Part shown: piece after piece, positions 1-64,000 of the stretch
How positions within the stretch are numbered: position 1 is the first letter of the stretch
Layout: every line of letters starts with the position of its first letter
IMG/VR virus record: IMGVR_UViG_3300046804_001782
Location: 1 to 64,000 of that record
Direction: 5' to 3' (one strand)
Origin: a virus
Length of the DNA: 64,000 nt
Position numbers and translations under genes: made by a program
The notes under the pieces: model-generated
Told to the model about the DNA's origin: nothing
Seen by the model: only the letters and a program-made list of their open reading frames with translations
Database searches by the model: none

Positions 1-1
1 A

Positions 2-151
2 CTCAGCACCTTGCAGGGTCTGTCCCGTGCGGCTAAGGATGCCGCACGCACCGCTCGTATGGAGATGACGGCAAACGCCGCCGCCGCCATTGAGAGCATC
101 ACCGACCCCACGGTCAAGGCGGCCATTCTGGCCGTCATGCCTCGTTCGTGA
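2..151 (+). CDS. C-terminal end of an unidentified protein (partial)
   Basis: An open frame enters from the left edge and ends at TGA 149-151, giving 49 residues. It is rich in Ala, Arg and Met (for example AAKDAARTARMEM) and looks helical. The frame is GC-rich with strong third-position G/C, as in the next few genes, and a stable hairpin follows the stop. No family can be named from this fragment. Confidence 0.6.
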   Translation, partial: LSTLQGLSRAAKDAARTARMEMTANAAAAIESITDPTVKAAILAVMPRS

Positions 152-159
152 CGCATCGC

Positions 160-186
160 CCCCACCCCAGAACCGCTGGGGTGGGG
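160..186 (+). terminator. GC-rich hairpin just after the first gene
   Basis: A perfect 10-bp inverted repeat (CCCCACCCCA, 160-169, with TGGGGTGGGG, 177-186) and a 7-nt loop sit 8 bp after the stop of the first gene. No T-run follows, so it is not a textbook intrinsic terminator. It may protect the 3' end, act with a factor, or be the first stem of the structured region downstream. Confidence 0.4.
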
Positions 187-475
187 TGCGGTGGACTAAC
201 GGTCTATGATCGTTAGTCCACCGTACCCCACCGCAAGGTGGGCGAGGCCACTACGCACACACGAATACAACGTGGGAACCTTTCGTCGTTGTGCTGCCGT
301 TCCGTTTCGACGGGACGACGCTGCAAACGTGGCACTGTCCAATCATCAGATACTGCCTTACCGTATAGGCGTAGAATCATATGGTGACCTAGCAAGTCGG
401 TCGTACAAGGCGACTCCAATGCTGTCTAAGGCCCCCTATGTATGTACGTTATTTAGTGCATATGTAGGGGGCCTT
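187..475 (+). ncRNA. Candidate structured noncoding RNA
   Basis: No convincing gene is seen here. The short open frames lack ribosome sites, but the stretch is a chain of hairpins: 13-bp stem 189-201/211-223; 227-232/237-242 with a GCAA tetraloop; 299-305/310-316 with a TTCG tetraloop and one G:T pair; 351-358/367-373 with one bulge; 395-399/411-415; and the terminator stem at 428-475. GNRA and UUCG tetraloops are typical of folded RNA. The first copy of the repeated GCAAACGTG element (323-341) lies inside. A small RNA ending at the terminator is the simplest reading. A long structured leader or trailer is the alternative. Confidence 0.35.
323..341 (+). repeat. GCAAACGTG-GTCCA element, copy 1
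   Basis: Core GCAAACGTGGCACTGTCCA. It is one of five copies in the plus arm (others at 5158, 9667, 13845 and 17697), all in the direction of transcription. GGAC at 313-316 can pair with GTCC at 337-340. Unlike the other copies it is not directly in front of a gene, but lies within the structured noncoding stretch. Confidence 0.6.
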
Positions 476-478
476 TAT
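428..478 (+). terminator. Intrinsic terminator
   Basis: A 17-bp stem with two G:T pairs (AAGGCCCCCTATGTATG, 428-444, with 459-475), a 14-nt loop and a short T-rich tail (TTATT, 474-478). It closes whatever is transcribed across the structured stretch upstream. Confidence 0.75.
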
Positions 479-479
479 T

Positions 480-592
480 GTTAGTGGCATCCCCCCGGTA
501 CCACTAACGAGTGTGTCCTACCCTTAGGGGTAGGGCATGCAGTATGCCCTAATAGGTCATAGTGCATGCCTTACCAATGAGGCATATTGACC
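480..592 (+). other. Hairpin-rich leader of the first small-gene operon
   Basis: This gene-free stretch holds a chain of inverted repeats: 480-487/501-508 (GTTAGTGG with CCACTAAC), 517-523/528-534 (CCTACCC, TTAG loop), an overlapping alternative 533-538/544-549 (GGGCAT with ATGCCC), and a two-part stem 555-559/588-592 plus 566-570/581-585. The last stem ends immediately before the strong ribosome site AAGGAGG at 594-600. Mutually exclusive stems next to a ribosome site suggest translational or attenuation control. No promoter was recognised. Confidence 0.4.
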
Positions 593-610
593 ATAAGGAG
601 GTCAATCGTT

Positions 611-796
611 ATGGCTAATACCGTTGTCCACGCACCGACCGCACCATACAGGGTGTGGCGTGAGCGTGACACATTTGTGGTAATCGCCGCATGCGCCTGT
701 GGCGGCGATTGTGCCATGACCGCCACCGTCTACTCCGACCGCTTCTACACCCCCGATGGTGACCCGTGGGTGCCGAACAAGGAGGACAACCGCTGA
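611..796 (+). CDS. Small Cys-containing protein of unknown function
   Basis: 61 residues beginning MANTVVHAP. The start is fixed by AAGGAGG (594-600) at good spacing; an in-frame ATG at 587 lies upstream of that site and is rejected. A CACGGDC cluster near residues 33-39 could bind metal. The stop overlaps the next start in a TGATG junction, so the two are translationally coupled. No family recognised. Confidence 0.75.
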   Translation: MANTVVHAPTAPYRVWRERDTFVVIAACACGGDCAMTATVYSDRFYTPDGDPWVPNKEDNR

Positions 797-1044
797 TGTC
801 CATCACCATCCATACGCACGATGGGGTGCATTATGTGTACCCCGAGGATCTGACCCTTGATTGGGCCGACTTCCGGTACGACAACTACCGGCACGGTGAG
901 ACGACCGTGCTCCAACCGCAACTGGAAGCACTCGGCTTCACCGTTCACGGTTGGTACAGCGCAGAGGCCGATTCGTTTGGAGTCTTGGTGCGTGCGGCAA
1001 ATGCCACGTACCACGACATTCGTGTCAAGTTCGTTTACGGATGA
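796..1044 (+). CDS. Small protein of unknown function
   Basis: 82 residues beginning MSITIHTHDGVHYVYPEDL. It is coupled to the preceding gene through TGATG, with AAGGAGG at 779-785 just upstream. It is aromatic-rich and probably a beta-rich globular domain, with no cysteine pairs, membrane segment or known motif. The next gene follows after 11 bp, so it belongs to the same operon. Confidence 0.75.
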   Translation: MSITIHTHDGVHYVYPEDLTLDWADFRYDNYRHGETTVLQPQLEALGFTVHGWYSAEADSFGVLVRAANATYHDIRVKFVYG

Positions 1045-1055
1045 AAGGAACATAC

Positions 1056-1268
1056 ATGAAGGTTGCCATCGACCTGCCCCATCAGGTCGCATATCTGGAC
1101 GATATCGATATCGATATCCCCACCTATAGCAGGGGTAAGGCCCTTGTTATGGAGGGCCGTCGCTCGTCGGTGAAGCCGAAGCACTACCGGCTGTTCTGGT
1201 ACACAAACGAGGTGACGCGCTCGTTCCGTGATCGCAAGGAGCGGTACATCGACCGTAACAAGCGATAA
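1056..1268 (+). CDS. Small basic protein of unknown function
   Basis: 70 residues beginning MKVAIDLPHQVAYLDD. GAAAGGA lies a few bases before this ATG, so it is preferred over an earlier in-frame start at 951 that would run through the previous gene. The N-terminal half is acidic (DDIDIDID, from a GATATC triplet repeat); the C-terminal half is strongly basic (RSFRDRKERYIDRNKR), which suggests nucleic-acid contact. It is the last gene before a 243-bp noncoding stretch. Confidence 0.7.
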   Translation: MKVAIDLPHQVAYLDDIDIDIPTYSRGKALVMEGRRSSVKPKHYRLFWYTNEVTRSFRDRKERYIDRNKR

Positions 1269-1286
1269 CGCTAATCGTCCTGAGTA

Positions 1287-1480
1287 TGACGTAAAAATGC
1301 TCAATGCTTACCGTTCGGGGCTTTCGACGGCGTAGCCCGATACGTTACGGGCATATCAGCATAGAGAAAGAGGGGCCATGCGCTGATATTCATTATTACG
1401 GTTTCGTCCACCTATAAACAGAACGGACGGCGCTTTTGCCCATTGGGGGCTTTACGGGTTCGACTCCCGAAATGTGCGCT
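1287..1480 (+). ncRNA. Structured noncoding stretch with a tRNA T-arm-like hairpin
   Basis: Hairpins seen are GGGC/GCCC (1318-1321/1335-1338) around TTTCGAC, the alternative GCCCG/CGGGC (1335-1339/1348-1352), ATATCAGC/GCTGATAT (1353-1360/1382-1389), CGTCC/GGACG (1405-1409/1425-1429), an outer GCGC/GCGC (1430-1433/1476-1479), and CGGG-TTCGACT-CCCG (1455-1469). The last is the consensus of a tRNA TpsiC arm. TTTCGAC near the start and the T-arm near the end recall the order in tmRNA, but the acceptor stem does not pair, no tag frame is visible, and the length is too short. It could be a decayed tRNA or tmRNA, or a new structured RNA. Confidence 0.35.
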
Positions 1481-1548
1481 CTGATAACAAAACAGAAAGG
1501 AAAGGAATGCAATGCGTAACAAGCACATTGTTCACGCCAGCGATTGTG
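1481..1548 (+). repeat. Duplicated leader, copy A
   Basis: The stretch from CTGATAACAAAACAGAAAGG through the first codons of the following gene (ending CGATTGTG) recurs almost unchanged at 2048-2110. The shared part includes the ribosome site, start codon and about eleven codons (M-R/H-NKHIVHASDC). Copy A leads a full-length gene; copy B leads only a 19-codon frame. Confidence 0.85.
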
Positions 1549-1850
1549 ACACGCTAACTGTGTCACGTTTGCACGGTATCATCATCAAGAGGGCAACGGC
1601 CCTCTCTCTTGGTGACATCATCATCAACCCGCCGTTTTTCATCGACGGAAAGTTGATGTGCGACTCGTACACGTTCCGTGTGACGGGTCTGCGTCATACG
1701 GGAGACGACGTACACGTGTGGGGCGACGACGGCTCGGAGTTCTCAACCTCCGACAACAACAGGGTTATCGTCTACCGTTCTGAGGACACAGAAGTAAAGC
1801 AAGCGGATCCTGAGTTGGAGCGCATGCTTGACCGGTTGGATAAGCAGTGA
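1512..1850 (+). CDS. Protein of unknown function (112 aa)
   Basis: MRNKHIVHASDCDTL at the N-terminus, with AGAAAGGAAAGGA directly before the ATG. The middle reads as a beta-rich domain (FRVTGLRHTGDDVHVWGDDG), similar in feel to small SH3 or KOW barrels, though no motif is decisive. The C-terminal helix is charged (DPELERMLDRLDKQ). The first 13 codons are part of a duplicated leader found again at 2048. The stop overlaps the next gene (GTGA). Confidence 0.75.
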   Translation: MRNKHIVHASDCDTLTVSRLHGIIIKRATALSLGDIIINPPFFIDGKLMCDSYTFRVTGLRHTGDDVHVWGDDGSEFSTSDNNRVIVYRSEDTEVKQADPELERMLDRLDKQ

Positions 1851-2044
1851 GGATCACATTCCTCAAACATCCCGGTATGGGTAAGGCCATAAGGGAGTTG
1901 TTCTGTGGGCATTTGATTGACACAGAGCGCACTCTTTATGTGTTCCGTACCCATAAGGGTGAGTTGACCGAATGCCCACACGGCTGTGGGCCACAGAAGA
2001 CACGACATGTGCGGAACGCCGAAAACATCAAGGAGGCCCAGTAG
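1847..2044 (+). CDS. Small Cys/His-containing protein, GTG start
   Basis: 65 residues, read from GTG 1847 that overlaps the preceding TGA (GTGA coupling). Contains CPHGCG around residues 43-48 and a C20 further up, a possible small metal site. Basic C-terminus (TRHVRNAENIKEAQ). No family recognised. The copy-B leader begins three bases after the stop. Confidence 0.65.
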   Translation: MRITFLKHPGMGKAIRELFCGHLIDTERTLYVFRTHKGELTECPHGCGPQKTRHVRNAENIKEAQ

Positions 2045-2047
2045 TGG

Positions 2048-2110
2048 CTGATAACAAAACAGAAAGGAATGACATGCATAACAAGCACATTGTTCACGCC
2101 AGCGATTGTG
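2048..2110 (+). repeat. Duplicated leader, copy B
   Basis: Near-identical to 1481-1548 apart from a few substitutions and a short deletion. After CGATTGTG the two copies diverge abruptly, which marks the end of the duplicated segment. Here it supplies a ribosome site and start to a 19-codon frame. Confidence 0.85.
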
Positions 2111-2133
2111 CTGCCGGGGAGGTGACGGCATGA
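2074..2133 (+). CDS. 19-codon leader peptide from a duplicated gene start
   Basis: ATG 2074 to TGA 2131-2133 encodes MHNKHIVHASDCAAGEVTA. The first twelve residues match the start of the protein at 1512. The stop overlaps the ATG at 2130 (ATGA), and its own coding sequence contains GGGGAGG, the ribosome site of the next gene. It could be a decayed gene copy or a leader that couples translation into the following gene. Confidence 0.5.
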   Translation: MHNKHIVHASDCAAGEVTA

Positions 2134-2288
2134 GCATCTTCCCCGAAGATGTGTGCCCTGAGTGTGTCCCCATGTGTGACACCTGCGACAAGCCTGCCAC
2201 GGAGGTACATGGTGGTACGGACTGGTTCTGCGCCGATCACTTTGAGCAGTTCCGAGCCGACCTGTTGGGAAAAGAGGATCAGCAATGA
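2130..2288 (+). CDS. CxxC zinc-finger microprotein
   Basis: 52 residues (MSIFPEDVCPECVPMCDTCD). GGGGAGG at 2116-2122 sets this ATG and excludes an in-frame start at 2106. Cysteines pair as CPEC, CDTC and a later FCADHF, a pattern of a treble-clef or ribbon binding one or two zinc ions. Overlaps the next gene by ATGA. Function unknown. Confidence 0.75.
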   Translation: MSIFPEDVCPECVPMCDTCDKPATEVHGGTDWFCADHFEQFRADLLGKEDQQ

Positions 2289-2485
2289 TCCTCAATGGCT
2301 TTTTCGTTACCTGCCCTGAGTGTAAGAAGTTGCACACAGCGGAGGTCAGACTCGTATGCACCTGTGGTGCATACGTCCCGACATGGGAGAAGCACTCTGA
2401 TGTTCCTACGAACATCAAAGCCATCATCCGCAAAGTTGTCGATAACTACGACAACATGAAGAAAATGGAGGAAGAACAATCATGA
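2285..2485 (+). CDS. Zinc-ribbon microprotein
   Basis: 66 residues with CPEC (10-13) and CTCG (26-29), the spacing of a zinc ribbon, followed by a charged helix ending KKMEEEQS. Coupled to both neighbours by ATGA overlaps. Such one-ribbon proteins often bind nucleic acids or RNA polymerase, but nothing here proves a target. Confidence 0.75.
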   Translation: MILNGFFVTCPECKKLHTAEVRLVCTCGAYVPTWEKHSDVPTNIKAIIRKVVDNYDNMKKMEEEQS

Positions 2486-2604
2486 ATTGGAGAAACCCTT
2501 ACGGGTATCTGCCGATGACAATCACCGTGTACGGACTGTATGGGCTGTTCGTGGTGTTGTTCGCCGTTGCCGTGGTGCAACGAGTCAAGGACAAGAGGAA
2601 GTGA
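2482..2604 (+). CDS. 40-residue single-pass membrane protein
   Basis: Reads MNWRNPYGYLPMTITVYGLY then a hydrophobic run (GLFVVLFAVAVV) and the basic tail QRVKDKRK, so one membrane helix with a cytoplasmic positive end. ATGA overlap with the gene before and GTGA overlap with the gene after make it a good fit in the chain, despite its size. Confidence 0.65.
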   Translation: MNWRNPYGYLPMTITVYGLYGLFVVLFAVAVVQRVKDKRK

Positions 2605-2885
2605 CGTGGGACTGCCCCGACTGTGTGTACGTCGGGGAACACAAGAACGAATGGGGAGTGTTCTCCCTTTTCGTCCACTATCGACCGGAGTACGACAAGC
2701 GGGAGATGGTGGCCGTCTATGGCTGTAATGACAGTGATTACCCTGATTACCAATCAGGGGAAGCCTGTGATTACAGACAAGCAGACAGAGATGGTTACAT
2801 TTCGCCCGTTCGTGTGGCATTAGAAAATGCCATCAAGTTGGGAGTTCCGGGGTTCACCCCGGACCTTATCAAGGAGGAAAGATGA
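2601..2885 (+). CDS. CxxC-containing protein of unknown function
   Basis: 94 residues from GTG 2601, which overlaps the TGA of the small membrane protein; AAGAGGA precedes it. A longer in-frame reading from 2487 would cover that whole gene in another frame and is rejected. N-terminal WDCPDC; later GCNDSDYPDY and an acidic middle. The C-terminus reads PVRVALENAIKLGVPGFTPD. No family recognised. Confidence 0.7.
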   Translation: MTWDCPDCVYVGEHKNEWGVFSLFVHYRPEYDKREMVAVYGCNDSDYPDYQSGEACDYRQADRDGYISPVRVALENAIKLGVPGFTPDLIKEER

Positions 2886-3082
2886 ATCCGAAATGGCAGG
2901 AAGGTGCGTGGTATACGCACATCAAGTATCCGGGGCGGCGGTTGCAGGTAACCAAAGTCATGGGAGACATGGCCGCTGGCTACGTCTACATTGGCATGGG
3001 CGAGTTCGGGAAGCGCCCATCGTGGTGGGCCATCACGCTGTCGCCAGAAGATTGGGATCTCTGTGAAGTTATTGCATCATGA
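2882..3082 (+). CDS. Trp-rich protein of unknown function (66 aa)
   Basis: MNPKWQEGAWYTHIKYPGRR at the start, AAGGAGGAAAG immediately upstream, ATGA overlap with the previous gene and with the next. A compact Trp/Tyr/Gly-rich beta domain is likely (GYVYIGMGEFGKRPSWW). No cysteine pairs or membrane segment. Confidence 0.75.
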   Translation: MNPKWQEGAWYTHIKYPGRRLQVTKVMGDMAAGYVYIGMGEFGKRPSWWAITLSPEDWDLCEVIAS

Positions 3083-3618
3083 TACCTGATCATATTCAGG
3101 AAGCGGTTGCTAGGTATCGACCGCACGTTATCCCTGATAACAGGGAAGTAAGGGCGGGGGATATCCGCAACATACGTACGATGGACGGTAAGTACAGTCG
3201 TCTTGGTGTTGTTCTAAAGGTGAACAAACCGAGGGATGGCTATCCCGACACCATCGCACAGGTGACTCTGCTGCATCCTTATACAGAGTTGGCAACTAAC
3301 AGTGACGTTGTAGTAACTGGGGATCATAAGACAGTCCCCTATAACGTCGTCGTTGAAACGTTCCTATTAGGAATCGTATGGTTGTCTCAGTTGGGTCCTC
3401 TCGTGGGGACCATAAGCGAAGAGGCACTTGATTGTTGTTGGTCTGATAACAAACAGACCGATAACTGTTATCGAGGTACTCATTTGGCCGGTTCTCTTGA
3501 TTCCCGGTGGACATTCAAAGAGAACGAATTTGATGAGTTTGCATTGTTTACCGAGGACTCCACTAAATATATCCTTGATGAAGCAGACAGGTATTCCAAA
3601 CAAAGGAGACAGTCATGA
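3079..3618 (+). CDS. Protein of unknown function (179 aa)
   Basis: The largest gene of the first 4 kb. The N-terminal half (RNIRTMDGKYSRLGVVLKVN) looks like an SH3/KOW-type barrel followed by QVTLLHPYTELATNSDVVV. The C-terminal half holds CCWSDNKQTDNC and is rich in aromatic and acidic residues. Coupled by ATGA to both neighbours. Not assigned to a family. Confidence 0.75.
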   Translation: MIPDHIQEAVARYRPHVIPDNREVRAGDIRNIRTMDGKYSRLGVVLKVNKPRDGYPDTIAQVTLLHPYTELATNSDVVVTGDHKTVPYNVVVETFLLGIVWLSQLGPLVGTISEEALDCCWSDNKQTDNCYRGTHLAGSLDSRWTFKENEFDEFALFTEDSTKYILDEADRYSKQRRQS

Positions 3619-3920
3619 CCAGCATCAACCCCGAATTCAACGGGGAGCAGCAGAAGCCCATGCACTTCTGCGCCGAAATCTCGTATGACACCCCGGACGG
3701 TAACGTCCACTCAGACATCTGTTTCTCCTGCACAGAAGACAGGTTGATGCAGGAGAAGTACAGGCAATTCATCCACGATTGCTTGGACGAGTGGCTGGAC
3801 AAGTCCAACGGGAGTGGAGCCTTTTGGCTCGCCGGTTGGGAATACTGGGACAGCCTCAAAAAGGAAACCATCGAAGACTACCTGACCGGATTGCTCCACA
3901 AGAACAGGGAGAAGAAGTGA
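3615..3920 (+). CDS. Protein of unknown function (101 aa)
   Basis: ACAAAGGAGACAG precedes the ATG. Contains SDICFSC and long amphipathic helices (LMQEKYRQFIHDCLDEWLDK; WEYWDSLKKETIEDYL). Acidic overall with a basic tail (HKNREKK). Coupled by ATGA and GTGA overlaps to the flanking genes. Confidence 0.7.
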   Translation: MTSINPEFNGEQQKPMHFCAEISYDTPDGNVHSDICFSCTEDRLMQEKYRQFIHDCLDEWLDKSNGSGAFWLAGWEYWDSLKKETIEDYLTGLLHKNREKK

Positions 3921-4105
3921 AGAACATTGTTTTGTGGACTGTGATGCTTTTCAATGTATTACAGTTTTTTAGGTACTGGTTCGTCCAGACCTTTATCGTC
4001 AAAGTAGAACTGACGGAAGAAGAAGTACGTCGGTTCGTAAAACCATCGTGGCACATGCTTATGTATGGTGCTATTGCGATGTTCAGCGTGTACACCCTCG
4101 TATAA
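3917..4105 (+). CDS. Two-helix small membrane protein
   Basis: 62 residues from GTG 3917, overlapping the previous TGA. Two hydrophobic segments, about residues 4-25 (IVLWTVMLFNVLQFFRYWF) and 43-61 (WHMLMYGAIAMFSVYTLV), separated by a charged cytoplasmic-type loop (ELTEEEVRRFVK). It could be a superinfection or membrane-stress protein; nothing identifies it as a holin. Confidence 0.65.
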   Translation: MKNIVLWTVMLFNVLQFFRYWFVQTFIVKVELTEEEVRRFVKPSWHMLMYGAIAMFSVYTLV

Positions 4106-4114
4106 GGAGACAAG

Positions 4115-4342
4115 GTGATCATCAAGCCTGATGAAGTACTCAGCGACTTCGTGGATCCTATCCACGCAGAGTCTGTGCGTTTCGTAAGGGAACGTATCAG
4201 ACCCGTAACGGAAATATTACAGCGTCGTACACAAACGTGGACGCTTTCAGAGATGCCACCTGACTGGGGTAGGTATCAACGTCGCCCGAAATCGCTTCGT
4301 AAGCGAAACAAATATCTGAGAAAGGAACATTATGCTCAGTAA
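4115..4342 (+). CDS. Basic protein of unknown function, GTG start
   Basis: 75 residues. TAAGGAGA lies 7-8 bp before GTG 4115. The C-terminal third is very basic (RYQRRPKSLRKRNKYLRKE), suggesting nucleic-acid binding. Overlaps the following gene by 11 bp in another frame. Confidence 0.7.
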   Translation: MIIKPDEVLSDFVDPIHAESVRFVRERIRPVTEILQRRTQTWTLSEMPPDWGRYQRRPKSLRKRNKYLRKEHYAQ

Positions 4343-4589
4343 TCTGCCGCCCGGTGTGTCTGATAGGCACATCCCCGGATATGACAATGGTATCTATGAA
4401 GTAGATCCAATGTCAGATGAGGGCATGCAAATGCCCGTAGACGAGTGTCGTTGCACAGCGTGCAACACTCTCGTCGGCCCCTACACATGGGGTGATTCAT
4501 ATGCATCGTGGGATCCTTGTTGGGCTAACGACGAGGGAATCCTGTGGTGTGAAGAGTGTTACACAAGCATCATGGAACAAGGAGAATAA
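4332..4589 (+). CDS. Cys-rich zinc-binding-type protein
   Basis: 85 residues; GAGAAAGGAAC precedes the ATG. CRCTAC (39-44) and CEEC (74-77) form two knuckles of a probable zinc ribbon or RING-like fold, with a conserved-looking Trp-rich loop between them (TWGDSYASWDPCW). The ending MEQGE is followed closely by the next gene. Confidence 0.7.
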   Translation: MLSNLPPGVSDRHIPGYDNGIYEVDPMSDEGMQMPVDECRCTACNTLVGPYTWGDSYASWDPCWANDEGILWCEECYTSIMEQGE

Positions 4590-4590
4590 A

Positions 4591-5145
4591 ATGCCCAACT
4601 GGTGTGGAAATACGCTTGTCATTCGTGGCCCAAAGGAAGACCGTGATACGTTTGTCAACGGTATTCCTATCTCAAATGAGAATAAGCCATTCAATTTCAT
4701 TGAGCACTACGTACCGCTTCCCGACGACATTGGTGACGGTTGGTATGACTGGGCCATTGAAAATTGGGGAACAAAGTGGGGTGACTGTGAGATGTCAGTT
4801 CTCCACCACAACGATAAGGAGACTGCTCTGGGATTCTCCACTGCTTGGGGACCGCCCATCCCGGCAATCATTACTATCTCCCAACTGTTTCCAACGTTGC
4901 AATTCGTACTCGCTTACGAAGAGGGAGGAATGTGCTTCTTGGGGGCAGTAGGCGTAGTTGGTGGTATGTGTGTGTATGACAAGTTCATTGAGGGTGCTGA
5001 ATATGAAAACCTGTATCCCGAACGGCAGGATTATGATGATGACATTGATACATACTACGAAAGTGGTTACGAAGCAGTTATTGAGGAACTCTCTCGCATT
5101 TCCGATGAAGCGTGGGAGCATCTGGGAAATGTCACATCAGTATGA
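4591..5145 (+). CDS. YubB/Api92-like (DUF1281-type) protein
   Basis: 184 residues beginning MPNWCGNTLVIRGPKED; AAGGAGAA sits just before ATG 4591. The MxNWCxNxLxIxG opening and the internal WAIENWGTKWGDC block are hallmarks of the Api92/YubB ferredoxin-like family, found in plasmids and phages. Its biochemical role is not established. The C-terminal part (residues ~110-184) is acidic and Tyr-rich. It ends shortly before the second copy of the repeated intergenic element. I am confident of the family and not of any function. Confidence 0.75.
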   Translation: MPNWCGNTLVIRGPKEDRDTFVNGIPISNENKPFNFIEHYVPLPDDIGDGWYDWAIENWGTKWGDCEMSVLHHNDKETALGFSTAWGPPIPAIITISQLFPTLQFVLAYEEGGMCFLGAVGVVGGMCVYDKFIEGAEYENLYPERQDYDDDIDTYYESGYEAVIEELSRISDEAWEHLGNVTSV

Positions 5146-5157
5146 CAGCGGCACGCT

Positions 5158-5176
5158 GCAAACGTGCCACCGTCCA
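5158..5176 (+). repeat. GCAAACGTG-GTCCA element, copy 2
   Basis: Core GCAAACGTGCCACCGTCCA in the 54-bp gap between two genes. GGCACG (5150-5155) and CGTGCC (5163-5168) make a 6-bp stem around loop CTGCAAA. It lies 24 bp before the next start codon. Confidence 0.8.
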
Positions 5177-5199
5177 AACCAAAAGAAAGAGGTGCTCTA

Positions 5200-5601
5200 A
5201 TGAATTGCAAACAGTGTGATAAGAAACTGTATAAGCCGAGATATCAAATTGGTTTGTGCAGCACCTGTAAGCCAGATCGACATGCAAAAAGTAGTGGCAT
5301 TAGTGTTAGCCGCACTTGTGCAGCATGTAACAAAGCAATCAACAAGAGAAGCCACGGGACCGGATTGTGTTCTATTTGCGTGCGTAAGAGGCATACAGAA
5401 CACAATGACGTATACACATCATCAGACTTCAACCTGAGTAACTTGTCTTACGAAGAGCGTTGTCTTGTGTTTATGTGGGCGGCAGGGGTTGATATTTCAA
5501 CGTACTTTGATCCCCGTCAAATCAGTAAGTGGGAACGTGCTGGAACAGTACGAGTTGGTTACGATACAAAAAGCAACAGAGTTATGCGACACATGGGGTG
5601 A
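5200..5601 (+). CDS. Tandem zinc-ribbon protein with C-terminal helical domain
   Basis: 133 residues from ATG 5200 (AAAGAGGTG upstream). The N-terminal ~65 residues contain two copies of the same unit: CKQCDKKLYKPRYQIGLCSTC and CAACNKAINKRSHGTGLCSIC, each with two CxxC knuckles and a basic loop ending in H, so two zinc ions. The C-terminal half (LSYEERCLVFMWAAGVDIST) looks helical with a possible HTH (QISKWERAGTVRVG). A DNA- or RNA-binding regulator is plausible; family unknown. The repeated intergenic element lies in its leader. Confidence 0.75.
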   Translation: MNCKQCDKKLYKPRYQIGLCSTCKPDRHAKSSGISVSRTCAACNKAINKRSHGTGLCSICVRKRHTEHNDVYTSSDFNLSNLSYEERCLVFMWAAGVDISTYFDPRQISKWERAGTVRVGYDTKSNRVMRHMG

Positions 5602-5603
5602 TT

Positions 5604-5804
5604 ATGAATTGCGTATATTGTGGTTGTGATATGCGACCAGAACGTGCAGAGTTGTATGACTACTGCACAAGCGAGGAATGCTACAAACAAGGATTCAAAC
5701 AATCCGAGTACGTGGTTCTGGGCGTGCATAAATCTACGCCTGTAATTTGTTCCGTTCGTGACACGTTGGTTACAGATAACCGTTCATATATGGTTACCAA
5801 ATGA
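5604..5804 (+). CDS. Zinc-ribbon microprotein
   Basis: 66 residues, MNCVYCGCDM at the start and YCTSEECYKQGF after 18 residues, giving a CxxC-x15-CxxxxC ribbon. The remainder is a short beta-rich tail (EYVVLGVHKSTPVICSV). It follows the tandem zinc protein by 2 bp and overlaps the winged-helix gene by ATGA. Confidence 0.75.
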   Translation: MNCVYCGCDMRPERAELYDYCTSEECYKQGFKQSEYVVLGVHKSTPVICSVRDTLVTDNRSYMVTK

Positions 5805-6055
5805 GCCAGCGTTACAACACAAACGGGCGCACACACGTCGCCCTCCTCATTGCCAAACACTTCGGCAAACCTTTTACGATTGATGATATGCAAAAGATAT
5901 CAGCATTGTTTGTTGATCGTAAACTTGCAAGTAAAGCATTGAACACCCTGAGAAACTGGGGATTCGTTGCCAAACTTGATGATAGTTGGTGCATCACCCG
6001 TGAGGGCGTAGAGCATCTGTATACAACAGCAAAAACCTATGCATCTAGAGATTGA
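5801..6055 (+). CDS. Small winged-helix protein (plus-arm paralogue)
   Basis: 84 residues. The layout is helix (RTHVALLIAKHFGKPF), helix (IDDMQKISALFVD), recognition helix (KLASKALNTLRNWGF) and wing (VAKLDDSWCITREGVEHLY), a wHTH resembling small transcriptional regulators. It aligns along almost its whole length with the minus-strand protein at 21823-22107: RTHVALL, GKPFT/KKPFT, CIT-x-GV-HLY-TAKTY are shared. Probably a DNA-binding regulator; target unknown. Confidence 0.75.
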   Translation: MSQRYNTNGRTHVALLIAKHFGKPFTIDDMQKISALFVDRKLASKALNTLRNWGFVAKLDDSWCITREGVEHLYTTAKTYASRD

Positions 6056-6069
6056 GGGGAGGTTAGAAC

Positions 6070-6267
6070 ATGCTTGCATACTTCGCTAGTGATGGAAACT
6101 TTGGTGATGCCACCGACTTGGTGCTCATTGACGTATCCAACTTTACATCAGAAGATTGGGAAGAACTTGATATGGTTCCAGATAATGAGCGTCAGGAGCG
6201 TGCCATTGAGTTGGCAAAATCTTACAATCAAAATTCAGAAACAACCCATTACATTGGCAACTTCTAA
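6070..6267 (+). CDS. Small acidic protein of unknown function
   Basis: 65 residues, MLAYFASDGNFGDATDLVLI. GGGGAGG stands about 8 bp before the ATG. Acidic, with a central amphipathic segment (TSEDWEELDMVPDNERQERA). Last gene before a 90-bp gap that carries a promoter-like sequence. Confidence 0.65.
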   Translation: MLAYFASDGNFGDATDLVLIDVSNFTSEDWEELDMVPDNERQERAIELAKSYNQNSETTHYIGNF

Positions 6268-6279
6268 CCACAACAACGA

Positions 6280-6309
6280 TTGACACACATACTGTGTGTA
6301 TCGTATCTT
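6280..6309 (+). promoter_or_regulatory. Sigma70-type promoter with overlapping operator
   Basis: TTGACA (6280-6285), 18-bp spacer, TATCTT (6304-6309). The spacer holds a perfect 7-bp inverted repeat, ACACACA (6283-6289) and TGTGTGT (6293-6299), placed to occlude polymerase if bound by a repressor. It drives the AAA/VWA pair, the largest genes of the arm. Confidence 0.55.
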
Positions 6310-6357
6310 TATAAAACCACCACAGCCCAGTAGGGCAGAAAGAAAAGGATAACCATC

Positions 6358-7602
6358 ATGGTGTCTGCAAAGCACCTCCATCAGGGTATGGCTGTTGTTA
6401 TCAACAGTGGTACCCACGTGGGACGTACAGCCAAAGTCATTGATCCCGAGGTTGTTCCTGACGGACAACTCAACCAGCGTAAGGTGTTGGTTGAGATTGA
6501 TGACCCGGATAACCCGTGGCGTGAATGGATCATTCCAAAGCAGTTGGATGTTCCGGGTATGCACCGACCGACTACTAAGTGGTCAGCAAGGACGACTATC
6601 GTTGATATGGATGTAACTCCTATCACGTCTTTGGATGATCCATCATTGGATCAGTTTCGCCCTCGTGGTAAGAACCTGATGAAGAAGTATGTATCACGTA
6701 CTCTGCCGGGTGGCATCAAGGATATTGATGCTCTGATGAAGTATTGGAGTAACCGTGATGATAACGGATACTCACTAAACGTGGGTATGGTTGGCGATAC
6801 TCAATCAGGCAAGACCATGCTTGTGGATGTAATGGCTCACGTGGTCGCTAAGGAAATGGGACTCAGCAAGCCGCTCCCGGTGTTTACATTGTCCGGTTCC
6901 TCCGGTATCACCGATTACGACCTGTTCGGCCAGCCGAGACAAGCATCAGACGGAACCGACAGGCTAGTGTGGATGGAAGGCATTGTCGCTAGGGCGTGTC
7001 GTGTTGGCGGTATCCTGTACCTTGACGAGGTAAATGCCATGCCCGGTAATGTTACTAGTGCCTTGCACCCCATTACAGATGATAGGCGGCAGTTCGTAAA
7101 CCTCCGTAAACCTGTACCCGACGGTCATGGTGGGTGGCAACCTGAGGTTGTCAATGTCAACCCCGACTTGTGGGTTATGTGTACATATAATCCCGGCTAC
7201 TCCGGCATGTCCAAAACCAATGAGGCATTTGCTAACCGCTTTGAGTGGTTGCAATGGGATTACGACGAGGAAGTCGAAGCCAAACTCATCAAGTCTCCTG
7301 CTATTCGCATGTTGGGTCAGGCTCTGCGCCTCGCCCGTGAGACACGTGCCATCACCACCCCCGTCGGTACATCTGCACTCCAGCGTCTGGAGCGCAACCT
7401 TATCAACGTAAGCACCGAGTATGCCCTGTGGGCATTCATGGGTCAGTTTACCTCTAAGACTGAGAAGTCTAAGGTGGATGCAATCCTGACTGATCGTGGT
7501 ATCAAGGGCCTGCTGGAGGCAGAGTTCAATCCTCCCGAGGTCAATACCGACGTTGTCGATGACGATACAAACAACTATGCCCCAGATACACAAATTATCT
7601 AA
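6358..7602 (+). CDS. MoxR/CobS-type AAA+ ATPase
   Basis: 414 residues; AGAAAGAAAAGGA lies upstream. Residues 1-70 form a KOW/SH3-like barrel (GMAVVINSGTHVGRTAKVID). The AAA+ core follows: Walker A GDTQSGKT (146-153), Walker B ILYLDEVNAM (D223, E224), and the arginine-finger/sensor region around NEAFANRFEWLQW. The gap of about 70 residues from Walker A to B and the insert SGSSGITDYDLFG are typical of MoxR/CobS ATPases, which remodel or load partner proteins with VWA domains. The next gene encodes exactly such a VWA partner, 9 bp downstream. Likely a chaperone or metal-insertion-like machine; the phage substrate is unknown. Confidence 0.85.
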   Translation: MVSAKHLHQGMAVVINSGTHVGRTAKVIDPEVVPDGQLNQRKVLVEIDDPDNPWREWIIPKQLDVPGMHRPTTKWSARTTIVDMDVTPITSLDDPSLDQFRPRGKNLMKKYVSRTLPGGIKDIDALMKYWSNRDDNGYSLNVGMVGDTQSGKTMLVDVMAHVVAKEMGLSKPLPVFTLSGSSGITDYDLFGQPRQASDGTDRLVWMEGIVARACRVGGILYLDEVNAMPGNVTSALHPITDDRRQFVNLRKPVPDGHGGWQPEVVNVNPDLWVMCTYNPGYSGMSKTNEAFANRFEWLQWDYDEEVEAKLIKSPAIRMLGQALRLARETRAITTPVGTSALQRLERNLINVSTEYALWAFMGQFTSKTEKSKVDAILTDRGIKGLLEAEFNPPEVNTDVVDDDTNNYAPDTQII

Positions 7603-7611
7603 GGAGAAATA

Positions 7612-9645
7612 ATGGCACAACGTAAAAAGACAAACCCGGCGGTTCTTAATGCTCGTCGTCGTTGGAAGAACGACATGACTAAGCAGCGGAAGTACGCCGA
7701 TGAGCATGCAGCAGCCGTTGCTCGTCAACAGTTGATGTATCGTGACAATAAGGGTCCGGGTAACGACATCCAGAATGCCATTGTGTATGCGACTGCCCAA
7801 CTGGGTCGTGCTGTTGTTGACAGTATGGATATCAAGATGCCTATCAACATCTCGTTTAGCCATAGGACTCAGGCGTACACCGATTGGAAATCTATCGTCA
7901 TCAAGATCCAGAAAAAGATCTATGATCCCGATGATCTGCCCCAAATCAAGAACCTTATTAGTTTCGTAAAGGGTTTGATTTACCATGAGGTTGGACACCT
8001 CAGGTACACAGTACCATTGAAGAAACTTATGGAGGATGTCAATGTTGATTACACAACATTGCCATCACAAGATTTTGAGTGGATCCGTAGAGCGTGGAAT
8101 GCTATGGAGGACCAACGCATGGAGTGTGCGATGGTTCGTGAATCAGCGATTATGCGTAACTACTTTGCAGTCATCGTAACTGACTTTGTAATCATGTCTA
8201 GCGAAATCAGTTGGCCGCTGGTTGCAGGTAGGACGTACTTACCTAAGAAGTTACTGGACTCCATCCGAATGTATGCACAAGAAACTACGGGGAACAGTGA
8301 CCCTAGTCTTATTTCGGATACCAGTGCCGTCATTGCAAAGTACAAGCGGGCTGATAACCCCCAAGATATGTACGCACAAGTGCTTGCTTTTGTAGACATT
8401 CTTAAACGATGGGGCAAACTAGGGGTCACCGGAAGCGATCCCCGTGGGGACCACGTAGAGCAACCTGAGGGGATTCCCGATAACGATCCCACTAATGAGG
8501 GGGCTGACGTAGACTATCGTCAAAAGTATCAAAAAGCAGCCAACACCTCTGATGAAGAAGAAGCAGAAGCAGAAGCAGAAGACGGTGAGCAGGGTGAGCA
8601 GGGTGAGCAACCTGCCAACCCGGCCAACGGCACTGATGATGAAAGTAATGATGGTAACGGGAACGACGGTGATGAGGATGACTCTGATTCAGAGATAGTG
8701 AGAACCAATGAGGACCGTGGTCTGGTCAACAAGAATAACGATGCAGAACAAGACGACAAGACTTCTCGTGGTTCTTCTCATTCTAACGAGACACCTGCTC
8801 CTGTGCCTAAGCCAACGTATGAGGACCTTATCAAGTCACTCAAAGATGCCAGCAAAGAAATAATCAAGGATGCATTGAGTGGTAATGAGCAAACGGTAAA
8901 AGACTTTATCTCAACGGTCAATGACGAGTTGCGTAGGGACATGCCGCACAATATTGAGACGGCACCGCTAGAGCATGATGACTTAGTTGTTGCTGATGAA
9001 GTACATCGTGGAATAATGCAGGCACTAGAAACACTTGCAGTACAAAATGAACCAACGTGGCAGTTCAGACAGGAGCAGGGTATCCTTGACCCGTCTGCGT
9101 ACTCTCTACGTGAACCCGGTGATACCGATTACTGGATCGGTAAGGACGGAGATGGAAGCAAGGGATTCGACCTTGCAGTAAGCATCATGCTGGATACATC
9201 AGCCAGTATGTTGTTGCATTGGTGCGTATATAATGGTATCTCTGCATATGCTATCCGTAAGGCATGTGATGAGTTGAACATTCCTTGTACCGTAACTACG
9301 TTCTCCGATGATGGGCGGGCGTTGTGGCGAAGCGATGAACCAATCACCGAAGTGTATCCATATCCAACTGCTGGTACGCATCCACTGGATAACTTTGAAG
9401 CACTAGATGATGAACGCATGGGTAAGGGTCGTCATCTTGTTGTTGTGCTTACAGACGGACAATGGTCTGGAATTCATTCCGTGGCACAATACTATGCACC
9501 CGGAAGATACTTCTTGCTTGTATCTCTGGGGAACGGGTTACGACAGTACCTAGAGGCACTCAATCCGCACAGCGTGGTTGAGATTAGTAGTCCAAAACAT
9601 TTGCCAGAGCATGTTACCCGTGCGCTGGCTGGGTTCCTTGCGTAA
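7612..9645 (+). CDS. VWA-domain protein with HExxH motif (CobT-like)
   Basis: 677 residues. Residues ~115-135 carry LIYHEVGHLRY (HEVGH 125-129), a zinc-metallopeptidase-like helix. Residues ~295-385 are an acidic low-complexity linker built of repeated EQG and EAEA units. The C-terminal ~190 residues are a von Willebrand A domain with MIDAS DTSAS (D528, S530, S532). Cobaltochelatase CobT and related VWA proteins share the acidic-linker-plus-MIDAS layout and work with a CobS/MoxR ATPase, here the gene just upstream. I infer an ATPase-adaptor complex; whether the HExxH is catalytic cannot be judged by eye. Confidence 0.85.
   Translation: MAQRKKTNPAVLNARRRWKNDMTKQRKYADEHAAAVARQQLMYRDNKGPGNDIQNAIVYATAQLGRAVVDSMDIKMPINISFSHRTQAYTDWKSIVIKIQKKIYDPDDLPQIKNLISFVKGLIYHEVGHLRYTVPLKKLMEDVNVDYTTLPSQDFEWIRRAWNAMEDQRMECAMVRESAIMRNYFAVIVTDFVIMSSEISWPLVAGRTYLPKKLLDSIRMYAQETTGNSDPSLISDTSAVIAKYKRADNPQDMYAQVLAFVDILKRWGKLGVTGSDPRGDHVEQPEGIPDNDPTNEGADVDYRQKYQKAANTSDEEEAEAEAEDGEQGEQGEQPANPANGTDDESNDGNGNDGDEDDSDSEIVRTNEDRGLVNKNNDAEQDDKTSRGSSHSNETPAPVPKPTYEDLIKSLKDASKEIIKDALSGNEQTVKDFISTVNDELRRDMPHNIETAPLEHDDLVVADEVHRGIMQALETLAVQNEPTWQFRQEQGILDPSAYSLREPGDTDYWIGKDGDGSKGFDLAVSIMLDTSASMLLHWCVYNGISAYAIRKACDELNIPCTVTTFSDDGRALWRSDEPITEVYPYPTAGTHPLDNFEALDDERMGKGRHLVVVLTDGQWSGIHSVAQYYAPGRYFLLVSLGNGLRQYLEALNPHSVVEISSPKHLPEHVTRALAGFLA
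8562..8610 (+). repeat. In-gene microrepeats coding the acidic linker
   Basis: GAAGCA hexamers followed by three GGTGAGCA units within the VWA gene encode EAEAEAED and EQGEQGEQ. This is simple-sequence expansion in a disordered linker; it keeps the frame. Confidence 0.7.
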
Positions 9646-9652
9646 ACACATT

Positions 9653-9688
9653 GACTGGGCAGCGGTGCAAACGTGCCGCTGTCCAGTC
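9653..9688 (+). repeat. GCAAACGTG-GTCCA element, copy 3, in a 13-bp stem
   Basis: Core at 9667-9685. Here the element is the top of a long hairpin: 9653-9665 (GACTGGGCAGCGG) pairs with 9676-9688 (CCGCTGTCCAGTC) with one G:T pair, leaving loop TGCAAACGTG. It begins 8 bp after the VWA gene stop and ends 23 bp before the next start. No T-run follows. Confidence 0.8.
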
Positions 9689-9711
9689 ACATACCTATAA
9701 AGGAAAACAAA

Positions 9712-10065
9712 ATGACTGATTACATTCCTACAAACTTTGATTACGTAATTGATTCACGTGATGTCATTGAGGCCATCAGAGTAATGGATAATGGGGGCAT
9801 TGATGATTGTGCGGATGATCTTGCTGACCTCAAAGAACTCAATCGACAAGGAGAAGAGGCTTCTCCAGATTGGTCTTATGGGGCCACACTTATCCGTGAC
9901 ACATACTTCACAGCGTACGCTGAAGAGTTGGCGAACGACTGTGGTCTGATTAGAGATAACGCTGGTTGGCCTTACCAACATATTGATTGGGAGATGGCCG
10001 CAAGAGATCTACAAATTGACTACACACCAGTAGGTTTTGCTGGTGTCACGTACTGGGTTAGGTGA
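9712..10065 (+). CDS. Conserved-looking phage protein of unknown function
   Basis: 117 residues beginning MTDYIPTNFDYVIDSRDVIE; AAAGGAAAAC precedes ATG 9712. The layout is an N-terminal DSRDVIE helix, then LIRDTYFTAYAEELANDCGL, then WPYQHIDWEMAARDLQIDYT, ending GVTYWVR. I recall similar sequences in other actinophages, without any function attached. Acidic overall, which would suit a protein- or DNA-mimic role, but that is a guess. Confidence 0.75.
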   Translation: MTDYIPTNFDYVIDSRDVIEAIRVMDNGGIDDCADDLADLKELNRQGEEASPDWSYGATLIRDTYFTAYAEELANDCGLIRDNAGWPYQHIDWEMAARDLQIDYTPVGFAGVTYWVR

Positions 10066-10072
10066 CAAAACA

Positions 10073-10354
10073 ATGCGATATAGAAATATCAACAGCATGC
10101 CCGGTCCCGGTGATTTCTACACACGGGAAGAGTTAGATGATGGCCGTTGTGAAGATTGCGGCTACGAGGACTGTACATATTACTGTGAGTGTGAAATTTG
10201 TTTGCCAACTTGTTGCACCTTTTGCGACAATAGGTCAAAAGATTGGGAACACGCTTACTCTGAGTTTGATCCTGAATATGCAGTAGATGACTTTCCTGTT
10301 TGTAATGAGTGTTTTCAAGGTCTAATGAAAGAACGTGAGGAAAACAAAGAATGA
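10073..10354 (+). CDS. Cys-rich multi-zinc microprotein
   Basis: 93 residues with about ten cysteines: CEDCGYEDC, CECEIC, CCTFC and CNEC. Two or more zinc sites are likely. The first in-frame start, at 10037, overlaps the preceding gene; ATG 10073 is preferred. Acidic. Coupled to the next gene by ATGA. No family recognised. Confidence 0.7.
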   Translation: MRYRNINSMPGPGDFYTREELDDGRCEDCGYEDCTYYCECEICLPTCCTFCDNRSKDWEHAYSEFDPEYAVDDFPVCNECFQGLMKEREENKE

Positions 10355-10713
10355 ATAACAAAGTTGAGCATGTTGATTGGCTACATTCCCTTATGCAAGA
10401 GTTAGAAAATAATGATATTGAGTTGCCTATCGGTGACTATTATTCCGTATATGAGGTGCTTGAGTCTTTGCGTGAGCATCTGCTAAACACTGAAATAGAC
10501 CCACTTGACGTTGTTTCGTTAGGCGAAACACTGTACGAAATCTACGAGAAAGACGGCAAATCTGGTGTATATGCATATGTTAATGCTCATTACCCAGATT
10601 GGGCTTGGGGTTACTGTTGGCTTTGTGACTGTGAGTCACCGGCTATGCCAGACGGTTACTGCGCCGTTTGTTGGGGTGAAAAAGTACAACTGGAAAATGG
10701 AGAAACAAACTGA
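10351..10713 (+). CDS. Acidic protein with C-terminal zinc knuckle
   Basis: 120 residues. The first ~75 are helical and acidic (HVDWLHSLMQELENNDIELP, LESLREHLLNTEIDPLD). The end contains CWLCDCESP and YCAVCW, a CxxC pair typical of a zinc ribbon. Part of the run of Cys-rich genes 10073-10855. Confidence 0.7.
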   Translation: MNNKVEHVDWLHSLMQELENNDIELPIGDYYSVYEVLESLREHLLNTEIDPLDVVSLGETLYEIYEKDGKSGVYAYVNAHYPDWAWGYCWLCDCESPAMPDGYCAVCWGEKVQLENGETN

Positions 10714-10714
10714 A

Positions 10715-10855
10715 ATGATTAAAGAGTATGAAGAAGAACTTGGAGAGTGTGACTCTTGTGGATCAACATACGTTATTGGTTCCGATGATCACTGCGGGGA
10801 ATGCGGTTGTTGTTGGGGCCATTGTTGGCATGTAGAAAAGATGGAGGATGAGTAA
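10715..10855 (+). CDS. Cys-rich 46-residue microprotein
   Basis: MIKEYEEELGECDSCGSTYV then CGECGCCWGHCWH: a dense Cys/His cluster for its size, probably one structural zinc or two sharing ligands. ATG 10715 begins two bases after the previous stop with GGAGA upstream; an in-frame ATG at 10697 is possible. Overlaps the next gene by one base (TAATG). Confidence 0.6.
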   Translation: MIKEYEEELGECDSCGSTYVIGSDDHCGECGCCWGHCWHVEKMEDE

Positions 10856-11187
10856 TGGGTGCTGATTTTATTGGAGGCTATGTACACGTAGCCAAGACCA
10901 GACAAAAAGCGTACGATGCATTGGAAGCAATTGATGCATCTCGTATCGCCATGCATTTGATAAACGCTGGCCTCAGCGTAGAAGAGACTGAGTACACGGT
11001 ACGAGAACAGGCGTTCGATTATGTAAACATGGTCTACGATGCTTACGAAGGTTACCGTCGTGATGGGGACGTATGGATCATTGATGATAAAACGTATGTC
11101 GTCACAGGTGGCATGTCATGGGGTGATTCACCAACCGAATTATGGGACGCGGTAGTGGCGGTATCGGCATTAGGGATAACCCACTAA
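10855..11187 (+). CDS. Protein of unknown function (110 aa)
   Basis: MGADFIGGYVHVAKTRQKAY. Mixed alpha/beta, with helical YDALEAIDASRIAMHLINAG and a C-terminal beta hairpin WIIDDKTYVVTGGMSWGDSPTE followed by a hydrophobic helix (LWDAVVAVSAL). The TGGMSWGDSPT motif looks conserved in kind. The ribosome site is GATGGAGGATG inside the preceding gene. Confidence 0.7.
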   Translation: MGADFIGGYVHVAKTRQKAYDALEAIDASRIAMHLINAGLSVEETEYTVREQAFDYVNMVYDAYEGYRRDGDVWIIDDKTYVVTGGMSWGDSPTELWDAVVAVSALGITH

Positions 11188-11223
11188 TATGGTTTACATA
11201 CATACAAACGAAAGGATAGCAAA

Positions 11224-11532
11224 ATGACTACACGTTCAACAAGCATGGTTGTAAACGAAATTATGAAACTCATAGAAAACGAGGATGAGGCAATCCATCT
11301 ATACCATGCTCTTGCTCAACATTTTGGATGGCAGGGAACATTTTGGACATTTGAAGATGTTGAGTCAGTCTGGCAGGATTGTTATGCCGATCAACAGATT
11401 CCCATGCCTTTGGATGTCTGGGAAGAGGTACAAAACAACTGGTACTGGCGTCGTGGGTTGGTAGAACGCATGAGCGAAGCAGGAAGTGACTTAGTATATG
11501 AAGCGGTTCGTGAAGTAGTGGAGGGTAAGTAA
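11224..11532 (+). CDS. Helical protein of unknown function (102 aa)
   Basis: MTTRSTSMVVNEIMKLIENE, with GAAAGGATAGC before the ATG. Acidic and Trp-rich (FGWQGTFWTFEDVESVWQDC; NNWYWRRGLVERM). No cysteine pairs. The stop TAA overlaps the ATG of the DUF6011-like gene by one base, so both are coupled. Confidence 0.7.
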   Translation: MTTRSTSMVVNEIMKLIENEDEAIHLYHALAQHFGWQGTFWTFEDVESVWQDCYADQQIPMPLDVWEEVQNNWYWRRGLVERMSEAGSDLVYEAVREVVEGK

Positions 11533-12338
11533 TGGCAACACAACCACAGCGTAATTTGATTAACACGCTTGTCAGTGCTCGCAGAACGGCACTTGAAGCA
11601 AACCCGGAGTTTATGGATGAAATTGTTAAAGCCTTACCCGAGGATGTACATTGGAAAGAGGCTAGCAAAGTCATTGAACGACTCAAGACTCTACCTTGTG
11701 ATGCACGAGCAGATGAAGACATTGATGCTGTTCGTGATCTTGTAAAGGATATCAAAGACACATGGCTTAGACTAACAGTTCCTGACATTATCAAACGATT
11801 TGACTCTGGCGGTGCGCTGTCTGACAAGCAACGAGAGGTACTCAGGAGAGGACTTGAAGACGCACTTAAAGCACCTCTTGAACAAGGCATTTACAAAATG
11901 AATGACGAGTATTACCGGGTAACTAAGACCAAGGCTGACCACCACAAGTTGGTTGCTCGCAAATTGGTAATGCGTTCTATGGGTGATCTTCGTTACTGTG
12001 AGTTTCATTACTCCAAAGATGCTTTGTATAAACTCACTCCTGACATGCGTGTGTCTGAAGAAGAGGCCCGTGCCTTTGGTCACAAATTCAAGTTGTGTTG
12101 CAATTGTGGTGAACCTATCGGGTATGGTGACAAGCGAGGAACCCTGATGTCCTACGCTGTTGGATACGGGCCGGTGTGTGCATCACGTAATAATTGGTCT
12201 TATCCCAAGAATGTTCAAGAAGCAATCGACATCTGTCACCGCCTCAATCTCACACACCCTTTACTCACTCTTGTTGATGCTGGTAAAAGCATTGACGAGG
12301 CTGAGGCAGAACTTAGTAATGAACAACAAGTAAACTAA
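11532..12338 (+). CDS. DUF6011-like zinc protein
   Basis: 268 residues. The N-terminal ~110 are helical (TQPQRNLINTLVSARRTALE). The region ~180-225 contains FKLCCNCGEPIGYGDKRGT and SYAVGYGPVCAS; the CCxCG...GYGPVC pattern is that of DUF6011, a small zinc-binding domain found in phage and actinobacterial proteins. The first 30 residues resemble the tudor-like N-termini that often accompany it. It sits directly before the SNF2 helicase, so a role in DNA transactions is plausible, though unproven. Confidence 0.7.
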   Translation: MATQPQRNLINTLVSARRTALEANPEFMDEIVKALPEDVHWKEASKVIERLKTLPCDARADEDIDAVRDLVKDIKDTWLRLTVPDIIKRFDSGGALSDKQREVLRRGLEDALKAPLEQGIYKMNDEYYRVTKTKADHHKLVARKLVMRSMGDLRYCEFHYSKDALYKLTPDMRVSEEEARAFGHKFKLCCNCGEPIGYGDKRGTLMSYAVGYGPVCASRNNWSYPKNVQEAIDICHRLNLTHPLLTLVDAGKSIDEAEAELSNEQQVN

Positions 12339-12356
12339 CCACCACGAAAGATTACT

Positions 12357-13820
12357 ATGACAACATTTGATGAACTATTGGATCAGTTGAAGAAACCATC
12401 CAGTGCTAGTATTCCCAAACTACAGGTACCAGTACTGAACTTACCGCTTCTTCCATATCAAGAGGAAGCGGTGGGGTTTGCCCTCCAACGTGGAGAAACG
12501 TATCTAGCACTGGACATGGGTTTGGGAAAGACCGCATGTGCCATCGCTATTGCAGTAGCAGAAGTCGGTGCAGGAAATGCCCCGGTTGGCGTGTGCGTAC
12601 CACCTAGTTTGAGAATCAACTGGGAACGGGAGTTTCTGAAGTTTGCTCCCCACATTCGTGTAAAAACGATTAAGGGAAATAAACCTTATGACGTAAGCGG
12701 TGCAGACGTTATCGTATTTGGCGATAGCGTATTGTCCTCTTGGGCTTGTGCGGATCCTCAGAAGAGAAGCCCCTACGATCTTCATGGAAAGATTAAGGCA
12801 CTCATTGTCGATGAGGCTCATCGACACAAGAACAATTCAAGCAGGGCTAAGTCTTTAAGCAGTCTTGCAAAGACAGTGCGTGGAAGACGAGTACTGTTGT
12901 CTGGTACTCCCATACCCAACGGTAGAACGGTTGAAATTGTTAACCAACTAAATGTTTTGGGTGACAATGCTTGGGCGGCTATCGGTGGTATGGGTAAGTT
13001 TTGGCAATACTATGCACCAAAACAATCGTACGGTCGTGGCTCTGTAGACCTTGAGGGTCTTGGTGATGTAATGCGATCAACGTTCATGCTCAGGAAACGC
13101 CGTGACGAAGTACTAGACCTTCCAAACAAGGGACGTTCAGCGATCATTCTGGAGGGTCATGGTGATGGGATCCGTAAGTATATTGAGATTGAAAATGATC
13201 TCATTGCGTTCCTCCAGAAAGAGGGACGAGAATGGCGTGGTGCTGCCCGTAATGAGACATTGGTAAAACTGAATCTCATGAGGGCTGCTGCCGGTGAATC
13301 CAAGGTACGAGCACTTATTGAACACATCACTGACATGATGGATACACCGGGAGGTGTGTTCGTGGTGGCCGAACACAATCTAGTAATGGATAACCTCGTT
13401 ATGGGATTATATAAGCACGGCGTTGTCTGTATTAGAGGTGGAATGTCTGACAATGACAAAGCGGAAGCTATGGATGCATTCAACACGGGAAGAGCACGTA
13501 TATTGGTTGGCCAAATTACGTCTGCCGGTACCGGTTTTACATTGCATGGCAACGGACTAAATCACCGTGTTGTAATCGCTCAGATACCTTGGACACCTGC
13601 TGAACTTCGTCAGGCAGAAGACAGGCTGCATCGAATTGGGCAGACACACGATGTAACCGTTGAGGTGGCATTGTGTCATATCGAAAACAAACTTACCATT
13701 GATGAACGCTTGTGGAGTGTTTTGGAAAGCAAAGCATTTGATACAGGCCGTCTTATTGATGGTATGGGTGAGTACTTACTCAGTGAGGTTCAGGAGAGCA
13801 TTATTGACTCGTATCGCTAG
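12357..13820 (+). CDS. SNF2-family DEAH helicase/translocase (plus arm)
   Basis: 487 residues. Motif Q/I: LPYQEEAV and DMGLGKT (Walker A 55-59). Motif II: IVDEAHRHKN (~150). Motif III: LLSGTPIPN. Motifs V and VI: TSAGTGFTLHG and RQAEDRLHRIGQ. This is the SMARCAL1/HARP-like class of SNF2 ATPases that move on duplex or forked DNA. No extra nuclease or zinc domain. A second, diverged SNF2 protein lies at 35776-37329; both are followed by a coiled-coil protein of similar design. Confidence 0.9.
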   Translation: MTTFDELLDQLKKPSSASIPKLQVPVLNLPLLPYQEEAVGFALQRGETYLALDMGLGKTACAIAIAVAEVGAGNAPVGVCVPPSLRINWEREFLKFAPHIRVKTIKGNKPYDVSGADVIVFGDSVLSSWACADPQKRSPYDLHGKIKALIVDEAHRHKNNSSRAKSLSSLAKTVRGRRVLLSGTPIPNGRTVEIVNQLNVLGDNAWAAIGGMGKFWQYYAPKQSYGRGSVDLEGLGDVMRSTFMLRKRRDEVLDLPNKGRSAIILEGHGDGIRKYIEIENDLIAFLQKEGREWRGAARNETLVKLNLMRAAAGESKVRALIEHITDMMDTPGGVFVVAEHNLVMDNLVMGLYKHGVVCIRGGMSDNDKAEAMDAFNTGRARILVGQITSAGTGFTLHGNGLNHRVVIAQIPWTPAELRQAEDRLHRIGQTHDVTVEVALCHIENKLTIDERLWSVLESKAFDTGRLIDGMGEYLLSEVQESIIDSYR

Positions 13821-13836
13821 TTGTTGTATAACCTAC

Positions 13837-13863
13837 GCCACGCCGCAAACGTGGCTCAGTCCA
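13837..13863 (+). repeat. GCAAACGTG-GTCCA element, copy 4
   Basis: Core GCAAACGTGGCTCAGTCCA (13845-13863). GCCACG (13837-13842) pairs with CGTGGC (13850-13855) around loop CCGCAAA, the same geometry as copy 2. It lies in the 56-bp gap between the SNF2 gene and a zinc-ribbon gene, ending 13 bp before the start codon. Confidence 0.8.
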
Positions 13864-13876
13864 AAAAGGAATACCA

Positions 13877-14059
13877 ATGGAAAACAAAACTGTATGGGTT
13901 TGTGATACGTGTGGAAGTGACGCTGTTTACTTTGATGCATATGTAAATGTAAATGACATCCAAGACATCCGAGTGTTTGATTACACAATGTGTGATGTTT
14001 GTGGTGGAGAAACAACCATTAGAGAAATTAACGTAGAAGAAATGGATACATGCAAATGA
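13877..14059 (+). CDS. Zinc-ribbon microprotein
   Basis: 60 residues: CDTCGSDAVYFDAYVNVND then CDVCGGETT, a classic two-knuckle ribbon with about 29 residues between pairs. Ribosome site AAAAGGAA. Overlaps the next gene by ATGA. It sits between the SNF2 helicase and its putative coiled-coil partner. Confidence 0.75.
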   Translation: MENKTVWVCDTCGSDAVYFDAYVNVNDIQDIRVFDYTMCDVCGGETTIREINVEEMDTCK

Positions 14060-14418
14060 CAATCACCAAGAAGCAAGAAAAAGTGCTTGACAAGTACCTC
14101 TCTCTGCGAGAAGAATATGAAATGCTCAAGCAAATCATGGAAGAAACAGAGGATGAAATCAAAAACATTCTCCGAGAGATTGATGGACACACCGTTAAGT
14201 GGGGCGGTCATCAATTTACACTGGTTGAAGCGGAACGTAGGTCGTTCGATGCTTCAGCACTCAAAGAGTTAGTTAGTAACTCCGTGTTTAGAAAAGTTAC
14301 AGAACCGGTGGTTAAAACAACACTCATTGACGCTGCTGTTAAAATTGGTACGATTCAACCAGAGGTAGTAGATGCTATTACTTCTATTACACCTTACACA
14401 CAACTGAGGGTAAAGTGA
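14056..14418 (+). CDS. Coiled-coil protein downstream of SNF2 helicase
   Basis: 120 residues from ATG 14056 (ATGA overlap; an ATG two codons earlier is also possible). Residues 1-45 form a coiled coil (LDKYLSLREEYEMLKQIMEE), followed by a short beta hairpin and ERRSFDASALKELV, then helices to the end. Layout and the ERRS-x-SFD-like block parallel the protein at 35345-35779, which also follows an SNF2 helicase. It could be a helicase accessory protein. Confidence 0.7.
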   Translation: MTITKKQEKVLDKYLSLREEYEMLKQIMEETEDEIKNILREIDGHTVKWGGHQFTLVEAERRSFDASALKELVSNSVFRKVTEPVVKTTLIDAAVKIGTIQPEVVDAITSITPYTQLRVK

Positions 14419-14579
14419 CTAAAAACGCAGTAACGTGGGTATGTACCGTGTGTTCAAACAAAGTGACCACATTGGTAACGCTCTCAGAACCTCCCGTCTG
14501 TAATAACAACCATCTTCGTGGTGGGAGAGTAATGAAGAAAGTACAGGAAACCAATAGTGAGGAACAAAACAATGAATAA
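14415..14579 (+). CDS. Zinc-knuckle microprotein, GTG start
   Basis: 54 residues, MTKNAVTWVCTVCSNKVTTL, from GTG 14415 overlapping the previous TGA. CTVC followed 17 residues later by a single C and NNH gives a CxxC-x16-C-xxx-H type site. It fills what would otherwise be a gap, and overlaps the next start at 14572. Confidence 0.6.
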   Translation: MTKNAVTWVCTVCSNKVTTLVTLSEPPVCNNNHLRGGRVMKKVQETNSEEQNNE

Positions 14580-14745
14580 TAAGGTTAGCATTGAGGATGT
14601 AATGGCTTGGTTGCAGTCAAAACACACTACAATGTGGGGCGGTAACGGTTGGACTGTCACGAAAGAAGATACTTGTAGACAGGCTGCTGACTGGTTTGTA
14701 TCTCAAATCAATGACCTATACGATTGGAAGAACAATGCACAATGA
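14572..14745 (+). CDS. Small protein of unknown function
   Basis: 57 residues, MNNKVSIEDVMAWLQSKHTT; GTGAGGAAC precedes the ATG. Two helices around a Gly-rich turn (TMWGGNGWTVTKED), ending DLYDWKNNAQ. No motif recognised. Confidence 0.6.
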   Translation: MNNKVSIEDVMAWLQSKHTTMWGGNGWTVTKEDTCRQAADWFVSQINDLYDWKNNAQ

Positions 14746-15085
14746 TACCCACAGTGCTGTTGAGGAAATCAAACGCCTCAGAAAGATTAACAAGCAACTA
14801 CGAAACATCGTAATGAATGCTAATGATCCCCACAGCAATGATTGCTACGGAGTTCTAGTCGATGATCCTACACCGGTATGCACGTGTGGGTATGACGACG
14901 TAGTTCGTGACTCAATAATGGTAACTACGGAATGTGATGACTGTGATCCTAAACTTGTCGATTTCCTAGCCGCATCCCTTACCGACGTTATTGGTAAGCA
15001 TGTTCCAGAGAACGAGCAGAATAATTGGAATAACGTACTGCTTATGTACATTAACTACAAAGAAGGAAATAAAAACAATGAGTAA
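14735..15085 (+). CDS. Coiled-coil plus Cys-cluster protein
   Basis: 116 residues from ATG 14735 (GGAAGAAC upstream), overlapping the previous gene by 11 bp. N-terminal coiled coil (AVEEIKRLRKINKQLRNIV), then PVCTCG and CDDCDP, a possible zinc ribbon, then a helical C-terminus. The last codons overlap the start of the dehydratase-like gene. Confidence 0.65.
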   Translation: MHNDTHSAVEEIKRLRKINKQLRNIVMNANDPHSNDCYGVLVDDPTPVCTCGYDDVVRDSIMVTTECDDCDPKLVDFLAASLTDVIGKHVPENEQNNWNNVLLMYINYKEGNKNNE

Positions 15086-16094
15086 TACCACGGTATTAGT
15101 GACCGGGGCTTCGGGATTCGTGGGACACCACGTCGTGGAGCACCTTTTGGAGAACACCGATTGGGACGTAATAGGAACGTATACATATCAACATCGTGGT
15201 GATCCGTGGAGGTTGAAGCACCTAGCAGACAACCCTCGTCTAAAGTTGGTTCGCATGGATTGCGCTGCCCCGTTTGGATCACTTAGTGATGCCTTTGATA
15301 ATGTAACAGTTGATTATGTGCTGCATATTGCTGCCGACTCACATGTTGATCGCAGCATCACTGATCCAGTTCCTTTCATCCGCAACAATGTTGACCTTAC
15401 GTTGTTCACTTTGGAGTGGGCACGACAAGCCAAGCCGAAACTGTTCATACAGTTCAGCACTGATGAGGTATATGGCCCTGCACCAGCAGGTGTGCAACAT
15501 GAGGAATGGTCGCCAATCGTTCCTAGCAATCCTTACAGTGCTAGTAAGGCGGCACAGGAAGCAATCGCCATTTCTTACTGGCGCACCTATGACATTCCAC
15601 TCATTATCACTAACACCATGAACGTCATTGGAGAGCGTCAGGACGTTGAGAAGTTCGTGCCGATGCTCATTCGTGGCGCACAGACTGGTGAAAGCGTTAC
15701 GATTCATGCGGATGATGAGGAACGACCCGGTAGCAGATACTACATCCACGCACGTAATGTGGCTGATGCTCTCTTATTTATTATCAATAAGTATAAGGAT
15801 GAAGACATCCTCTATCGTGAGCGTCTTCGTGATAAACCTCCTCGCTTCAATGTCGTTGGAGAGATGGAGATGGACAACCTTACGATGGCGTTCAAGGTTG
15901 CTGATGCTGTTGGAAAGACGCTTAACTATAAACTAGTAAACTTTCACGCTGCACGTCCCGGCCATGACCGCAGGTATGCACTAGATGGTGCTAAGTTAGC
16001 CAACCTCGGATGGGTACCTCCGGTAGACATTGATACGTCTATTCGTCGCACCGTAAATTGGGAACTTAATAACAGGTGGAAAGACAATGATTAA
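15078..16094 (+). CDS. NAD-dependent nucleotide-sugar epimerase/dehydratase (RmlB-like)
   Basis: 338 residues from ATG 15078 (AAGGAAATAAAAAC upstream). Extended SDR: GASGFVGHH for NAD binding near the N-terminus; FSTDEVYGPA with the T-D-E of dTDP-glucose 4,6-dehydratases; catalytic YSASK (NPYSASKAAQE); and the downstream HPxD-like DRRYALDGAKLANLGW block. Family members convert dTDP-glucose to the 4-keto-6-deoxy sugar. In a phage it may feed sugar modification of DNA or of the host surface; a glycosyltransferase lies at 19260-20321 on the other strand. Confidence 0.85.
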   Translation: MSNTTVLVTGASGFVGHHVVEHLLENTDWDVIGTYTYQHRGDPWRLKHLADNPRLKLVRMDCAAPFGSLSDAFDNVTVDYVLHIAADSHVDRSITDPVPFIRNNVDLTLFTLEWARQAKPKLFIQFSTDEVYGPAPAGVQHEEWSPIVPSNPYSASKAAQEAIAISYWRTYDIPLIITNTMNVIGERQDVEKFVPMLIRGAQTGESVTIHADDEERPGSRYYIHARNVADALLFIINKYKDEDILYRERLRDKPPRFNVVGEMEMDNLTMAFKVADAVGKTLNYKLVNFHAARPGHDRRYALDGAKLANLGWVPPVDIDTSIRRTVNWELNNRWKDND

Positions 16095-16545
16095 AACAGT
16101 TTCTCAGTATCAATACGAGTATTGGGAATTCCTAAAGGATAGGGGATGGAAGATGATTCCGTCCCCTATCTCTTTGGGCACTGCCAATACGGATCTAAAC
16201 AAAAAAACTATAAACGTAAGACCATCAGTGTTTGCACAACCCTCTATAAGAGTAGTACGGTATGTCATACCTCACGAGATTTGGCATGCTCTACATGGAG
16301 AACTTTTAGATTACATGTGCATGACACTCCGCACGCAACGACGGTTGACTGCAAAATCAGCAATTGAGGTGGTTGCCGATAGTGGATGTTTGTTTATGGA
16401 TGATTCACGAGCCATGAATACATGGGTACGGTCTTCCGTTATGTGGCATGGTCGGGTAGGGTATAGATACTCAATGTCAGACGTACGTTCAAAAGAAGCA
16501 CTGGATCTAGTAAACATGTTGGATGCGGAGGCCCGCCGTGGCTGA
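16087..16545 (+). CDS. Putative zinc metalloprotein with HExxH
   Basis: 152 residues. HEIWHALHGELL (~60-70) is an HExxH helix, and IEVVADSGCLFM downstream provides a possible third ligand (E or D), as in IrrE/ImmA- or SprT-type minimal metalloproteases. No HTH domain is attached. The substrate is unknown; cleavage of a host repressor would fit the family but is inference. Confidence 0.55.
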   Translation: MIKTVSQYQYEYWEFLKDRGWKMIPSPISLGTANTDLNKKTINVRPSVFAQPSIRVVRYVIPHEIWHALHGELLDYMCMTLRTQRRLTAKSAIEVVADSGCLFMDDSRAMNTWVRSSVMWHGRVGYRYSMSDVRSKEALDLVNMLDAEARRG

Positions 16546-16738
16546 TTTTGAATATACAATTCATGGACCAATGTGGCAATATAAGTGTGAAAGTTGTCAT
16601 GCTATGGGCGATTGCTGGGATACCGAGCAAGAAGCAATAGATGATATGAACGATCACGATTGTATAACATACTGGAAGAGCCGCATACCTCCCAGTGTTC
16701 TTGAAGAACTTATTAATCAAAGGAAACATGATGACTGA
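16538..16738 (+). CDS. Small Cys/His protein, GTG start
   Basis: 66 residues from GTG 16538, chosen because GGAGG (16526-16530) sits 7 bp upstream; an ATG at 16523 has no such site. Contains KCESCHAMGDCWD, then an acidic helix (EQEAIDDMNDHDC), a probable single zinc knuckle. Confidence 0.6.
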   Translation: MADFEYTIHGPMWQYKCESCHAMGDCWDTEQEAIDDMNDHDCITYWKSRIPPSVLEELINQRKHDD

Positions 16739-17015
16739 AAAGATAAACTTTGTTTATGAATGGGAGTATGGTGAGGATACAGGTACCTATTTATGCGTAG
16801 GTCAGGTATTCATTCTTGGAGTTCAGTACACCGAAGAGTATGGTGGATACTGGTCGATGTGTTGGGATAACGAACCATCAGACCCACGTTGGGGAGAACA
16901 ACAGTTAGAAATCTCTTCAGAAGCAATACACCCAACCATTGACCAAGCAATGGATTGGTGCGAAGAAATGGATATGAAAGAAGCCGACTACGACGCTGCT
17001 CAGTTTGAGCAGTAA
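16731..17015 (+). CDS. Acidic protein of unknown function (94 aa)
   Basis: MTEKINFVYEWEYGEDTGTY, after CAAAGGAAAC; the ATG at 16728 is an alternative. Highly acidic and aromatic (YTEEYGGYWSMCWDNEPSD; DWCEEMDMKEADYD). Such acidity is common in phage DNA-mimic inhibitors, but there is no direct evidence for that role. Confidence 0.65.
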   Translation: MTEKINFVYEWEYGEDTGTYLCVGQVFILGVQYTEEYGGYWSMCWDNEPSDPRWGEQQLEISSEAIHPTIDQAMDWCEEMDMKEADYDAAQFEQ

Positions 17016-17029
17016 AAGAAAGAATAACC

Positions 17030-17536
17030 ATGATTAAGGATTCCTATAGCAACCCACCATTTTACAAGTACGACTGGGATTTAGTTATGTGGGCAAACCC
17101 ATTGCCAAATGACTTGGTCGCCTTGTACGAACTATGTGAAAGCGTAAGAGTTACGTTTACCAAACACCTTCGTGTACTTCTAGAGAACGGTGGAAACCTA
17201 GACGATGCCCCACCGTGGCGGCAGTGGTTGTGGGACTTTGCAGTTGTTAAGTCACAATTCACACAAGAAGAAGAATTTGAAGAAGGTACTTACTTGGCAT
17301 TCCTAGACTTTGAAAATATTGGTAAGTACGTACACGATGATCGAATGTTTGAGTCTATGACAGAAGAAGAAATGGAAGAACATTTTGAAATGTTAAACAG
17401 AGTAGAGGACATGCTGAATGAGATCATGAACAATGACGCATATGCGAAATCTCTGCTTAATGTACAAAAACGTTCTGAGGAAATTGATGAACTAAACGAG
17501 TTGTTTAACTCTTCAGGAAGTGGAGATACCGAATGA
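17030..17536 (+). CDS. Acidic helical protein of unknown function (168 aa)
   Basis: Starts MIKDSYSNPPFYKYDWDLVM after AAAGAAAGAATAACC. Residues ~115-160 are a long, very acidic helix (SMTEEEMEEHFEMLNRVEDM), likely coiled coil. The C-terminal Ser/Gly tail (FNSSGSGDTE) overlaps the next gene by ATGA. Confidence 0.7.
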   Translation: MIKDSYSNPPFYKYDWDLVMWANPLPNDLVALYELCESVRVTFTKHLRVLLENGGNLDDAPPWRQWLWDFAVVKSQFTQEEEFEEGTYLAFLDFENIGKYVHDDRMFESMTEEEMEEHFEMLNRVEDMLNEIMNNDAYAKSLLNVQKRSEEIDELNELFNSSGSGDTE

Positions 17537-17721
17537 ACGACGACAACATAAGCCAACTGGTGGATGAGATCATCAACGGAATAAAGGGTCAGAGCATTGT
17601 GTCTTCTATAGAGATGGTTGACGCACTTCTTGATATCAGGAATGCCGCTGTGTCAATGGAGCAGGAACTTCAGCAACTACTGGACGCAAACAAACCGCAA
17701 ACGTGTGGCTGTCCAGAATGA
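17533..17721 (+). CDS. Small helical protein whose end contains the repeated element
   Basis: 62 residues, MNDDNISQLVDEIINGIKGQ. Two amphipathic helices; the C-terminal NKPQTCGCPE is encoded by copy 5 of the GCAAACGTG element. So here the element is in coding sequence, which may have extended an older, shorter gene. ATGA overlap with the HNH gene. Confidence 0.65.
   Translation: MNDDNISQLVDEIINGIKGQSIVSSIEMVDALLDIRNAAVSMEQELQQLLDANKPQTCGCPE
17697..17715 (+). repeat. GCAAACGTG-GTCCA element, copy 5
   Basis: Core GCAAACGTGTGGCTGTCCA, overlapping the last codons of a gene and ending 2 bp before the next ATG (17718). CTGGAC (17680-17685) and GTCCAG (17711-17716) form an outer stem. Confidence 0.75.
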
Positions 17722-18197
17722 AGAAACTATGCAGTGGACCAGTTTGTAATAGAGAAGTCGCTGCCAAAGGATTGTGTTCTGCACACTATAAACAAATGCA
17801 ACGGCACGGAAGACTCTCTGTTATTGAAGAATTTGATTCCGAGGAAGACCGGTTCTGGTCACATATAGATAAACGAAGAGATAGTGGTTGTTGGGTATGG
17901 ACAGGACCAATTGATAAAGGTTACGGTAGGCTTTACCATAACGGAAAAGCCTACCAAGCGCACAGGTGGTCATACGAGCAACACAAACATGTGTCACTCA
18001 CCAAGAAAGATACACTAGACCACTTGTGTCGAAATACACTCTGTTGCAACCCAGAACATCTAGAAAAGGTTTCTCTCATTGAGAATATTGAGAGACAACA
18101 CCTGTATCATGCTTTGGTCGCTGAGAATGAAAGACTGCGTGATTTCATTGCAAGTTTGGGATACGATCCAGATAACTTACTCAAAAAGGATGACTAA
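17718..18197 (+). CDS. HNH endonuclease
   Basis: 159 residues. N-terminal CSGPVCNREVAAKGLCSAHY is a treble-clef-like zinc motif. The HNH_3-type core is CWVWTGPIDKGYGRL, AHRWSYE and LDHLCRNTLCCNPEHLE, with His-Asn-His catalytic positions and supporting cysteines. The C-terminus has a coiled segment (HALVAENERLRDFI). No intron boundaries are evident, so it is probably a free-standing homing endonuclease or a host-DNA nuclease. Confidence 0.85.
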   Translation: MKKLCSGPVCNREVAAKGLCSAHYKQMQRHGRLSVIEEFDSEEDRFWSHIDKRRDSGCWVWTGPIDKGYGRLYHNGKAYQAHRWSYEQHKHVSLTKKDTLDHLCRNTLCCNPEHLEKVSLIENIERQHLYHALVAENERLRDFIASLGYDPDNLLKKDD

Positions 18198-18199
18198 TT

Positions 18200-18631
18200 G
18201 TGCAAACATTTCTAACACACGTACCGGTGTGGGTAGATTTCAGAACAACAGCAAGCACTCTTGATTATCGGCGGCTAGGAAAACAAAGGGTGGAGGGTCT
18301 TCAAATCCTTAATACACTCACCGGTCGTTCCACAGGATGGCGTAACCATCCAGCAGTCCGTATGTGGGTAGGGCACGAAGAAGTACTTGCTCACTACGTT
18401 ATGGACATCTGCCGTGAGTGGATAGGACTGGGATACAAAGACACAGTTATGGGAAAAGTAAAAGATATGTTTCCCATGCTTTCCTATGCTTCCCAACTGG
18501 TTGTTCCAGATTGGTTGACTGAGGATCTTGTTATCTCGCACAGATCCAACCTAGTTCGTAAGTTTCCAGAGCATTACGGGCCTTTGTGGCCCACCGTACC
18601 AAATGATCTACCATACATCTGGCCAAAGTAG
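18200..18631 (+). CDS. Pyrimidine-dimer DNA glycosylase-like protein (MSMEG_6728 type)
   Basis: 143 residues from GTG 18200. The N-terminus QTFLTHVPVWVDFRTTASTL followed by DYRRLGKQRVEGLQIL and TGWRNHPAVRMWVG is the pattern of actinobacterial proteins related to T4 endonuclease V (pyrimidine-dimer glycosylase). The reaction would be excision of UV-damaged pyrimidines. The homologues I recall are mostly uncharacterised, so activity is inference. Confidence 0.7.
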   Translation: MQTFLTHVPVWVDFRTTASTLDYRRLGKQRVEGLQILNTLTGRSTGWRNHPAVRMWVGHEEVLAHYVMDICREWIGLGYKDTVMGKVKDMFPMLSYASQLVVPDWLTEDLVISHRSNLVRKFPEHYGPLWPTVPNDLPYIWPK

Positions 18632-18637
18632 GACAAA

Positions 18638-18904
18638 ATGAACGATAAAGATATTGTACTTCCTATCCTCAAGTGGGAAGGAAGAAGAGGTTGGAAAGAA
18701 GAAGCAGCGTGCCGTGGCCTTTCTACTGAACTCTTCTTTAGAAAGAAGCCAACCTATGCACTCATTGATAGGTGTAACAAATGCCCGGTACGTCTAGAGT
18801 GTCTTGAATACGCTATTAGAAACGACTTAACCAGTGGCATCTTTGGTGGTTTGAACATGCAGCAGAGGGAAGGTATGACCGTTGAAGATATCAAAGTCGG
18901 ATGA
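18638..18904 (+). CDS. WhiB-like iron-sulfur transcription factor (plus arm)
   Basis: 88 residues. Four WhiB cysteines C25, C46, C49 and C55 (RCNKCPVRLEC) bind a 4Fe-4S cluster; GIFGG (67-71) is the G(V/I)WGG-like turn that contacts the sigma factor. The C-terminal basic DNA-binding tail of host WhiB proteins is nearly absent (QQREGMTVEDIKVG), so it may titrate or redirect host sigma factor. WhiB proteins are confined to Actinobacteria and their phages, which supports the host assignment. Confidence 0.9.
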   Translation: MNDKDIVLPILKWEGRRGWKEEAACRGLSTELFFRKKPTYALIDRCNKCPVRLECLEYAIRNDLTSGIFGGLNMQQREGMTVEDIKVG

Positions 18905-19271
18905 CCGTTGGATGAGGCTTGCCATCAAGCAGGCTCAATGGGCACCACATGACAAGTGGCGGGTTGGAGCCGTGCTGGTGAGGGGAGGTTCCGTCATCAG
19001 CACGGGTTACAACCGGTATAGAAACCACCCGGCGCAAGTAAATCTAGAGGGAATCTCTTACCACGCTGAGGAAGCCTGCATCATGAAGGCAGGCGACCCA
19101 CACGGCGCTACTATCTATGTAGCCCGTATTACCAAGAGTGGACTTCTTGGGATGGCAAAGCCTTGTGTAAGGTGCCAAGAACTACTTCTCAGTAATGGAG
19201 TTCGTGCTGTGGTTTACACCACACCTACGGAAATCATAAAACTGAGATCTTTGTACGAATTAGATGTTTGA
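18882..19271 (+). CDS. Zinc-dependent cytidine/deoxycytidylate deaminase-like protein
   Basis: 129 residues read from TTG 18882, which has AGGGAAGG 8 bp upstream and keeps the family-typical N-terminus DDRWMRLAIKQAQWA; ATG 18912 would remove it. HAEE (H61, E63) and PCVRC (C95, C98) are the zinc and catalytic residues. Likely deaminates a pyrimidine nucleotide to supply dUMP for ThyX. Last gene of the plus arm; its 3' end overlaps the converging glycosyltransferase gene by 12 bp. Confidence 0.8.
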   Translation: MKISKSDDRWMRLAIKQAQWAPHDKWRVGAVLVRGGSVISTGYNRYRNHPAQVNLEGISYHAEEACIMKAGDPHGATIYVARITKSGLLGMAKPCVRCQELLLSNGVRAVVYTTPTEIIKLRSLYELDV

Positions 19272-20321
19272 TAGGATGTCTATCCATCTGCGTGCCCCAA
19301 CGGACACATCTCTTTGTTGTACTCGTTCCCAGTTTTGCAAACTCTCATCACGGCGAACACTGTAATTTTGTAACGCCTTTAGGTGCTTAAGCCAATCGGA
19401 CGGATGTTTGGCTACACGACCAATGCCGTATGTCTTGTTTAGAGATATGTAAGAGTCTAGGTTTTGAGCGACAAAGGGGATGCCTGCGGCAGCGTACTCT
19501 AAACCTTTTATGTAACTCTTTGCTTGGTTGAACGGTACGTTACTCAAAGGAACTATACCTACATCCATAGTCAATGCTGATGGGTATAGATCAGCAGGAA
19601 GTAATCCTACTTTGTGAACTGATTCTTCCTCAACTCCGATAGTTTTGGCAAACGAGTCATGAACATCAGCATGACCAACATGCATTAGGGAGTATTGACC
19701 GTTTCGTTGCACTTGTTTGAGTACGGAGGCGACTGTCTCTAAATCACCACTTCTGTGGGCTGTAGAACCGGCCCATCCTAAAACAGGAACCGCTACATCT
19801 TCGTGAGTCTTCTTGGTAAACCGACTAATATCTACTGTGTTCTCAATCAGTACTATCGGTGCTTTTACAAATGAAGAAACCCTATCAGCAAGATAGGGTG
19901 TACTAACAGTAACTATATCTGAGTTGGACAGAATACCGCGGTAATGGTTAATGTTCTCTTTTATATTGTACTTAGGGTGAGATAACTTCCAAGCAGCATT
20001 TCTAGTGCTGAGTCCCCAGTACCAGTCATCTAAGTCATTTATTATCTTCTGACCATTAGCACGAGCCATTTTAATATGGCGAGCCAACCCATCGTGCATC
20101 AAGCGTTGCAATATGAGTACGTCTGGAACGTGATCGTTACCATCGTCGTCCGTGATTATAAAGCAAGAGTTTTTCCATGTTGGAAAACCTACTACTACTT
20201 TATATGGCATAAAGAACAGGTATTGACCTATGCGTATCCAGCCGCTTCCCCCCCAGTAAGCCTTGCCATCAGCAGACTTACTGGAGGGAATGCGATCAGC
20301 CGAGGCAATGCCTAGGATCAT
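19260..20321 (-). CDS. Glycosyltransferase (GT-B, group 1-like)
   Basis: 353 residues. The C-terminal half has the GT4-type fold signature: VPVLGWAGSTAHRSGDLETV, VGLLPADLYPSALTMDVGIVPL, and donor-binding SYIKGLEYAAAGIPFVA with the E-x7-E-like pair. The N-terminal half contains GGSGWIRIGQYL, reminiscent of acceptor domains. Last gene of the minus operon, overlapping the end of the plus arm. Together with the RmlB-like enzyme it could glycosylate DNA, virion or host surface; the target is unknown. Confidence 0.8.
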   Translation of the reverse strand: MILGIASADRIPSSKSADGKAYWGGSGWIRIGQYLFFMPYKVVVGFPTWKNSCFIITDDDGNDHVPDVLILQRLMHDGLARHIKMARANGQKIINDLDDWYWGLSTRNAAWKLSHPKYNIKENINHYRGILSNSDIVTVSTPYLADRVSSFVKAPIVLIENTVDISRFTKKTHEDVAVPVLGWAGSTAHRSGDLETVASVLKQVQRNGQYSLMHVGHADVHDSFAKTIGVEEESVHKVGLLPADLYPSALTMDVGIVPLSNVPFNQAKSYIKGLEYAAAGIPFVAQNLDSYISLNKTYGIGRVAKHPSDWLKHLKALQNYSVRRDESLQNWERVQQRDVSVGARRWIDILSNI

Positions 20322-20542
20322 GCAGACTGCTCGTTACGCTTCTTACGACGAACCCAGTTATTAGCAAACTTGGAGATGTCAGTTGCATCCCACAGTGGAG
20401 TAGCAGCCAGAGTGCGAATTGGCTGAGGGAAGTCCTTGCGCTTACGCAGTGTGTAAATCTGCTGCTTCGGGCACTGAAGGATAGCCGCTACCTCAGCAGT
20501 GCCGATAATGCTTTCAATGTTTACAAGAGTGTTTGAATCCAT
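20318..20542 (-). CDS. MerR/excisionase-like HTH protein
   Basis: 74 residues from the ATG at 20542, with AGAGGTG 7-8 bp upstream; an earlier in-frame start would lie inside the WhiB gene. Core GTAEVAAILQCPKQQIYTLRK, then DFPQPIRTLAATPLWDATDI, is the winged HTH of small AlpA/excisionase-type proteins, with basic tail VRRKKRNEQ. No integrase is seen here, so a transcriptional role is more likely. Confidence 0.75.
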   Translation of the reverse strand: MDSNTLVNIESIIGTAEVAAILQCPKQQIYTLRKRKDFPQPIRTLAATPLWDATDISKFANNWVRRKKRNEQSA

Positions 20543-20543
20543 G

Positions 20544-20927
20544 TTATTCACCTCTGAAAATGTCGAAAATGAGTTTGTCGATGTCAAAGTGTTGTCCATT
20601 TTTTGGTACCTTTTCAATGTCTATTGTTGTTGTTTTTTCTGCTTCTGCATTGAAGCATTTTTCGCATGAGCATCCGAGTCTATAACGCTCTCGTGTGCCG
20701 TGAGGAACTTTACTGGGATTCTTACGGTCTTGGGGAGAAGTACCTCCCCAACAACCCCATCGTTCATCACTTTTTATTGCGCTTTCTATACAGTACTCCC
20801 ATACAGGACAGTTTGTACAGACTTGTTTAGAAATACTGTAGTACGAATTTGGATCTTTTAGTTCAAGGGGTGGGTAGAACAAGTCTATGTGTATGTCTTT
20901 ACATGCAGCCTTGTCTAACCAATCCAT
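20544..20927 (-). CDS. WhiB-like protein with extra C-terminal Cys motif (minus arm)
   Basis: 127 residues. C9, C37, C40 and C46 (CTNCPVWEYC) are the cluster ligands and WGCWGG (57-62) the sigma-contact turn. Beyond the WhiB domain, HGTRERYRLGCSCEKC (76-91) matches a short basic CxC..C module often appended to actinophage proteins. More complete than the plus-arm WhiB, so the two are not recent copies. Confidence 0.88.
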   Translation of the reverse strand: MDWLDKAACKDIHIDLFYPPLELKDPNSYYSISKQVCTNCPVWEYCIESAIKSDERWGCWGGTSPQDRKNPSKVPHGTRERYRLGCSCEKCFNAEAEKTTTIDIEKVPKNGQHFDIDKLIFDIFRGE

Positions 20928-21833
20928 TTAACTACTTCGTACCACACAGTCATAACCACACGCTGCATACCCGGCTTTATCAGCCCACGTGTCTTGTTTG
21001 TTAGGGTCCCAAGCAAGGCGAGAATCCTTGAGTTGACCCATCATAATAGCGACATCATGTGTATCCAACACGGTGTCAATGATGTCCCAAACCTCTTCGT
21101 CAATGCTGTATCCCAAAACATGGAGTTTGCGACGAAGAACACCGCCGACATGCGTTGACCAATAAGTGGCAGTACGTCGGAAGTCATCATTTGGATCACC
21201 GTACTGGACATTGCGGTCACCATTTACCAACCCCGTTGCCATTTCTAGCAAGTGTGTGCGATGGTTAGTGATTTCTTCGTCTTCCATATAGTGTTCTGTT
21301 CCTGACATGATACCTTCGTACGTTCCCATAAACAACTCGTAAGCAAGTTCTGGGGAAAACCCAACTTGTGAACCACTACGAATATGATCTGCTTCCCACA
21401 AGTAGGTAGCCCGGTCTGCGTGATGGATGACCTCTGGGTGTGGATAGATACCACCAAACTTTTGATGAATTATCTTCATTACCGATTCTTCAATTGGCTT
21501 AAAGACAGCCTCCATTTGAGGAAGACGTTTTAGTGGACGCATCATGTCGCCAACGTATGCTTCTGCTGCGTCATGTAGCAGACCAGTTAGTACGATGTCA
21601 TCACTATACCCCTGTTCATTCAACCACCACGCCACTCTTACACTGTGCTCTGCAACTGAGTAAAAGTTAGGCAAGTGACCATTGAACCTACAGATATTGG
21701 AGAGACTGGTAGCGATGTCCTCCATAGTTAGCATGTCTGGTTCAATGTTAATAATATCGGCATAGTTTCCTGTGGCTGTCTCAATGGTGCCGACCCATTC
21801 CCACTTGGCTTCGTTTGTTGTATCAGTAATCAT
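20928..21833 (-). CDS. HD phosphohydrolase fused to DUF6378 domain
   Basis: 301 residues. The N-terminal ~190 are an HD domain: SVAEHSVRVAWWL (first H), LLHDAAEAYVGDM (HD pair) and HHADRATYLWEAD, like YfbR-type 5'-nucleotidases acting on deoxynucleotide monophosphates. The C-terminal ~100 (GDRNVQYGDPNDDFRRTATY ... KQDTWADKAGYAACG) fit DUF6378, usually a separate small phage protein. The fusion suggests a nucleotide-pool enzyme; substrate not determinable here. Confidence 0.8.
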   Translation of the reverse strand: MITDTTNEAKWEWVGTIETATGNYADIINIEPDMLTMEDIATSLSNICRFNGHLPNFYSVAEHSVRVAWWLNEQGYSDDIVLTGLLHDAAEAYVGDMMRPLKRLPQMEAVFKPIEESVMKIIHQKFGGIYPHPEVIHHADRATYLWEADHIRSGSQVGFSPELAYELFMGTYEGIMSGTEHYMEDEEITNHRTHLLEMATGLVNGDRNVQYGDPNDDFRRTATYWSTHVGGVLRRKLHVLGYSIDEEVWDIIDTVLDTHDVAIMMGQLKDSRLAWDPNKQDTWADKAGYAACGYDCVVRSS

Positions 21834-22107
21834 TTTGTGAGTCTCCGTAGACGTACGTTTTTGCCGTGCGGTATAGGTGGTCTACACCTGCTTCTGTAAT
21901 ACACCACTTGTCTTCTACTTTTGTAATGAACCCCCACTTTTTAAGGAGATTCATAGACTGGCTTGTAGATTTGCGGTTAGAGAAGAGGACAGAAATGCTC
22001 TCCATATCTTCAACGGTGAATGGCTTTTTAAACATCTTAGCGACAAGAAGTGCCACATGCGTTCGGCTGTTTGGTTTGTATTTCTGATCCAGCACTTTAT
22101 TTTTCAT
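21823..22107 (-). CDS. Small winged-helix protein (minus-arm paralogue)
   Basis: 94 residues from the ATG at 22107; a GTG at 22131 is an alternative and neither has a strong ribosome site. It aligns with the plus-strand protein at 5801-6055 through the whole wHTH (RTHVALLVAKMFKKPFTVED, KWCITEAGVDHLYRTAKTY). Overlaps the HD/DUF6378 gene by 11 bp. Probably binds DNA as a regulator. Confidence 0.75.
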   Translation of the reverse strand: MKNKVLDQKYKPNSRTHVALLVAKMFKKPFTVEDMESISVLFSNRKSTSQSMNLLKKWGFITKVEDKWCITEAGVDHLYRTAKTYVYGDSQNDY

Positions 22108-22136
22108 GGTACCCAGTATGTCAGTAAGCACAACTA

Positions 22137-23564
22137 TCAGTCAAGATTTATCACATCTTGTATAAAACGATCTGTATGTTTTCGATCTAATCCCCCACCG
22201 GGTAATTGCCGTGCCGTTTCTCCTGCCTTGGAACCAAACAACCGTGATAAAACCCCGCTACTTGCTCGTGCTTCTACCTCAAGTCTTACCATATCCCTAG
22301 TATCTGATATGTTTTTAAACTTATCAATAAGGCTGAACAATCTGTCCATCTCGGATGACAGGGCTGGATCCAATCCCTGCCCTTCCAGTTCTTCAGCGAA
22401 CCGGGCGAACAAAACACGACTTGCTTGCATCTCAATCATGGCTTGAAGCGTGGCCATGAGTTGGTCTTTAGTACGTATCTCCACGGGGAGTTTGTACCCA
22501 CAATCTGAATGTTCCTTGAATGCAGGGCAACGGGAGGACAGATAGCAATTATCGCACTGACGCACAGGGCTTGAGTTGTAGCGTATAACAGGCACCTCTT
22601 GGGGATCAATTTCTATTGATTCTCCCTGCTCAGTATCAGTAAATGAACCTGCTGTAACGATACGTTCTATACCCATTACCGGTAGCAATAAGCGTTCTTC
22701 GTCGTGCCGCTTTTCTAATGGGGCGATAGTAATACTTGACCTACGAGAATCCACAGGAAGGCGGGTATCTATTTCTTGGTCGATAGTAATTATCTCATCC
22801 CCAAACGTGTCACTAAACTCATCCTCATCGTCACCGTTTTCGGGGTCATAGGCCGAAAGGTTGCGTACTTCGTATTGTTGCCACGACTTTATGGCAAGAC
22901 TACCTATGGTGCTTACGTTGTCTTCTAACACCTCGTTATAGTCGATACCAAGTCGTATAATATCTGCTCTATGCTTTTTTCTACTGGATTCTTTTTGCTG
23001 GGCTGGATACCGTCGAAGACCGTGACCATCCCATACTTGGGTTTCACCGTAACGGATGGTACTTGTCCACGATGTGACCACGACGGCTTCCCAAGGGAGA
23101 GCCTCTATGATCTCAACCTTACTTGTCAGTCCGATGAGTACTGCTCCCCAGCGTTGAGAGAGCGACCTAATTCTTGGTAATGTTTTTGAATTAATCGCTT
23201 TATCAGATATGGCCACCCGTCCATACCGCTGGCAGATGTATGCCAACCTCTCTAAATCTTGATCATCAGACCATACGGGAACATACTTTTCCCCTAGCCA
23301 ATCGCCATCCATATCTGGTCGCCCTATTACAATGTCTATATTGTCGGCGTGTTCCCGTATGAAATCGGAATACCGGTTTACGTCCTCGTCACCTTCTGAG
23401 GTGTACACGAGAATGGAAGATGATCCAAAAGTTCCAGTTATAGTGAATTCTTTAATCTTTGGTATTGCTAGTTGGGTTATGTTTACAGCGATGTTTTCTA
23501 CATTATTGTGAGAAAGCAGACTCCTGTGCGAACCCTTTTCTCCACCACCTAGATAGACTCTCAT
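22137..23564 (-). CDS. Large protein of unknown function with Cys cluster
   Basis: 475 residues. N-terminus MRVYLGGGEKGSHRSLL and repeated beta-alpha elements (AVVVTSWTSTIRYGETQVW) recall the TIM-barrel of tRNA-guanine-transglycosylase-like (DpdA-type) phage proteins, though I cannot confirm catalytic residues. An acidic linker (~245-275) is followed by CDNCYLSSRCPAFKEHSDC, a four-cysteine cluster. The last ~130 residues are helical (QLMATLQAMIEMQASRVLFA; VLSRLFGSKAG). No partner genes for 7-deazaguanine synthesis are in the window. Confidence 0.7.
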   Translation of the reverse strand: MRVYLGGGEKGSHRSLLSHNNVENIAVNITQLAIPKIKEFTITGTFGSSSILVYTSEGDEDVNRYSDFIREHADNIDIVIGRPDMDGDWLGEKYVPVWSDDQDLERLAYICQRYGRVAISDKAINSKTLPRIRSLSQRWGAVLIGLTSKVEIIEALPWEAVVVTSWTSTIRYGETQVWDGHGLRRYPAQQKESSRKKHRADIIRLGIDYNEVLEDNVSTIGSLAIKSWQQYEVRNLSAYDPENGDDEDEFSDTFGDEIITIDQEIDTRLPVDSRRSSITIAPLEKRHDEERLLLPVMGIERIVTAGSFTDTEQGESIEIDPQEVPVIRYNSSPVRQCDNCYLSSRCPAFKEHSDCGYKLPVEIRTKDQLMATLQAMIEMQASRVLFARFAEELEGQGLDPALSSEMDRLFSLIDKFKNISDTRDMVRLEVEARASSGVLSRLFGSKAGETARQLPGGGLDRKHTDRFIQDVINLD

Positions 23565-24037
23565 TCTACCTCTCTCCAGTTTTTATCAGAGGCTTTCATG
23601 GCCTGATCATCAAGTTCTTTGGTGAGAGTGTCCCATGTTTTGAGTTCTCTAGTACCTGCCCACTCCGGTCTAATTATGTAAGGAGAGGCAACTAGGAGGG
23701 TAGGGATACCGCGTTTGAGGGTTTCAGCACATACTCGGGCATCGTTATCAACGTACCATTTTGCTCTGCCCCAAATTCCAGATATTGTATGTATTCTCTC
23801 AGCCCTTAATACAGGGTCTTTAAAATCTATAAACTCGTACATTGCGGCTTTAAAAGACTCACGACGCAACCATTGTTCAAAGAGTTCTTTGTCATAATCC
23901 TGATTGACTATAAGACAGATACGTCCCAGTTCTTTATCATGGAACATGTTCCAGATGGAACGACCATCGGAGTCTGGTTGACGTTGGCCTATTTGATCAG
24001 CCGGTTTAGCAATAACGTCAAAGTTAAAAATAATCAT
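23561..24037 (-). CDS. HAD-like protein, possibly degenerate
   Basis: 158 residues. Opens with IIFNFDVIAKPAD, where a HAD phosphatase would have hhhhDxD; the last block KWYVDNDARVCAETLKRGIP followed by TLLVASPYIIRPEW matches HAD motif IV and its surroundings. The first motif lacks the second aspartate, so catalysis is doubtful. Overlaps both neighbours (ATGA, TGATG). Confidence 0.6.
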   Translation of the reverse strand: MIIFNFDVIAKPADQIGQRQPDSDGRSIWNMFHDKELGRICLIVNQDYDKELFEQWLRRESFKAAMYEFIDFKDPVLRAERIHTISGIWGRAKWYVDNDARVCAETLKRGIPTLLVASPYIIRPEWAGTRELKTWDTLTKELDDQAMKASDKNWREVE

Positions 24038-24492
24038 CAGGCATACATGCCCTTAGCCTTGCGGTTCTTATGAATAACATAAGCACTTGCTGGGCAGTAA
24101 TGGCATAGGTACTGACGATTCTCTTTAGGAACACCAATACGCCTACCGATAGTCTTAGAATCGTCTTCATAGTCTGGACAATTGTTACTAGGGCGATTGT
24201 GTCTGTTAAAGCAACTGAGTGCTTCTACTTTCAAATCCTGCCGCAGTTCACGAATATCCCACTCGTTCTTCATAAGTTCATTACGAACCTGTGTTTCGTC
24301 CCCCAACTTATCCCAAGTTTCCTGATCGCAGCGGAAAATAAGACCTTTGTGGGCCTCTGGGTTAGGGTCTTTAGACTGGTGTAGGTGTCGATTGATAAGT
24401 TCAATCAACTCCATGTCATACTCAGCAGGACCGTCGTAGTCATGCATACGAAACATAACACCACATGATTTACAGGCTAGAAGCCTAGGCAT
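24037..24492 (-). CDS. Cys-rich zinc-type protein of unknown function
   Basis: 151 residues: CKSCG at 7-11, RCDQE, SCFNRHNRPSNNCPDY and the C-terminal CHYCP. The spacing suggests at least two zinc or one Fe-S site. Helical acidic middle (ELMKNEWDIRELRQDLKVEA). It lies in the same chain as the HAD-like and 475-residue proteins. Confidence 0.7.
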   Translation of the reverse strand: MPRLLACKSCGVMFRMHDYDGPAEYDMELIELINRHLHQSKDPNPEAHKGLIFRCDQETWDKLGDETQVRNELMKNEWDIRELRQDLKVEALSCFNRHNRPSNNCPDYEDDSKTIGRRIGVPKENRQYLCHYCPASAYVIHKNRKAKGMYA

Positions 24493-24516
24493 TTTGTACT
24501 CCCTATTTATTTGTTA

Positions 24517-24732
24517 TTAGTATCCGTACGTTCCCGAACCAGAAGAAATCTTTCCTAAAAGACCACGCTCGCTGTCGGTAATTCCATATTGTTGCTGTAG
24601 CGTAGCATACCGCTCGTACAAATCGTGCAGTTCTACTGAACCTCCCCTATCTGGGGATAGGTTTTTACAACACCCATCGTGGATGCCAGCCTGTAAATCT
24701 TCATTCATGGAACGTGTGTTGTTTACTGCCAT
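24517..24732 (-). CDS. Small protein of unknown function
   Basis: 71 residues from ATG 24732 in a TGATG overlap with the gene upstream, AAGGAT as ribosome site. MAVNNTRSMNEDLQAGIHDG, then a helix (VELHDLYERYATLQQQYGIT) and a Gly/Ser tail ending SGSGTYGY. No motif recognised. Confidence 0.65.
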   Translation of the reverse strand: MAVNNTRSMNEDLQAGIHDGCCKNLSPDRGGSVELHDLYERYATLQQQYGITDSERGLLGKISSGSGTYGY

Positions 24733-25613
24733 CACATATCCTTACTCGTTGGGGGGTTTTCTTTATCTTTGGCGGTGTTACGCTTACGCGCTATGCCTGC
24801 GTCACTACGCGTCTTTTTTGTATCATCAGCATTCGTCTTTTGTTCTTGTGGACTATCCTCAAGAAACGCTTGCATAGGCGATATTTGAGGACCACGTGGA
24901 TAGACACTAACTGGTGCTGGGGCCATCCGAGGACCGGGAGTAGGAGCCATAACATGACCTGCGGTCATCTTTGGTGTTGCTGTTACGTCGCGACCAATTA
25001 TGTAACTAAGAACATGATTCTCATGTGCTTGTTTTTTTTGTGCTTGTACGCGTTCAGCCATTTCGTTAATTGCTGGTAAACCTTTATGTACTTGCTCTTG
25101 CATCTGCCTATCCCAAAGAACAGACGGCGGTGCGTCGGCTTCTATATCGCTATGTGGAGGAACGTAATACCAATCAACTTCCCAAGGGTGGTCATATTTG
25201 CCGCTCATCCACTCTTGGTCCTGTCGCATACGTTCTGCCAAGCGTCGTTTATGTTGTTTAACATTTGAACGATTCTGTGCGTATGCTCCAAGCAATGATC
25301 CTACAGTCTCACTAGGGGTTAGACGACTGCGTGATGATGCTGGGGTGTGCATACGGCCTATTCCGTAGCCTTCATGCCAAGGGCGATTAAATGTGGGTGA
25401 AATAGGAGCGCGAGAGTATGGCATCCGTCTACTGGATACGGAACCGTGTGGCAATGTAGCACTAGTTTCTTGCACTAACTTCCTACCATAACCCTGATCT
25501 CTTAAAAGAGGGGTTGGTGATGTTTGAGTAATGCGGTATCTTGTACCAATAGATCCATAGTTATTTGGATCCTGCATTGTCATATATTCTTTTAATACTT
25601 CATCGGCTTTCAT
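24732..25613 (-). CDS. Large, mostly disordered protein of unknown function
   Basis: 293 residues from ATG 25613 (GAGGA 7 bp upstream); an in-frame ATG at 25676 would overlap the preceding gene by about 50 bp. Rich in Pro, Ser, Arg and Met (PHGSVSSRRMPYSRAPISPT), with one Trp-rich stretch (WEVDWYYVPP) and a basic tail (KTRSDAGIARKRNTAKDKEN). Resembles structural or scaffold-type proteins more than an enzyme, but sits in an operon of DNA-metabolism genes. Confidence 0.65.
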   Translation of the reverse strand: MKADEVLKEYMTMQDPNNYGSIGTRYRITQTSPTPLLRDQGYGRKLVQETSATLPHGSVSSRRMPYSRAPISPTFNRPWHEGYGIGRMHTPASSRSRLTPSETVGSLLGAYAQNRSNVKQHKRRLAERMRQDQEWMSGKYDHPWEVDWYYVPPHSDIEADAPPSVLWDRQMQEQVHKGLPAINEMAERVQAQKKQAHENHVLSYIIGRDVTATPKMTAGHVMAPTPGPRMAPAPVSVYPRGPQISPMQAFLEDSPQEQKTNADDTKKTRSDAGIARKRNTAKDKENPPTSKDM

Positions 25614-25623
25614 ACTGCTGTCC

Positions 25624-25917
25624 TCATGACCATAGTGCGCCCATAGAGTACCGTCCACTACCCATATACTCGTCATCAGTAAAACTTGATTCCATTACTG
25701 GCATACCGGAGAGCCATGAACGGTTTGTTGCTACATACCGGTCTATATTCATAACGGTATTGATATCCAACACTTGCTTACTGAACCCCATTCGGGGTGG
25801 AAACGGATCCTGTGGATGCATGGGACGTAGTTGGCGAATCGTTTCTGGGTCGCTAGTAGCAGCCTCTAAGGCCCTGTCTACTTGAAACTCTTGAAAGGAT
25901 TGCCACGGCTTTGGCAT
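25624..25917 (-). CDS. Protein of unknown function (97 aa)
   Basis: MPKPWQSFQEFQVDRALEAA, from ATG 25917 just after the preceding stop; a start at 26019 would overlap that gene by 98 bp. Contains RPMHPQDPFPPRMGFSKQVL and an acidic, Met/Gly/Tyr-rich tail. It shares the Pro/Arg/Met-rich style of its two larger neighbours. Confidence 0.6.
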   Translation of the reverse strand: MPKPWQSFQEFQVDRALEAATSDPETIRQLRPMHPQDPFPPRMGFSKQVLDINTVMNIDRYVATNRSWLSGMPVMESSFTDDEYMGSGRYSMGALWS

Positions 25918-25921
25918 TTTA

Positions 25922-26092
25922 TCAGAAGCGGCTTTCTTGGATACCGGCGTAGAATGAATAGGATTCTGGAATGCGTTGGTATGTAGCGTAAGGATCACCC
26001 ACAGTGACTTTTGCGTCACCTAGGTACATTCCATAACTCATTCCTACATTAGAATCGTAGTTAAGTTCATTACCAAAGTTATCTTCATTCAT
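25922..26092 (-). CDS. Small acidic protein of unknown function
   Basis: 56 residues, MNEDNFGNELNYDSNVGMSY. GGAGGT lies 8 bp before ATG 26092, which rules out the upstream in-frame codon at 26107. Tyr- and Asn-rich, probably disordered or beta. Confidence 0.65.
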   Translation of the reverse strand: MNEDNFGNELNYDSNVGMSYGMYLGDAKVTVGDPYATYQRIPESYSFYAGIQESRF

Positions 26093-26097
26093 AATCA

Positions 26098-26592
26098 CTA
26101 CCTCCAAGGTGGTGCTAGTGTTTTCAACATACTTCTACGTTGCTTGTCTATGATCTCTTTTTGAGGTCTGTCTGGACCACGCGGAATGCCACGTGGTCCA
26201 GACTTACCATCGTTGGTAAGCCGTACTGGTTCTGCTCCGGGTGGAGAAAACTTCTTTCCTTCAGACTCCAATTGTATACCAGTTAAGAGGTTAAATTCTT
26301 TAGGCCATACATAATCACCCGGATTTATTCGCTCTCCTTTATGCACGCCTCTGCTATACGAACGTTTGTTTTGGCGAGCAACAGCATCAAGCATTTTATC
26401 TTGACGGCGATTTGATGACATCGTACCAAGATAACCATCTGGATAAGATGTGTCTGGTGAGGCACCAAAGGCCGCTAACATCCTGTCTTTTGGACTACGA
26501 AAAGAAGGAGCGGGACCCAACAGGGGTGCGGTTTCTCCACTATAAGGATCGTACCCACCACTCCAGTTGTTAAATGTTTGCTGATTAGCCAT
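26098..26592 (-). CDS. Pro/Gly-rich protein of unknown function (164 aa)
   Basis: MANQQTFNNWSGGYDPYSGE. Low-complexity N-terminus, basic middle (NRRQDKMLDAVARQNKRSYS) and a Pro/Arg tail. Likely disordered. Its 3' half contains a perfect 12-bp inverted repeat (26170-26203). Confidence 0.65.
   Translation of the reverse strand: MANQQTFNNWSGGYDPYSGETAPLLGPAPSFRSPKDRMLAAFGASPDTSYPDGYLGTMSSNRRQDKMLDAVARQNKRSYSRGVHKGERINPGDYVWPKEFNLLTGIQLESEGKKFSPPGAEPVRLTNDGKSGPRGIPRGPDRPQKEIIDKQRRSMLKTLAPPWR
26170..26203. repeat. Perfect 12-bp inverted repeat inside a gene
   Basis: GTCTGGACCACG (26170-26181) and CGTGGTCCAGAC (26192-26203), 10-bp spacer. On neither strand is it followed by a T-run. It falls in a stretch coding GPRGIPRGPD, so codon choice alone could produce part of it, but twelve perfect pairs are unusual in this AT-leaning operon. 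Confidence 0.6.
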
Positions 26593-26733
26593 TTATCGTG
26601 TCTGTCCTGAGGATTGACCAAAACTTGATAGCAGACCGCCCTGACCGCCACCCACATTGGAGATGGGTTTAATACTGTCAGCCTTCGTAGAAGTCTTCTT
26701 CTTCTTCGTACCTTTCTTTTTTGCGGTCGGCAT
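26593..26733 (-). CDS. Lysine-rich microprotein
   Basis: 46 residues, MPTAKKKGTKKKKTSTKADS then a Gly/Ser/Gln tail (GGGQGGLLSSFGQSSGQTR). GAAAG precedes the ATG and the stop adjoins the next gene. The first 56 bp overlap the gene at 26678-26833 in another frame. The basic N-terminus would bind nucleic acid. Confidence 0.55.
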   Translation of the reverse strand: MPTAKKKGTKKKKTSTKADSIKPISNVGGGQGGLLSSFGQSSGQTR

Positions 26734-26833
26734 TCTTTCGCTTCTTTCCACGTTGGTACATTTCGTTTACAGAGTAAGCGTAAGGATCAAAGTCGTCCTC
26801 TTCCCACTTATCATAATTTCTTAACTTTGTCAT
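26678..26833 (-). CDS. Charged microprotein
   Basis: 51 residues, MTKLRNYDKWEEDDFDPYAY followed by basic QRGKKRKNADRKKERYEEEE. Too short to stand out on length alone; supported by its place in an otherwise gap-free operon and an AAAG before the ATG. Overlaps the lysine-rich microprotein, so one of the two may be spurious. Confidence 0.5.
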   Translation of the reverse strand: MTKLRNYDKWEEDDFDPYAYSVNEMYQRGKKRKNADRKKERYEEEEDFYEG

Positions 26834-26853
26834 ATCTTTATATTACTAGTTTA

Positions 26854-27138
26854 TCACTCACGGACTACGGGTTTGAAAGACATCGCAGATATGGTGGAAC
26901 CATCTTCTCCAGTTATGTCATCAAAACCAATCACATACACAACATCAATGCCGCGTGGGGCAACAAAACCACGAGCAATAGCACAAGCCTTAACTGCTTG
27001 GTTTACTGCGCTGGCCCCTATGGCTCGTATTCGCGGAGACTGGCCTGCTACAACGCTACGGGCAACAATAGAACCAACACTTTGTGGATTGCTGCTTCCA
27101 GAAACCTTGATAATATCTTCTGCATTTGTGTTTGTCAT
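26854..27138 (-). CDS. spoVS: SpoVS-like (Alba-superfamily) protein
   Basis: 94 residues. IIKVSGSSNPQSVGSIVARS, RIRAIGASAVNQAVKACAIA and RGFVAPRGIDVVYVIGF match stage V sporulation protein S almost end to end; length is also right. SpoVS belongs to the Alba-like fold and is thought to bind nucleic acid; in Bacillus it affects septation and sporulation. In a phage it could influence nucleoid or RNA structure. TAGGAGAATA-type ribosome site upstream. Confidence 0.88.
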   Translation of the reverse strand: MTNTNAEDIIKVSGSSNPQSVGSIVARSVVAGQSPRIRAIGASAVNQAVKACAIARGFVAPRGIDVVYVIGFDDITGEDGSTISAMSFKPVVRE

Positions 27139-27182
27139 TTTATTCTCCTAAAGGCTCAAGTTATACAAACAACTTAAGTATT

Positions 27183-27545
27183 TTAGAAGAAACCACCTAC
27201 CTTTAGTAGGTCAATAAGATCGTCAAGACGCATAACAGCATAATTATCACCAATGGCTGCTTTACCCTTACCAATGCGTTTAACAACAAGCACAGGAAGA
27301 CCGTCACCCAGTCTGTCTGCCTGTTCTACTGTGGCGTTAAGCCAACCGCTAAGGTCATGAGACTTCTGGTTTTTACATTGTATAGCAACCTTCTTACCAG
27401 TAAGACCGTTGCGTATACCATTTATGTCACCAGTGTCTTCACCAGACTTGAGAGCGGTTCTATGTGCATCAAGAAAACCAGACTCGTTAAGGTAGTCCTT
27501 GATGAGGGTTTCAAACGAGGTTCCTTTTTGTTTCGCTTTATTAGC
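27183..27545 (-). CDS. Holliday-junction-resolvase-like PD-(D/E)XK nuclease
   Basis: 120 residues from GTG 27545 (GAGG 6 bp before); an ATG at 27557 is possible. KGTSFETLIKDYLNESGFLD carries the first acidic residue; TGDINGIRN and KVAIQCKNQKSHDLSGW give the D...QxK core of the Hjc/VRR-type fold, followed by VLVVKRIGKGKAAIGDNYAV. Such phage enzymes resolve recombination or branched replication intermediates. Confidence 0.75.
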   Translation of the reverse strand, partial: ANKAKQKGTSFETLIKDYLNESGFLDAHRTALKSGEDTGDINGIRNGLTGKKVAIQCKNQKSHDLSGWLNATVEQADRLGDGLPVLVVKRIGKGKAAIGDNYAVMRLDDLIDLLKVGGFF

Positions 27546-27846
27546 CACGGAAAGCCTCATCGTATGAATTAAGGACCGTATCCCATTCATCCTCAGTAAC
27601 AAAACCAGACTCACTACGACGCATGACATCTACCGTACTGGTCAACATAGTACGCAGTCGTTCAATCTCATCGGCGGCTCTTGTAAGCAAATCTGAACCA
27701 TACACTAAGACCTTAAACTGTGGAGCACGTGCCCTACACTCTTCTACAACATCACCGGGAAATGAAGGTTGTTGACTACGTGTTGACCGGTTGGCACAAT
27801 AATCACAGGGCATAGGCCAACCGCAATAAGAACAAGTTTCTTTCAT
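27541..27846 (-). CDS. Zinc-finger plus helical protein
   Basis: 101 residues: CSYCGWPMPCDYC at the N-terminus, a compact four-cysteine knuckle, then coiled helices (LLTRAADEIERLRTMLTSTV). Coupled by ATGA to ThyX upstream. Possibly an adaptor for the nuclease that follows; no direct evidence. Confidence 0.7.
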   Translation of the reverse strand: MKETCSYCGWPMPCDYCANRSTRSQQPSFPGDVVEECRARAPQFKVLVYGSDLLTRAADEIERLRTMLTSTVDVMRRSESGFVTEDEWDTVLNSYDEAFRG

Positions 27847-28499
27847 GGTGCCACTCTACCATGTGCTACCCATGCTTCGTATGTATGAGGCATTTTATTA
27901 GCGAAATGTAGTTCCACATCATTTGCATACTGCCTTATTTCTGCTTGAGCATTTTTATCAGTACGCAGTGATAAAAAGTTCATAAGACTTCTAGCGTTTA
28001 CTGTCCAATAGAATTCAGTAAAAGTACCCATAGGCAAAACAGTTCGTGCTATCTCTTTAGCAACACCAATACTAAGTAAGTATTTGTACGTTCTATAGGA
28101 GTGATCATTTGCTTCGTAGATAGTGTCAGCCGCTTCTTTTTGAATATCATAAGGCAGTGGCTCAAAGACATAAGAACCCGGCTTTCCAACCTGTGTACGC
28201 ACGGAAAGCACTTCAGGTACCCATGCTCCCGGTTCTACTTCTGTGTACCTAGCACTAAACTCATTAAACGAACCAATACGATGTCTGAACCACTCCCTTG
28301 CTACAAAGATAGGACAACGAACGTGGAAACGGAAAGCGTTATGTTCAAAGGGAGTACCGTGACGCTCTCTCATTAAAAATTCTATGAGTTTGACATCACC
28401 ATCATCTAGATAACTTTTTTGTTTACCAAAGGATACTCGGGCTGAATTAACCACCGACAGGTCGTCAGCCATACATGCGTCAAGATGTACAAAAGTCAT
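27843..28499 (-). CDS. thyX: Flavin-dependent thymidylate synthase ThyX
   Basis: 218 residues. The signature RHRX7S is RHRIGSFNEFS (72-82). The N-terminal VVNSARVSFGKQ and the C-terminal NARSLMNFLSLR (dUMP-binding) fit ThyX of usual length. Makes dTMP from dUMP using methylene-tetrahydrofolate, FAD and NADPH in the cytoplasm; works with the deaminase and HD/DUF6378 proteins on the nucleotide pool. Confidence 0.95.
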   Translation of the reverse strand: MTFVHLDACMADDLSVVNSARVSFGKQKSYLDDGDVKLIEFLMRERHGTPFEHNAFRFHVRCPIFVAREWFRHRIGSFNEFSARYTEVEPGAWVPEVLSVRTQVGKPGSYVFEPLPYDIQKEAADTIYEANDHSYRTYKYLLSIGVAKEIARTVLPMGTFTEFYWTVNARSLMNFLSLRTDKNAQAEIRQYANDVELHFANKMPHTYEAWVAHGRVAP

Positions 28500-28999
28500 G
28501 CGTTAAACCTCAACCCTCTATTATCTCTTGGTGCTGCTGATATACGGCGGCTCAATTCCCGTGATAGCAATTGAGCACCTCGTTCGCACCTATCAAATAC
28601 AGATTCAACTAACTTTCTGTAGGCACGGGCTTCAAGGTGAGTATTCTGCTGCGATACGACACGTGAGTCAATATCACGACGTGCCTTAGCAATAGTAACC
28701 CGGTCACCCTTGGCATCTGCACCCCACTGTTCGATTAGCACCTTTGCTTCTATCAATCGACAGTTATTGGCTTCTCTCTCTTCTGATACTTCTGCTAAAA
28801 CCATATCGGCCTTAGCATATGAAACCCATGCCATAAACTTTGTGTACAACTCCATCAAGTCAGAGTCAGATAGGTCATCCAAGTATTGTGGCATCTCTGG
28901 AATATCATTATCTGGCTTGTCTGGGAGAGAGAATTTCATTGTGAATCGTTGTTCAGCATCTTGAACTGGATCGTTATTCCTGTGGAGTACTCTTGCCAT
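28496..28999 (-). CDS. Helical protein of unknown function in the recombination operon
   Basis: 167 residues from ATG 28999, chosen for AAGGAGGT 9 bp upstream; it overlaps the Cas4-like gene by 26 bp. Long helices (ELYTKFMAWVSYAKADMVLA; KARRDIDSRVVSQQNTHLEA) suggest coiled coil. Basic C-terminus. Coupled by ATGA to thyX. Confidence 0.65.
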   Translation of the reverse strand: MARVLHRNNDPVQDAEQRFTMKFSLPDKPDNDIPEMPQYLDDLSDSDLMELYTKFMAWVSYAKADMVLAEVSEEREANNCRLIEAKVLIEQWGADAKGDRVTIAKARRDIDSRVVSQQNTHLEARAYRKLVESVFDRCERGAQLLSRELSRRISAAPRDNRGLRFNA

Positions 29000-29861
29000 T
29001 CCAACAGACCTCCTTGTAGGGACAGAATCTACAACCATTACACTTATCGTTGGTCGCCCATTCAGGACGTTCAGGAACTGTGTCACTCTCAAGATGCGAC
29101 ATGACTATTTTACAGTTATTAAGTACTTCGGTAATTTGCTCTGGTTGATACCGAACTTCAAACTCTTTTACCTGCTGTGTCGGTTTCCACTCATAGATAA
29201 ATATGATCGTGTCAATCTTTCGACAGTGCATGTAAAGGTTGCCTTGTCGTAGATGAGAAGGAAATGGGGTCTTGATACTGTCCCAGAGTCCATCAATGGT
29301 TAATTCGTTGTTGGCGTATGCCTCATACAGAGAAGGCTTCTCCCAGCGAACGGTACCTACACCTACCGACTTAATCTCAATAAGGGCACGGCCTTTTTCA
29401 TCCTCAATTTCACCATCAGCGTGCCCAATAATATGGTGCTCATCGTCACGCAAAGGAACTTCGCGATACCGAATACGCTTAGAAGAGCATAGAATGCACT
29501 CAGTTGGCGACTTTGCGTTCCACATGTTGTCGCACTCATCACAAGCCCAAACACCCCAAAGAACACCGGCATTGTGTAACCAGTTTTGCCATTTCCTGTG
29601 GATATTATTACCTTCTTCAAAAACATTGAGTCTGGAAAAGGAATAGTTTTCTTGAGCCTCTTGATACTTCTTTATCTTGTACCACGCACTGCGTGTGCAG
29701 AAATGACGCTTTGATAGTTCGCTAGGATGTAAGTAATTGGTATCCCTGTGTTGGTTTTTCTCACGATATTCCATCATGAGGGTTTTCTGAGCCAGAGGGA
29801 TAACACGACCCTTAGTTTTCATTAACTTTTTGTAGTCTTTTAAATACCACGGCTGTGTCAT
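28974..29861 (-). CDS. Cas4-like Fe-S PD-(D/E)XK exonuclease
   Basis: 295 residues. H147-D149 (GHADGEIE), then E162-x-K164 (IEIKSVG), form the nuclease site. C55 together with C277-x2-C280-x5-C286 (CRFCPYKEVC) reproduces the four-cysteine Fe-S arrangement of Cas4 and AddB-type nucleases. A zinc ribbon (C107, C110, C122, C125) is inserted before the active site. No CRISPR array or cas1/cas2 is present, so a recombination-type 5'-end resection role beside RecA is more likely. Confidence 0.82.
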   Translation of the reverse strand: MTQPWYLKDYKKLMKTKGRVIPLAQKTLMMEYREKNQHRDTNYLHPSELSKRHFCTRSAWYKIKKYQEAQENYSFSRLNVFEEGNNIHRKWQNWLHNAGVLWGVWACDECDNMWNAKSPTECILCSSKRIRYREVPLRDDEHHIIGHADGEIEDEKGRALIEIKSVGVGTVRWEKPSLYEAYANNELTIDGLWDSIKTPFPSHLRQGNLYMHCRKIDTIIFIYEWKPTQQVKEFEVRYQPEQITEVLNNCKIVMSHLESDTVPERPEWATNDKCNGCRFCPYKEVCWNGKSTPQE

Positions 29862-29892
29862 TTATTAATTAAACTCACCACAACTGGTTTGT

Positions 29893-30225
29893 TTACTCTC
29901 CAATCAGTTCAAGAAAGTCATCTTCTATCAAGACTACATAGGATTTTAGATTGATATCAAACTGAAGTACAGGGATACGGCTCTCAAGAATGGATCTTTT
30001 TTCAAGATCTCTTAGATCAACGGCTTTTATAGTATACGATTTAACATTGTCAGTAAACTTGTTTTCAATAAGAAACATTTCTGAACGTACATCATTCTTA
30101 CGAAGCCATCCAGAACCTGACCCGGCGTTGCGACTACCCTTGTACTTGTCAGCGGTTCGTTCTTCTTGTTTCTTGCTTTTCTTATTAATGTATTTGCGGT
30201 CGTTGCTACTGTCACCAATGATCAT
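29893..30225 (-). CDS. Hjc/VRR-like nuclease
   Basis: 110 residues. Pattern GSRNAGSGSGWLRKNDVRSE followed by MFLIENKFTDNVKSYTI gives the G-S...D-V...E-x-K arrangement of small archaeal-type resolvases and phage PD-(D/E)XK nucleases. ATGA overlap with recA. It is a second, different resolvase-like protein in the operon. Confidence 0.7.
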   Translation of the reverse strand: MIIGDSSNDRKYINKKSKKQEERTADKYKGSRNAGSGSGWLRKNDVRSEMFLIENKFTDNVKSYTIKAVDLRDLEKRSILESRIPVLQFDINLKSYVVLIEDDFLELIGE

Positions 30226-31244
30226 CGCAAGAAAACCTTTCTCGCCTCTTCAACAAGGGCATCCTTGAGATCTATCTCTGACCTCACAGCAGCGATAAGT
30301 GCATCCTTACCTTGCCACTTACTATCGTTATAGGAATAATAAGCACCAGCACGCTTAATAATATCTGTGGAAATACAGATGTTTACTACATCCTTAACGG
30401 TGTCATACTCTCCGAGTGAAAAGCCATTAGAATCTGCAAAGTAAAAGTCAACTACGGCAACCTGCTGAGGGCGGTAGGACTTGTTCTTCAAAGTACGGGC
30501 CTTGACAGTCTGTCCTACTGCTTCGTCCTTTTCTTTGAGCCACTCATCTCGCTTAACCTCAACGCGAGTGAAGTAGTGGAAATTCTTAGCCTTGCCACCG
30601 GGAGTTGTACGGTTGTCACCGTACATGACACCAATCTTCTCACGCCACTGGTTAATGATAAGACCTGTACATGGTCGATCTTCTTGAATAAGGGATCGCT
30701 TCTGGGCCTTTCCTGATTTGCGGAAGAACTTGCCAGTAAGACGAGCACCTAGACCCATAGTGAACTCGTCCATCATCTTCTCTGCCTCATCACCCGGAAC
30801 AAGTGCAGGTAGTGAATCAATCACGATGCAGTCAACGGCACGGTTGTCCAGAGCACGGATAACGAGGTCAAAGGCATGCTCCATTACATTCGTCTCTACC
30901 ACCCATAGGCGTTCTAGATCAACACCAATGGCCTTGGCATACTGCGGAACGTATTCCTCAGCAGCAATCCACATAGCACACCATTCCGGGTCAAGGGCTT
31001 GATTGGCGGCTATGGTCTTATAAGCCAAGGCTGTCTTACCACTGCTTTCATCGCCAATGATCTCTGACCATTGGTTTGCGGGCCAGCCACCACCAAGCAT
31101 CAAGTCAAAAGCGAGAACACCTGTGGTAATCCGGGGTATTTCTTCTTTGACTTCACTGCCTCGTACAACAATGTCTTCACCGTACTTCTTATTAATAGAA
31201 GTAATAATATATTCAAGAGTCTCACGACTCTCATTTTTTGACAC
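30222..31244 (-). CDS. recA: RecA/UvsX-type recombinase
   Basis: 340 residues. Walker A GDESSGKT (64-71); Walker B VDCIVIDSLPAL; L2/NQ region INQWREKIGVMYGDNRTTPG, very close to bacterial RecA, and the following GGKAKNFHYFTRVEVKR. Catalyses ATP-dependent strand exchange; here probably recombination-dependent replication with the nearby nucleases and SSB-like protein. AGGAGATTA precedes the start. Confidence 0.95.
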   Translation of the reverse strand: MSKNESRETLEYIITSINKKYGEDIVVRGSEVKEEIPRITTGVLAFDLMLGGGWPANQWSEIIGDESSGKTALAYKTIAANQALDPEWCAMWIAAEEYVPQYAKAIGVDLERLWVVETNVMEHAFDLVIRALDNRAVDCIVIDSLPALVPGDEAEKMMDEFTMGLGARLTGKFFRKSGKAQKRSLIQEDRPCTGLIINQWREKIGVMYGDNRTTPGGKAKNFHYFTRVEVKRDEWLKEKDEAVGQTVKARTLKNKSYRPQQVAVVDFYFADSNGFSLGEYDTVKDVVNICISTDIIKRAGAYYSYNDSKWQGKDALIAAVRSEIDLKDALVEEARKVFLR

Positions 31245-31257
31245 GTTAATCTCCTAA

Positions 31258-31656
31258 TTATCCCCAGTTAGATTCGGTACCTTGGGTGTACAGACCTGTC
31301 CAACCACATTCAAAACAGCGTGGTGCTGGACTCTTTCCTTGAATTGTAGTGTTTCCGTTACGGGAAACACGGCTAAAAACATGCTGGCTTCCGCACTCCG
31401 GGCAATACATATTTCCCTCTTTACGTGCTGCTTCTCCACCCTTCCACAGACGTATTGCATCTCCCATGTGTATCTCTTCAGTAGGGGGACGCTCTTCATC
31501 AAGAACACGCGCCTGTGGTTGCTGCTGTTGCTGTGGGTACTGAATCTGATGACCAATGCGAATGGGTGGCGATACGGGTGGTACCGATGTGCGCGAAGAC
31601 GGTGCTGGTGTATTTGGAGTGTTGGACAGTTTCCTTGCCCACCAATCGGATGCCAT
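31258..31656 (-). CDS. Protein with Pro/Gln-rich linker and zinc ribbon
   Basis: 132 residues, MASDWWARKLSNTPNTPAPS then a Gln run (PQQQQQPQ), a short helix, and CPECGSQHVFSR...CFECGWTG, a two-knuckle zinc ribbon. Upstream of recA in the same operon. No family named. Confidence 0.7.
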   Translation of the reverse strand: MASDWWARKLSNTPNTPAPSSRTSVPPVSPPIRIGHQIQYPQQQQQPQARVLDEERPPTEEIHMGDAIRLWKGGEAARKEGNMYCPECGSQHVFSRVSRNGNTTIQGKSPAPRCFECGWTGLYTQGTESNWG

Positions 31657-32066
31657 TATTCCTCTCCCATTATGAGTTTCTTTATGTCTATAGAAGACGT
31701 TCCTTTACCCATATTATCAAGGTAGTCAATGTGTTGGGAATCAAAAAGATGTATCAAAGTAGCGATGGCATATGACGTAACAAATACTCTAGACGCTTCC
31801 TCTTGTTCATCATTAAAGTTATTAACTTTAGAAGTTGTTTCTACTATCCAGTTAGCACACTTATGTATTTCATCAATAATACCTAGATCAAAAAGTACTA
31901 GCCATTTAGAAAGTACGTCCATAATTTCATGCTTTTGTACGTCTTCTGACGGTATTGAGAATCCAGAAAGGTGTGCCAGTTCCTGACCATTTGTAATAGA
32001 AAGAGAAAGATGAAAGTTTCTTTTTTCCAAAGATTCATTTCGTTCTATTGGTGCATCTTCCATCAT
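31656..32066 (-). CDS. Helical protein of unknown function (136 aa)
   Basis: MMEDAPIERNESLEKRNFHL; beta N-terminus then several helices (ILVD-type MDVLSKWLVLFDLGIIDEIH; VFVTSYAIATLIHLF). Lies between polA and the zinc-ribbon gene; ATGA overlap with polA. Codon use looks like its neighbours. Not recognised. Confidence 0.65.
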   Translation of the reverse strand: MMEDAPIERNESLEKRNFHLSLSITNGQELAHLSGFSIPSEDVQKHEIMDVLSKWLVLFDLGIIDEIHKCANWIVETTSKVNNFNDEQEEASRVFVTSYAIATLIHLFDSQHIDYLDNMGKGTSSIDIKKLIMGEE

Positions 32067-34150
32067 TTTCCCTTTGCGTCAGACCAACTATGTGCGGAGT
32101 GGCAGGACACCTTGATAGGTATTCCCTCAATGACTGTCCCATCTCCCATCGCTTTTGTAAATATGGGAATCATATCAGCCACTTCCTCAGTAGGTACCAT
32201 AACCACCAGTTCGTCGTGTACTTGCACCAACATCTTAGCATTTGTATTATTAAATGCTTCAAATACACCTATCATTGCTTTTTTACAAATATCAGCAGCG
32301 GATCCCTGAACCACGGCGTTAATAGCCTGTCTTTCTGCACGTGCTTTTAGAGACATATCTGATGATGTGATGTCTGGAAGCCTACGTCGTCTTCCAGAAA
32401 TGGTACTCACATATCCTTGTCGGATGGCCGTGTGTATAACAGACTGTTTCCAAACGGTGATACCTTTAAACTGCTTGTAGTAGTTTTCGATCACAAACCT
32501 TGCATGATCTATAGAAACACCGGTGGTGTTTGCCAACTTAGTTGGTCCTCCACCATATGCTGTGAGGAAGTTAACACCTTTTCCCAGTTGTCTCTCTTCT
32601 GGAGTAACGTCTTTGGGATCCTTTTTCAGAATTAGGGCGGCGGCACCGGCATGGATGTCGGCACCAGTTTTAAAGAACTCGCTCATCTTTGGGTCGTGAG
32701 AAAACATGCACATTACACGCAACTCAATCTGATCATAGTCAGCAACTAACAGAGAGTAGCCGGGTGGTGCAACGAACAACTTACGAACACTACTGTCTCG
32801 TGGAATGTTTTGAAGGTTTGGGTTTGATGAGGACATACGTCCCGTTGTTGTCCTGTGGAGATGGAACGACGGGTGCAACTTTTGCTTATTAAGTTTTGTA
32901 AGAAGACTATCAACGTACGTTGATTTCATTTTCTTTGTTTCAGACCAATCAAGAAGCAAAGGAATGATTGGATGCTTTGCTTCCATAGCCCGTAGTGATT
33001 CCTCGTCAACGGAAGCAGCACCAGTTTTGGTTTGCTTACTTGACTTTAATCCTAAACCACCTTCTGATTTCTTAGAGAACAATAATTGTTGTTTATGTTT
33101 TGTGCTGTCTGGATTGAATCCGGGCGAAACGTAGGACAACATGGAAACAAGTAGATCATTTAGTTTCCCATCAAGTTCTTTGCCTAGTTTTGACATTGAC
33201 CTTTTGTCTACATTGATCCCATTATTCTCCATATCCATAAGAACATGGAGAACTTGATTATCCTGTTCTAGACAAGCCACAAGGTCTGGCTTTGTCTTTA
33301 TGCGATTCCACAGTTTTTTGTAGAGCAACCAAGTCCAACGGACATCTAGGTGTACGTACTCTGAGGCTTGAGCAAACGATACTTGATTAATTATCTTTCC
33401 AAGTTTTCCGTACCTGTGGTAGGGATCAAACCCGTCGAAGTTGTTGTGAAGCAATTTCTCCAAAGAGTAACCCGAAAGGTTTTCATCAAGGACGTGCTGC
33501 ATGAGCATGGTGTCCATGTATGGACCGGGGGGTAGAGCATCGTAATACTTAGTAATAGATCTAGCATCAAACTTTACGTTGTGCCCGATCTTTAAAAGAT
33601 CGCTAAAGAAAATTGTCTTCAATGTCTCAAAAACAACTGTCTTGTTTAGTTGTTCTGGTGGTTCGGTAAACTCGGCTGGTTTGTAGTACCGGGCTTTTGC
33701 CAGCGATTCCTTACCGCTTTTTAGGATGCTGCGATAACCCGGAGGTGGAACCGTACTACCATCACCACGTTCTTCTGGGGTGATTACCTTACCGTTCGGG
33801 TGACCCATAGGAATAGCCCATGATTTTCCATCAATGGCAATGCCTATCCAGAAAACCTCATTACGAAGGGGATCAAGTGCTAGTTGATTTTCCCACTTCG
33901 TTATTATTGTTTCTTTTGACCGTGCAAGTATGTCTGAACTAGTCGTTTTGAGACTCTTTTTATGTTCTTTCCACTCATCTTCAATGAGTGAAAGCACGTC
34001 CTGATGTCGTTCTACTAATCCGCGTGTCTCTACGTCAAAACAAAACCTACCTGCCTCTTGTACCTCTGCTACAACTTGCTGTAGTTGTTCAACTGTGTAA
34101 ACGACAAGGGGGGCCGTATGGCCCCCCTCGTTGGGATCCCCCACCGACAT
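32063..34150 (-). CDS. polA: DNA polymerase I (family A) with 3'-5' exonuclease domain
   Basis: 695 residues. Exonuclease: FDVETRG (D39, E41), KIGHNVKFDAR, DTMLMQHVLDE. Polymerase: TTGRMSSSNPNLQNIP, motif A LLVADYDQIELRVM, motif B RQLGKGVNFLTAYGGG, motif C MLVQVHDELVV. No 5'-3' exonuclease domain, as usual for phage replicative enzymes. Both exonuclease aspartates appear intact. The first 15 codons contain a strong hairpin (34107-34128). Confidence 0.97.
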   Translation of the reverse strand: MSVGDPNEGGHTAPLVVYTVEQLQQVVAEVQEAGRFCFDVETRGLVERHQDVLSLIEDEWKEHKKSLKTTSSDILARSKETIITKWENQLALDPLRNEVFWIGIAIDGKSWAIPMGHPNGKVITPEERGDGSTVPPPGYRSILKSGKESLAKARYYKPAEFTEPPEQLNKTVVFETLKTIFFSDLLKIGHNVKFDARSITKYYDALPPGPYMDTMLMQHVLDENLSGYSLEKLLHNNFDGFDPYHRYGKLGKIINQVSFAQASEYVHLDVRWTWLLYKKLWNRIKTKPDLVACLEQDNQVLHVLMDMENNGINVDKRSMSKLGKELDGKLNDLLVSMLSYVSPGFNPDSTKHKQQLLFSKKSEGGLGLKSSKQTKTGAASVDEESLRAMEAKHPIIPLLLDWSETKKMKSTYVDSLLTKLNKQKLHPSFHLHRTTTGRMSSSNPNLQNIPRDSSVRKLFVAPPGYSLLVADYDQIELRVMCMFSHDPKMSEFFKTGADIHAGAAALILKKDPKDVTPEERQLGKGVNFLTAYGGGPTKLANTTGVSIDHARFVIENYYKQFKGITVWKQSVIHTAIRQGYVSTISGRRRRLPDITSSDMSLKARAERQAINAVVQGSAADICKKAMIGVFEAFNNTNAKMLVQVHDELVVMVPTEEVADMIPIFTKAMGDGTVIEGIPIKVSCHSAHSWSDAKGK
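34107..34128. other. Strong GC hairpin within the first codons of polA
   Basis: AGGGGGGCC (34107-34115), loop GTAT, GGCCCCCCT (34120-34128): nine perfect pairs, coding around EGGHTAPL. It lies 25-46 bp after the stop of the SSB-like gene. It has the shape of a terminator stem but lacks a full T-run on the minus strand. It may lower polymerase expression relative to the SSB. Confidence 0.6.
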
Positions 34151-34152
34151 GT

Positions 34153-34893
34153 TCAGTCGTCCAGTTCTTCCTTGGCGATATCAAGGAGTGTCTTGTATTC
34201 TGGAATTTGAATGATGGAAGCATCATACGCCTTTTTGCGTAGACGCTTAAGGTCGTCTTCGTCAAGAGGCTCTACGCTGTAGTCCTCTAGATCCCGATCC
34301 CTCAACATTTGATGGTTTGTTGATGAGCGAGCACCCTTACCACTACGAGAGATAGCCCAGTAGTGCTTTGTGAGAGGCCCTTGACGTGGATCGACAGAGA
34401 AGTTCTTCAACTGGTCAATAACACGTGCGCCAACCTCGTATGACTTAATGAGTGGCTCTTCATGGTCAACGAGAAGCGCAACATTGAAGTTAAAGCGGCT
34501 GGATGGCCGGTTACCAGCATCGCAAAGAGGACAACCCTTTGACGAGAGGTCAGCAATGCAGGTGAAAGACTTTTGTCCGGGTCGCTCAATCCAATGTTGG
34601 CGAAGGACGGCGTATGGCTCGTCTTCCAAAAACTTAACGATGACAGGATCGTCACCAACCTTAAGACGCTGTGCAAAAGAGGAATCAGAAGAGACTACAG
34701 ATTCAACGGCACCCCAACCACGCTTAATGGTGCGTGGAGACGGGGGTGTATCGTCATCGTCGTCATCTACAACTTTGCTCTTTGTCTTTAGAGTTCCTAC
34801 ATCTTCTTGCTCGTCCGAATTATCTTCGGAGTACTTCTTTGCAGTTGCCCTGCGTACGGGCATTTCATCTTCGTCGTCGTCGTATCGTCCCAT
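34153..34893 (-). CDS. Single-stranded-DNA-binding-protein-like (gp32-type)
   Basis: 246 residues. Acidic N-terminus (MGRYDDDEDEMPVRR), then KFLEDEPYAVLRQHWI, SFTCIADLSSKGCPLCDAGN (zinc knuckle), and FNFNVALLVDHEEP; the order matches the SSB-like proteins of actinophages that resemble T4 gp32 with its zinc site. It stands directly before polA. Assignment is by pattern and position. Confidence 0.72.
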   Translation of the reverse strand: MGRYDDDEDEMPVRRATAKKYSEDNSDEQEDVGTLKTKSKVVDDDDDDTPPSPRTIKRGWGAVESVVSSDSSFAQRLKVGDDPVIVKFLEDEPYAVLRQHWIERPGQKSFTCIADLSSKGCPLCDAGNRPSSRFNFNVALLVDHEEPLIKSYEVGARVIDQLKNFSVDPRQGPLTKHYWAISRSGKGARSSTNHQMLRDRDLEDYSVEPLDEDDLKRLRKKAYDASIIQIPEYKTLLDIAKEELDD

Positions 34894-34917
34894 GATTATC
34901 CCTTTGTGTGTGTGTTG

Positions 34918-35355
34918 TTACTTTGTTGGCCAGTTGTTTTTGATGTGTTGTCTGAAACCATCCCAGTCACTGTGGGCTGGGTCATCTATCTTAAAGGATT
35001 CTGCCGCTGCAATCAAGAGTTCTAACTGTGCGACACTGTATAAACGGCGACCTTTGCTTGGTTTACCGGGAATCTGTTCTCCTGACGGAGCAGGAGTTCT
35101 GTAGGTTGCTTTAGGTATCCAACCTTGTGATTCCCACATTCGGATCGTTATCGCCTTGCGTCCCAATGCCTTCGCTAACTGTCCCACAGTGAACAACTCA
35201 ATGTCAAGACCTGCTATGCGATACGTTTTTGGTTTTGCACCATTGAACAGATCTATGGCTGGTTTTTGTTTGTTGTTAACATTTCTGTTTTTAGGAGGAG
35301 TATTACCGGGCCAGTCGGGAAGATCTCCCAGCAATTCCATAGGGTCACGACTCAT
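34918..35355 (-). CDS. MerR-like HTH protein
   Basis: 145 residues. Disordered Pro/Asn N-terminus; residues ~55-125 form a MerR-type winged helix: LFTVGQLAKALGRKAITIRM, WESQGWIPKATYRTP, GRRLYSVAQLELL. No effector domain. Likely a regulator or a DNA-binding replication accessory. Confidence 0.75.
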   Translation of the reverse strand: MSRDPMELLGDLPDWPGNTPPKNRNVNNKQKPAIDLFNGAKPKTYRIAGLDIELFTVGQLAKALGRKAITIRMWESQGWIPKATYRTPAPSGEQIPGKPSKGRRLYSVAQLELLIAAAESFKIDDPAHSDWDGFRQHIKNNWPTK

Positions 35356-35779
35356 CTATGTATGCCTTCTTTTCAACAACCTTAAATGCCCACGTTACTT
35401 TTTCTTTATTAAAAGATTCAATGATAGGAGAGGCTTCTCTGTGCTCCCAAGCGTAAGCAAGCAGTTTATCTTCATCGACTACTTCTTTGAAGATCACGCG
35501 TTTTACATCATTAAAAATACCTTCTGACTTTGCCCACTGTTCCGCTGACTCTTCATCAAAGGATAGGGAGGAACGCCTTTCCTTTTTCAACTGCCTATTT
35601 CCTGCCGGGAGCCAGAGGTTTCCTTTTTCATCTGGTTGTCCCTGCTCATCGACAAGTCGTGTAAGAGCCTCTTTTAACTCATTCAGCCTAGTTGTAACCT
35701 TGTCCAACATAGATTTGGTATTTACATACTCTTCTGAGAGTCGCTCTATATCTTCTTTTGTGTACATGTTATGCCTCAT
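35345..35779 (-). CDS. Coiled-coil protein downstream of SNF2 helicase (minus arm)
   Basis: 144 residues; ATGA overlap with the helicase gene (an ATG at 35767 with GAGG in front is an alternative). N-terminal coiled coil (DIERLSEEYVNTKSMLDKVT), beta hairpin (GNLWLPAGNRQL), then ERRSSLSFDEESAEQWAKSE and a helical end. Same layout as the protein at 14056-14418, also downstream of an SNF2 gene. Confidence 0.72.
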   Translation of the reverse strand: MRHNMYTKEDIERLSEEYVNTKSMLDKVTTRLNELKEALTRLVDEQGQPDEKGNLWLPAGNRQLKKERRSSLSFDEESAEQWAKSEGIFNDVKRVIFKEVVDEDKLLAYAWEHREASPIIESFNKEKVTWAFKVVEKKAYIDES

Positions 35780-37329
35780 ATATTTGAAGAACGTAAAAAG
35801 GACGATAAGGTACTTAAGGTGATATCCATACCCCCACGTATGTCATGATGTTTACCATCAACAAACGCTTCATTTACAGATCGTTTATGTTGAAGCATGT
35901 CATATTGTCTTTCTTCAATACTTCCTTGCATCACAAACGTTGCAATAGTTACGTGTTCAAAGGTGGATGACAATCTGATAATCCTTGCTTCTCGTTGTTC
36001 TAGTTTGCCACTAGACCAAGGTAAGTCGTAAGATATTAAATAGTTTGCCATAGGTAGATCAACACCGTAACCACCGGCATCTGATGACAAAAACACTCTA
36101 ACATGATCGTCTGTAGAAAACTTCTGTTTTGCCACATCTTTTTCATCTGAAGACATATCTCCAGTGAACTTTACGCATTGTGTTAGTTTGTTAAGACGTT
36201 GTTCTATGATGTCTAGATTCTTTTTAAAGAAAGAAAACAATACAACTTTATTATTTGGTTCTTCTGAAAGAATCTGTTCTACGTAATCAACCACTGCATC
36301 AAGTTTTGGGGTCGCTGTAGTAGTAACCATGCCCTTTTGAACAATTGAATGAGCATAAACACTGCCCGCTTTTGATCCTGTTTCTTCTAATTGTTTTGCA
36401 GAAACTCTGATGAGGTCTGGATTGTCACAGAGCATGCGGAGCACGGTAAGGCGGGACATTATTTCCCCTTGAGCCTCATTTGAGGATGGGTCGTTGTAGT
36501 GCTTCCATAAATTAAAGCCTGCACCGTGTTTAGATACTGCTTGCTGCAATTGGTGAAGAAGGTCAGAGGATATAGAACGGTATAAAGCAGCACCTTGTAT
36601 ATCAAAAGGAACCGGTATCACTTGATGAATAATCTTTGGAAGTTGATCGGCAATCTCTTCTCTTGTTTTTCGTATAAGACATTCCGTCAATGATTTATGT
36701 AATACGTTAAGATTTTTATACCGGGTGGGCCTGCCAAAGTGATCACGAACTATAAAGGTGCGATCAAACTCTCTGAAATTTCCCAGAACAGATGGGTCTA
36801 CAAACTCCATAATACTAAACAACTCTTCAGGTTTATTCTCAATGGGTTGTCCAGTTAGTGCAAAACGATAGGGAACTGGTTTAGATAACTTTTTAAGAAA
36901 CCTAGATCTCTTGCTTGAGCGAGATTTTAATAAGGTTGCTTCATCAATGACCAAGGATTGCCATGTGTAGTGCTTTAGTTTTAACACGTCGCGCATCAAA
37001 GATTCTGGATTTACGATTATGTATTTTGTTGAGATGGAAGTTTTCCATAAACGATCTCTAACAGACGGACTGCCATCTATAACAATTACATTAGAATCTG
37101 TAAACTTTTCTATTTCCCGTTTCCACTGATACTTCAACGCCGCTGGAACAACCACTAAACAGCGGTCTACTTCACCTTGTTGAAAAAGTGTCTCAACAGC
37201 AGCAAGCGTTGTAACAGTCTTACCCCCACCCATAGTAATACCAAGAAGCATGGTGCCACGATCCACCATCTTGTCCACAGCCTCTTGTTGATACGGATAT
37301 AGGGTTCCTTTAAACACTAGGACACCCAA
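35776..37329 (-). CDS. SNF2-family helicase/translocase (minus arm)
   Basis: 517 residues. LYPYQQEAVDKMVDRGTMLL, Walker A MGGGKT (33-38), motif II IDEATLL (DEAT rather than the usual DEAH), motif III ALTGQPIEN, motif V/VI region SDAGGYGVDLPMANYLISYD and KLEQREARIIRLSS. Only distantly like the plus-arm helicase. Sits between primase and the coiled-coil protein in the replication operon, so a fork-remodelling or origin role is plausible. Confidence 0.88.
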   Translation of the reverse strand: MGVLVFKGTLYPYQQEAVDKMVDRGTMLLGITMGGGKTVTTLAAVETLFQQGEVDRCLVVVPAALKYQWKREIEKFTDSNVIVIDGSPSVRDRLWKTSISTKYIIVNPESLMRDVLKLKHYTWQSLVIDEATLLKSRSSKRSRFLKKLSKPVPYRFALTGQPIENKPEELFSIMEFVDPSVLGNFREFDRTFIVRDHFGRPTRYKNLNVLHKSLTECLIRKTREEIADQLPKIIHQVIPVPFDIQGAALYRSISSDLLHQLQQAVSKHGAGFNLWKHYNDPSSNEAQGEIMSRLTVLRMLCDNPDLIRVSAKQLEETGSKAGSVYAHSIVQKGMVTTTATPKLDAVVDYVEQILSEEPNNKVVLFSFFKKNLDIIEQRLNKLTQCVKFTGDMSSDEKDVAKQKFSTDDHVRVFLSSDAGGYGVDLPMANYLISYDLPWSSGKLEQREARIIRLSSTFEHVTIATFVMQGSIEERQYDMLQHKRSVNEAFVDGKHHDIRGGMDITLSTLSSFLRSSNI

Positions 37330-38237
37330 GGAGGCAACACTGTAGCGGTTTTTAAACCCTGCTCAATCTCGTCGTCGGTCATGTCCCCGATGTCTTTCGC
37401 ATCAGTAGACGAGTAATTCCACCAGCGTGTACCGCGACGAGGAGTTCCAAGGTTTTTCATGATTCTCTTACTGGCTTCCTTACCGGCCTTATCATTATCC
37501 ATTGCAATAATGATACTGTCAGCGATGGCCGTTAGCAATCTCAATTGCTGAGTGCTGACTTGTGCTCCAAAGGATGCCAGTGCTTGTGGTTTATCAAAAA
37601 CACCAGCAAAGCGTATAACGTCCAAAGGAGACTCAACAAGTATGGCAGTTTTACTGCGGAATCTTTCAATGCCAAATAACGTTGTACTCTTTTCTACTCC
37701 TATTGGGTAGTTTCTTACATGTCCGACTTTCTTTTCTTGCCAGCCACGGAGTATCCCTGTTGTGTCAAAAATGGGTATCGCCCATGATTTGTTCTGGGAA
37801 TTCCATCTAACTCCATAAGAAAAAACAATATCAGGGTCTAATCCCCTCATATAACATTTCTTATCAGACACTCGGCTAAAAGAAAAGAACTGGGTTGGAT
37901 CGAACTGGTGTTCTATTTCCTGTTGTTTAGGAGATAACAAACGATTTAAACCGTGAGTTACAAGCATCTTTTGAACACCAAAGGTATCAACAGAACCATT
38001 AGATAGTTCATTGATCAGCATGGACAATGTACCTCTTGCTCCACAAGAGAAACAAAGCCACAGACCTGATTCGGCGTTCATACTCCACGATGGGTTGGAG
38101 TCTTCATGTCCAGTAACTCTGCGGTGAACTGGGCATTTACCGGTGATTTCACGATCACCGGCCCTCTTTACAGCAACACCTAGATCTAATAAAACCGCTA
38201 GTAAATCAGTCGAATGATGGATTGACATCGTAGTCAT
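37317..38237 (-). CDS. dnaG: DnaG-type primase (zinc finger plus TOPRIM)
   Basis: 306 residues from the ATG at 38237 (GAGGT 9 bp before; ATGs at 38243 and 38228 are alternatives). CHC2-type zinc finger C35-x2-H38 ... C62-x2-C65 (CPVH, CFSC), then the TOPRIM domain ILVESPLDVIRFAG and SIIIAMDNDKAGKEA. No helicase domain, which matches the separate DnaB gene just upstream. Synthesises RNA primers. Confidence 0.9.
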   Translation of the reverse strand: MTTMSIHHSTDLLAVLLDLGVAVKRAGDREITGKCPVHRRVTGHEDSNPSWSMNAESGLWLCFSCGARGTLSMLINELSNGSVDTFGVQKMLVTHGLNRLLSPKQQEIEHQFDPTQFFSFSRVSDKKCYMRGLDPDIVFSYGVRWNSQNKSWAIPIFDTTGILRGWQEKKVGHVRNYPIGVEKSTTLFGIERFRSKTAILVESPLDVIRFAGVFDKPQALASFGAQVSTQQLRLLTAIADSIIIAMDNDKAGKEASKRIMKNLGTPRRGTRWWNYSSTDAKDIGDMTDDEIEQGLKTATVLPPWVS

Positions 38238-39459
38238 CACCATCTACCTCTTCAAATTCCATAGTGTTCCAGTCCCACTTGATGTGTACGACACCTGTTG
38301 GGGCTGAACGAGCAATGACTACTCGGATAATTGCTTGATCATCTAGATCTGGGTTTCTCTCAACGCCAAGAACGAGGTCTGCGTCCTGAGCAAAAGATGA
38401 CGAGTAGCCAATCGCATCAGCAGTTACTGCACGTGTTTTCTTATTATTAAGTTTCCAACCTAATACTTGTGTGGTAGCAACTACTGGAATGTCAAACCTC
38501 TGGGCCAACCGCTTTAGCGACCGGGTGATGTTGGTAAGAGCCTGTGGTGATCCCTTTGGTTCTCCTTCTTCATCATCCATGAGGTATACACCATCAACAA
38601 TGAGCAGATCAGGTTGGTATTCTTGCACCTTACTGGCCAAGGCACTAACAGTAGTTAGTGATGCCGTGTCTTCTGAAAAGACGAATGGTTGCATGTTCTT
38701 GCGTAGGGACAATGCCTTTCGTATCTTTTTCATATCTATGTCTGTGAGATCACCACTCAGGATCCGGGTATAGGGAACCTTAGAGATGAATGAGTCGTAA
38801 CGAGCCTCTTGCTCTTCGATGCTCATCTCAAAAGAAACAAACAAAGGACGCTTTCCATGTGTGTGGGCTGAGTTACCTATGATCAAAGCGAATAGAGACT
38901 TGCCTCGTTTAGGTTCTCCTACGAACACAATAAACTGTTGTGGGCGTAGACCATGAGTGATCCTATCAAGACCATGAAACCCAGTGGGAATACCACGCAA
39001 GGCATTGGGTGTTGCCCGTAACTCATCATACCTGATGAGTCTATTTTCCCAGTTTTGAATGATGTCGATGTCACGTAAGCGTGCTGACTCTACTGCTGTT
39101 TTTTGTAAGCCAGTAGTTAGTGTGGTTAAAGCACTATCAAGATCATCATTGTTGAGTTCAGGAATTGCTTCAGCAAGGGTGTCCATAAGGACACGCTTTT
39201 TGTAGTTGTTGAATATTTCATCAATAAGACGGGTAAATGGTTCGTCGGAAGCATCCTCTAAGTCAATGTCTCCAAACTCTTGTGAAAAGACACGTTCCGT
39301 AGGAACAGAACCATGTTCTCTGTAGAAGTCAAGTAACCAAGTCCATACCTTTGGCCATTCCCCACTGAGATGGTCTGGTTTTAATCCAGAACGTACGGCT
39401 ACTTGTATGTCTTTGTCATGTACGATTTTTGATATAAGAAGAAGTTCACTGGATGCCAT
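38206..39459 (-). CDS. dnaB: Replicative DnaB-type helicase
   Basis: 417 residues from ATG 39459 (TAATG overlap, GGGGAA upstream). N-terminal helical domain, linker, RecA-like core: GIPTGFHGLDRITHGLRPQQ, Walker A GEPKRGKS, Walker B LLIVDGVYLM, and DIPVVATTQ (motif 3). Unwinds the fork 5' to 3' as a hexamer; its loader is the DnaC-like protein at 39889-40473. Confidence 0.93.
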   Translation of the reverse strand: MASSELLLISKIVHDKDIQVAVRSGLKPDHLSGEWPKVWTWLLDFYREHGSVPTERVFSQEFGDIDLEDASDEPFTRLIDEIFNNYKKRVLMDTLAEAIPELNNDDLDSALTTLTTGLQKTAVESARLRDIDIIQNWENRLIRYDELRATPNALRGIPTGFHGLDRITHGLRPQQFIVFVGEPKRGKSLFALIIGNSAHTHGKRPLFVSFEMSIEEQEARYDSFISKVPYTRILSGDLTDIDMKKIRKALSLRKNMQPFVFSEDTASLTTVSALASKVQEYQPDLLIVDGVYLMDDEEGEPKGSPQALTNITRSLKRLAQRFDIPVVATTQVLGWKLNNKKTRAVTADAIGYSSSFAQDADLVLGVERNPDLDDQAIIRVVIARSAPTGVVHIKWDWNTMEFEEVDGDDYDVNPSFD

Positions 39460-39884
39460 TAGATTCCCCAAGACGTTAGCGGATCTACGGCAGTCGCACG
39501 TATTCCAAACATTTGTGCCAATTCTGTTGTTGGTACGTAAATAGTATGAAAACTAAAGTTGTAGCGGTACGCCTCTACTGCTTCAGCAAGACTATCAAAA
39601 GCGTATACCGGACAAGACACCCCACGACGGGTAAGCCATCTATAAACATCATCTTCCATGTGTGTTCCAAGAGTTGTGAACACAGCAGTAGTGATATCTA
39701 AACGGTTTGTTTGATCAATGAGAGTCTTTAGAGGAAGTTCATGAGCAACCCAACCTTTTAGGGTTGTGATGTCATCATTGGGACGGAACTTAAAAACCCT
39801 GCGCTTTGTTGGTGATGCAATAAGACCTTCAAATAAACAGGCACGTTCTGGACGCTCATAGATTGCTATGTCTCCACGTTCCAT
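39459..39884 (-). CDS. Protein of unknown function in the replisome operon
   Basis: 141 residues, MERGDIAIYERPERACLFEG. Alternating beta and helix (DITTAVFTTLGTHMEDDVYR; SCPVYAFDSLAEAVEAYRYN) suggests a small Rossmann-like fold, possibly HAD-like, but no catalytic motif is clear. Lies between the helicase loader and helicase genes. Confidence 0.65.
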   Translation of the reverse strand: MERGDIAIYERPERACLFEGLIASPTKRRVFKFRPNDDITTLKGWVAHELPLKTLIDQTNRLDITTAVFTTLGTHMEDDVYRWLTRRGVSCPVYAFDSLAEAVEAYRYNFSFHTIYVPTTELAQMFGIRATAVDPLTSWGI

Positions 39885-39888
39885 CAAG

Positions 39889-40473
39889 TCATCCTATCTT
39901 TATTATGGACATCTCATTAATACAACCGCTGACACGCTCACCGTATCGGCGTATGAAGTCAGTCACACCTATGGTAGTGGTTATGATCGTAGAACGCATG
40001 TCCTCGTCACGTTTGCGTATGAGGCTTCCAATCTCATGAACTGAGAAGTCAGTTTCTCTTTCATTGCCAACGCCATCCAACAGCAAAACACTGTAGACAC
40101 CACGGATGTATTTCAGAAGATGTGGGGAAGAATACATCTCTGGAAGAGAACCATCTCCCTCAAAAGAATCTTTGAGCATCTCAATGTACGTCTCGCTGCT
40201 CACGAAGCGTCCTGAGAGGTGGTGTGTACTTACCAATTGTTTTATAGCGCACTGGGCAATGGCGGTCTTTCCTGAACCGCTTGGACCGTGTAGGTACAAA
40301 GACTTTCCGTACTCGTAGGTCTTTACCCAATTGGCAACAGTCCTAGGTAACTCAATTTGTTGAGAACTCCATTTCTTTGGAATTCTTAAGTGAAAGAGTC
40401 GTTCTTCTGTTGAACGATTGTTCCACCACCGCTCTGATTTCCAATCAGTCGGAACCGGGAATTGCTGGGCCAT
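39889..40473 (-). CDS. DnaC-like helicase-loader ATPase
   Basis: 194 residues. Walker A GPSGSGKT (63-70), Walker B VLLLDGVGNE, sensor 1 STIITTTIG and RYGERVSGCINEM near the end, as in IstB/DnaC AAA+ proteins. Short N-terminal region instead of a large helicase-binding domain. Loads the DnaB-type helicase at the origin, which I place in the gene upstream. Confidence 0.88.
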   Translation of the reverse strand: MAQQFPVPTDWKSERWWNNRSTEERLFHLRIPKKWSSQQIELPRTVANWVKTYEYGKSLYLHGPSGSGKTAIAQCAIKQLVSTHHLSGRFVSSETYIEMLKDSFEGDGSLPEMYSSPHLLKYIRGVYSVLLLDGVGNERETDFSVHEIGSLIRKRDEDMRSTIITTTIGVTDFIRRYGERVSGCINEMSIIKIG

Positions 40474-40744
40474 CTAATTCCTCATTGTGGTACTCGTTGT
40501 TTATGATTTCCCAAAACTGAAGATCTTCTTCTATGAAGTCTTCATCATCAATATTGTCCATGAGACAAACTGCATCAATGGTTGTAATCGCAATTGTTGA
40601 ATCATCTGCGTCTGCCAAGAAAGGCATCTTCTCCACGAGGTATTCCTCAAAATCCTCTGGTTTTTCAAAGTTAGCAGTTAACCACTCAACAAATATAAGA
40701 AGTTCGTCAAGGTTGGAGAACTGGTATCCGATGTTGTCAAACAT
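40445..40744 (-). CDS. Acidic protein of unknown function (99 aa)
   Basis: MFDNIGYQFSNLDELLIFVE from ATG 40744 with CCGGAGGA upstream. Very acidic (DNIDDEDFIEEDLQFWEIIN). Overlaps the initiator by 8 bp and the DnaC-like gene by 29 bp. May be a replisome accessory. Confidence 0.65.
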   Translation of the reverse strand: MFDNIGYQFSNLDELLIFVEWLTANFEKPEDFEEYLVEKMPFLADADDSTIAITTIDAVCLMDNIDDEDFIEEDLQFWEIINNEYHNEELDGPAIPGSD

Positions 40745-41942
40745 GCATAGTCCTCCGGTATTGATAGATCGCTGACACAATAGTACCAGCAGATTCTCGT
40801 ACGTTCCCAGTCAAGAGGTCTTTCGGAAGAGAAAGGTATGACAAAGTACTAGTAAGTGATTCAATGTCATGAGTTTCCTTGCCAAGTTGTGTTTTGACAA
40901 GTGCATCCAGAGCACTTAGGTCGTTCAAGAATTCTTGATTCTTGAAATCTCCTGCCCATTTGTAAATGATACCAACCACTAATTCCGGGTATCTGTACAG
41001 TGATTCTAGGCACCGTGTGGTTACTCCTGTACGGAGGTACGAGTCTTGCACAATGTCCCAAGGCATGTCTAGGGAACCACGATCAAAGTCTGACAGCAAA
41101 AGCATAATTACTGGATCCTCGGTTGTAACCGAAGCGTTGATCCGTTCGATCAATACCTTTTGGATCTTCTTTGAAGCAAATCCAAGGATTGGGTTTTCGT
41201 AGGATGCAAATCTACTGTCATTTAAAAAGTTGTCAATCATTTTCTGAATAGTGTTTGCTGCCAAACCAGACTTCAATAGTGTCTTGAACGTTCTACGTAG
41301 GATACCAACGTCTGTGGGTGGGTAAACCCGCATGACATTGGATCTGTGATGTATGAATTGATTGGTAAGATCGTTAATCACTGTGTTTGAGATCTTGGAA
41401 ACAGTTTTTGTTGATTCTGGATCACTACCAATGATCATGTTTGGACCAACTTTCTGGCTGTCCCCAGCCTTCTTAATACTCTTATTTTTAATACTAGTAC
41501 TATATGTTTCTCTATGCAGTGACATTTCAGCAGGTAGATCTGTATTTTTGGGGGTGTTTATAGGGTCATGGGTGACCCCATACTTTTGGGTGTCAGGTAG
41601 ATCTATAGGGTCATGGGTGACCCCCTGTGGGGTCATGGGTGACCCCATAAACTTGTATTGGATGTGGTACTGGTTGACATTTTTTCCACCACTTCTTGTT
41701 ACTTTAACAACACCTTCCTGTTCAAGCCAATGCAACATTCTCTTCGTCGTTTCACACGACAAATTAGTATGTTCTGCAATTTGTTGAACAGTAGCGGTGG
41801 TTACTTTCGTTCTGATATTCATCAGATCCACTAGAGTACAGAGTATTTCTAATGCTGCACCTTTTTTTGCTTTCGCAATGCGGATGCGTGCCCATCGCGG
41901 TATCGCCAAAAAGGGGCCGTCAAACATGGGTGTGCTTTTCAT
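40737..41942 (-). CDS. Replication-initiator-like wHTH protein (lambda O type)
   Basis: 401 residues from the ATG at 41942 (a TTG at 41966 is possible). An N-terminal winged helix (~25-100: TATVQQIAEHTNLSCETTKR, MLHWLEQEGVVKVTRSGGK) is followed by a linker whose DNA contains three iterons, then a helical C-terminal domain. Gene order initiator, loader, helicase, primase equals that of lambda-like O/P and dnaA-type modules, and placing the origin inside the initiator gene is the lambda arrangement. First gene of the minus operon. Confidence 0.75.
   Translation of the reverse strand: MKSTPMFDGPFLAIPRWARIRIAKAKKGAALEILCTLVDLMNIRTKVTTATVQQIAEHTNLSCETTKRMLHWLEQEGVVKVTRSGGKNVNQYHIQYKFMGSPMTPQGVTHDPIDLPDTQKYGVTHDPINTPKNTDLPAEMSLHRETYSTSIKNKSIKKAGDSQKVGPNMIIGSDPESTKTVSKISNTVINDLTNQFIHHRSNVMRVYPPTDVGILRRTFKTLLKSGLAANTIQKMIDNFLNDSRFASYENPILGFASKKIQKVLIERINASVTTEDPVIMLLLSDFDRGSLDMPWDIVQDSYLRTGVTTRCLESLYRYPELVVGIIYKWAGDFKNQEFLNDLSALDALVKTQLGKETHDIESLTSTLSYLSLPKDLLTGNVRESAGTIVSAIYQYRRTMHV
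41470..41646. other. Putative origin of replication
   Basis: Three copies of the 17-bp dyad-containing sequence GGGTCATGGGTGACCCC flank an AT-rich block at 41471-41510 (mainly A/T, with runs TTATTTTTAATACTAG and ACTATATG). Iteron-plus-AT-rich block within an initiator gene is the architecture of lambda ori. The next genes encode loader, helicase and primase. The origin is inferred from layout only. Confidence 0.6.
41563..41646. repeat. Three 17-bp iterons
   Basis: Identical copies at 41563-41579, 41608-41624 and 41630-41646. Start-to-start distances are 45 and 22 bp, close to 4 and 2 helical turns, so all would face the same side of the DNA. Each contains GGGTCA-TGGG-TGACCC, an inverted repeat suitable for a dimeric wHTH protein. 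CAGGTAGATCT also occurs twice nearby. Confidence 0.9.
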
Positions 41943-41985
41943 GGGAGCATCCACTGTACCGTACAAAAAGATCTTCCGTCTACCG

Positions 41986-42015
41986 TTGTCATAACCACCT
42001 TCGATCCTGTATTGT
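41986..42015 (+). promoter_or_regulatory. Candidate promoter for the dps island
   Basis: TTGTCA (41986-41991), 18-bp spacer, TATTGT (42010-42015), between the divergent initiator and dps genes. A transcript would begin near 42022 and pass through the terminator-like hairpin at 42069-42112 before dps. Weak consensus; untested. Confidence 0.35.
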
Positions 42016-42068
42016 TTGAGAGTCGCTTCGTGGTGGTTGCGGCAACATGGTTATCCTTTCGGCAAAGG

Positions 42069-42112
42069 GCCGGGTCAGGCGGTACAATAAGTACCATCAG
42101 ACCCGGCTTTTT
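42069..42112 (+). terminator. Terminator-like hairpin in the dps leader
   Basis: GCCGGGTC (42069-42076) pairs with GACCCGGC (42100-42107), followed by TTTTT. An inner stem GGTAC/GTACC (42081-42085/42091-42095) sits in the loop. It ends 19 bp before the dps start, so it may attenuate dps or end plus-strand transcription arriving from the left. Confidence 0.65.
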
Positions 42113-42131
42113 GTTGTTCTATAGGATGTTT

Positions 42132-42566
42132 ATGAAAGACTTGATCAAGCAGTTGAAAGTTCTTATGTCAGATGTAGTAACTATGTACTTTCAAGCACAT
42201 GGGTACCACTGGAACGTAGAAGGTCAAGACTTTAGTCAGTACCATTCTCTTTTTGCTGACATTTATGAGGATGTTTACGGAAGTATTGATCCCATCGCAG
42301 AAATGATTCGTAAACTTGATGACTACGCACCATTTGGTCTACAGGAGTTTATTGACACCAGAACCGTTTCAGCGGCTAGTGTGGAGCCTGACCCCAAGGC
42401 AATGGCTAAAGCCCTTCTCAAGTCAAATGAGGGGGTTCTCAAGTCACTACAGAAGACCTTTGATTTGGCTATCAAGGCTGATAAACAGGGCGTTGCAAAC
42501 TTCCTTGCTGACCGTATTGACCAGCACGATAAATGGTCATGGCAACTAAAATCGTCTACAAAGTAA
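42132..42566 (+). CDS. dps: Dps/ferritin-like DNA-protection protein
   Basis: 144 residues from ATG 42132 (TAGGATG-type site upstream). Ferroxidase signature: YFQAHGYHWNVEGQDFSQYH, FADIYEDVYGSIDPIAEMIR with the D-x3-E/D pair at the subunit interface, and the helical end FLADRIDQHDKWSW. Usual Dps forms a 12-mer that stores iron and protects DNA from peroxide. Lies opposite to the flanking operons, with its own control elements. Confidence 0.9.
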   Translation: MKDLIKQLKVLMSDVVTMYFQAHGYHWNVEGQDFSQYHSLFADIYEDVYGSIDPIAEMIRKLDDYAPFGLQEFIDTRTVSAASVEPDPKAMAKALLKSNEGVLKSLQKTFDLAIKADKQGVANFLADRIDQHDKWSWQLKSSTK

Positions 42567-42576
42567 AGGATAAAAA

Positions 42577-42771
42577 GTGAACACCAAAGTAACTACCATT
42601 TATACAGGCTCTACTACGGCACCATATGCTTGGACAACCAATGATTATGATGTAGCAGTTTCATTGGCTGGCAAAGATGCAAACCGGTCGGGCCGTTTAT
42701 TCAGTGAAATTTATAATAAAGTTACCAATACCATTGTTGGTTTTGCATCGTATGATGGAAAGGAAATCTGA
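42577..42771 (+). CDS. Small protein of unknown function, GTG start
   Basis: 64 residues, MNTKVTTIYTGSTTAPYAWT. AAAGGATAAA precedes GTG 42577. Beta-rich, no charged tail, unlike its lysine-rich neighbours. Its TGA overlaps the next ATG by one base. Confidence 0.65.
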   Translation: MNTKVTTIYTGSTTAPYAWTTNDYDVAVSLAGKDANRSGRLFSEIYNKVTNTIVGFASYDGKEI

Positions 42772-43055
42772 TGGCCGCCAAGAAGAAATCAGCAGCATGG
42801 ACACGTAAAGAAGGGCAGAACCCAAAGGGTGGCCTTAACGAAAAGGGGCGCAAGTCCTACGAACGGGAGCACCCCGGTAGTAACTTGAAGCATCCTGTCA
42901 AGCGTGGTGAGGCTGCTAAATCAGAGAAGGCTGCTGCTCGTAGGGAATCCTTCTGTGCCCGTATGGAGGGTATGAAGAAGCATAACACTTCCAAAAAGAC
43001 TGCCAACGATCCGAACAGTCGTATCAACAAATCACTCCGGGCATGGGATTGCTAG
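42771..43055 (+). CDS. Lysine/arginine-rich protein, DUF6321-like
   Basis: 94 residues. AWTRKEGQNPKGGLNEKGRK, SYEREHPGSNLKHPVKRGEA, FCARMEGMKKHNTSKKTAND and PNSRINKSLRAWDC match a compact, highly basic family (DUF6321) known from aquatic phages. Function unestablished; the charge suggests binding to DNA, like the co-transcribed Dps. Confidence 0.8.
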   Translation: MAAKKKSAAWTRKEGQNPKGGLNEKGRKSYEREHPGSNLKHPVKRGEAAKSEKAAARRESFCARMEGMKKHNTSKKTANDPNSRINKSLRAWDC

Positions 43056-43219
43056 TGGCTACCAAGAAAGTTTGGGATACGGACAATCCCAAGAAGAAGT
43101 CCAAGAAACTTACTGCTGACCAGAAAGACGCAGCAAAGGAAGCGGCCAAGAAGGCCGGTCGCCCTTACCCCAATCTCGTTGATAACATGAATGCTGCAAA
43201 AAAGAAAGGGGGGAAATAG
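43055..43219 (+). CDS. Lysine-rich microprotein, GTG start
   Basis: 54 residues, MATKKVWDTDNPKKKSKKLT ... AGRPYPNLVDNMNAAKKK. GTG 43055 overlaps the previous TAG. Strongly basic with a PYPNLVDNM motif near the end that looks conserved in kind. Companion of the DUF6321-like protein. Confidence 0.7.
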   Translation: MATKKVWDTDNPKKKSKKLTADQKDAAKEAAKKAGRPYPNLVDNMNAAKKKGGK

Positions 43220-43220
43220 T

Positions 43221-43334
43221 ATGTGTAAGGAATGTGGGTGCGGTCTAACCGACAAGAAGGACCCCGGCTACGGCAAGGGTAAGAAGGGCGCAAAGATGAC
43301 TTCTGACAAGAAGAAGCCCGCCAAGAAGAAGTGA
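43221..43334 (+). CDS. 37-residue basic CxxC microprotein
   Basis: MCKECGCGLTDKKDPGYGKG followed by KKGAKMTSDKKKPAKKK. GGGGGGAAATAG just upstream acts as ribosome site. CxxCxC at the N-terminus may bind zinc. Last gene before the bidirectional terminator. Confidence 0.65.
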   Translation: MCKECGCGLTDKKDPGYGKGKKGAKMTSDKKKPAKKK

Positions 43335-43339
43335 ATGTG

Positions 43340-43368
43340 AAAAAGGCCCCCAGTTCGGGGGCCTTTTT
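43340..43368. terminator. Bidirectional intrinsic terminator
   Basis: AAAAAGGCCCCC (43340-43351), loop AGTTC, GGGGGCCTTTTT (43357-43368). A perfect 12-bp stem with T-runs on both strands, placed exactly between the convergent dps island and the structural operon. Confidence 0.95.
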
Positions 43369-44063
43369 CATAGTTCCATTTTCATTCCATCTGAGTAGTA
43401 CACAACTACTTTGACGATGCTTCTGTCCGTTTGAATTGGACTTTTTTCTAGTGCTTCTTCACCAAGCACTACTTTGATAGCCTCATCCTTTGTTTTGGTA
43501 GTCGTTCCCTTGTCTTTAGCCATACGTTTGACAACAGCCGCTGGCATGTTTTCTAGGGTTGACCTATCAAATTTCTCAGGAACATCATCAGTTGGATCAT
43601 CTTCTTCGATGACTTTTTCTTTAATTTCTGCTGGTTCCTCATCAAAAACGATAGGCACCAAACCATTAGTTAACTCTAATGTGGGAAGACCGGCATCAAT
43701 GCACCTCTCTGCCAATGCTTGACTTGCCTCGTTGAGTTTGTCGTCCCACAACAACAATGCAAATCCCTTTACTTCACCATACTTAAGAGTCTCAATGAGG
43801 TACTGGTTTACGTCTCCAGAGATCATGTCCACGTCAGTGGCTTGTGACACAAGTGCTTTAGGAACCTTGGTTGTCTTGTTTGCTACAACAGTAAAGGTCG
43901 CTTCATTATCAAGCAACCAATCATAAACAATCTCAATACCTTCTGTAGGAGAGCCGTACCAAGGCACATAGTAATGCACCTGAGTTCCCACGTCCTCTAA
44001 CGCTGCTTGTATTACTTTAGTAGAGGACGTGCCCGTTCCTAGAATTCCGTATGTTTCTTTCAT
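43368..44063 (-). CDS. Protein with Rossmann-like N-terminus and SAP-like end
   Basis: 231 residues. N-terminal ~140: ETYGILGTGTSSTKVIQAAL and alternating beta/alpha (KGFALLLWDDKLNEASQALA), a nucleotide-binding or TIR/MacroD-like layout without clear catalytic residues. Acidic linker, then LENMPAAVVKRMAKDKGTTT, a SAP-like helix pair. Last gene of the structural operon, beyond the fibres, so possibly a late, non-structural function. Confidence 0.65.
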   Translation of the reverse strand: MKETYGILGTGTSSTKVIQAALEDVGTQVHYYVPWYGSPTEGIEIVYDWLLDNEATFTVVANKTTKVPKALVSQATDVDMISGDVNQYLIETLKYGEVKGFALLLWDDKLNEASQALAERCIDAGLPTLELTNGLVPIVFDEEPAEIKEKVIEEDDPTDDVPEKFDRSTLENMPAAVVKRMAKDKGTTTKTKDEAIKVVLGEEALEKSPIQTDRSIVKVVVYYSDGMKMEL

Positions 44064-44075
44064 GGTGTTCCTTCT

Positions 44076-44330
44076 TCATCGAATGCTGCGCTTTCTGGCA
44101 ACATCACCGACTAGTGTTATTAATCGTAAAACTGTGTGTACAATACCGGCACATGCCGCAACGGTCAAACCCATCACGGGCTTGTGTTCCAATGACAGTA
44201 TAAACACGGAGGCGTACCCTAAAGCAATGCCTACTAGGATCTTTACCCAAGGCATCGCTTCTTTGGGAGACAAGGAGTCAAGCACCTGTACGGTCTTGTA
44301 TACGGCTAGAGATGCTACGAATAATTCCAT
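44076..44330 (-). CDS. Small membrane protein, possible holin
   Basis: 84 residues with two hydrophobic helices, about 30-48 (ILVGIALGYASVFILSL) and 52-72 (PVMGLTVAACAGIVHTVL), and a basic C-terminus (DVARKRSIR). Position at the end of the tail operon fits a class II holin, but no endolysin follows, so the role is open. Confidence 0.55.
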   Translation of the reverse strand: MELFVASLAVYKTVQVLDSLSPKEAMPWVKILVGIALGYASVFILSLEHKPVMGLTVAACAGIVHTVLRLITLVGDVARKRSIR

Positions 44331-44340
44331 GAGGGAAATA

Positions 44341-45105
44341 CTACACGTAGTCGATGGTCACCACAAGCGTTGGCTTATATCCGGTGGTAGAACCGGTGAG
44401 TGGTCCGATGATTGTGCTCCACATGTAATCAAACGTGGTTCGGTCAGTTCCCACATTGGTTATTCTTGAAAGTAACGCTATTGAATAACCGCTGTCTCGT
44501 AACCCTTCTACCGTTTTGTCAGCCACCTGCATGTTCCATTTTTCACCTTTTGACAACGGGCTACTTTGGGTAAATGCCTTAGACTTTATATAGTCAGTTG
44601 TGTAGTCAAGTTTATTGTAGTTTGGACTAGCACTGCCAACCGCCCCTTTATACATTGCTGTATAAACTGTACCGTATGCGTCGTTATATCCAATATCTGT
44701 TGAAGAACGCTGCATATATAATGTTGCAGACTTAATTACTGTTCTTGGGTTACTACCAAGTACAGACTCAAGAGTATTGTTGCTACTATCTTTGAAAGAG
44801 CCAATAACACCGACAACATCCTTTTTAGATGTATTACTTAAATGATAGCCTGCTATGGCTGCTTTGTTTTCGTAATCGGAATCCCCTTGTGCGAGTGTCC
44901 AAGAGTTAGACCAAAGGCTCTGTACCTTAGTAGCATTAAAAGTAAGTGTTTGTGGATCTGAGTTATACCAAACATCAACCCACTGGTTGTTTTGGCGCAC
45001 TTTAACACTAGTCGCGGTTACCCATTGATTATTTTGTCGAACGCGAACACCATTGCCTAGTAATTGTCTGCGTACCCCAGAAGAATCCCAAACGTAAATA
45101 CTCAT
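44341..45105 (-). CDS. Tail fibre or appendage protein
   Basis: 254 residues from ATG 45105 (ATGA overlap). N-terminal tandem motif VRVRQNNQWVTATSVKVRQN / NQWVDVWY, small beta repeats often found in phage fibres of actinobacteria. The rest is beta-rich with many Ser/Thr (RDSGYSIALLSRITNVGTDR) and resembles a receptor-binding domain of the tail-tip fibre type. Confidence 0.65.
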   Translation of the reverse strand: MSIYVWDSSGVRRQLLGNGVRVRQNNQWVTATSVKVRQNNQWVDVWYNSDPQTLTFNATKVQSLWSNSWTLAQGDSDYENKAAIAGYHLSNTSKKDVVGVIGSFKDSSNNTLESVLGSNPRTVIKSATLYMQRSSTDIGYNDAYGTVYTAMYKGAVGSASPNYNKLDYTTDYIKSKAFTQSSPLSKGEKWNMQVADKTVEGLRDSGYSIALLSRITNVGTDRTTFDYMWSTIIGPLTGSTTGYKPTLVVTIDYV

Positions 45106-45836
45106 ATCTGCAACCAAATATCTCCGTTGGTAGCACCACCCGGTTCAGTGCTTGAGATTGTTATGCGGTAACCAGATGCCCCTGATGCACCACCGTAAGC
45201 ACCTAAGTTTGCAAGAGCACCAGCAGCAGTTGATGCACCTGTTCCCCCACGGGCTACAGCAAGTTGATCTGTTGTTATTTTTGTAGCAGATAGGTTTGGT
45301 ATCAATGAAGTATCAAAAGCAGTAGGACCAGTAACAAGGTTTGTTGTAATGGTTGGTATTGCTCCTACGGGAATCTTTTGACCAGTAGGACTTACTATTT
45401 TATCTGCTTTAATATTAGGAAGTCGATCTTCAGAAAGAGTTCCAGTAGTTATCTTTTCTGCCGATACGTTTAAAACTTTTACATCAGTAACAGCAGACGT
45501 TCCTAACTTATCGTTGTTTACTGCACCGTTTACTATAGAAGCAGTAGCGACTGTATTAGTTGGTACGGTAGTACTAGCAATCCACGCACTACCGCTATAG
45601 TACAAAATATCGTTAGTTGCTAGGGTCTTATTAGTTGGTTGGGCAACAAAATTATCCTCTAATGCAGCAGCAACCGGTGCTTCAACCAATGCAGAGACAG
45701 ATGCGGCCAACTGCCCATAAGTAACATATTGTAGATCTGCTAACTCATCTACAACGCTGGACCAAATTAACAACCTGTCAGATGACACAGGTGTTGCTTT
45801 TTGAGTAAGATCCGCTATATTTAACTGACTAGGCAT
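45102..45836 (-). CDS. Tail fibre protein (fibre adaptor type)
   Basis: 244 residues. N-terminal ~50 residues (QKATPVSSDRLLIWSSVVDE, LADLQYVTYGQL) are paralogous to those of the fibre at 47278-47931. The shaft has repeated short units (SAEKITTGTLSEDRLPNIKA; LSATKITTDQLAVARGGTGA), the latter a common phage fibre pattern. C-terminus GYRITISSTEPGGATNGDIW is a small tip domain. Confidence 0.75.
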   Translation of the reverse strand: MPSQLNIADLTQKATPVSSDRLLIWSSVVDELADLQYVTYGQLAASVSALVEAPVAAALEDNFVAQPTNKTLATNDILYYSGSAWIASTTVPTNTVATASIVNGAVNNDKLGTSAVTDVKVLNVSAEKITTGTLSEDRLPNIKADKIVSPTGQKIPVGAIPTITTNLVTGPTAFDTSLIPNLSATKITTDQLAVARGGTGASTAAGALANLGAYGGASGASGYRITISSTEPGGATNGDIWLQI

Positions 45837-45838
45837 AC

Positions 45839-47281
45839 TTAAACCTCACTAGGTGTAATCATTGCATCAATAGGAACACATACATAATCATCTATTCCGG
45901 TGCCTTCTGCATCGGCAGGACCCCTACCTACGCCATGTTTTGTTGCTGCTGTATTAGCAGTCGTTAGTGTGTATGTTTTGTATTGTGCAGATGGATAATT
46001 ATTAACACTTATTTCTAAATAATTATCATACACTAACAACTTTATAGAGGATATTGTTTCTGTATTAGTCTGATCAAAGTTGTCTGAAACTAGTAAATCT
46101 ATTGCTGAAACCTGACCATCAATACACTCTTCCGCAACAATTGAATACGTTGTGGTAGTTTCTACCACGTCCTCTGCCGTCTGTATAAATGTACTGGCAC
46201 CTGTAAGAGTATTGAGTGCGTAGTGGGTATGTGCTCCAACTGTTGATATGTGTCGGCAGTTATCCAATAACAAATCATGTGTATGTGTTATGTCTGTGTA
46301 TACACCCTCTGGTGGATAGTCTGGTGAAGCACCCCATATTGTTTTTGTTGGAAAATGGTATGTACTTCCGAGTAGGTATCTACGCAAATAGAGTGTTCGT
46401 TCTGCTTCTACAGATGTACCCATGTTTATTGCTGCTATTGCTAGACGATCAATGACTAGCCAAGACTGTAAATTCCAAGCAAAACCATCAACGATTATGT
46501 TTTCTTCTCTCTGCAACCTCTTTAATTGGGATTCTGTGTACGGACCAAAATAACCATCAACTACCATTTGATCATCATCATAGTGGTGTCGTAAAACACC
46601 TTGTAGGTATTTTACGTCGTCGCCGGTACTAGCAATAATGTTTCCTTCTAAGTCTTTATATCGTATTCCTCGTTTTACCATCATGTATGGATACTTGCCC
46701 CATTTTAAAGTTAGGGGGTCAAATTGTGATATTTGAGGATTGTTTGTTGTAATAAGCACTTCGTGATCATGGACACTGTTTTTACAAGTTGTTTGTGATG
46801 GATAATACTTATTAGTATCTTTGTATATAGATACGTAATTTGAAACAGAGGCAGAAGATTGCCATTCATATTCATAGTATCCAACAGGAGTAGTCGTCGT
46901 TTCAACTTCCGATGTTAAATACACGCGGCTCCAGTTGTTCTCATCTATTACACGAAAATATAAACCATCGCCCCCCACATCTGATATTGATGCAGACATT
47001 AAAACGTTGGTTGATCCGTTATTTATAACGGCAATACCCGATGCTGTTGGAGTATCAAGAATATTGGTAGAACCAGCAAGTAGTTTATTGTTGTATATAG
47101 AAAACGAACCTACTAAAACATCCCACGCTGCTCGTCCATCTGTTATGTAACTTGCTAAGGAGTATGCTTCTCCTACCTTTTCAATAGTTCCATTTGGGCG
47201 ATCAAAAGTATCCTCAACGGCTAAGTAACCTGTTGAGTTGGCAAGTAGTGGAAGATTGCTTAGGGAAAACCCTAGGCTCAT
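45839..47281 (-). CDS. Tail-associated protein with peptidoglycan-binding domain
   Basis: 480 residues from ATG 47281 (ATGA overlap). The N-terminal ~150 resemble LamG/concanavalin-like fibre domains (LAVEDTFDRPNGTIEKVGEA). Near residues 225-275, KYLQGVLRHHYDDDQMVVDG YFGPYTESQLKRLQREE is a PG_binding_1-type domain. The C-terminal half is beta-rich. Likely a cell-wall-binding tail protein between two fibres; no catalytic lytic domain is seen. Confidence 0.75.
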   Translation of the reverse strand: MSLGFSLSNLPLLANSTGYLAVEDTFDRPNGTIEKVGEAYSLASYITDGRAAWDVLVGSFSIYNNKLLAGSTNILDTPTASGIAVINNGSTNVLMSASISDVGGDGLYFRVIDENNWSRVYLTSEVETTTTPVGYYEYEWQSSASVSNYVSIYKDTNKYYPSQTTCKNSVHDHEVLITTNNPQISQFDPLTLKWGKYPYMMVKRGIRYKDLEGNIIASTGDDVKYLQGVLRHHYDDDQMVVDGYFGPYTESQLKRLQREENIIVDGFAWNLQSWLVIDRLAIAAINMGTSVEAERTLYLRRYLLGSTYHFPTKTIWGASPDYPPEGVYTDITHTHDLLLDNCRHISTVGAHTHYALNTLTGASTFIQTAEDVVETTTTYSIVAEECIDGQVSAIDLLVSDNFDQTNTETISSIKLLVYDNYLEISVNNYPSAQYKTYTLTTANTAATKHGVGRGPADAEGTGIDDYVCVPIDAMITPSEV

Positions 47282-47931
47282 GTACTCACCGCCCATGCGG
47301 CAACACATTCAGCCGCAGTAGTTCCAAAACTTGTTACTGATAGTATTCCAGTTTTATTAGCAAGTATCGCAGTAGGTTTTATTCCTACAAAAACCCAATC
47401 ATTGGGAAAATACAAAAGCCTTGTGGACGTGGTTGTTATTTTTATAGTTAAAGTCCTACCCGGACCATACGTTAATGTGTCCACATTGTAAGTAGTTGAC
47501 CCTGTCAAATCATGAGTCAACAAACCTGCACCAGTAAAATCAAGTGTTACATTTGTTCCCGACAATGAAGAAACTTGAAGACTTTTAACCTTTTCTGGAG
47601 TTACCGCGTAGTTGGTTATGCCATCAGTAGAAACTGTTCCCCAGTTAACTCCTGCTGTTTGTGTGTTGTCTGCTATTAATACCCTGTTGTTTGCGCCAAC
47701 AGGAACAGTGGTTAGGCTTCCTGCTGAAGCACCTACTAGTAGATCACCCTTATATGACACTATAGATGTGTCAATAAATGAACCATTTGCCGTTACATAT
47801 CCGACGATATCAGTAAGCCTCAGGTACTGTAGATCGCTCTGTTCGTCAACAACATCTGGCCATACAGCCAGCCGGTCACTACCAGCAAGAGGTGTCTTCT
47901 GTGTTGTATTGACTAGGTTTATCTCAGTCAT
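47278..47931 (-). CDS. Tail fibre protein, paralogous N-terminus
   Basis: 217 residues. TQKTPLAGSDRLAVWPDVVD and EQSDLQYLRLTDIVGYVTAN align with the first 50 residues of the fibre at 45102-45836, so both probably plug into the same baseplate site. Beta-rich body (VTLDFTGAGLLTHDLTGSTT). Confidence 0.75.
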   Translation of the reverse strand: MTEINLVNTTQKTPLAGSDRLAVWPDVVDEQSDLQYLRLTDIVGYVTANGSFIDTSIVSYKGDLLVGASAGSLTTVPVGANNRVLIADNTQTAGVNWGTVSTDGITNYAVTPEKVKSLQVSSLSGTNVTLDFTGAGLLTHDLTGSTTYNVDTLTYGPGRTLTIKITTTSTRLLYFPNDWVFVGIKPTAILANKTGILSVTSFGTTAAECVAAWAVST

Positions 47932-47944
47932 TATTTACTCCATC

Positions 47945-49672
47945 CTAAAGAACGTTTGGCCAACCAAGTTCAGTAAAGGCAACGTCACCGACAGGGTCTA
48001 TTCCTATGTTACTTGATAGTACTGATAGTGATAACATCGTTCCAAAATTAGGCAAAACGTTTGGGGTGGCGGGATCATAAGTGTATTCTGGTAACTCATC
48101 AAAAACTATGGTGTATTGATCCATCCAGTTTACAGGAAGAAGTTTCTTATAAATATTGTTAATAGTTTTTCTAGTTCTCCAAGCATCGGCTGAGTATATT
48201 GAATACGTTTCAAAATACTCCCACGTTGGTACTCCGTCAGTACCCAATGTCGGATTGTTGTGCCAGCGATAATCAGATCTAGAAACATCTCCCAGTAACC
48301 AACCACCTATATTTGTATTACCGTCAAAGTATTTACCCATATAGTTATCTTCTAGCAGAAGATTTCTCACAAGAACGTAGCCACCGGGTGGTATTTTTAT
48401 CTGTATAAAAAGGTATGCAGAAGTGTCTTCACCAATATCGGACATGTCTAGTTTGTAGTATGTCCTTCCACCACTTGTTTTTATAACCTTGTTAGTACCT
48501 ATTCCAGCAGATGCTGCTAGAGTTGCATCAGGTTTATACATGTAAACATTTGTGATTTGATCATTTGCCGGACTTTCTGCACTGAAGTAGAAGGTATTGT
48601 CGGCAGATATTGGTACTAGAAATCTACTAAAAATATATACGTTTGCTTCTACATCGCCACCGTTAACAATAGATCTCACCGGGTTAAAAGCAACACTGGC
48701 GTTGTTTGTAAAGGTTACGCTTGAATCATAAAATGTAATAAGATCTTGAGAAAACCGTACGTTAATGTTGTCGGTTACAGCACCATACCAACCATCTTGT
48801 AATCCTCTAATTATTTTAGGATCCCTCGCCCAATTAGTACGTTGTGGGTGTACATTGATTTTCTTAGCAACTTTGTCTATCGTCACACGACATCCAGAAA
48901 TAGCCTGAAGAACTGCAATGGTTCCGTCCTCTGTTCCCTTTTGTAGGCGAAGACTAATAACGTCTTGAAGATACTGACGCGCTCTAGATGCACCTAATTC
49001 AACAGTTGTTATTACTGTTCCTAGTTCTTCCATTAAGTATTGGAGAGTTTCTGAGTTAGAGATCTGCGGATCTTTCTGCACCATCACGTAATCAAGTAGT
49101 GACCGTATGTAGTCAATGTCCCAACCAAATATACTCAGATAATTATATAGTTCTTGATTGTCATCGTTTTCTCTAAAGTAGACCGGGATGCGCGACCATA
49201 AATCATCTACCGATCCGTAGTTATTTGGTAGCAACACACTTACTGAGGCAACTTTTTCAAAGTATTGTTCCTGATCAAAATACAGTGAAGGAACTGTACT
49301 TGCAAAGCGTAAGAACAATGAATAGTAAACCCATCTACCACTTAACTCTTCTGCGTTATTAGGTGTGTGCTCAACTGTTCCAACATTGCTAGCATTTTGT
49401 ATTACTGTATAACCATCTTCTATAGTTTGAGGTTCCCCAGTAGATGACCACACTACAAGAATTTCTACTGGAAGAATATCTTCCTGTAATGTAAAGAGTG
49501 GGGCACTCCAAGATATTTCAGTAGTTCCATAATCTACTGTCTTTACATCAAGATAAAACTCTGTATCTACAAAAGGGCTTAGACTAGCAGACGCAAATAG
49601 AGAGTCATTGTACTCAACGTACTCCCCTAAATCTGTTCCTAAGTTTCTTAACGTGAATATTTGTCGTGCCAT
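47945..49672 (-). CDS. Baseplate/tail protein gpI-like
   Basis: 575 residues. The middle (~165-290) contains LWSRIPVYFRENDDNQELYN, WDIDYIRSLLDYVMVQKDP and ISLRLQKGTEDGTIAVLQAI, matching tail protein I, which links baseplate J protein to fibres. Flanking beta domains (~1-150 and 300-575) look like carbohydrate-binding or fibre-docking modules. TAATG overlap with baseplate J. Confidence 0.8.
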   Translation of the reverse strand: MARQIFTLRNLGTDLGEYVEYNDSLFASASLSPFVDTEFYLDVKTVDYGTTEISWSAPLFTLQEDILPVEILVVWSSTGEPQTIEDGYTVIQNASNVGTVEHTPNNAEELSGRWVYYSLFLRFASTVPSLYFDQEQYFEKVASVSVLLPNNYGSVDDLWSRIPVYFRENDDNQELYNYLSIFGWDIDYIRSLLDYVMVQKDPQISNSETLQYLMEELGTVITTVELGASRARQYLQDVISLRLQKGTEDGTIAVLQAISGCRVTIDKVAKKINVHPQRTNWARDPKIIRGLQDGWYGAVTDNINVRFSQDLITFYDSSVTFTNNASVAFNPVRSIVNGGDVEANVYIFSRFLVPISADNTFYFSAESPANDQITNVYMYKPDATLAASAGIGTNKVIKTSGGRTYYKLDMSDIGEDTSAYLFIQIKIPPGGYVLVRNLLLEDNYMGKYFDGNTNIGGWLLGDVSRSDYRWHNNPTLGTDGVPTWEYFETYSIYSADAWRTRKTINNIYKKLLPVNWMDQYTIVFDELPEYTYDPATPNVLPNFGTMLSLSVLSSNIGIDPVGDVAFTELGWPNVL

Positions 49673-51141
49673 TACACATCGCCGGTAGTTATACCACCAT
49701 ACGCGTTTAGCGTTATGGTTCCCTTTCTGAGTAACTGCACGGAGGATGCAGAAATGCTTTGAGATACACCAGATAATGTGCTACTAAATACGCCGCCTTC
49801 AGCACCATCTATCTCAGCGTAATCGACACCCTCAACACTTATTATTGTTTTATATATCTCACTTAATGAAAGCCTTTGGCCTAGTGAGACACTATCAAAC
49901 GAAAACAGGGCAGACAAAGCATTATATACATCTGATATAACCCATCCAGTAATGTACCTATCATTGACATGTACATCAGCAGTTATGTTTACCGGTATTA
50001 GATCTATTTTATTTGCCACATAGACATTTACGCCTAACAAAGCCTTAGGCTGAATTGTATCAACAAGAACATTTTGCATTGAAACAGGAACTGGTATTGA
50101 TGCAGCAGTAGTTGTTGAATAATCAGATTGCATCGGGACGGGATAAATAGTTACAGAACCTGATGCATAGGCAGCCGACGGTGATGAGTATGTAGCGGAT
50201 GCTTTATAAACACCCGGAGTACTTAGTGCTAGATCTATGAAATCATCTAGTGTTACTGCCCTATCCTGTGGGCGTGTTTTAAGGGGTATAGAAACACGTA
50301 AAGAATCAATACTTTCTTCATCAGAACCACCAACAAAAGCATATGAACTGGCTATGCGTAAAGAGGAAGAAGTGCTTCGTTTAAAAGAAGTAACTGAGTT
50401 TATTCCATAGTTGCCCAGTGCCCCTGATGACGTTGCATATGAAACAAAAAACGTTGAGTTTGCTGGAGGTATAAAACCATTAATACTATTACCTAGTATT
50501 ACTTGCGTGTATTTTTCAGCATCTGTATACGTGCTGAATACTCGTTCACCAAACCGTCCCTCAGACAAACTGTTCACATATCGGTATTCTGTGTCATTTT
50601 CTCCGTCTTCGCGAACGAATAAACGAATACTGTTACTCACTACATTATCAACCGGTAATGAAATGCGCTGAGAAGGATTACCTGTAGACGTTCCTATACT
50701 TTCTTTTGTTATGTATGACCCTTCATAAACAGTAACTGAAACTATGTTGTTGGGGCTAATTACTACTTCTTCTGTTGTATAGCAGGTTACAGCGGGACCC
50801 AATAAAATAGTTCCTGAAGGAATAGTAAACTCTGTACTGTCACTTGTGTTTTCAATGAATACTGTTGCGTACGCAGCGGTTCTACTACTTGGTGTGTAAT
50901 CAAGCAGGTTTGCGATTGCCAAAACACTTTCACGCTGTGTAGCGGTATTTAAAAAGGATTCACCAGCCGCACGGTCTATATAGTAATGGAGAACGTCTCC
51001 CATATATGACCATAGATCAACAAAAAGCATTCCAAAATCGGACGTGTCACGATCTGTCCATTCAGGCAATACTGAAGAAGCCCTGTCTAGAAGGGCATTT
51101 TTTATTGTGTTGTAATCTCTGCGGGTGTAATCAATAGCCAT
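49672..51141 (-). CDS. Baseplate J-like wedge protein (gp6-like)
   Basis: 489 residues. DTSDFGMLFVDLWSYMGDVL, HYYIDRAAGESFLNTATQRE, FTIPSGTILLGP and VTLDDFIDLALSTPGVYKAS match the baseplate J family, which forms the iris ring around the hub in contractile tails. Full family length. Confidence 0.9.
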   Translation of the reverse strand: MAIDYTRRDYNTIKNALLDRASSVLPEWTDRDTSDFGMLFVDLWSYMGDVLHYYIDRAAGESFLNTATQRESVLAIANLLDYTPSSRTAAYATVFIENTSDSTEFTIPSGTILLGPAVTCYTTEEVVISPNNIVSVTVYEGSYITKESIGTSTGNPSQRISLPVDNVVSNSIRLFVREDGENDTEYRYVNSLSEGRFGERVFSTYTDAEKYTQVILGNSINGFIPPANSTFFVSYATSSGALGNYGINSVTSFKRSTSSSLRIASSYAFVGGSDEESIDSLRVSIPLKTRPQDRAVTLDDFIDLALSTPGVYKASATYSSPSAAYASGSVTIYPVPMQSDYSTTTAASIPVPVSMQNVLVDTIQPKALLGVNVYVANKIDLIPVNITADVHVNDRYITGWVISDVYNALSALFSFDSVSLGQRLSLSEIYKTIISVEGVDYAEIDGAEGGVFSSTLSGVSQSISASSVQLLRKGTITLNAYGGITTGDV

Positions 51142-51149
51142 GCTATTCC

Positions 51150-51542
51150 TTAAAATAGTGTTTCTTCAGTTATTGCTGACGGGACTACCACTTTAAATGT
51201 TAATAGTTGAGGGTTGCTTAAAGGTAGTTGGTAAATAACGCCTATGTTAGCAACGTTTTCCTGATACCTATCAGGTACAATCTTAATATTTAATATATTT
51301 ACTAAACTAACACGATTTGTTATCTCTCTTGATGCATCCGATGTGTAATCGGATAGCACTAAAGGATCATTGGCCTCAAAAACCATGCGATAAATACCAG
51401 CACCAAAGTTCGGTATTCCAGTCCTTTCTCCGGGTGTAGTTACTAACGTTGTAACTATCTTTTGTTCTGATGCAGCAGATGACGTAGTAACAACATCCAC
51501 ACGCCCGTTGGATATGGAAAATGGTATTTTAATAGATTTCAT
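51150..51542 (-). CDS. gp25-like baseplate wedge protein
   Basis: 130 residues. VTTLVTTPGERTGIPNFGAG IYRMVFE and ITNRVSLVNILNIKIVPD match the gp25/W-type lysozyme-like wedge, including the conserved E-R-G-P-x-F-G core. Joins sheath to baseplate. Confidence 0.88.
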   Translation of the reverse strand: MKSIKIPFSISNGRVDVVTTSSAASEQKIVTTLVTTPGERTGIPNFGAGIYRMVFEANDPLVLSDYTSDASREITNRVSLVNILNIKIVPDRYQENVANIGVIYQLPLSNPQLLTFKVVVPSAITEETLF

Positions 51543-51561
51543 GAGACTATTTTATCACTGT

Positions 51562-52518
51562 CTACGTTGTTTCATACATAATATTTATCCAACAAACATC
51601 ATTAGCAGCCATTGTAAAAGCAACGCTAGCAGATGCTGTATCAGACTGTCCTACTGACGCATCAAACTGACCAAGTGGGTTTAATTGTCTGAGTTCTAGG
51701 TTTGTTGATGATGTTACCCTAACGGTACCTCCGGTATAACCGACACCTTGGTTTAAGAATAAGCATTCTCCAATAACCGCACTAGCCCCTAAGTCTAGTA
51801 CTTTAAAAGCAGGTAAATCATTAGGATTTATAGCAATTGCTCCAGATGCAGACGATGTTTTATTTGCAACAACACGACATTGTGCAATAACCAGTTTTCC
51901 AATTTGTGTGTATCTTGCAAAGGATATGGTTTGATCGCCAGCCCCGGTGCCTAGTTCTACACCACCCTGTTTTAGTTTTGGTGTCCATGTAGACCATGCA
52001 CCCGGTGCAGGTCCTGTAGCCCCAGTAGCCCCAGTAGCACCTGTGGGACCTGTTACTGTGCTTGCAGCACCAGTTGGTCCAGTTGGTCCAGTTGAACCAC
52101 TAGCACCAGTAGGTCCTGTTACTGTGCTTGCAGCACCAGTTGGTCCAGTTGATCCAGTTGAACCACTAGCACCAGTAGGTCCTGTTACTGTGCTTGCAGC
52201 ACCAGTAGCACCGATAGGGCCAGTAGGGCCAGTAGGGCCAGTAGAGCCACCACTGTTTGGTTGAAAATCATTAATGATATATACAATTCTCGCCCTAGGA
52301 CCATCAAGTCCCACCAGTACCTGAGTGTCCTCAGTAGGAACACTCCACACACCATCAACAAGTGCTAGATAATCTTTGGATACCGGTAGATGTTCATCAG
52401 GTCCAAGAAGTTCTGGGATCTTTACAAGGACTTCACCAGTCGTTGAATCAGAACGAACGACAAGTGCTCTGTGAACATATATACCTGTCTTATGGATGTG
52501 TTCATTATTGGTATGCAT
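51562..52518 (-). CDS. Spike-like baseplate protein with collagen-like repeats
   Basis: 318 residues. The N-terminal ~85 ([40 protein letters not shown]) form an OB-fold of the gpV/gp5 spike type. Residues ~92-170 are G-x-y repeats ([18 protein letters not shown]) with repeated [15 protein letters not shown] blocks. The C-terminal ~145 form a beta trimer tip ([20 protein letters not shown]). Position between the hub and gp25-like genes fits a spike fused to a collagen-like fibre. Confidence 0.82.
52014..52256 (-). repeat. Collagen-coding tandem repeats
   Basis: Short GGNCCNGTN units arranged in three related blocks, each carrying ACTGTGCTTGCAGCACC. They encode Gly-x-y triplets and are prone to unequal recombination, so copy number may vary between isolates. 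Confidence 0.85.
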
Positions 52519-53674
52519 TTATTTTCCTAAATTCTGCTACCCAATTCTTTCCGTCAAACTTAGGTTTGGGCGGGTCTGAAAAACGCTCTGTATTATACAC
52601 AGTGTATTTTTCTTCATTTGTTGAATCAGAAACAACTTCTAATTTTGTAGTTAAACCCATGCCACCAAGAGTCATGGTGACTCCTTTTACATACCAAAGG
52701 TTGTCTACAAGCGTGTCAAATCCTACTAAATTAATAATACCGCCCGGATAAATACCTATAACTCCAAGTGTTTCTATAGTGGCATAAAAAGGTATAGAGT
52801 CTCTCATGCTCGTTTTTATTGCCAACTCAGCCTCTTCGGCAGATTTTGCTGGAGCATCTAAACGAGAACGGTACTCAGTAGTGAACTTTTTACCAAGACC
52901 AGAGTTTTCTTCACCGTCTGAAAACTGGGTGCTAGATACGGACGTTATATTTCCTTGAGAATCTAATACCGCTGTGTACGTCTCTGATGCCGGTTGAGAA
53001 AGGAATGTACCATTGAAACTCAGCACAACACCGGGTGTTGGTTGTGGGTCATAGTTTGTTTCTTTTACAGAAAACAACTCATGGTAGGATCTTTGTCTTC
53101 CCGTCGCCCTATACGGATCCCAAATATGCATATGGGTTCCATGTACAGTAAGTCCGTATGCGTACAAATCACAAATTTCATTAAGGAATACCCAATCAGA
53201 TTTGTTTATCTGAGCGGTGTCAGAATGAAGTAGTGTTGTTTTGGGAACGTCTAAACTAAACTTATATGTACTTGCCAACTCTGTTGCAATATCTGTAAGT
53301 GTCTTTTCTCCCCAAACCTTACTCTTGGATCCCCGCATTTTGTAGGAAGATCCCATACAGTAAATGTCGGCCTCTTGAAATGGGCTGTTATTTACAGCAC
53401 CTTTTCTCAAATCATTAGTAGGTACTATTTGGGCAATCTCGCCCACGAATTCTTGTCTCTCTGTGTTACCTCTGGAAAGAACTATTTGTACGGGAGCACC
53501 TATGTATTCTATTATTGCTTTTTGAGGAATACCGTACATCTTTAAAACGACCATGTCGTGTTCTCCCTCATTCAGGGACAACTCCACGGTTTTAATAGAC
53601 TCATAGAGAACTGGAACGCCACCTATAGATATTTCTATGCTTGGTGTTATGCCAAACGGGTGTTGAAAAATCAT
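52505..53674 (-). CDS. Baseplate hub protein (gpD/gp27-like)
   Basis: 389 residues. [59 protein letters not shown] and [20 protein letters not shown] follow the late-control D/hub family. Forms the trimeric hub between tube and spike. Overlaps the spike gene by 14 bp. Confidence 0.8.
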
Positions 53675-53919
53675 CGTGGAATCCTAATAATTTGTCCTAC
53701 CTCAAGTTTATTAGGAAACTTTACATGTGGATTAAGGTCTGCTATCTCCCAGTATCTAGAAAAGTCTCTTAATAAACGATGTGCTAAAAGATCAAAAGAG
53801 TCGCCCTGCTTTGCAACATACGTTGTATACACTACATTTTTATCAGTCTTTTTTCTGTAAGCCTCTTGTTTATTACCCGATAAAGAATAGCGGGCATTAG
53901 ATCCATATTTAATAATCAC
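53671..53919 (-). CDS. LysM-domain tail protein (gp53/XkdP-like)
   Basis: 82 residues; the C-terminal LysM (YVAKQGDSFDLLAHRLLRDF, WEIADLNPHVKFPNKLEVGQ) is complete. Small LysM proteins next to the hub are common in contractile tails and bind hub or wall. ATGA overlap on both sides. Confidence 0.85.
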   Translation of the reverse strand: MIIKYGSNARYSLSGNKQEAYRKKTDKNVVYTTYVAKQGDSFDLLAHRLLRDFSRYWEIADLNPHVKFPNKLEVGQIIRIPR

Positions 53920-55661
53920 ACCAAATCCCCCGCTACCCAGTCTAGGCTTACCTCTTTCATTTTTTCTTTCTTGTAGAGTTCACCATACCCCGGTCCTGTT
54001 AATACCCAGTTGGGGCCAACCTCATGATTATATCCATTTGTTTGAAAATCCATAATACTTCTCTGCCCACGAGATGTAGAATCAATACGCAATGAATATA
54101 TAACAGCAAAAAACCGATTCGGGTCAGTCCTTGACGCAAGCGTTTTTAAAGTACCTACGGTATTGGTAGTATTAAAGAATGAACGATCTGCTGTAAAATC
54201 AAATCCCTTTTTAAACTGTTTCCAATCTTCAAAAGTATTTATAGTCTTAGATACTGTATACATTGATATTTTCTTAGTTCTAAGATTTGTAACGCGAGAA
54301 TCACTATCGCTAACACCCCCTAGGACATTGCTAAATGGTGATCTTTTTGAAGCAGAAACCAAATAGTCTGCATCTTCTGAAGTCATAGGTCCATACGTGG
54401 TCACATATGCCGTAAGCGACATATTGGTACCATCGCTAAAGGCACTCTCCATTTCTGAATCTTTTATTGTAGTACTTACTTTTATATTGATAAATGGTTC
54501 TATTTTTATAGCATCTCCGGGGTTAGTTAAACCAGACAATGACGACATTGTGGAGTTGTTATAATAAGGAATTAATATAGTTGCTGATGTTCTATCATCA
54601 AAAGTGCTTGTTTCTACTGATGTTTTATCAGTATCATACACTACTCTTATTTTATGGTATACAGTGGTCTTCTTAAAACCAGAAACCACAGATGTAAGCG
54701 TGTTACGTGATTTTTCTATATTGTCGCTAATTTGTTGTGTAGATACGGCTGCTGCCTCCTCCAAGTTATATGTAAGGAACGTTTTCTCCTTAGCAAAACC
54801 AACGTACATAGCCTGCATAGATAAAGTAACAATACATTGCATAGGTACTAGGCTTCTACTGAATTTGGTATAAACAACGTCTGTTTGTGTTACATAACCA
54901 TCAACCATAAAAAGACTAGAAAACATTACACGCACAGGAGTAGGTATTAGGAACGCAGTGTTTCCAATATTTCCACCTTCACCACTAAAGTAGTTTGTAT
55001 CTTCTATAAAGGTTGATGACTGTGCGGTTTCAGCCTGACTTTCAGTAAGTGTTCCCACTGAGCCCATTTCTATTTGTGCGTTCATCTGTTGTCTGGCATT
55101 TTCTAATTGCCATTTCATGGTTTTTTCGGTAATTCCTTGACCAATTACTTGATACAAAGCACGTATATCAGCCAATACACCAATATCTTGTTCATCGGGT
55201 GATCCCTGTGTACCACCACCTTCTCCACTTGAATTGTTTAAGGTATGTGATCTATCAAAAAGTAATTCAAAGGCAAAAGTTACTTCTCCCCCGATTGGCT
55301 GAGACATCTGAGCCGGGTCCTGTAAGAACACGTTTGTTAGGTTTGTTCTCATGGGAACACTATGTTGTATTGTGCTTGGATTAAATTGAAAATTACAACG
55401 CAATTGTGGAGCAGAACCTATTGCTGTATCTGATATTTGTACTTTGTCTAGAAGACTTCTTATGTATCCTTTTTTTAAAGTAAAGGGTGTGTTTTCCCAC
55501 TTTGTAACTAGTTGACCATTGTCATCTCTAGTATTTTTAACAAACGTGCGTATTGTGCTTCTTGGTCCAACAAAAGGTGGGTTAATAGCGTCCCCAGTGT
55601 ACGCTCCTAAGGATGGTTCAAATCCACTAGTACTTATAAATTGATCACTTTTGTAACCCAT
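53916..55661 (-). CDS. Large tail/baseplate protein of unknown function
   Basis: 581 residues. LRCNFQFNPSTIQHSVPMRT and GGEVTFAFELLFDRSHTLNN resemble the N-terminal part of XkdP/gp-type tube-initiator proteins that precede LysM genes in contractile systems. Long internal helices (~255-340) and a C-terminal beta region (FFAVIYSLRIDSTSRGQRSI). Position between tape measure and LysM gene supports a hub-proximal role. Confidence 0.7.
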   Translation of the reverse strand: MGYKSDQFISTSGFEPSLGAYTGDAINPPFVGPRSTIRTFVKNTRDDNGQLVTKWENTPFTLKKGYIRSLLDKVQISDTAIGSAPQLRCNFQFNPSTIQHSVPMRTNLTNVFLQDPAQMSQPIGGEVTFAFELLFDRSHTLNNSSGEGGGTQGSPDEQDIGVLADIRALYQVIGQGITEKTMKWQLENARQQMNAQIEMGSVGTLTESQAETAQSSTFIEDTNYFSGEGGNIGNTAFLIPTPVRVMFSSLFMVDGYVTQTDVVYTKFSRSLVPMQCIVTLSMQAMYVGFAKEKTFLTYNLEEAAAVSTQQISDNIEKSRNTLTSVVSGFKKTTVYHKIRVVYDTDKTSVETSTFDDRTSATILIPYYNNSTMSSLSGLTNPGDAIKIEPFINIKVSTTIKDSEMESAFSDGTNMSLTAYVTTYGPMTSEDADYLVSASKRSPFSNVLGGVSDSDSRVTNLRTKKISMYTVSKTINTFEDWKQFKKGFDFTADRSFFNTTNTVGTLKTLASRTDPNRFFAVIYSLRIDSTSRGQRSIMDFQTNGYNHEVGPNWVLTGPGYGELYKKEKMKEVSLDWVAGDLV

Positions 55662-58528
55662 TACTTCCTCCTTAATTCCTTTATACGTATTTCTTGCTCT
55701 ATCAAAGATCCTATCTCCTTAGCGATTTTCTTTATATCACTATGAGATACGTTACTAGCACTTCCTTCAATGTGTATGGTAGGAGATATTTGATATATAA
55801 CTGGGCGTGAATAAGCAACAGCAACGCCACCACTTCCTCCAGTTATCGCACTTTGTGGGGCTTGTTGTGAGGACATTGCATTTGCAAAATCACCATCACC
55901 AGCACTTTCTGGGCCGTATGGATCTACTGAAAAAGAGTTAGGTGCTACTGAGGTGGGAGCATACGTACTGTATTTTGTTTTTACGTTGGCTTTTACTTTC
56001 TTTATTATCTGATCAATAGATAGACCAAAGTATGAGGAAACACCAGACGCACTAGTCATCGACTTTCCAAGACCCTGTGTCGAAAACCCACTGGCTGTTT
56101 GAGTACTGGACGAACCATCAGACCATGTTGATGGTGTTTCAGACGTTGAAGTATTAGGGGATGTTGCGGGAGGTTGATTTGTTCCAGTTTCTGAAATTGC
56201 TTCTTCTAACCATTTTTCAATCTCTTTTTCATTTACTGATCCACCACTTTGTCCCAATAGTCCTGAAGAAATGATGTCCTTTACCAAGGATGGAATACCT
56301 ATTGTACTTGGATCCACTCCACCCTCTGTCATAGACTTTATGATTTGTTCAGTAACAAACTTAGCGTTAAGAGTTCCTAATGGAAGAGCACCCTTCTTGA
56401 TATCTTCAAGAAGAGCCTTATCTGTTGGTATGCCACCGTATCCCGGTCCTTGTTTTTGCCAGTTTATTCCTTTGGTGCCCATCCATACGGCTTTTCCTTT
56501 ATAAGGACTTCCCATTAAGCCTGCTAACTGAATGTGTGGAGGGTCACCCTTTGGAGAAGGTATTACCAACCCAAATCTTGCGGCGTTTCCAAGAACCCAT
56601 TTATTGGACCTTACATGCGCTCCGCGTTTAGCATCTCCCCAACCAAATAAAAGGTCTGCTGCCATACCAACATTATGTAGACTCATACCCGGAGGGGCCA
56701 TTGGGTAAGACTTGTCTCCCGGTTTCTTTTCCCAGAACGTTCCGTTCCAAAATATTCCTGTATCTCTGTCTGTTTCTCTATACCGTTTCCTAAAGCCAGA
56801 CTCCTGTTCTTTTACCGACCTGAAACCTTCTCCAACACCTACTGTAGATATAAGTTCACCAGACGCTGTTTTTGATACAGGGGCAGATGCTATTAGTTTT
56901 AATAACTTACTTTTAAACGTTGGACTCAATTGTGATATTTGTTGTGTGCTTCCTAGTTTGGAGTATGGAACTAATTTTGGTCTGTACCCTACTGGAACCA
57001 TTAATTCGTTAGTTTTGTTGTTGTTGTTGGCAATTTGGTCTACAGAACTACTACTGTTAGATGTAGTTGCAGTATTACCCGTTGGAATAGAGTTTCCTGT
57101 TTCAGTGCTGCGCCCATCTGTGGTTACCGGGTCACCAGTCAAGGCATTTGTTGCTGCGTAAGTCCCTCCTGCTGCTGCGAATCCAGCAGCAGGACCTGCT
57201 ACCGCCGTAGCAGCCACTCCAGCCAATGCTGATGCTCCAAACTTAAGAGCACCTTTAAGGAATCCACCTATTTTACTTTGCCAAGGACGTGTACTTGTCC
57301 GCGCTCCTATAATTCCACTCAACCTGTCTTCTAATGCTCCAAACATTTGAGTTAGTTTTTGTGTTGCTCGTTCCAGATCCGCAAAGTTATCGGCCTGACG
57401 GCTGTAGAACTTTTCTTCTCGGCGCATACGTACGCGATCTGTTTCTTCTGCTTGCGTAGCAAAGTTTTCTTCAATCCCCATGAACTTTCGTTGTTCTTTT
57501 TCACTGGGGTTATACATTCCTTTCCCACCCTTTTCTTTATATGCAACGTTTTGTCGTGCATACTGAAGAACGGTGTCAACCATCTCTTCTGGAACGCCCA
57601 TTTGACGAAGTCGTTCTCTTGATACTGATCCGGGCTGGAAAGCAGATTCAACGATAGCCTTATTTGTAAGACCAGACATTCTAGTGATGTTCTTAACAAC
57701 ATCCATTGCTGATCTTTGTTTTCCACCAAAACCGTATAGTGATTGTCCAGTCATCATAAACATTCTGTTTACTGTTTCTGGACGTGCTAATGATTCAACC
57801 ATGCTAGCAACATCACCAGTTCCTAAAGAAAAGCCAGAGATAGTTCTCAACGCTTCTACTGACGGTGCCTGTATTGCTGCATTTATTCCAGTGCGTGCCT
57901 GTAGACCAAGTAACGTATTAATACCACCCATACCAATACGATAATTTGTTAAAGGTTGCCTAAACTTGTCTTGAACCTGCACCTGTGACATACCAGTCAT
58001 CTGTTGATACAGTACGCTCATACGGTCGGCAGACAATGAATAGTTAGCATTCTCGTCTATTCTTTTGTCCATCAGGTTTACGGCTGTGGTTGCTGCACTT
58101 AGTGCCATCTGCACGCCTGCGTTAACAGCCGCGCCTTTCATACCACCGCCAGCAAGGGATCCAGCGGAACGAGCAATACCTTGTTTGTATGGTGCTTGTC
58201 TGAAGTCTTCGTCTGCTTTTTGCATGTGTGATTGACTAAGTGCTTGTTGAACTCCGTTTATAGCACCAGACTTAGATCGAAACCGTTCTGTTCCAATGTT
58301 TTGCAAAGAATCGCTCTCAACGGCCATAGACCGGATATCTTCAACAATCTTAGGAAGAACTACACTAAGTTCTTTAGCCTGTTTATTTATGCTTTCAAAC
58401 AGTTTGTTTATGTTAGTAAGAAGTCCTGTAGGTAGGCTAAGTTTCCCCTTGGAGGATGGTCCTACAGGATTGTTTTGGGAACCAATCATGTTCCCAACTT
58501 GTTGATTTACTTCAAACTCGTTTTCCAC
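55661..58528 (-). CDS. Tape measure protein with M15 peptidase domain
   Basis: 955 residues from GTG 58528, with GGAGG upstream. Residues ~130-160 and 425-460 are Gly/Ala-rich hydrophobic stretches typical of tape measures; helical between. Residues ~560-660 hold a D-Ala-D-Ala carboxypeptidase-like (M15/VanY) domain: GMSLHNVGMAADLLFGWGD with S-x-H-x6-D, then PSPKGDPPHIQLAG. Ser/Thr/Gln linkers follow. The domain probably cuts host wall during injection. Confidence 0.85.
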   Translation of the reverse strand: MENEFEVNQQVGNMIGSQNNPVGPSSKGKLSLPTGLLTNINKLFESINKQAKELSVVLPKIVEDIRSMAVESDSLQNIGTERFRSKSGAINGVQQALSQSHMQKADEDFRQAPYKQGIARSAGSLAGGGMKGAAVNAGVQMALSAATTAVNLMDKRIDENANYSLSADRMSVLYQQMTGMSQVQVQDKFRQPLTNYRIGMGGINTLLGLQARTGINAAIQAPSVEALRTISGFSLGTGDVASMVESLARPETVNRMFMMTGQSLYGFGGKQRSAMDVVKNITRMSGLTNKAIVESAFQPGSVSRERLRQMGVPEEMVDTVLQYARQNVAYKEKGGKGMYNPSEKEQRKFMGIEENFATQAEETDRVRMRREEKFYSRQADNFADLERATQKLTQMFGALEDRLSGIIGARTSTRPWQSKIGGFLKGALKFGASALAGVAATAVAGPAAGFAAAGGTYAATNALTGDPVTTDGRSTETGNSIPTGNTATTSNSSSSVDQIANNNNKTNELMVPVGYRPKLVPYSKLGSTQQISQLSPTFKSKLLKLIASAPVSKTASGELISTVGVGEGFRSVKEQESGFRKRYRETDRDTGIFWNGTFWEKKPGDKSYPMAPPGMSLHNVGMAADLLFGWGDAKRGAHVRSNKWVLGNAARFGLVIPSPKGDPPHIQLAGLMGSPYKGKAVWMGTKGINWQKQGPGYGGIPTDKALLEDIKKGALPLGTLNAKFVTEQIIKSMTEGGVDPSTIGIPSLVKDIISSGLLGQSGGSVNEKEIEKWLEEAISETGTNQPPATSPNTSTSETPSTWSDGSSSTQTASGFSTQGLGKSMTSASGVSSYFGLSIDQIIKKVKANVKTKYSTYAPTSVAPNSFSVDPYGPESAGDGDFANAMSSQQAPQSAITGGSGGVAVAYSRPVIYQISPTIHIEGSASNVSHSDIKKIAKEIGSLIEQEIRIKELRRK

Positions 58529-58701
58529 TACACCCCTCCGTTACTCAGTCGCCACCTAGCGGTGCGGAACCAATAATCCCTTTGCCGAACACTCATTGTT
58601 CGGATATCCGTTAGATTAAACCCTTTGTATACGGAGGCTATGTATTCGTAATCCCAGTATATCTTTCTTATATCAACCGAGTATAAGAAACACCCAGTCG
58701 A
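58528..58701 (-). CDS. Frameshifted extension of the tail assembly chaperone
   Basis: A frame open from the TGA at 58702-58704 to TAG 58528-58530, encoding ...IRKIYWDYEYIASVYKGFN LTDIRTMSVRQRDYWFRTAR..., has no usable start codon before residue M in TMS. It is +1 relative to the gene at 58673-59464 and overlaps its end, immediately before the tape measure. This is the classical position of the gpG/gpT frameshift product. A shift in the 27-bp window 58675-58701 would add about 48 residues. Confidence 0.65.
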   Translation of the reverse strand, partial: STGCFLYSVDIRKIYWDYEYIASVYKGFNLTDIRTMSVRQRDYWFRTARWRLSNGGV

Positions 58702-59464
58702 TCATAGCGGTGATCTTACTGCCGCAATGAACGCAATCTACGTCCACCTCCTCCATCGTGGGACCCATTTCTATAGAAATAAGTTCCTTGATGAGTTTGT
58801 TACGATCAACCATTCCTAATGAACGCGCCCATTCTTCTGGGTTTGTTGGGGCATTCTCTTTCCAAACGCTGCAACGGGCCAACAAAAGAGTGCTCTGCTC
58901 TGCATTTGTCTTAGCCTTTTTACCGACATACAAGGTGTCCGCAGCAGTAGGGATCCTTAGTTCGTGAATGACACCATTACGTAACTCCACCTTTAGTGTG
59001 TCTGTTGGGTCAAAACTGGGAACAACAACAGGAAAGTCATCTACAAGATCAATTGTTATTTTATTAATCTTATTACAAGAATCACAGGTTCTATCAAAGG
59101 AACGCTCACGACCGTAGGTCGTTCTTACAATTGCCAAGAAGAGGGAGTTGCGATCACCTATTGCTAAATCATCTAGCCTGCTTTGAAAATTAGATATTGA
59201 GCCAAGCGACACAACACCCATTTTCAAAATCTCAGTAATGTACTCAGCATAGGTTATGTTTTTGCGGTTCTCCAATGAGGCAATACGCTCTTCGTCATAC
59301 CCATTGAGTTCTCTAACTTCTGCTACTCGTTCCCAAATACCAGTAGTGGTATTCAATAAGCCACGCTGTAGTTCTATAAAATTGCTTAGATGATTGGGTA
59401 TTTCTGGAAATGACTCTTGATTAATGTTTTGTAAAGCATCAACAGTCTCCACTTGGTGTTCCAT
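58673..59464 (-). CDS. Tail assembly chaperone/hub-assembly protein (gp26/gp51-like)
   Basis: 263 residues. Zinc knuckles CDSC and CVHC (TFDRTCDSCNKINK-like; DVDCVHCGSKITAMIDW) and the block RNGVIHELRIPTAADTLYVG are of the T4 gp26/gp51 baseplate-hub chaperone kind. Lies between tube and tape measure genes and ends in the overlapping +1 frame described separately. Confidence 0.7.
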   Translation of the reverse strand: MEHQVETVDALQNINQESFPEIPNHLSNFIELQRGLLNTTTGIWERVAEVRELNGYDEERIASLENRKNITYAEYITEILKMGVVSLGSISNFQSRLDDLAIGDRNSLFLAIVRTTYGRERSFDRTCDSCNKINKITIDLVDDFPVVVPSFDPTDTLKVELRNGVIHELRIPTAADTLYVGKKAKTNAEQSTLLLARCSVWKENAPTNPEEWARSLGMVDRNKLIKELISIEMGPTMEEVDVDCVHCGSKITAMIDWVFLILG

Positions 59465-59486
59465 TTATATAACCTTTCCTAGTCTA

Positions 59487-60113
59487 TTAGTTCAGTTGTG
59501 ACAGTTTGTCGAAGTCACTTTCGTTATTCACGATAACAAAACCTTCATGATGTAGCGTCATTTGCTGAACCAGAATACCACTACTACTTGCATTGAGGTC
59601 TGTCATTGCAAAAGCACCGGGCCAGCAGTTGTATAGCGCAAAACCAAGGCGCATTGATGGAAGGTTTACTGTTTGCTGTGTTGCTTCGACAGGATCTACA
59701 ACATACGTTGCACCTGATGCGGGGTGGTCTAGTACTCGTACATACACGTTACACCGATAATCGTTAGAACCTGAGTTAGAGGTTCCTGAAAGCGCGTTTA
59801 GTGCTCCAGTACTCCATGTGTGCAGATATTGCTGCCACTTATACAAAGCATCTTGGTTAGGACCAAGAAACACACCACGACTAAAGGTTATTGCTCCGTA
59901 GTCTGACTGTCCTAGGAGTTTATGCGGGTGCGTGTTCATACCACCCTCACGGTAACTGACAACGTCATTAGTTACAGTAAGACCTGAGACAACAGCAAAG
60001 CCTAGGTTTAGATCACCAGTAATTCCCATAGCCTGCTTAAGTGAGGCTGGTGGAGAAATTGTTACATCAAATTTAAAGTCACGAATGGGATCGTGTGAAG
60101 ATGAACGTGGCAT
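59487..60113 (-). CDS. Tail tube protein (gp19-like)
   Basis: 208 residues. FKFDVTISPPASLKQAMGIT, GLTVTNDVVSYREGGMNTHP HKLLGQ, ITFSRGVFLGPNQDALYKW and MTLHHEGFVIV follow the T4-like tail-tube family. Forms hexameric rings inside the sheath. Directly after the sheath gene. Confidence 0.93.
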   Translation of the reverse strand: MPRSSSHDPIRDFKFDVTISPPASLKQAMGITGDLNLGFAVVSGLTVTNDVVSYREGGMNTHPHKLLGQSDYGAITFSRGVFLGPNQDALYKWQQYLHTWSTGALNALSGTSNSGSNDYRCNVYVRVLDHPASGATYVVDPVEATQQTVNLPSMRLGFALYNCWPGAFAMTDLNASSSGILVQQMTLHHEGFVIVNNESDFDKLSQLN

Positions 60114-60126
60114 AGGTTCTCCCTTA

Positions 60127-61638
60127 TTAGAGTGTTTCTACGGCATTGCTGCCGCCTGTCCATTGACTAATGTTAATAACTATGAATTCCGCTGGTTGCT
60201 GTAGAGCCACGCCGATTTCAACATGGACTTCCCCATCGTCAACAGTACTTACTGTGTTGTTTGTGGAGTCACAAGTAACGTAGTAAGCCTGATTTTGTGA
60301 TCCCTTCAAACCGCCAGCAGCCCAAAACGTGCTAAGAACGTTTCCACAGGCAGAGCGAACTGCTGCCCACAGGCGTTCATCGTTAGGTTCAAAAACTGCA
60401 AACTGTGTTGCATCCTTTAGGGCTTGCTTCAAGTAGTTGAGTGATCGACGTACAGAGATATACCGATCTGGGCGTAGACGCTCTAGTGTGCGACCACCGA
60501 AAAGGACAATACCTGCACCCGGAACCTGCTTAAAGCAGTTGATACCCGCGTTGTACATATCCCCGATATCGCCTTCGGTAAGTTTAAGATCAATACCAAG
60601 AGCATTACGGATGTCTGCTGAATAACCAGCGGGTGTCTTAGCCACACTACGCTCTGCCTCAGTACGAGCATAAAGACCGGCAACTGCTCCACCGGGATAT
60701 GTGCGTCGTATAGCCGCTGGTCCACTACGTGCTGGATCAACCATCGTAAGCATTGGAGCGCAGAAGATAGCGTAGTTACTACCGGGTGATGAACGGTGTG
60801 TAGAAACTTCAGCAATAAATGCTGACTTATCTGTACTTAGTGGTGATGGATCAATGATTGCTATAGAAGTTCCACGATCTAGTGCTTTAGCCATTACAGC
60901 GTTTACTACTGTACCGGTGTACTTGCCTACCGCATTGATCATCAGAACACCTTCAATAGTGTCCAGAAGGTCTAAAGCATCAGCGTAATCCTCATCGTCA
61001 GGGGCATCATTAGTACCACCAGCAAGCGTATACGCAGTTAGTATGAAGTCTGTATCTGGACCAGCCAAGATGGACGCAATATTAGATATACGAATGTACC
61101 TTGAGTACGTATTGATAACACTACCTACGTACCTTGAATTAGATACTTCAGTTGACACCTCGGTCCAACGCTCAACTTCAAGGCCATCCAGTGTTACAAC
61201 AACATTGAATGTTGGTATTACATCTACGGCAGGGGTTACTAGACCTTCAGTAATTGAAATTTGAATAGTGTTGCCCCAAGTGCCGGGATCTATTGCTTCT
61301 ACATCAAACAGTGTTGCACTTGCACCAGTACCACCATTTGTGTAGTACTTTACTGCGATTTCTGAAGTAGTTGCACCAGTACCAACTACACGAGTTACAT
61401 ATGCTGCTGGACCACCATTAGCAAAGTAATGATAAACAGCATAACCCAAATCGTGTGATGTGGATACTGGTCCAAATAGAGAAGTGAATTCAGTCCATGT
61501 GCTGATAAGTGTTGGACTAACTGGACCTCGGTCAGAGGTTCCAAAAAATGCCGCAATAGATGAACTAAGGTTAATAGAGGCTACACGACTCTTGAATGTT
61601 GATTCAGATACGTATACGCCGGGTGTTGAGTAAGCCAT
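60127..61638 (-). CDS. Contractile tail sheath protein
   Basis: 503 residues. MAYSTPGVYVSESTFKSRVA, FFGTSDRGPVSPTLISTW and the C-terminal ISVRRSLNYLKQALKDATQF, VFEPNDERLWAAVRSACGNV, GVALQQPAEFIVINI are sheath-family hallmarks. Polymerises around the tube and contracts on injection. It establishes the phage as a myovirus type. Confidence 0.95.
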   Translation of the reverse strand: MAYSTPGVYVSESTFKSRVASINLSSSIAAFFGTSDRGPVSPTLISTWTEFTSLFGPVSTSHDLGYAVYHYFANGGPAAYVTRVVGTGATTSEIAVKYYTNGGTGASATLFDVEAIDPGTWGNTIQISITEGLVTPAVDVIPTFNVVVTLDGLEVERWTEVSTEVSNSRYVGSVINTYSRYIRISNIASILAGPDTDFILTAYTLAGGTNDAPDDEDYADALDLLDTIEGVLMINAVGKYTGTVVNAVMAKALDRGTSIAIIDPSPLSTDKSAFIAEVSTHRSSPGSNYAIFCAPMLTMVDPARSGPAAIRRTYPGGAVAGLYARTEAERSVAKTPAGYSADIRNALGIDLKLTEGDIGDMYNAGINCFKQVPGAGIVLFGGRTLERLRPDRYISVRRSLNYLKQALKDATQFAVFEPNDERLWAAVRSACGNVLSTFWAAGGLKGSQNQAYYVTCDSTNNTVSTVDDGEVHVEIGVALQQPAEFIVINISQWTGGSNAVETL

Positions 61639-62351
61639 TAAAAAGCCTCCGAAAAAGGTGGGTTGAATACGGGAGTTTCGCTTTCTACATTAGTAATATT
61701 AGCAACTACAGAGGTTGCTCGCTTGACTAGTGTCCAGTCTTCTCGTGGTATCTCTGCATTGATTTTCAATGTATATACTTTACGAAAGATTCGTTTACGG
61801 TAACCAGACTCATTGTCTAGTAGGTCAGCCTGCTGCCAACCAAGCATGTCCAGACGACGGGTGGTGCCATCGGCAGGTATAAGTAGTGCATTACTACGAA
61901 ACGGTAATATATAACGTAATAATTTTGCAGTTAGTTGTCGGTCATGAAGGGCCGAACGTGTGTATGTAGATATTTGATATGTAAGATCTACAGGTATTGG
62001 GGCAATCATTCTCAAATAGTCTTGTTGGTTATCCTCTAACAAATCGTCCATACCATCTTGATCTATCTCAGATGGAAAATACCCAATACTTAAATTTCCA
62101 AAATTGCTAATGTTCTCTGCATCTGTGTGTTGATAGTAGTAATAGTGCTCTGAGTGTTGCCTATTTAGTGCTTGTACTAAACTGACCATCTCAATAGTTA
62201 TAAATGGGTATTCTTTTTCAGTTTCACCTTCAGGGTATCTAAAGAACACCTTCACGGGCCTGCTTGCGTTTCGATCATCAGAAACGGTTATGCCAGACAG
62301 GCGAGTTTTTAATGCTTCATCTTCAGCAAGAAGGAAACCTGTGCGAGACAT
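61638..62351 (-). CDS. Tail completion/terminator-type protein
   Basis: 237 residues. RPVKVFFRYPEGETEKEYPF ITIEMVSL and IPVDLTYQISTYTRSALHDR, QLTAKLLRYI resemble tail-terminator or neck proteins that cap the tube. Position upstream of the sheath gene fits. TAATG overlap with the sheath gene. Confidence 0.65.
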   Translation of the reverse strand: MSRTGFLLAEDEALKTRLSGITVSDDRNASRPVKVFFRYPEGETEKEYPFITIEMVSLVQALNRQHSEHYYYYQHTDAENISNFGNLSIGYFPSEIDQDGMDDLLEDNQQDYLRMIAPIPVDLTYQISTYTRSALHDRQLTAKLLRYILPFRSNALLIPADGTTRRLDMLGWQQADLLDNESGYRKRIFRKVYTLKINAEIPREDWTLVKRATSVVANITNVESETPVFNPPFSEAF

Positions 62352-62698
62352 TATGCCAATTCCTTTATTACTTTATTTAGTTCAGTGTTGGCATATTGTG
62401 TAAAGTTACGAACTTTTGAATTCAAAGGATTTTGTGGTGTCCCATACTCTAGATCAAGAGCCTTGGGATGGTTTACCTGTACAACAAAACCATCATCGGT
62501 GATATTTACCTGTGCGTAATCAACTAGAGTTTCCCAGTCTTTATCTTGTTTAAGAATGGTGCGAAACTCTTCTTGAAGAGACGCTGCCTTTTCCGCAAGT
62601 TTAGTAATGACCACACTTTTAAGGTTTATATAGTCATTTAACTCTATAGAAGGACCATCAGAAGGTGTCTGCATGGATGCAGCAGTTTCGACGCTCAT
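62351..62698 (-). CDS. HK97-gp10-like head-tail joining protein
   Basis: 115 residues. A helical first half (VVITKLAEKAASLQEEFRTI) precedes VQVNHPKALDLEYGTPQNPL NSKVRNF, the E-Y/F-G-T-P signature region of gp10-like proteins. Ends in a helix (NTELNKVIKELA). Confidence 0.65.
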   Translation of the reverse strand: MSVETAASMQTPSDGPSIELNDYINLKSVVITKLAEKAASLQEEFRTILKQDKDWETLVDYAQVNITDDGFVVQVNHPKALDLEYGTPQNPLNSKVRNFTQYANTELNKVIKELA

Positions 62699-62758
62699 AC
62701 GTCCCTCCGTGGTCTAGGCAATTAAGACAATAGACGCTCATCTACTGTCTAATATAGT

Positions 62759-63289
62759 TTAGCCTAAAATTGGAAGGTTAGTTGGCCAAGGCAATTCTGT
62801 ATCTAAATCATCGTAGGGGCCGGGGTCGTTTACCATTTCTTGATCAACGTACAACTGACTTCCTTGAACAAGGTGATAAACGTCACCACGTAAGTTTCCT
62901 CGTACTTTGTAATCAACCACTGTATATACTCGCCCATCCCACTTAAAAATGTCATTAAGGTGGTTTTCATACTCCCAAGGATTGCTAATACCAGCATCTC
63001 GCATAGTCTTAGAAGTTATAAACATTTCTATATTCTGGATGGGCAGGCGCGCGTCAGGTATTGCTCTCTTTTGGTCTTCTATTTCAGTTATCCGTAGTAC
63101 CGGAAGTTTTACCCCTTGCTTATACTTTCTTCCATTGCTTCCTACAATACCCTCGTCATAAACGTCATCAAAGGTACTGTTGCCAACAGTTAGTGGTAAA
63201 AACTCGTACCAAACAATTACCATTCCCTGAGTTTTATGGAACCAATCAAACTGTTTATTTATTAAATCCAGTTCACGTCTGATATCCAT
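62759..63289 (-). CDS. Head-tail connector protein
   Basis: 176 residues, MDIRRELDLINKQFDWFHKT. Beta-rich core with VWYEFLPLTVGNSTFDDVYD, IPDARLPIQNIEMFITSK and RVYTVVDYKVRGNLRGDVYH, comparable to stopper/completion proteins. TAATG overlap with the gene upstream. Assigned by position and general look. Confidence 0.6.
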   Translation of the reverse strand: MDIRRELDLINKQFDWFHKTQGMVIVWYEFLPLTVGNSTFDDVYDEGIVGSNGRKYKQGVKLPVLRITEIEDQKRAIPDARLPIQNIEMFITSKTMRDAGISNPWEYENHLNDIFKWDGRVYTVVDYKVRGNLRGDVYHLVQGSQLYVDQEMVNDPGPYDDLDTELPWPTNLPILG

Positions 63290-64000
63290 TAGTAATACAC
63301 CGTCGTTGTTTGTCCAGAGGGTGGAGGACCATCAACGTAAACATCAGTACGCATCGGTTCTTCTTTAATTTCTTGATTAATAATCCCTGAATCCATACGT
63401 GGCCATAGACGCTCAACAGGGCTATATTCACCAATTTCACGAGCCTTATACAAAGGCACAAGATAACCAGTTGTTCTGGATATGCGCCGCAAAGAGAACA
63501 CTTCCATACGGTCAATACCAATATTCAAAGCCGTAGCGTGCCTCTTATATTCTTCTTCCCATTGTGCTAGAAGGGCTTGAACCATCCTAAAACGCTGACT
63601 GGCAGGAATGTGTACTGATTCAGATGTTATTACATCAATGTCACGACTGTACTCAGTCATCAATGCCCATAGGCTTTCACATATAGCAGAAATACCTATC
63701 GCATTAATTACTGCGTCAGACACCTCAGTTAAATCAAAACCTACCGGATCAAGGTGTTTTTCTACGGCCTTCTTTGCGTAAAAAGCAAGGTCGTCAGGAG
63801 TTACCCATTCATAGTAATAACCCTCCACCATAATCTTGGAAGAAGATGTTGGAGGGTTATTTAGTCTCATGATTCCGTTTCTGGAATCAAGGGTGTATCC
63901 AGTAGCGGCTATAGCCGTAACACTGGCTGATGGCGTATTGGGAATGTATGACGCAACCCACAAAGAGTCAGCATCGACGTTAGTGTGCCCAAGTTGATAC
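63289..64000 (-). CDS. Head-tail adaptor-type protein (5' end beyond window)
   Basis: The frame stays open to the right edge; at least 236 residues are present, beginning ...YQLGHTNVDADSLWVASYIP. A TTG at 63963 could be read as a start but the upstream codons continue in the same style, so the gene is truncated. Helical (DDLAFYAKKAVEKHLDPVGF, RFRMVQALLAQWEEEYKRHA), consistent with adaptor or neck proteins between portal and tail. Confidence 0.65.
   Translation of the reverse strand, partial: YQLGHTNVDADSLWVASYIPNTPSASVTAIAATGYTLDSRNGIMRLNNPPTSSSKIMVEGYYYEWVTPDDLAFYAKKAVEKHLDPVGFDLTEVSDAVINAIGISAICESLWALMTEYSRDIDVITSESVHIPASQRFRMVQALLAQWEEEYKRHATALNIGIDRMEVFSLRRISRTTGYLVPLYKAREIGEYSPVERLWPRMDSGIINQEIKEEPMRTDVYVDGPPPSGQTTTVYY

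Follow-up and report, generated by a model that had tools for sequence, protein, structure and literature searches.

Does the initiator gene of a contractile-tailed phage also contain the origin at which its product acts? The question is raised by a locus in the window, a 64,000-nt stretch of the 76,480-bp IMG/VR record IMGVR_UViG_3300046804_001782, in which a gene for a winged helix-turn-helix (wHTH) protein carries a cluster of identical dyads next to AT-rich DNA. A preliminary description took the interval 41470–41646 to be a likely origin of this kind. Judged from its sequence layout, the locus very probably serves a contractile-tailed phage as an initiator-bound replication origin that is located within the gene for the initiator itself.

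The central feature of this locus is an iteron array. The 17-bp dyad GGGTCATGGGTGACCCC is present in three identical copies with start-to-start distances of 45 and 22 bp, exactly as first described (Table 1). The complete 76,480-bp record has three copies of its 16-bp core, each of them in the initiator gene, and no match to the reversed control pattern. When up to three mismatches are allowed, the iteron still has three matches in the window, against 0.36 expected. Apart from these, the only 16-mers that the genome contains three times belong to a tandem repeat at ∼52049–52203, which comprises three units of ∼66 bp within an ORF at 51562–52518. The helical-phase spacing that had been attributed to the array holds roughly and not exactly, since 45 bp corresponds to 4.3 turns at 10.5 bp per turn. 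Spacings within the window's family fit a period of ∼11.25 bp (R = 0.96), and in the wider set of arrays no single period stands out (R = 0.63–0.69 over 10–12.5 bp). We describe the iterons as roughly phased, on their sequence, and keep nothing stronger.

The mechanical ORF of the surrounding gene starts at TTG 41966 (40737–41966, minus strand). Relatives begin at the position equivalent to the downstream ATG (MTTN.FQGPF or MGTSNVFGGRF), which we adopt as the start. The product matches phage replication-initiation families weakly but consistently (phrog_270, phrog_428, phrog_186 and phrog_678). Its matches to O-like PHROGs, with E values of 4.6e-8 for phrog_270, 9e-7 for phrog_428, 1e-4 for phrog_678 and 7e-4 for phrog_391, are mainly limited to the wHTH and the linker. 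AlphaFold places an N-terminal DNA-binding domain and a separate C-terminal domain on either side of this linker; the pLDDT of 72–93 across most of the wHTH domain, together with the HTH matches, supports the earlier assignment of the array to a wHTH protein gene. In the predicted model, the linker that joins the winged helix to the C-terminal domain is disordered and encodes the whole putative origin. A fold search of the PDB with the initiator returned generic wHTH structures only, below significance, and no significant match for the C-terminal domain, which we presume contacts the loader or helicase. There was no significant match of the initiator to named phage records (tblastn), and no match of the iteron array (blastn).

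Table 1. Coordinates of the putative origin, the initiator gene and the replication operon in the window
Feature	Position	Strand	Evidence or remark
Iteron 1 (first in gene direction), GGGTCATGGGTGACCCC	41630–41646	none	
Iteron 2, identical GGGTCATGGGTGACCCC	41608–41624	none	
Iteron 3, identical GGGTCATGGGTGACCCC	41563–41579	none	
AT-rich block, putative DNA unwinding element	41470–41512	none	purine-rich on coding strand
Short inverted repeat GGCTG-tccc-CAGCC	41456–41469	none	end of AT-rich block
Replication initiator gene, 401 aa from ATG 41942	40737–41942	−	PHROG matches, relatives' starts
wHTH domain, residues 16–94	41661–41897	−	AlphaFold, MarR/Crp-type HTH matches
Recognition helix, residues 63–75	41718–41756	−	AlphaFold model
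Lys67 codon in recognition helix	41742–41744	−	best discriminator column for iteron class
Disordered interdomain linker, residues 99–181	41400–41648	−	AlphaFold pLDDT < 50
All-helical C-terminal domain, residues 186–399	40746–41387	−	AlphaFold
111-aa ORF, function unassigned	40445–40780	−	weakly conserved in relatives
DnaC-like helicase loader	39889–40473	−	phrog_50 (E 1e-18), phrog_3277
142-aa ORF, function unassigned	39459–39887	−	
DnaB-type replicative helicase	38206–39471	−	PF03796 (E 2e-35), phrog_19 (E 2e-66)
DnaG-type primase	37317–38243	−	Toprim, Zn_ribbon_DnaG, phrog_47
SNF2-type helicase	35776–37329	−	
PolA-type DNA polymerase	32063–34150	−	phrog_17 (E 1e-120)

Past the iterons in the gene direction, the next conspicuous feature is the AT-rich block. 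The block reported beside the iterons is confirmed: AT makes up 80% of the 45-nt window at 41470, and 0.16% of the genome's 45-nt windows reach this level. In 12 of 17 members of the family, the 40-nt stretch with the highest AT content in the entire gene starts 45–53 nt past the last iteron, and GC3 in the block averages 0.29, against 0.51 for the genes, GC-rich members included. Of 47 distinct array genes, 39 have the higher AT content 3′ of the array (p = 6e-6). The interval first proposed for the origin encloses both the array and the AT-rich block and leaves the inverted repeat just outside. Several relatives have an inverted repeat at the same place with different arms (GCCGC/GCGGC, GACCGC/GCGGTC, GTCGC/GCGAC and GCTCCC/GGGAGC), and in L031, L034 and L035 the arm is 16 bp long. 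A 5-bp arm is absent after the AT-rich block in four or five members, so that the inverted repeat is the less certain part of this tripartite layout.

The initiator is followed in its operon by the DnaC-like loader, DnaB and primase, as described previously, with small uncharacterized ORFs flanking the loader. The contractile tail sheath and the PolA-type polymerase are confirmed, and the phage also encodes a UvsX-like recombinase. The proposed parallel with the lambda O/ori arrangement is supported by conservation of the dyads at the DNA level (see below), the AT-rich block, the position in the linker and the loader, DnaB and primase operon. In the model we favor, each GGGTCA/TGACCC dyad would be bound by the winged helix of the initiator, probably in dimeric form and with the recognition helix lying in the outer major grooves. 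Once loaded, the array would strain and open the adjacent AT-rich block, whereupon the C-terminal domain would recruit the DnaC-like loader with DnaB, and synthesis would be started by the phage primase and PolA. We infer that the site acts in this way as the origin, or the main origin, in infected cells.

Origins inside initiator genes are already known as a type from lambda and SPP1, to which the window's array very probably adds another case. The lambda origin, in the middle of the O gene, comprises a 40-bp AT-rich region and four dyad iterons to which O binds as dimers (PMC7466680, PMC5043065, PMC6022878). The window shares with lambda O/ori-lambda, and with its Stx-phage variants, the in-gene position, the dyad iterons and the AT-rich region on their 3′ side, as well as a helicase loader in the initiator's operon (the next gene in lambda). 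Unlike lambda, it has a different iteron sequence, a DnaC-like AAA+ loader in place of lambda P, and phage-encoded DnaB, primase and PolA in a contractile phage; several members have the extra short inverted repeat past the AT-rich block. In SPP1, oriL lies inside gene 38, which is followed by loader and helicase genes (PMC6316719). This Bacillus phage system (gp38/oriL) likewise combines repeats with an AT-rich unwinding element in the gene for the origin-binding protein, with a loader and a DnaB-type helicase (gp39, gp40) following. The SPP1 repeats are direct repeats, and SPP1 has a second copy, oriR, whereas the window's iteron is found at one place only.

No signal at 41.5 kb is seen in GC skew, whether raw or computed from third codon positions. 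The raw cumulative skew has its maximum at 19.7 kb and tracks gene orientation, so that a skew minimum elsewhere, which had been named beforehand as an outcome speaking against an origin here, is uninformative as an origin test; third-position skew does not differ between minus-strand genes to the left and right of the locus (p = 0.78). The array might instead be an origin that maintains a plasmid-like prophage and does not serve lytic replication. There is precedent in RepA of mycobacteriophage Miko, which can be deleted without effect on lytic growth; an origin within or beside the mycobacteriophage gene was suspected in that study, which found no repeats (PMC7157519). The UvsX-like recombinase could also support another mode of replication late in infection. 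We nevertheless regard a maintenance origin as unlikely, given that the loader, DnaB and primase encoded by the phage itself stand in one operon with the initiator. It is very unlikely that the dyads are operators, through which autoregulation or a roadblock would control the replication operon while replication starts elsewhere. Winged-helix-bound dyads are also used by repressors, initiators of iteron replicons often autoregulate, and the array lies ∼300 bp into the operon. However, the site is within the gene and not at its promoter, and an array of three or four copies with a fixed 3′ AT-rich block follows the plan of an origin, not that of an operator.

Loci of relatives, collected via the DnaB sequence, also bear on how the array is read. 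The initiator homologs are 25–40% identical to that of the window, compared with 58–80% for most of the DnaB sequences. In every homolog whose linker is complete, this same region contains three or four dyads, with start-to-start spacings of 22/23, 33/34 or 44/45 bp. The arms are AGGTCA/TGACCT in L027 and GTGTCA/TGACAC in L032; in both, the change affects the two arms of all iterons, which is what recognition of the whole set by one protein would produce. Translation of the dyads uses two frames, with GSPMTP from one and VTHDP from the other, which shows conservation of the repeat as DNA and not as a peptide repeat; a third frame would read the TGA of TGACCC as a stop. VTHDP does recur in the linker of many members, but a protein-level repeat (GVTHDP) with the DNA repeat as its by-product is scarcely credible in view of these two frames, of spacings (22, 23 and 34) that are not multiples of three, and of a linker that is otherwise unconserved and predicted to be disordered.

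We scanned the 2.9 million contigs of IMG/VR for two GGGTCA-YSSR-TGACCC dyads 3–33 nt apart. The pattern matched 26 contigs, with the dyads inside a wHTH initiator ORF in 25; in the remaining contig, L062, a 102-aa O-like wHTH ORF ends just upstream of them. The 25 come mostly from the window's family and include three unrelated genes (L058, L063 and L066). Occurrence of the iteron at many unrelated loci had been named as evidence that would speak against an origin; the scan shows the opposite, since in all 26 contigs it is in or beside a wHTH initiator. Dyads of a different type, AGTCA....TGACT, form dense arrays in L180, L362 and others, with up to eight cores in L180. None of these A-type arrays (34 contigs) falls within a recognizable wHTH ORF, and they were used as a negative control.

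The recognition helix of the two odd members differs at one place, with ETVKR replaced by TVIR (GTGTCA) and TVQR (AGGTCA). TVIR also occurs in L037, and its dyads are of the GTGTCA type, as was predicted before the scan for GTGTCA and AGGTCA arrays. These alignments suggest, with somewhat better than even confidence, that in phage initiators with in-gene iterons position 67 (the variable residue of S.ETVxR in the recognition helix) reads base 2 of the half-site N1N2GTCA. The pairs would plausibly be Lys or Arg with G, Asp or Glu with C, and Ile or Met (sometimes others) with T. In well-aligned genes, Ile predominates in GTGTCA arrays and Lys is found in all GGGTCA arrays, and the residue-67 column separates these two classes best among 67 columns. 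A relaxed filter yields exceptions, with Lys in 4/22 GTGTCA clusters and in an AGGTCA cluster; the residue/base counts given here use this filter, the stricter initial one having removed the exceptions. An arm-agnostic scan suggested that C at base 2 pairs with Asp/Glu; this was set down as a prediction before new scans were made, and the eight new C-type clusters from them have Asp/Glu in six and Gln in two.

The tally covers 42 clusters at 50% identity. Where base 2 is G, Lys/Arg occurs in 11/11 clusters (Lys 10, Arg 1); where it is C, Asp/Glu occurs in 10/12 (Asp 7, Glu 3, with Gln in the other 2). With T at base 2, Ile/Met occurs in 9/19 clusters (Ile 7, Met 2), the others having Lys (3), Arg (3), Gln (3) or His (1). 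The mutual information of residue 67 is 1.11 bits, against a null mean of 0.30, and none of 20,000 permutations is as high; no other alignment column comes near this value. Among 267 arrays, 118 fall in an ORF recognized by the wHTH profile, and representative array genes of different classes each independently match "replication initiation" families. The association is correlative and the tree cannot prove independent changes: over 63 columns it is poorly resolved, with 13 base-class changes on the best tree, of which well-supported branches force only 2. In the usual chemistry, Lys and Arg contact guanine, acidic residues the cytosine amino group and aliphatic residues the thymine methyl. 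A search of the open-access literature found no report of such a rule for phage initiators, which does not in itself prove its absence; this is possibly a new DNA-recognition rule, and the part of the analysis that a specialist might not expect. If true, the origin specificity of uncultured phages would be readable and testable from sequence alone, because every gene carries its own target. A gene that encodes both a DNA-binding protein and its sites is a self-documenting protein-DNA pair, with hundreds present in viral metagenomes; direct tests of initiator specificity, of origin incompatibility and of how new specificities evolve thereby become possible, through a residue/base-pair swap in a laboratory replicon.

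A similar arrangement is found in the Arthrobacter phages Altadena, Bumble, Bolt007 and Klevey, in which a wHTH (RepA-like) initiator adjoins the genes for an ssDNA-binding protein and the loader, and a tandem repeat in the linker is followed by the most AT-rich 40 nt of the gene. Unlike the GGGTCA dyad of the window, their repeat is CCCCCTCAAAACCG- or CCCCCTGAAAACCG-like, with copies ∼24 bp apart. In the Arthrobacter phage loci L169–L172, the gene that holds the ∼24-bp direct repeats (∼2450–3440) is annotated as a RepA-like initiator or HTH protein; these intragenic repeats and the AT maximum are apparently unannotated origins. The nearest cultured phages by DnaB and tail sheath are the Streptomyces phages BRock and Alone3 (L070, L071 and L072), which share the DnaB-primase-SNF2 order and keep the loader (DnaC) gene. 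The stretches of BRock and Alone3 that we read contain no recognizable wHTH initiator, which counts against the origin reading; their initiator, if any, may have been replaced. No DnaB relative was confirmed in genome_contigs, and a host is therefore not assigned. The window's contractile-phage family, so far seen only in environmental contigs, is placed by the origin reading in the lambda/SPP1 class, with putative origin coordinates given to within a base.

Upstream of the initiator, a leader (41975–42112, minus strand) separates it from a divergent Dps/ferritin-like gene at 42012–42566 (plus strand; PF00210, phrog_3636). In several relatives, the leader contains a long hairpin with unrelated stem sequences, at 42069–42107 in the window, followed by a small hairpin with a conserved loop, AGGAGAACCACCAAC, and a variable stem. 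In addition, several members have ACCACCAAC at the start codon of the initiator. The loci covered were the window, L018 (4250–4430), L024, L027, L031, L032, L034, L035 and L065. Rfam at gathering thresholds gave no match for the window and four loci, and we consider the hairpins a candidate regulatory RNA. Elsewhere, the window encodes a queuine tRNA-ribosyltransferase-like protein (22137–23564, minus strand), a glycosyltransferase (19260–20321, minus strand) and a protein matching a PHROG named porphyrin biosynthesis (6358–7602, plus strand).
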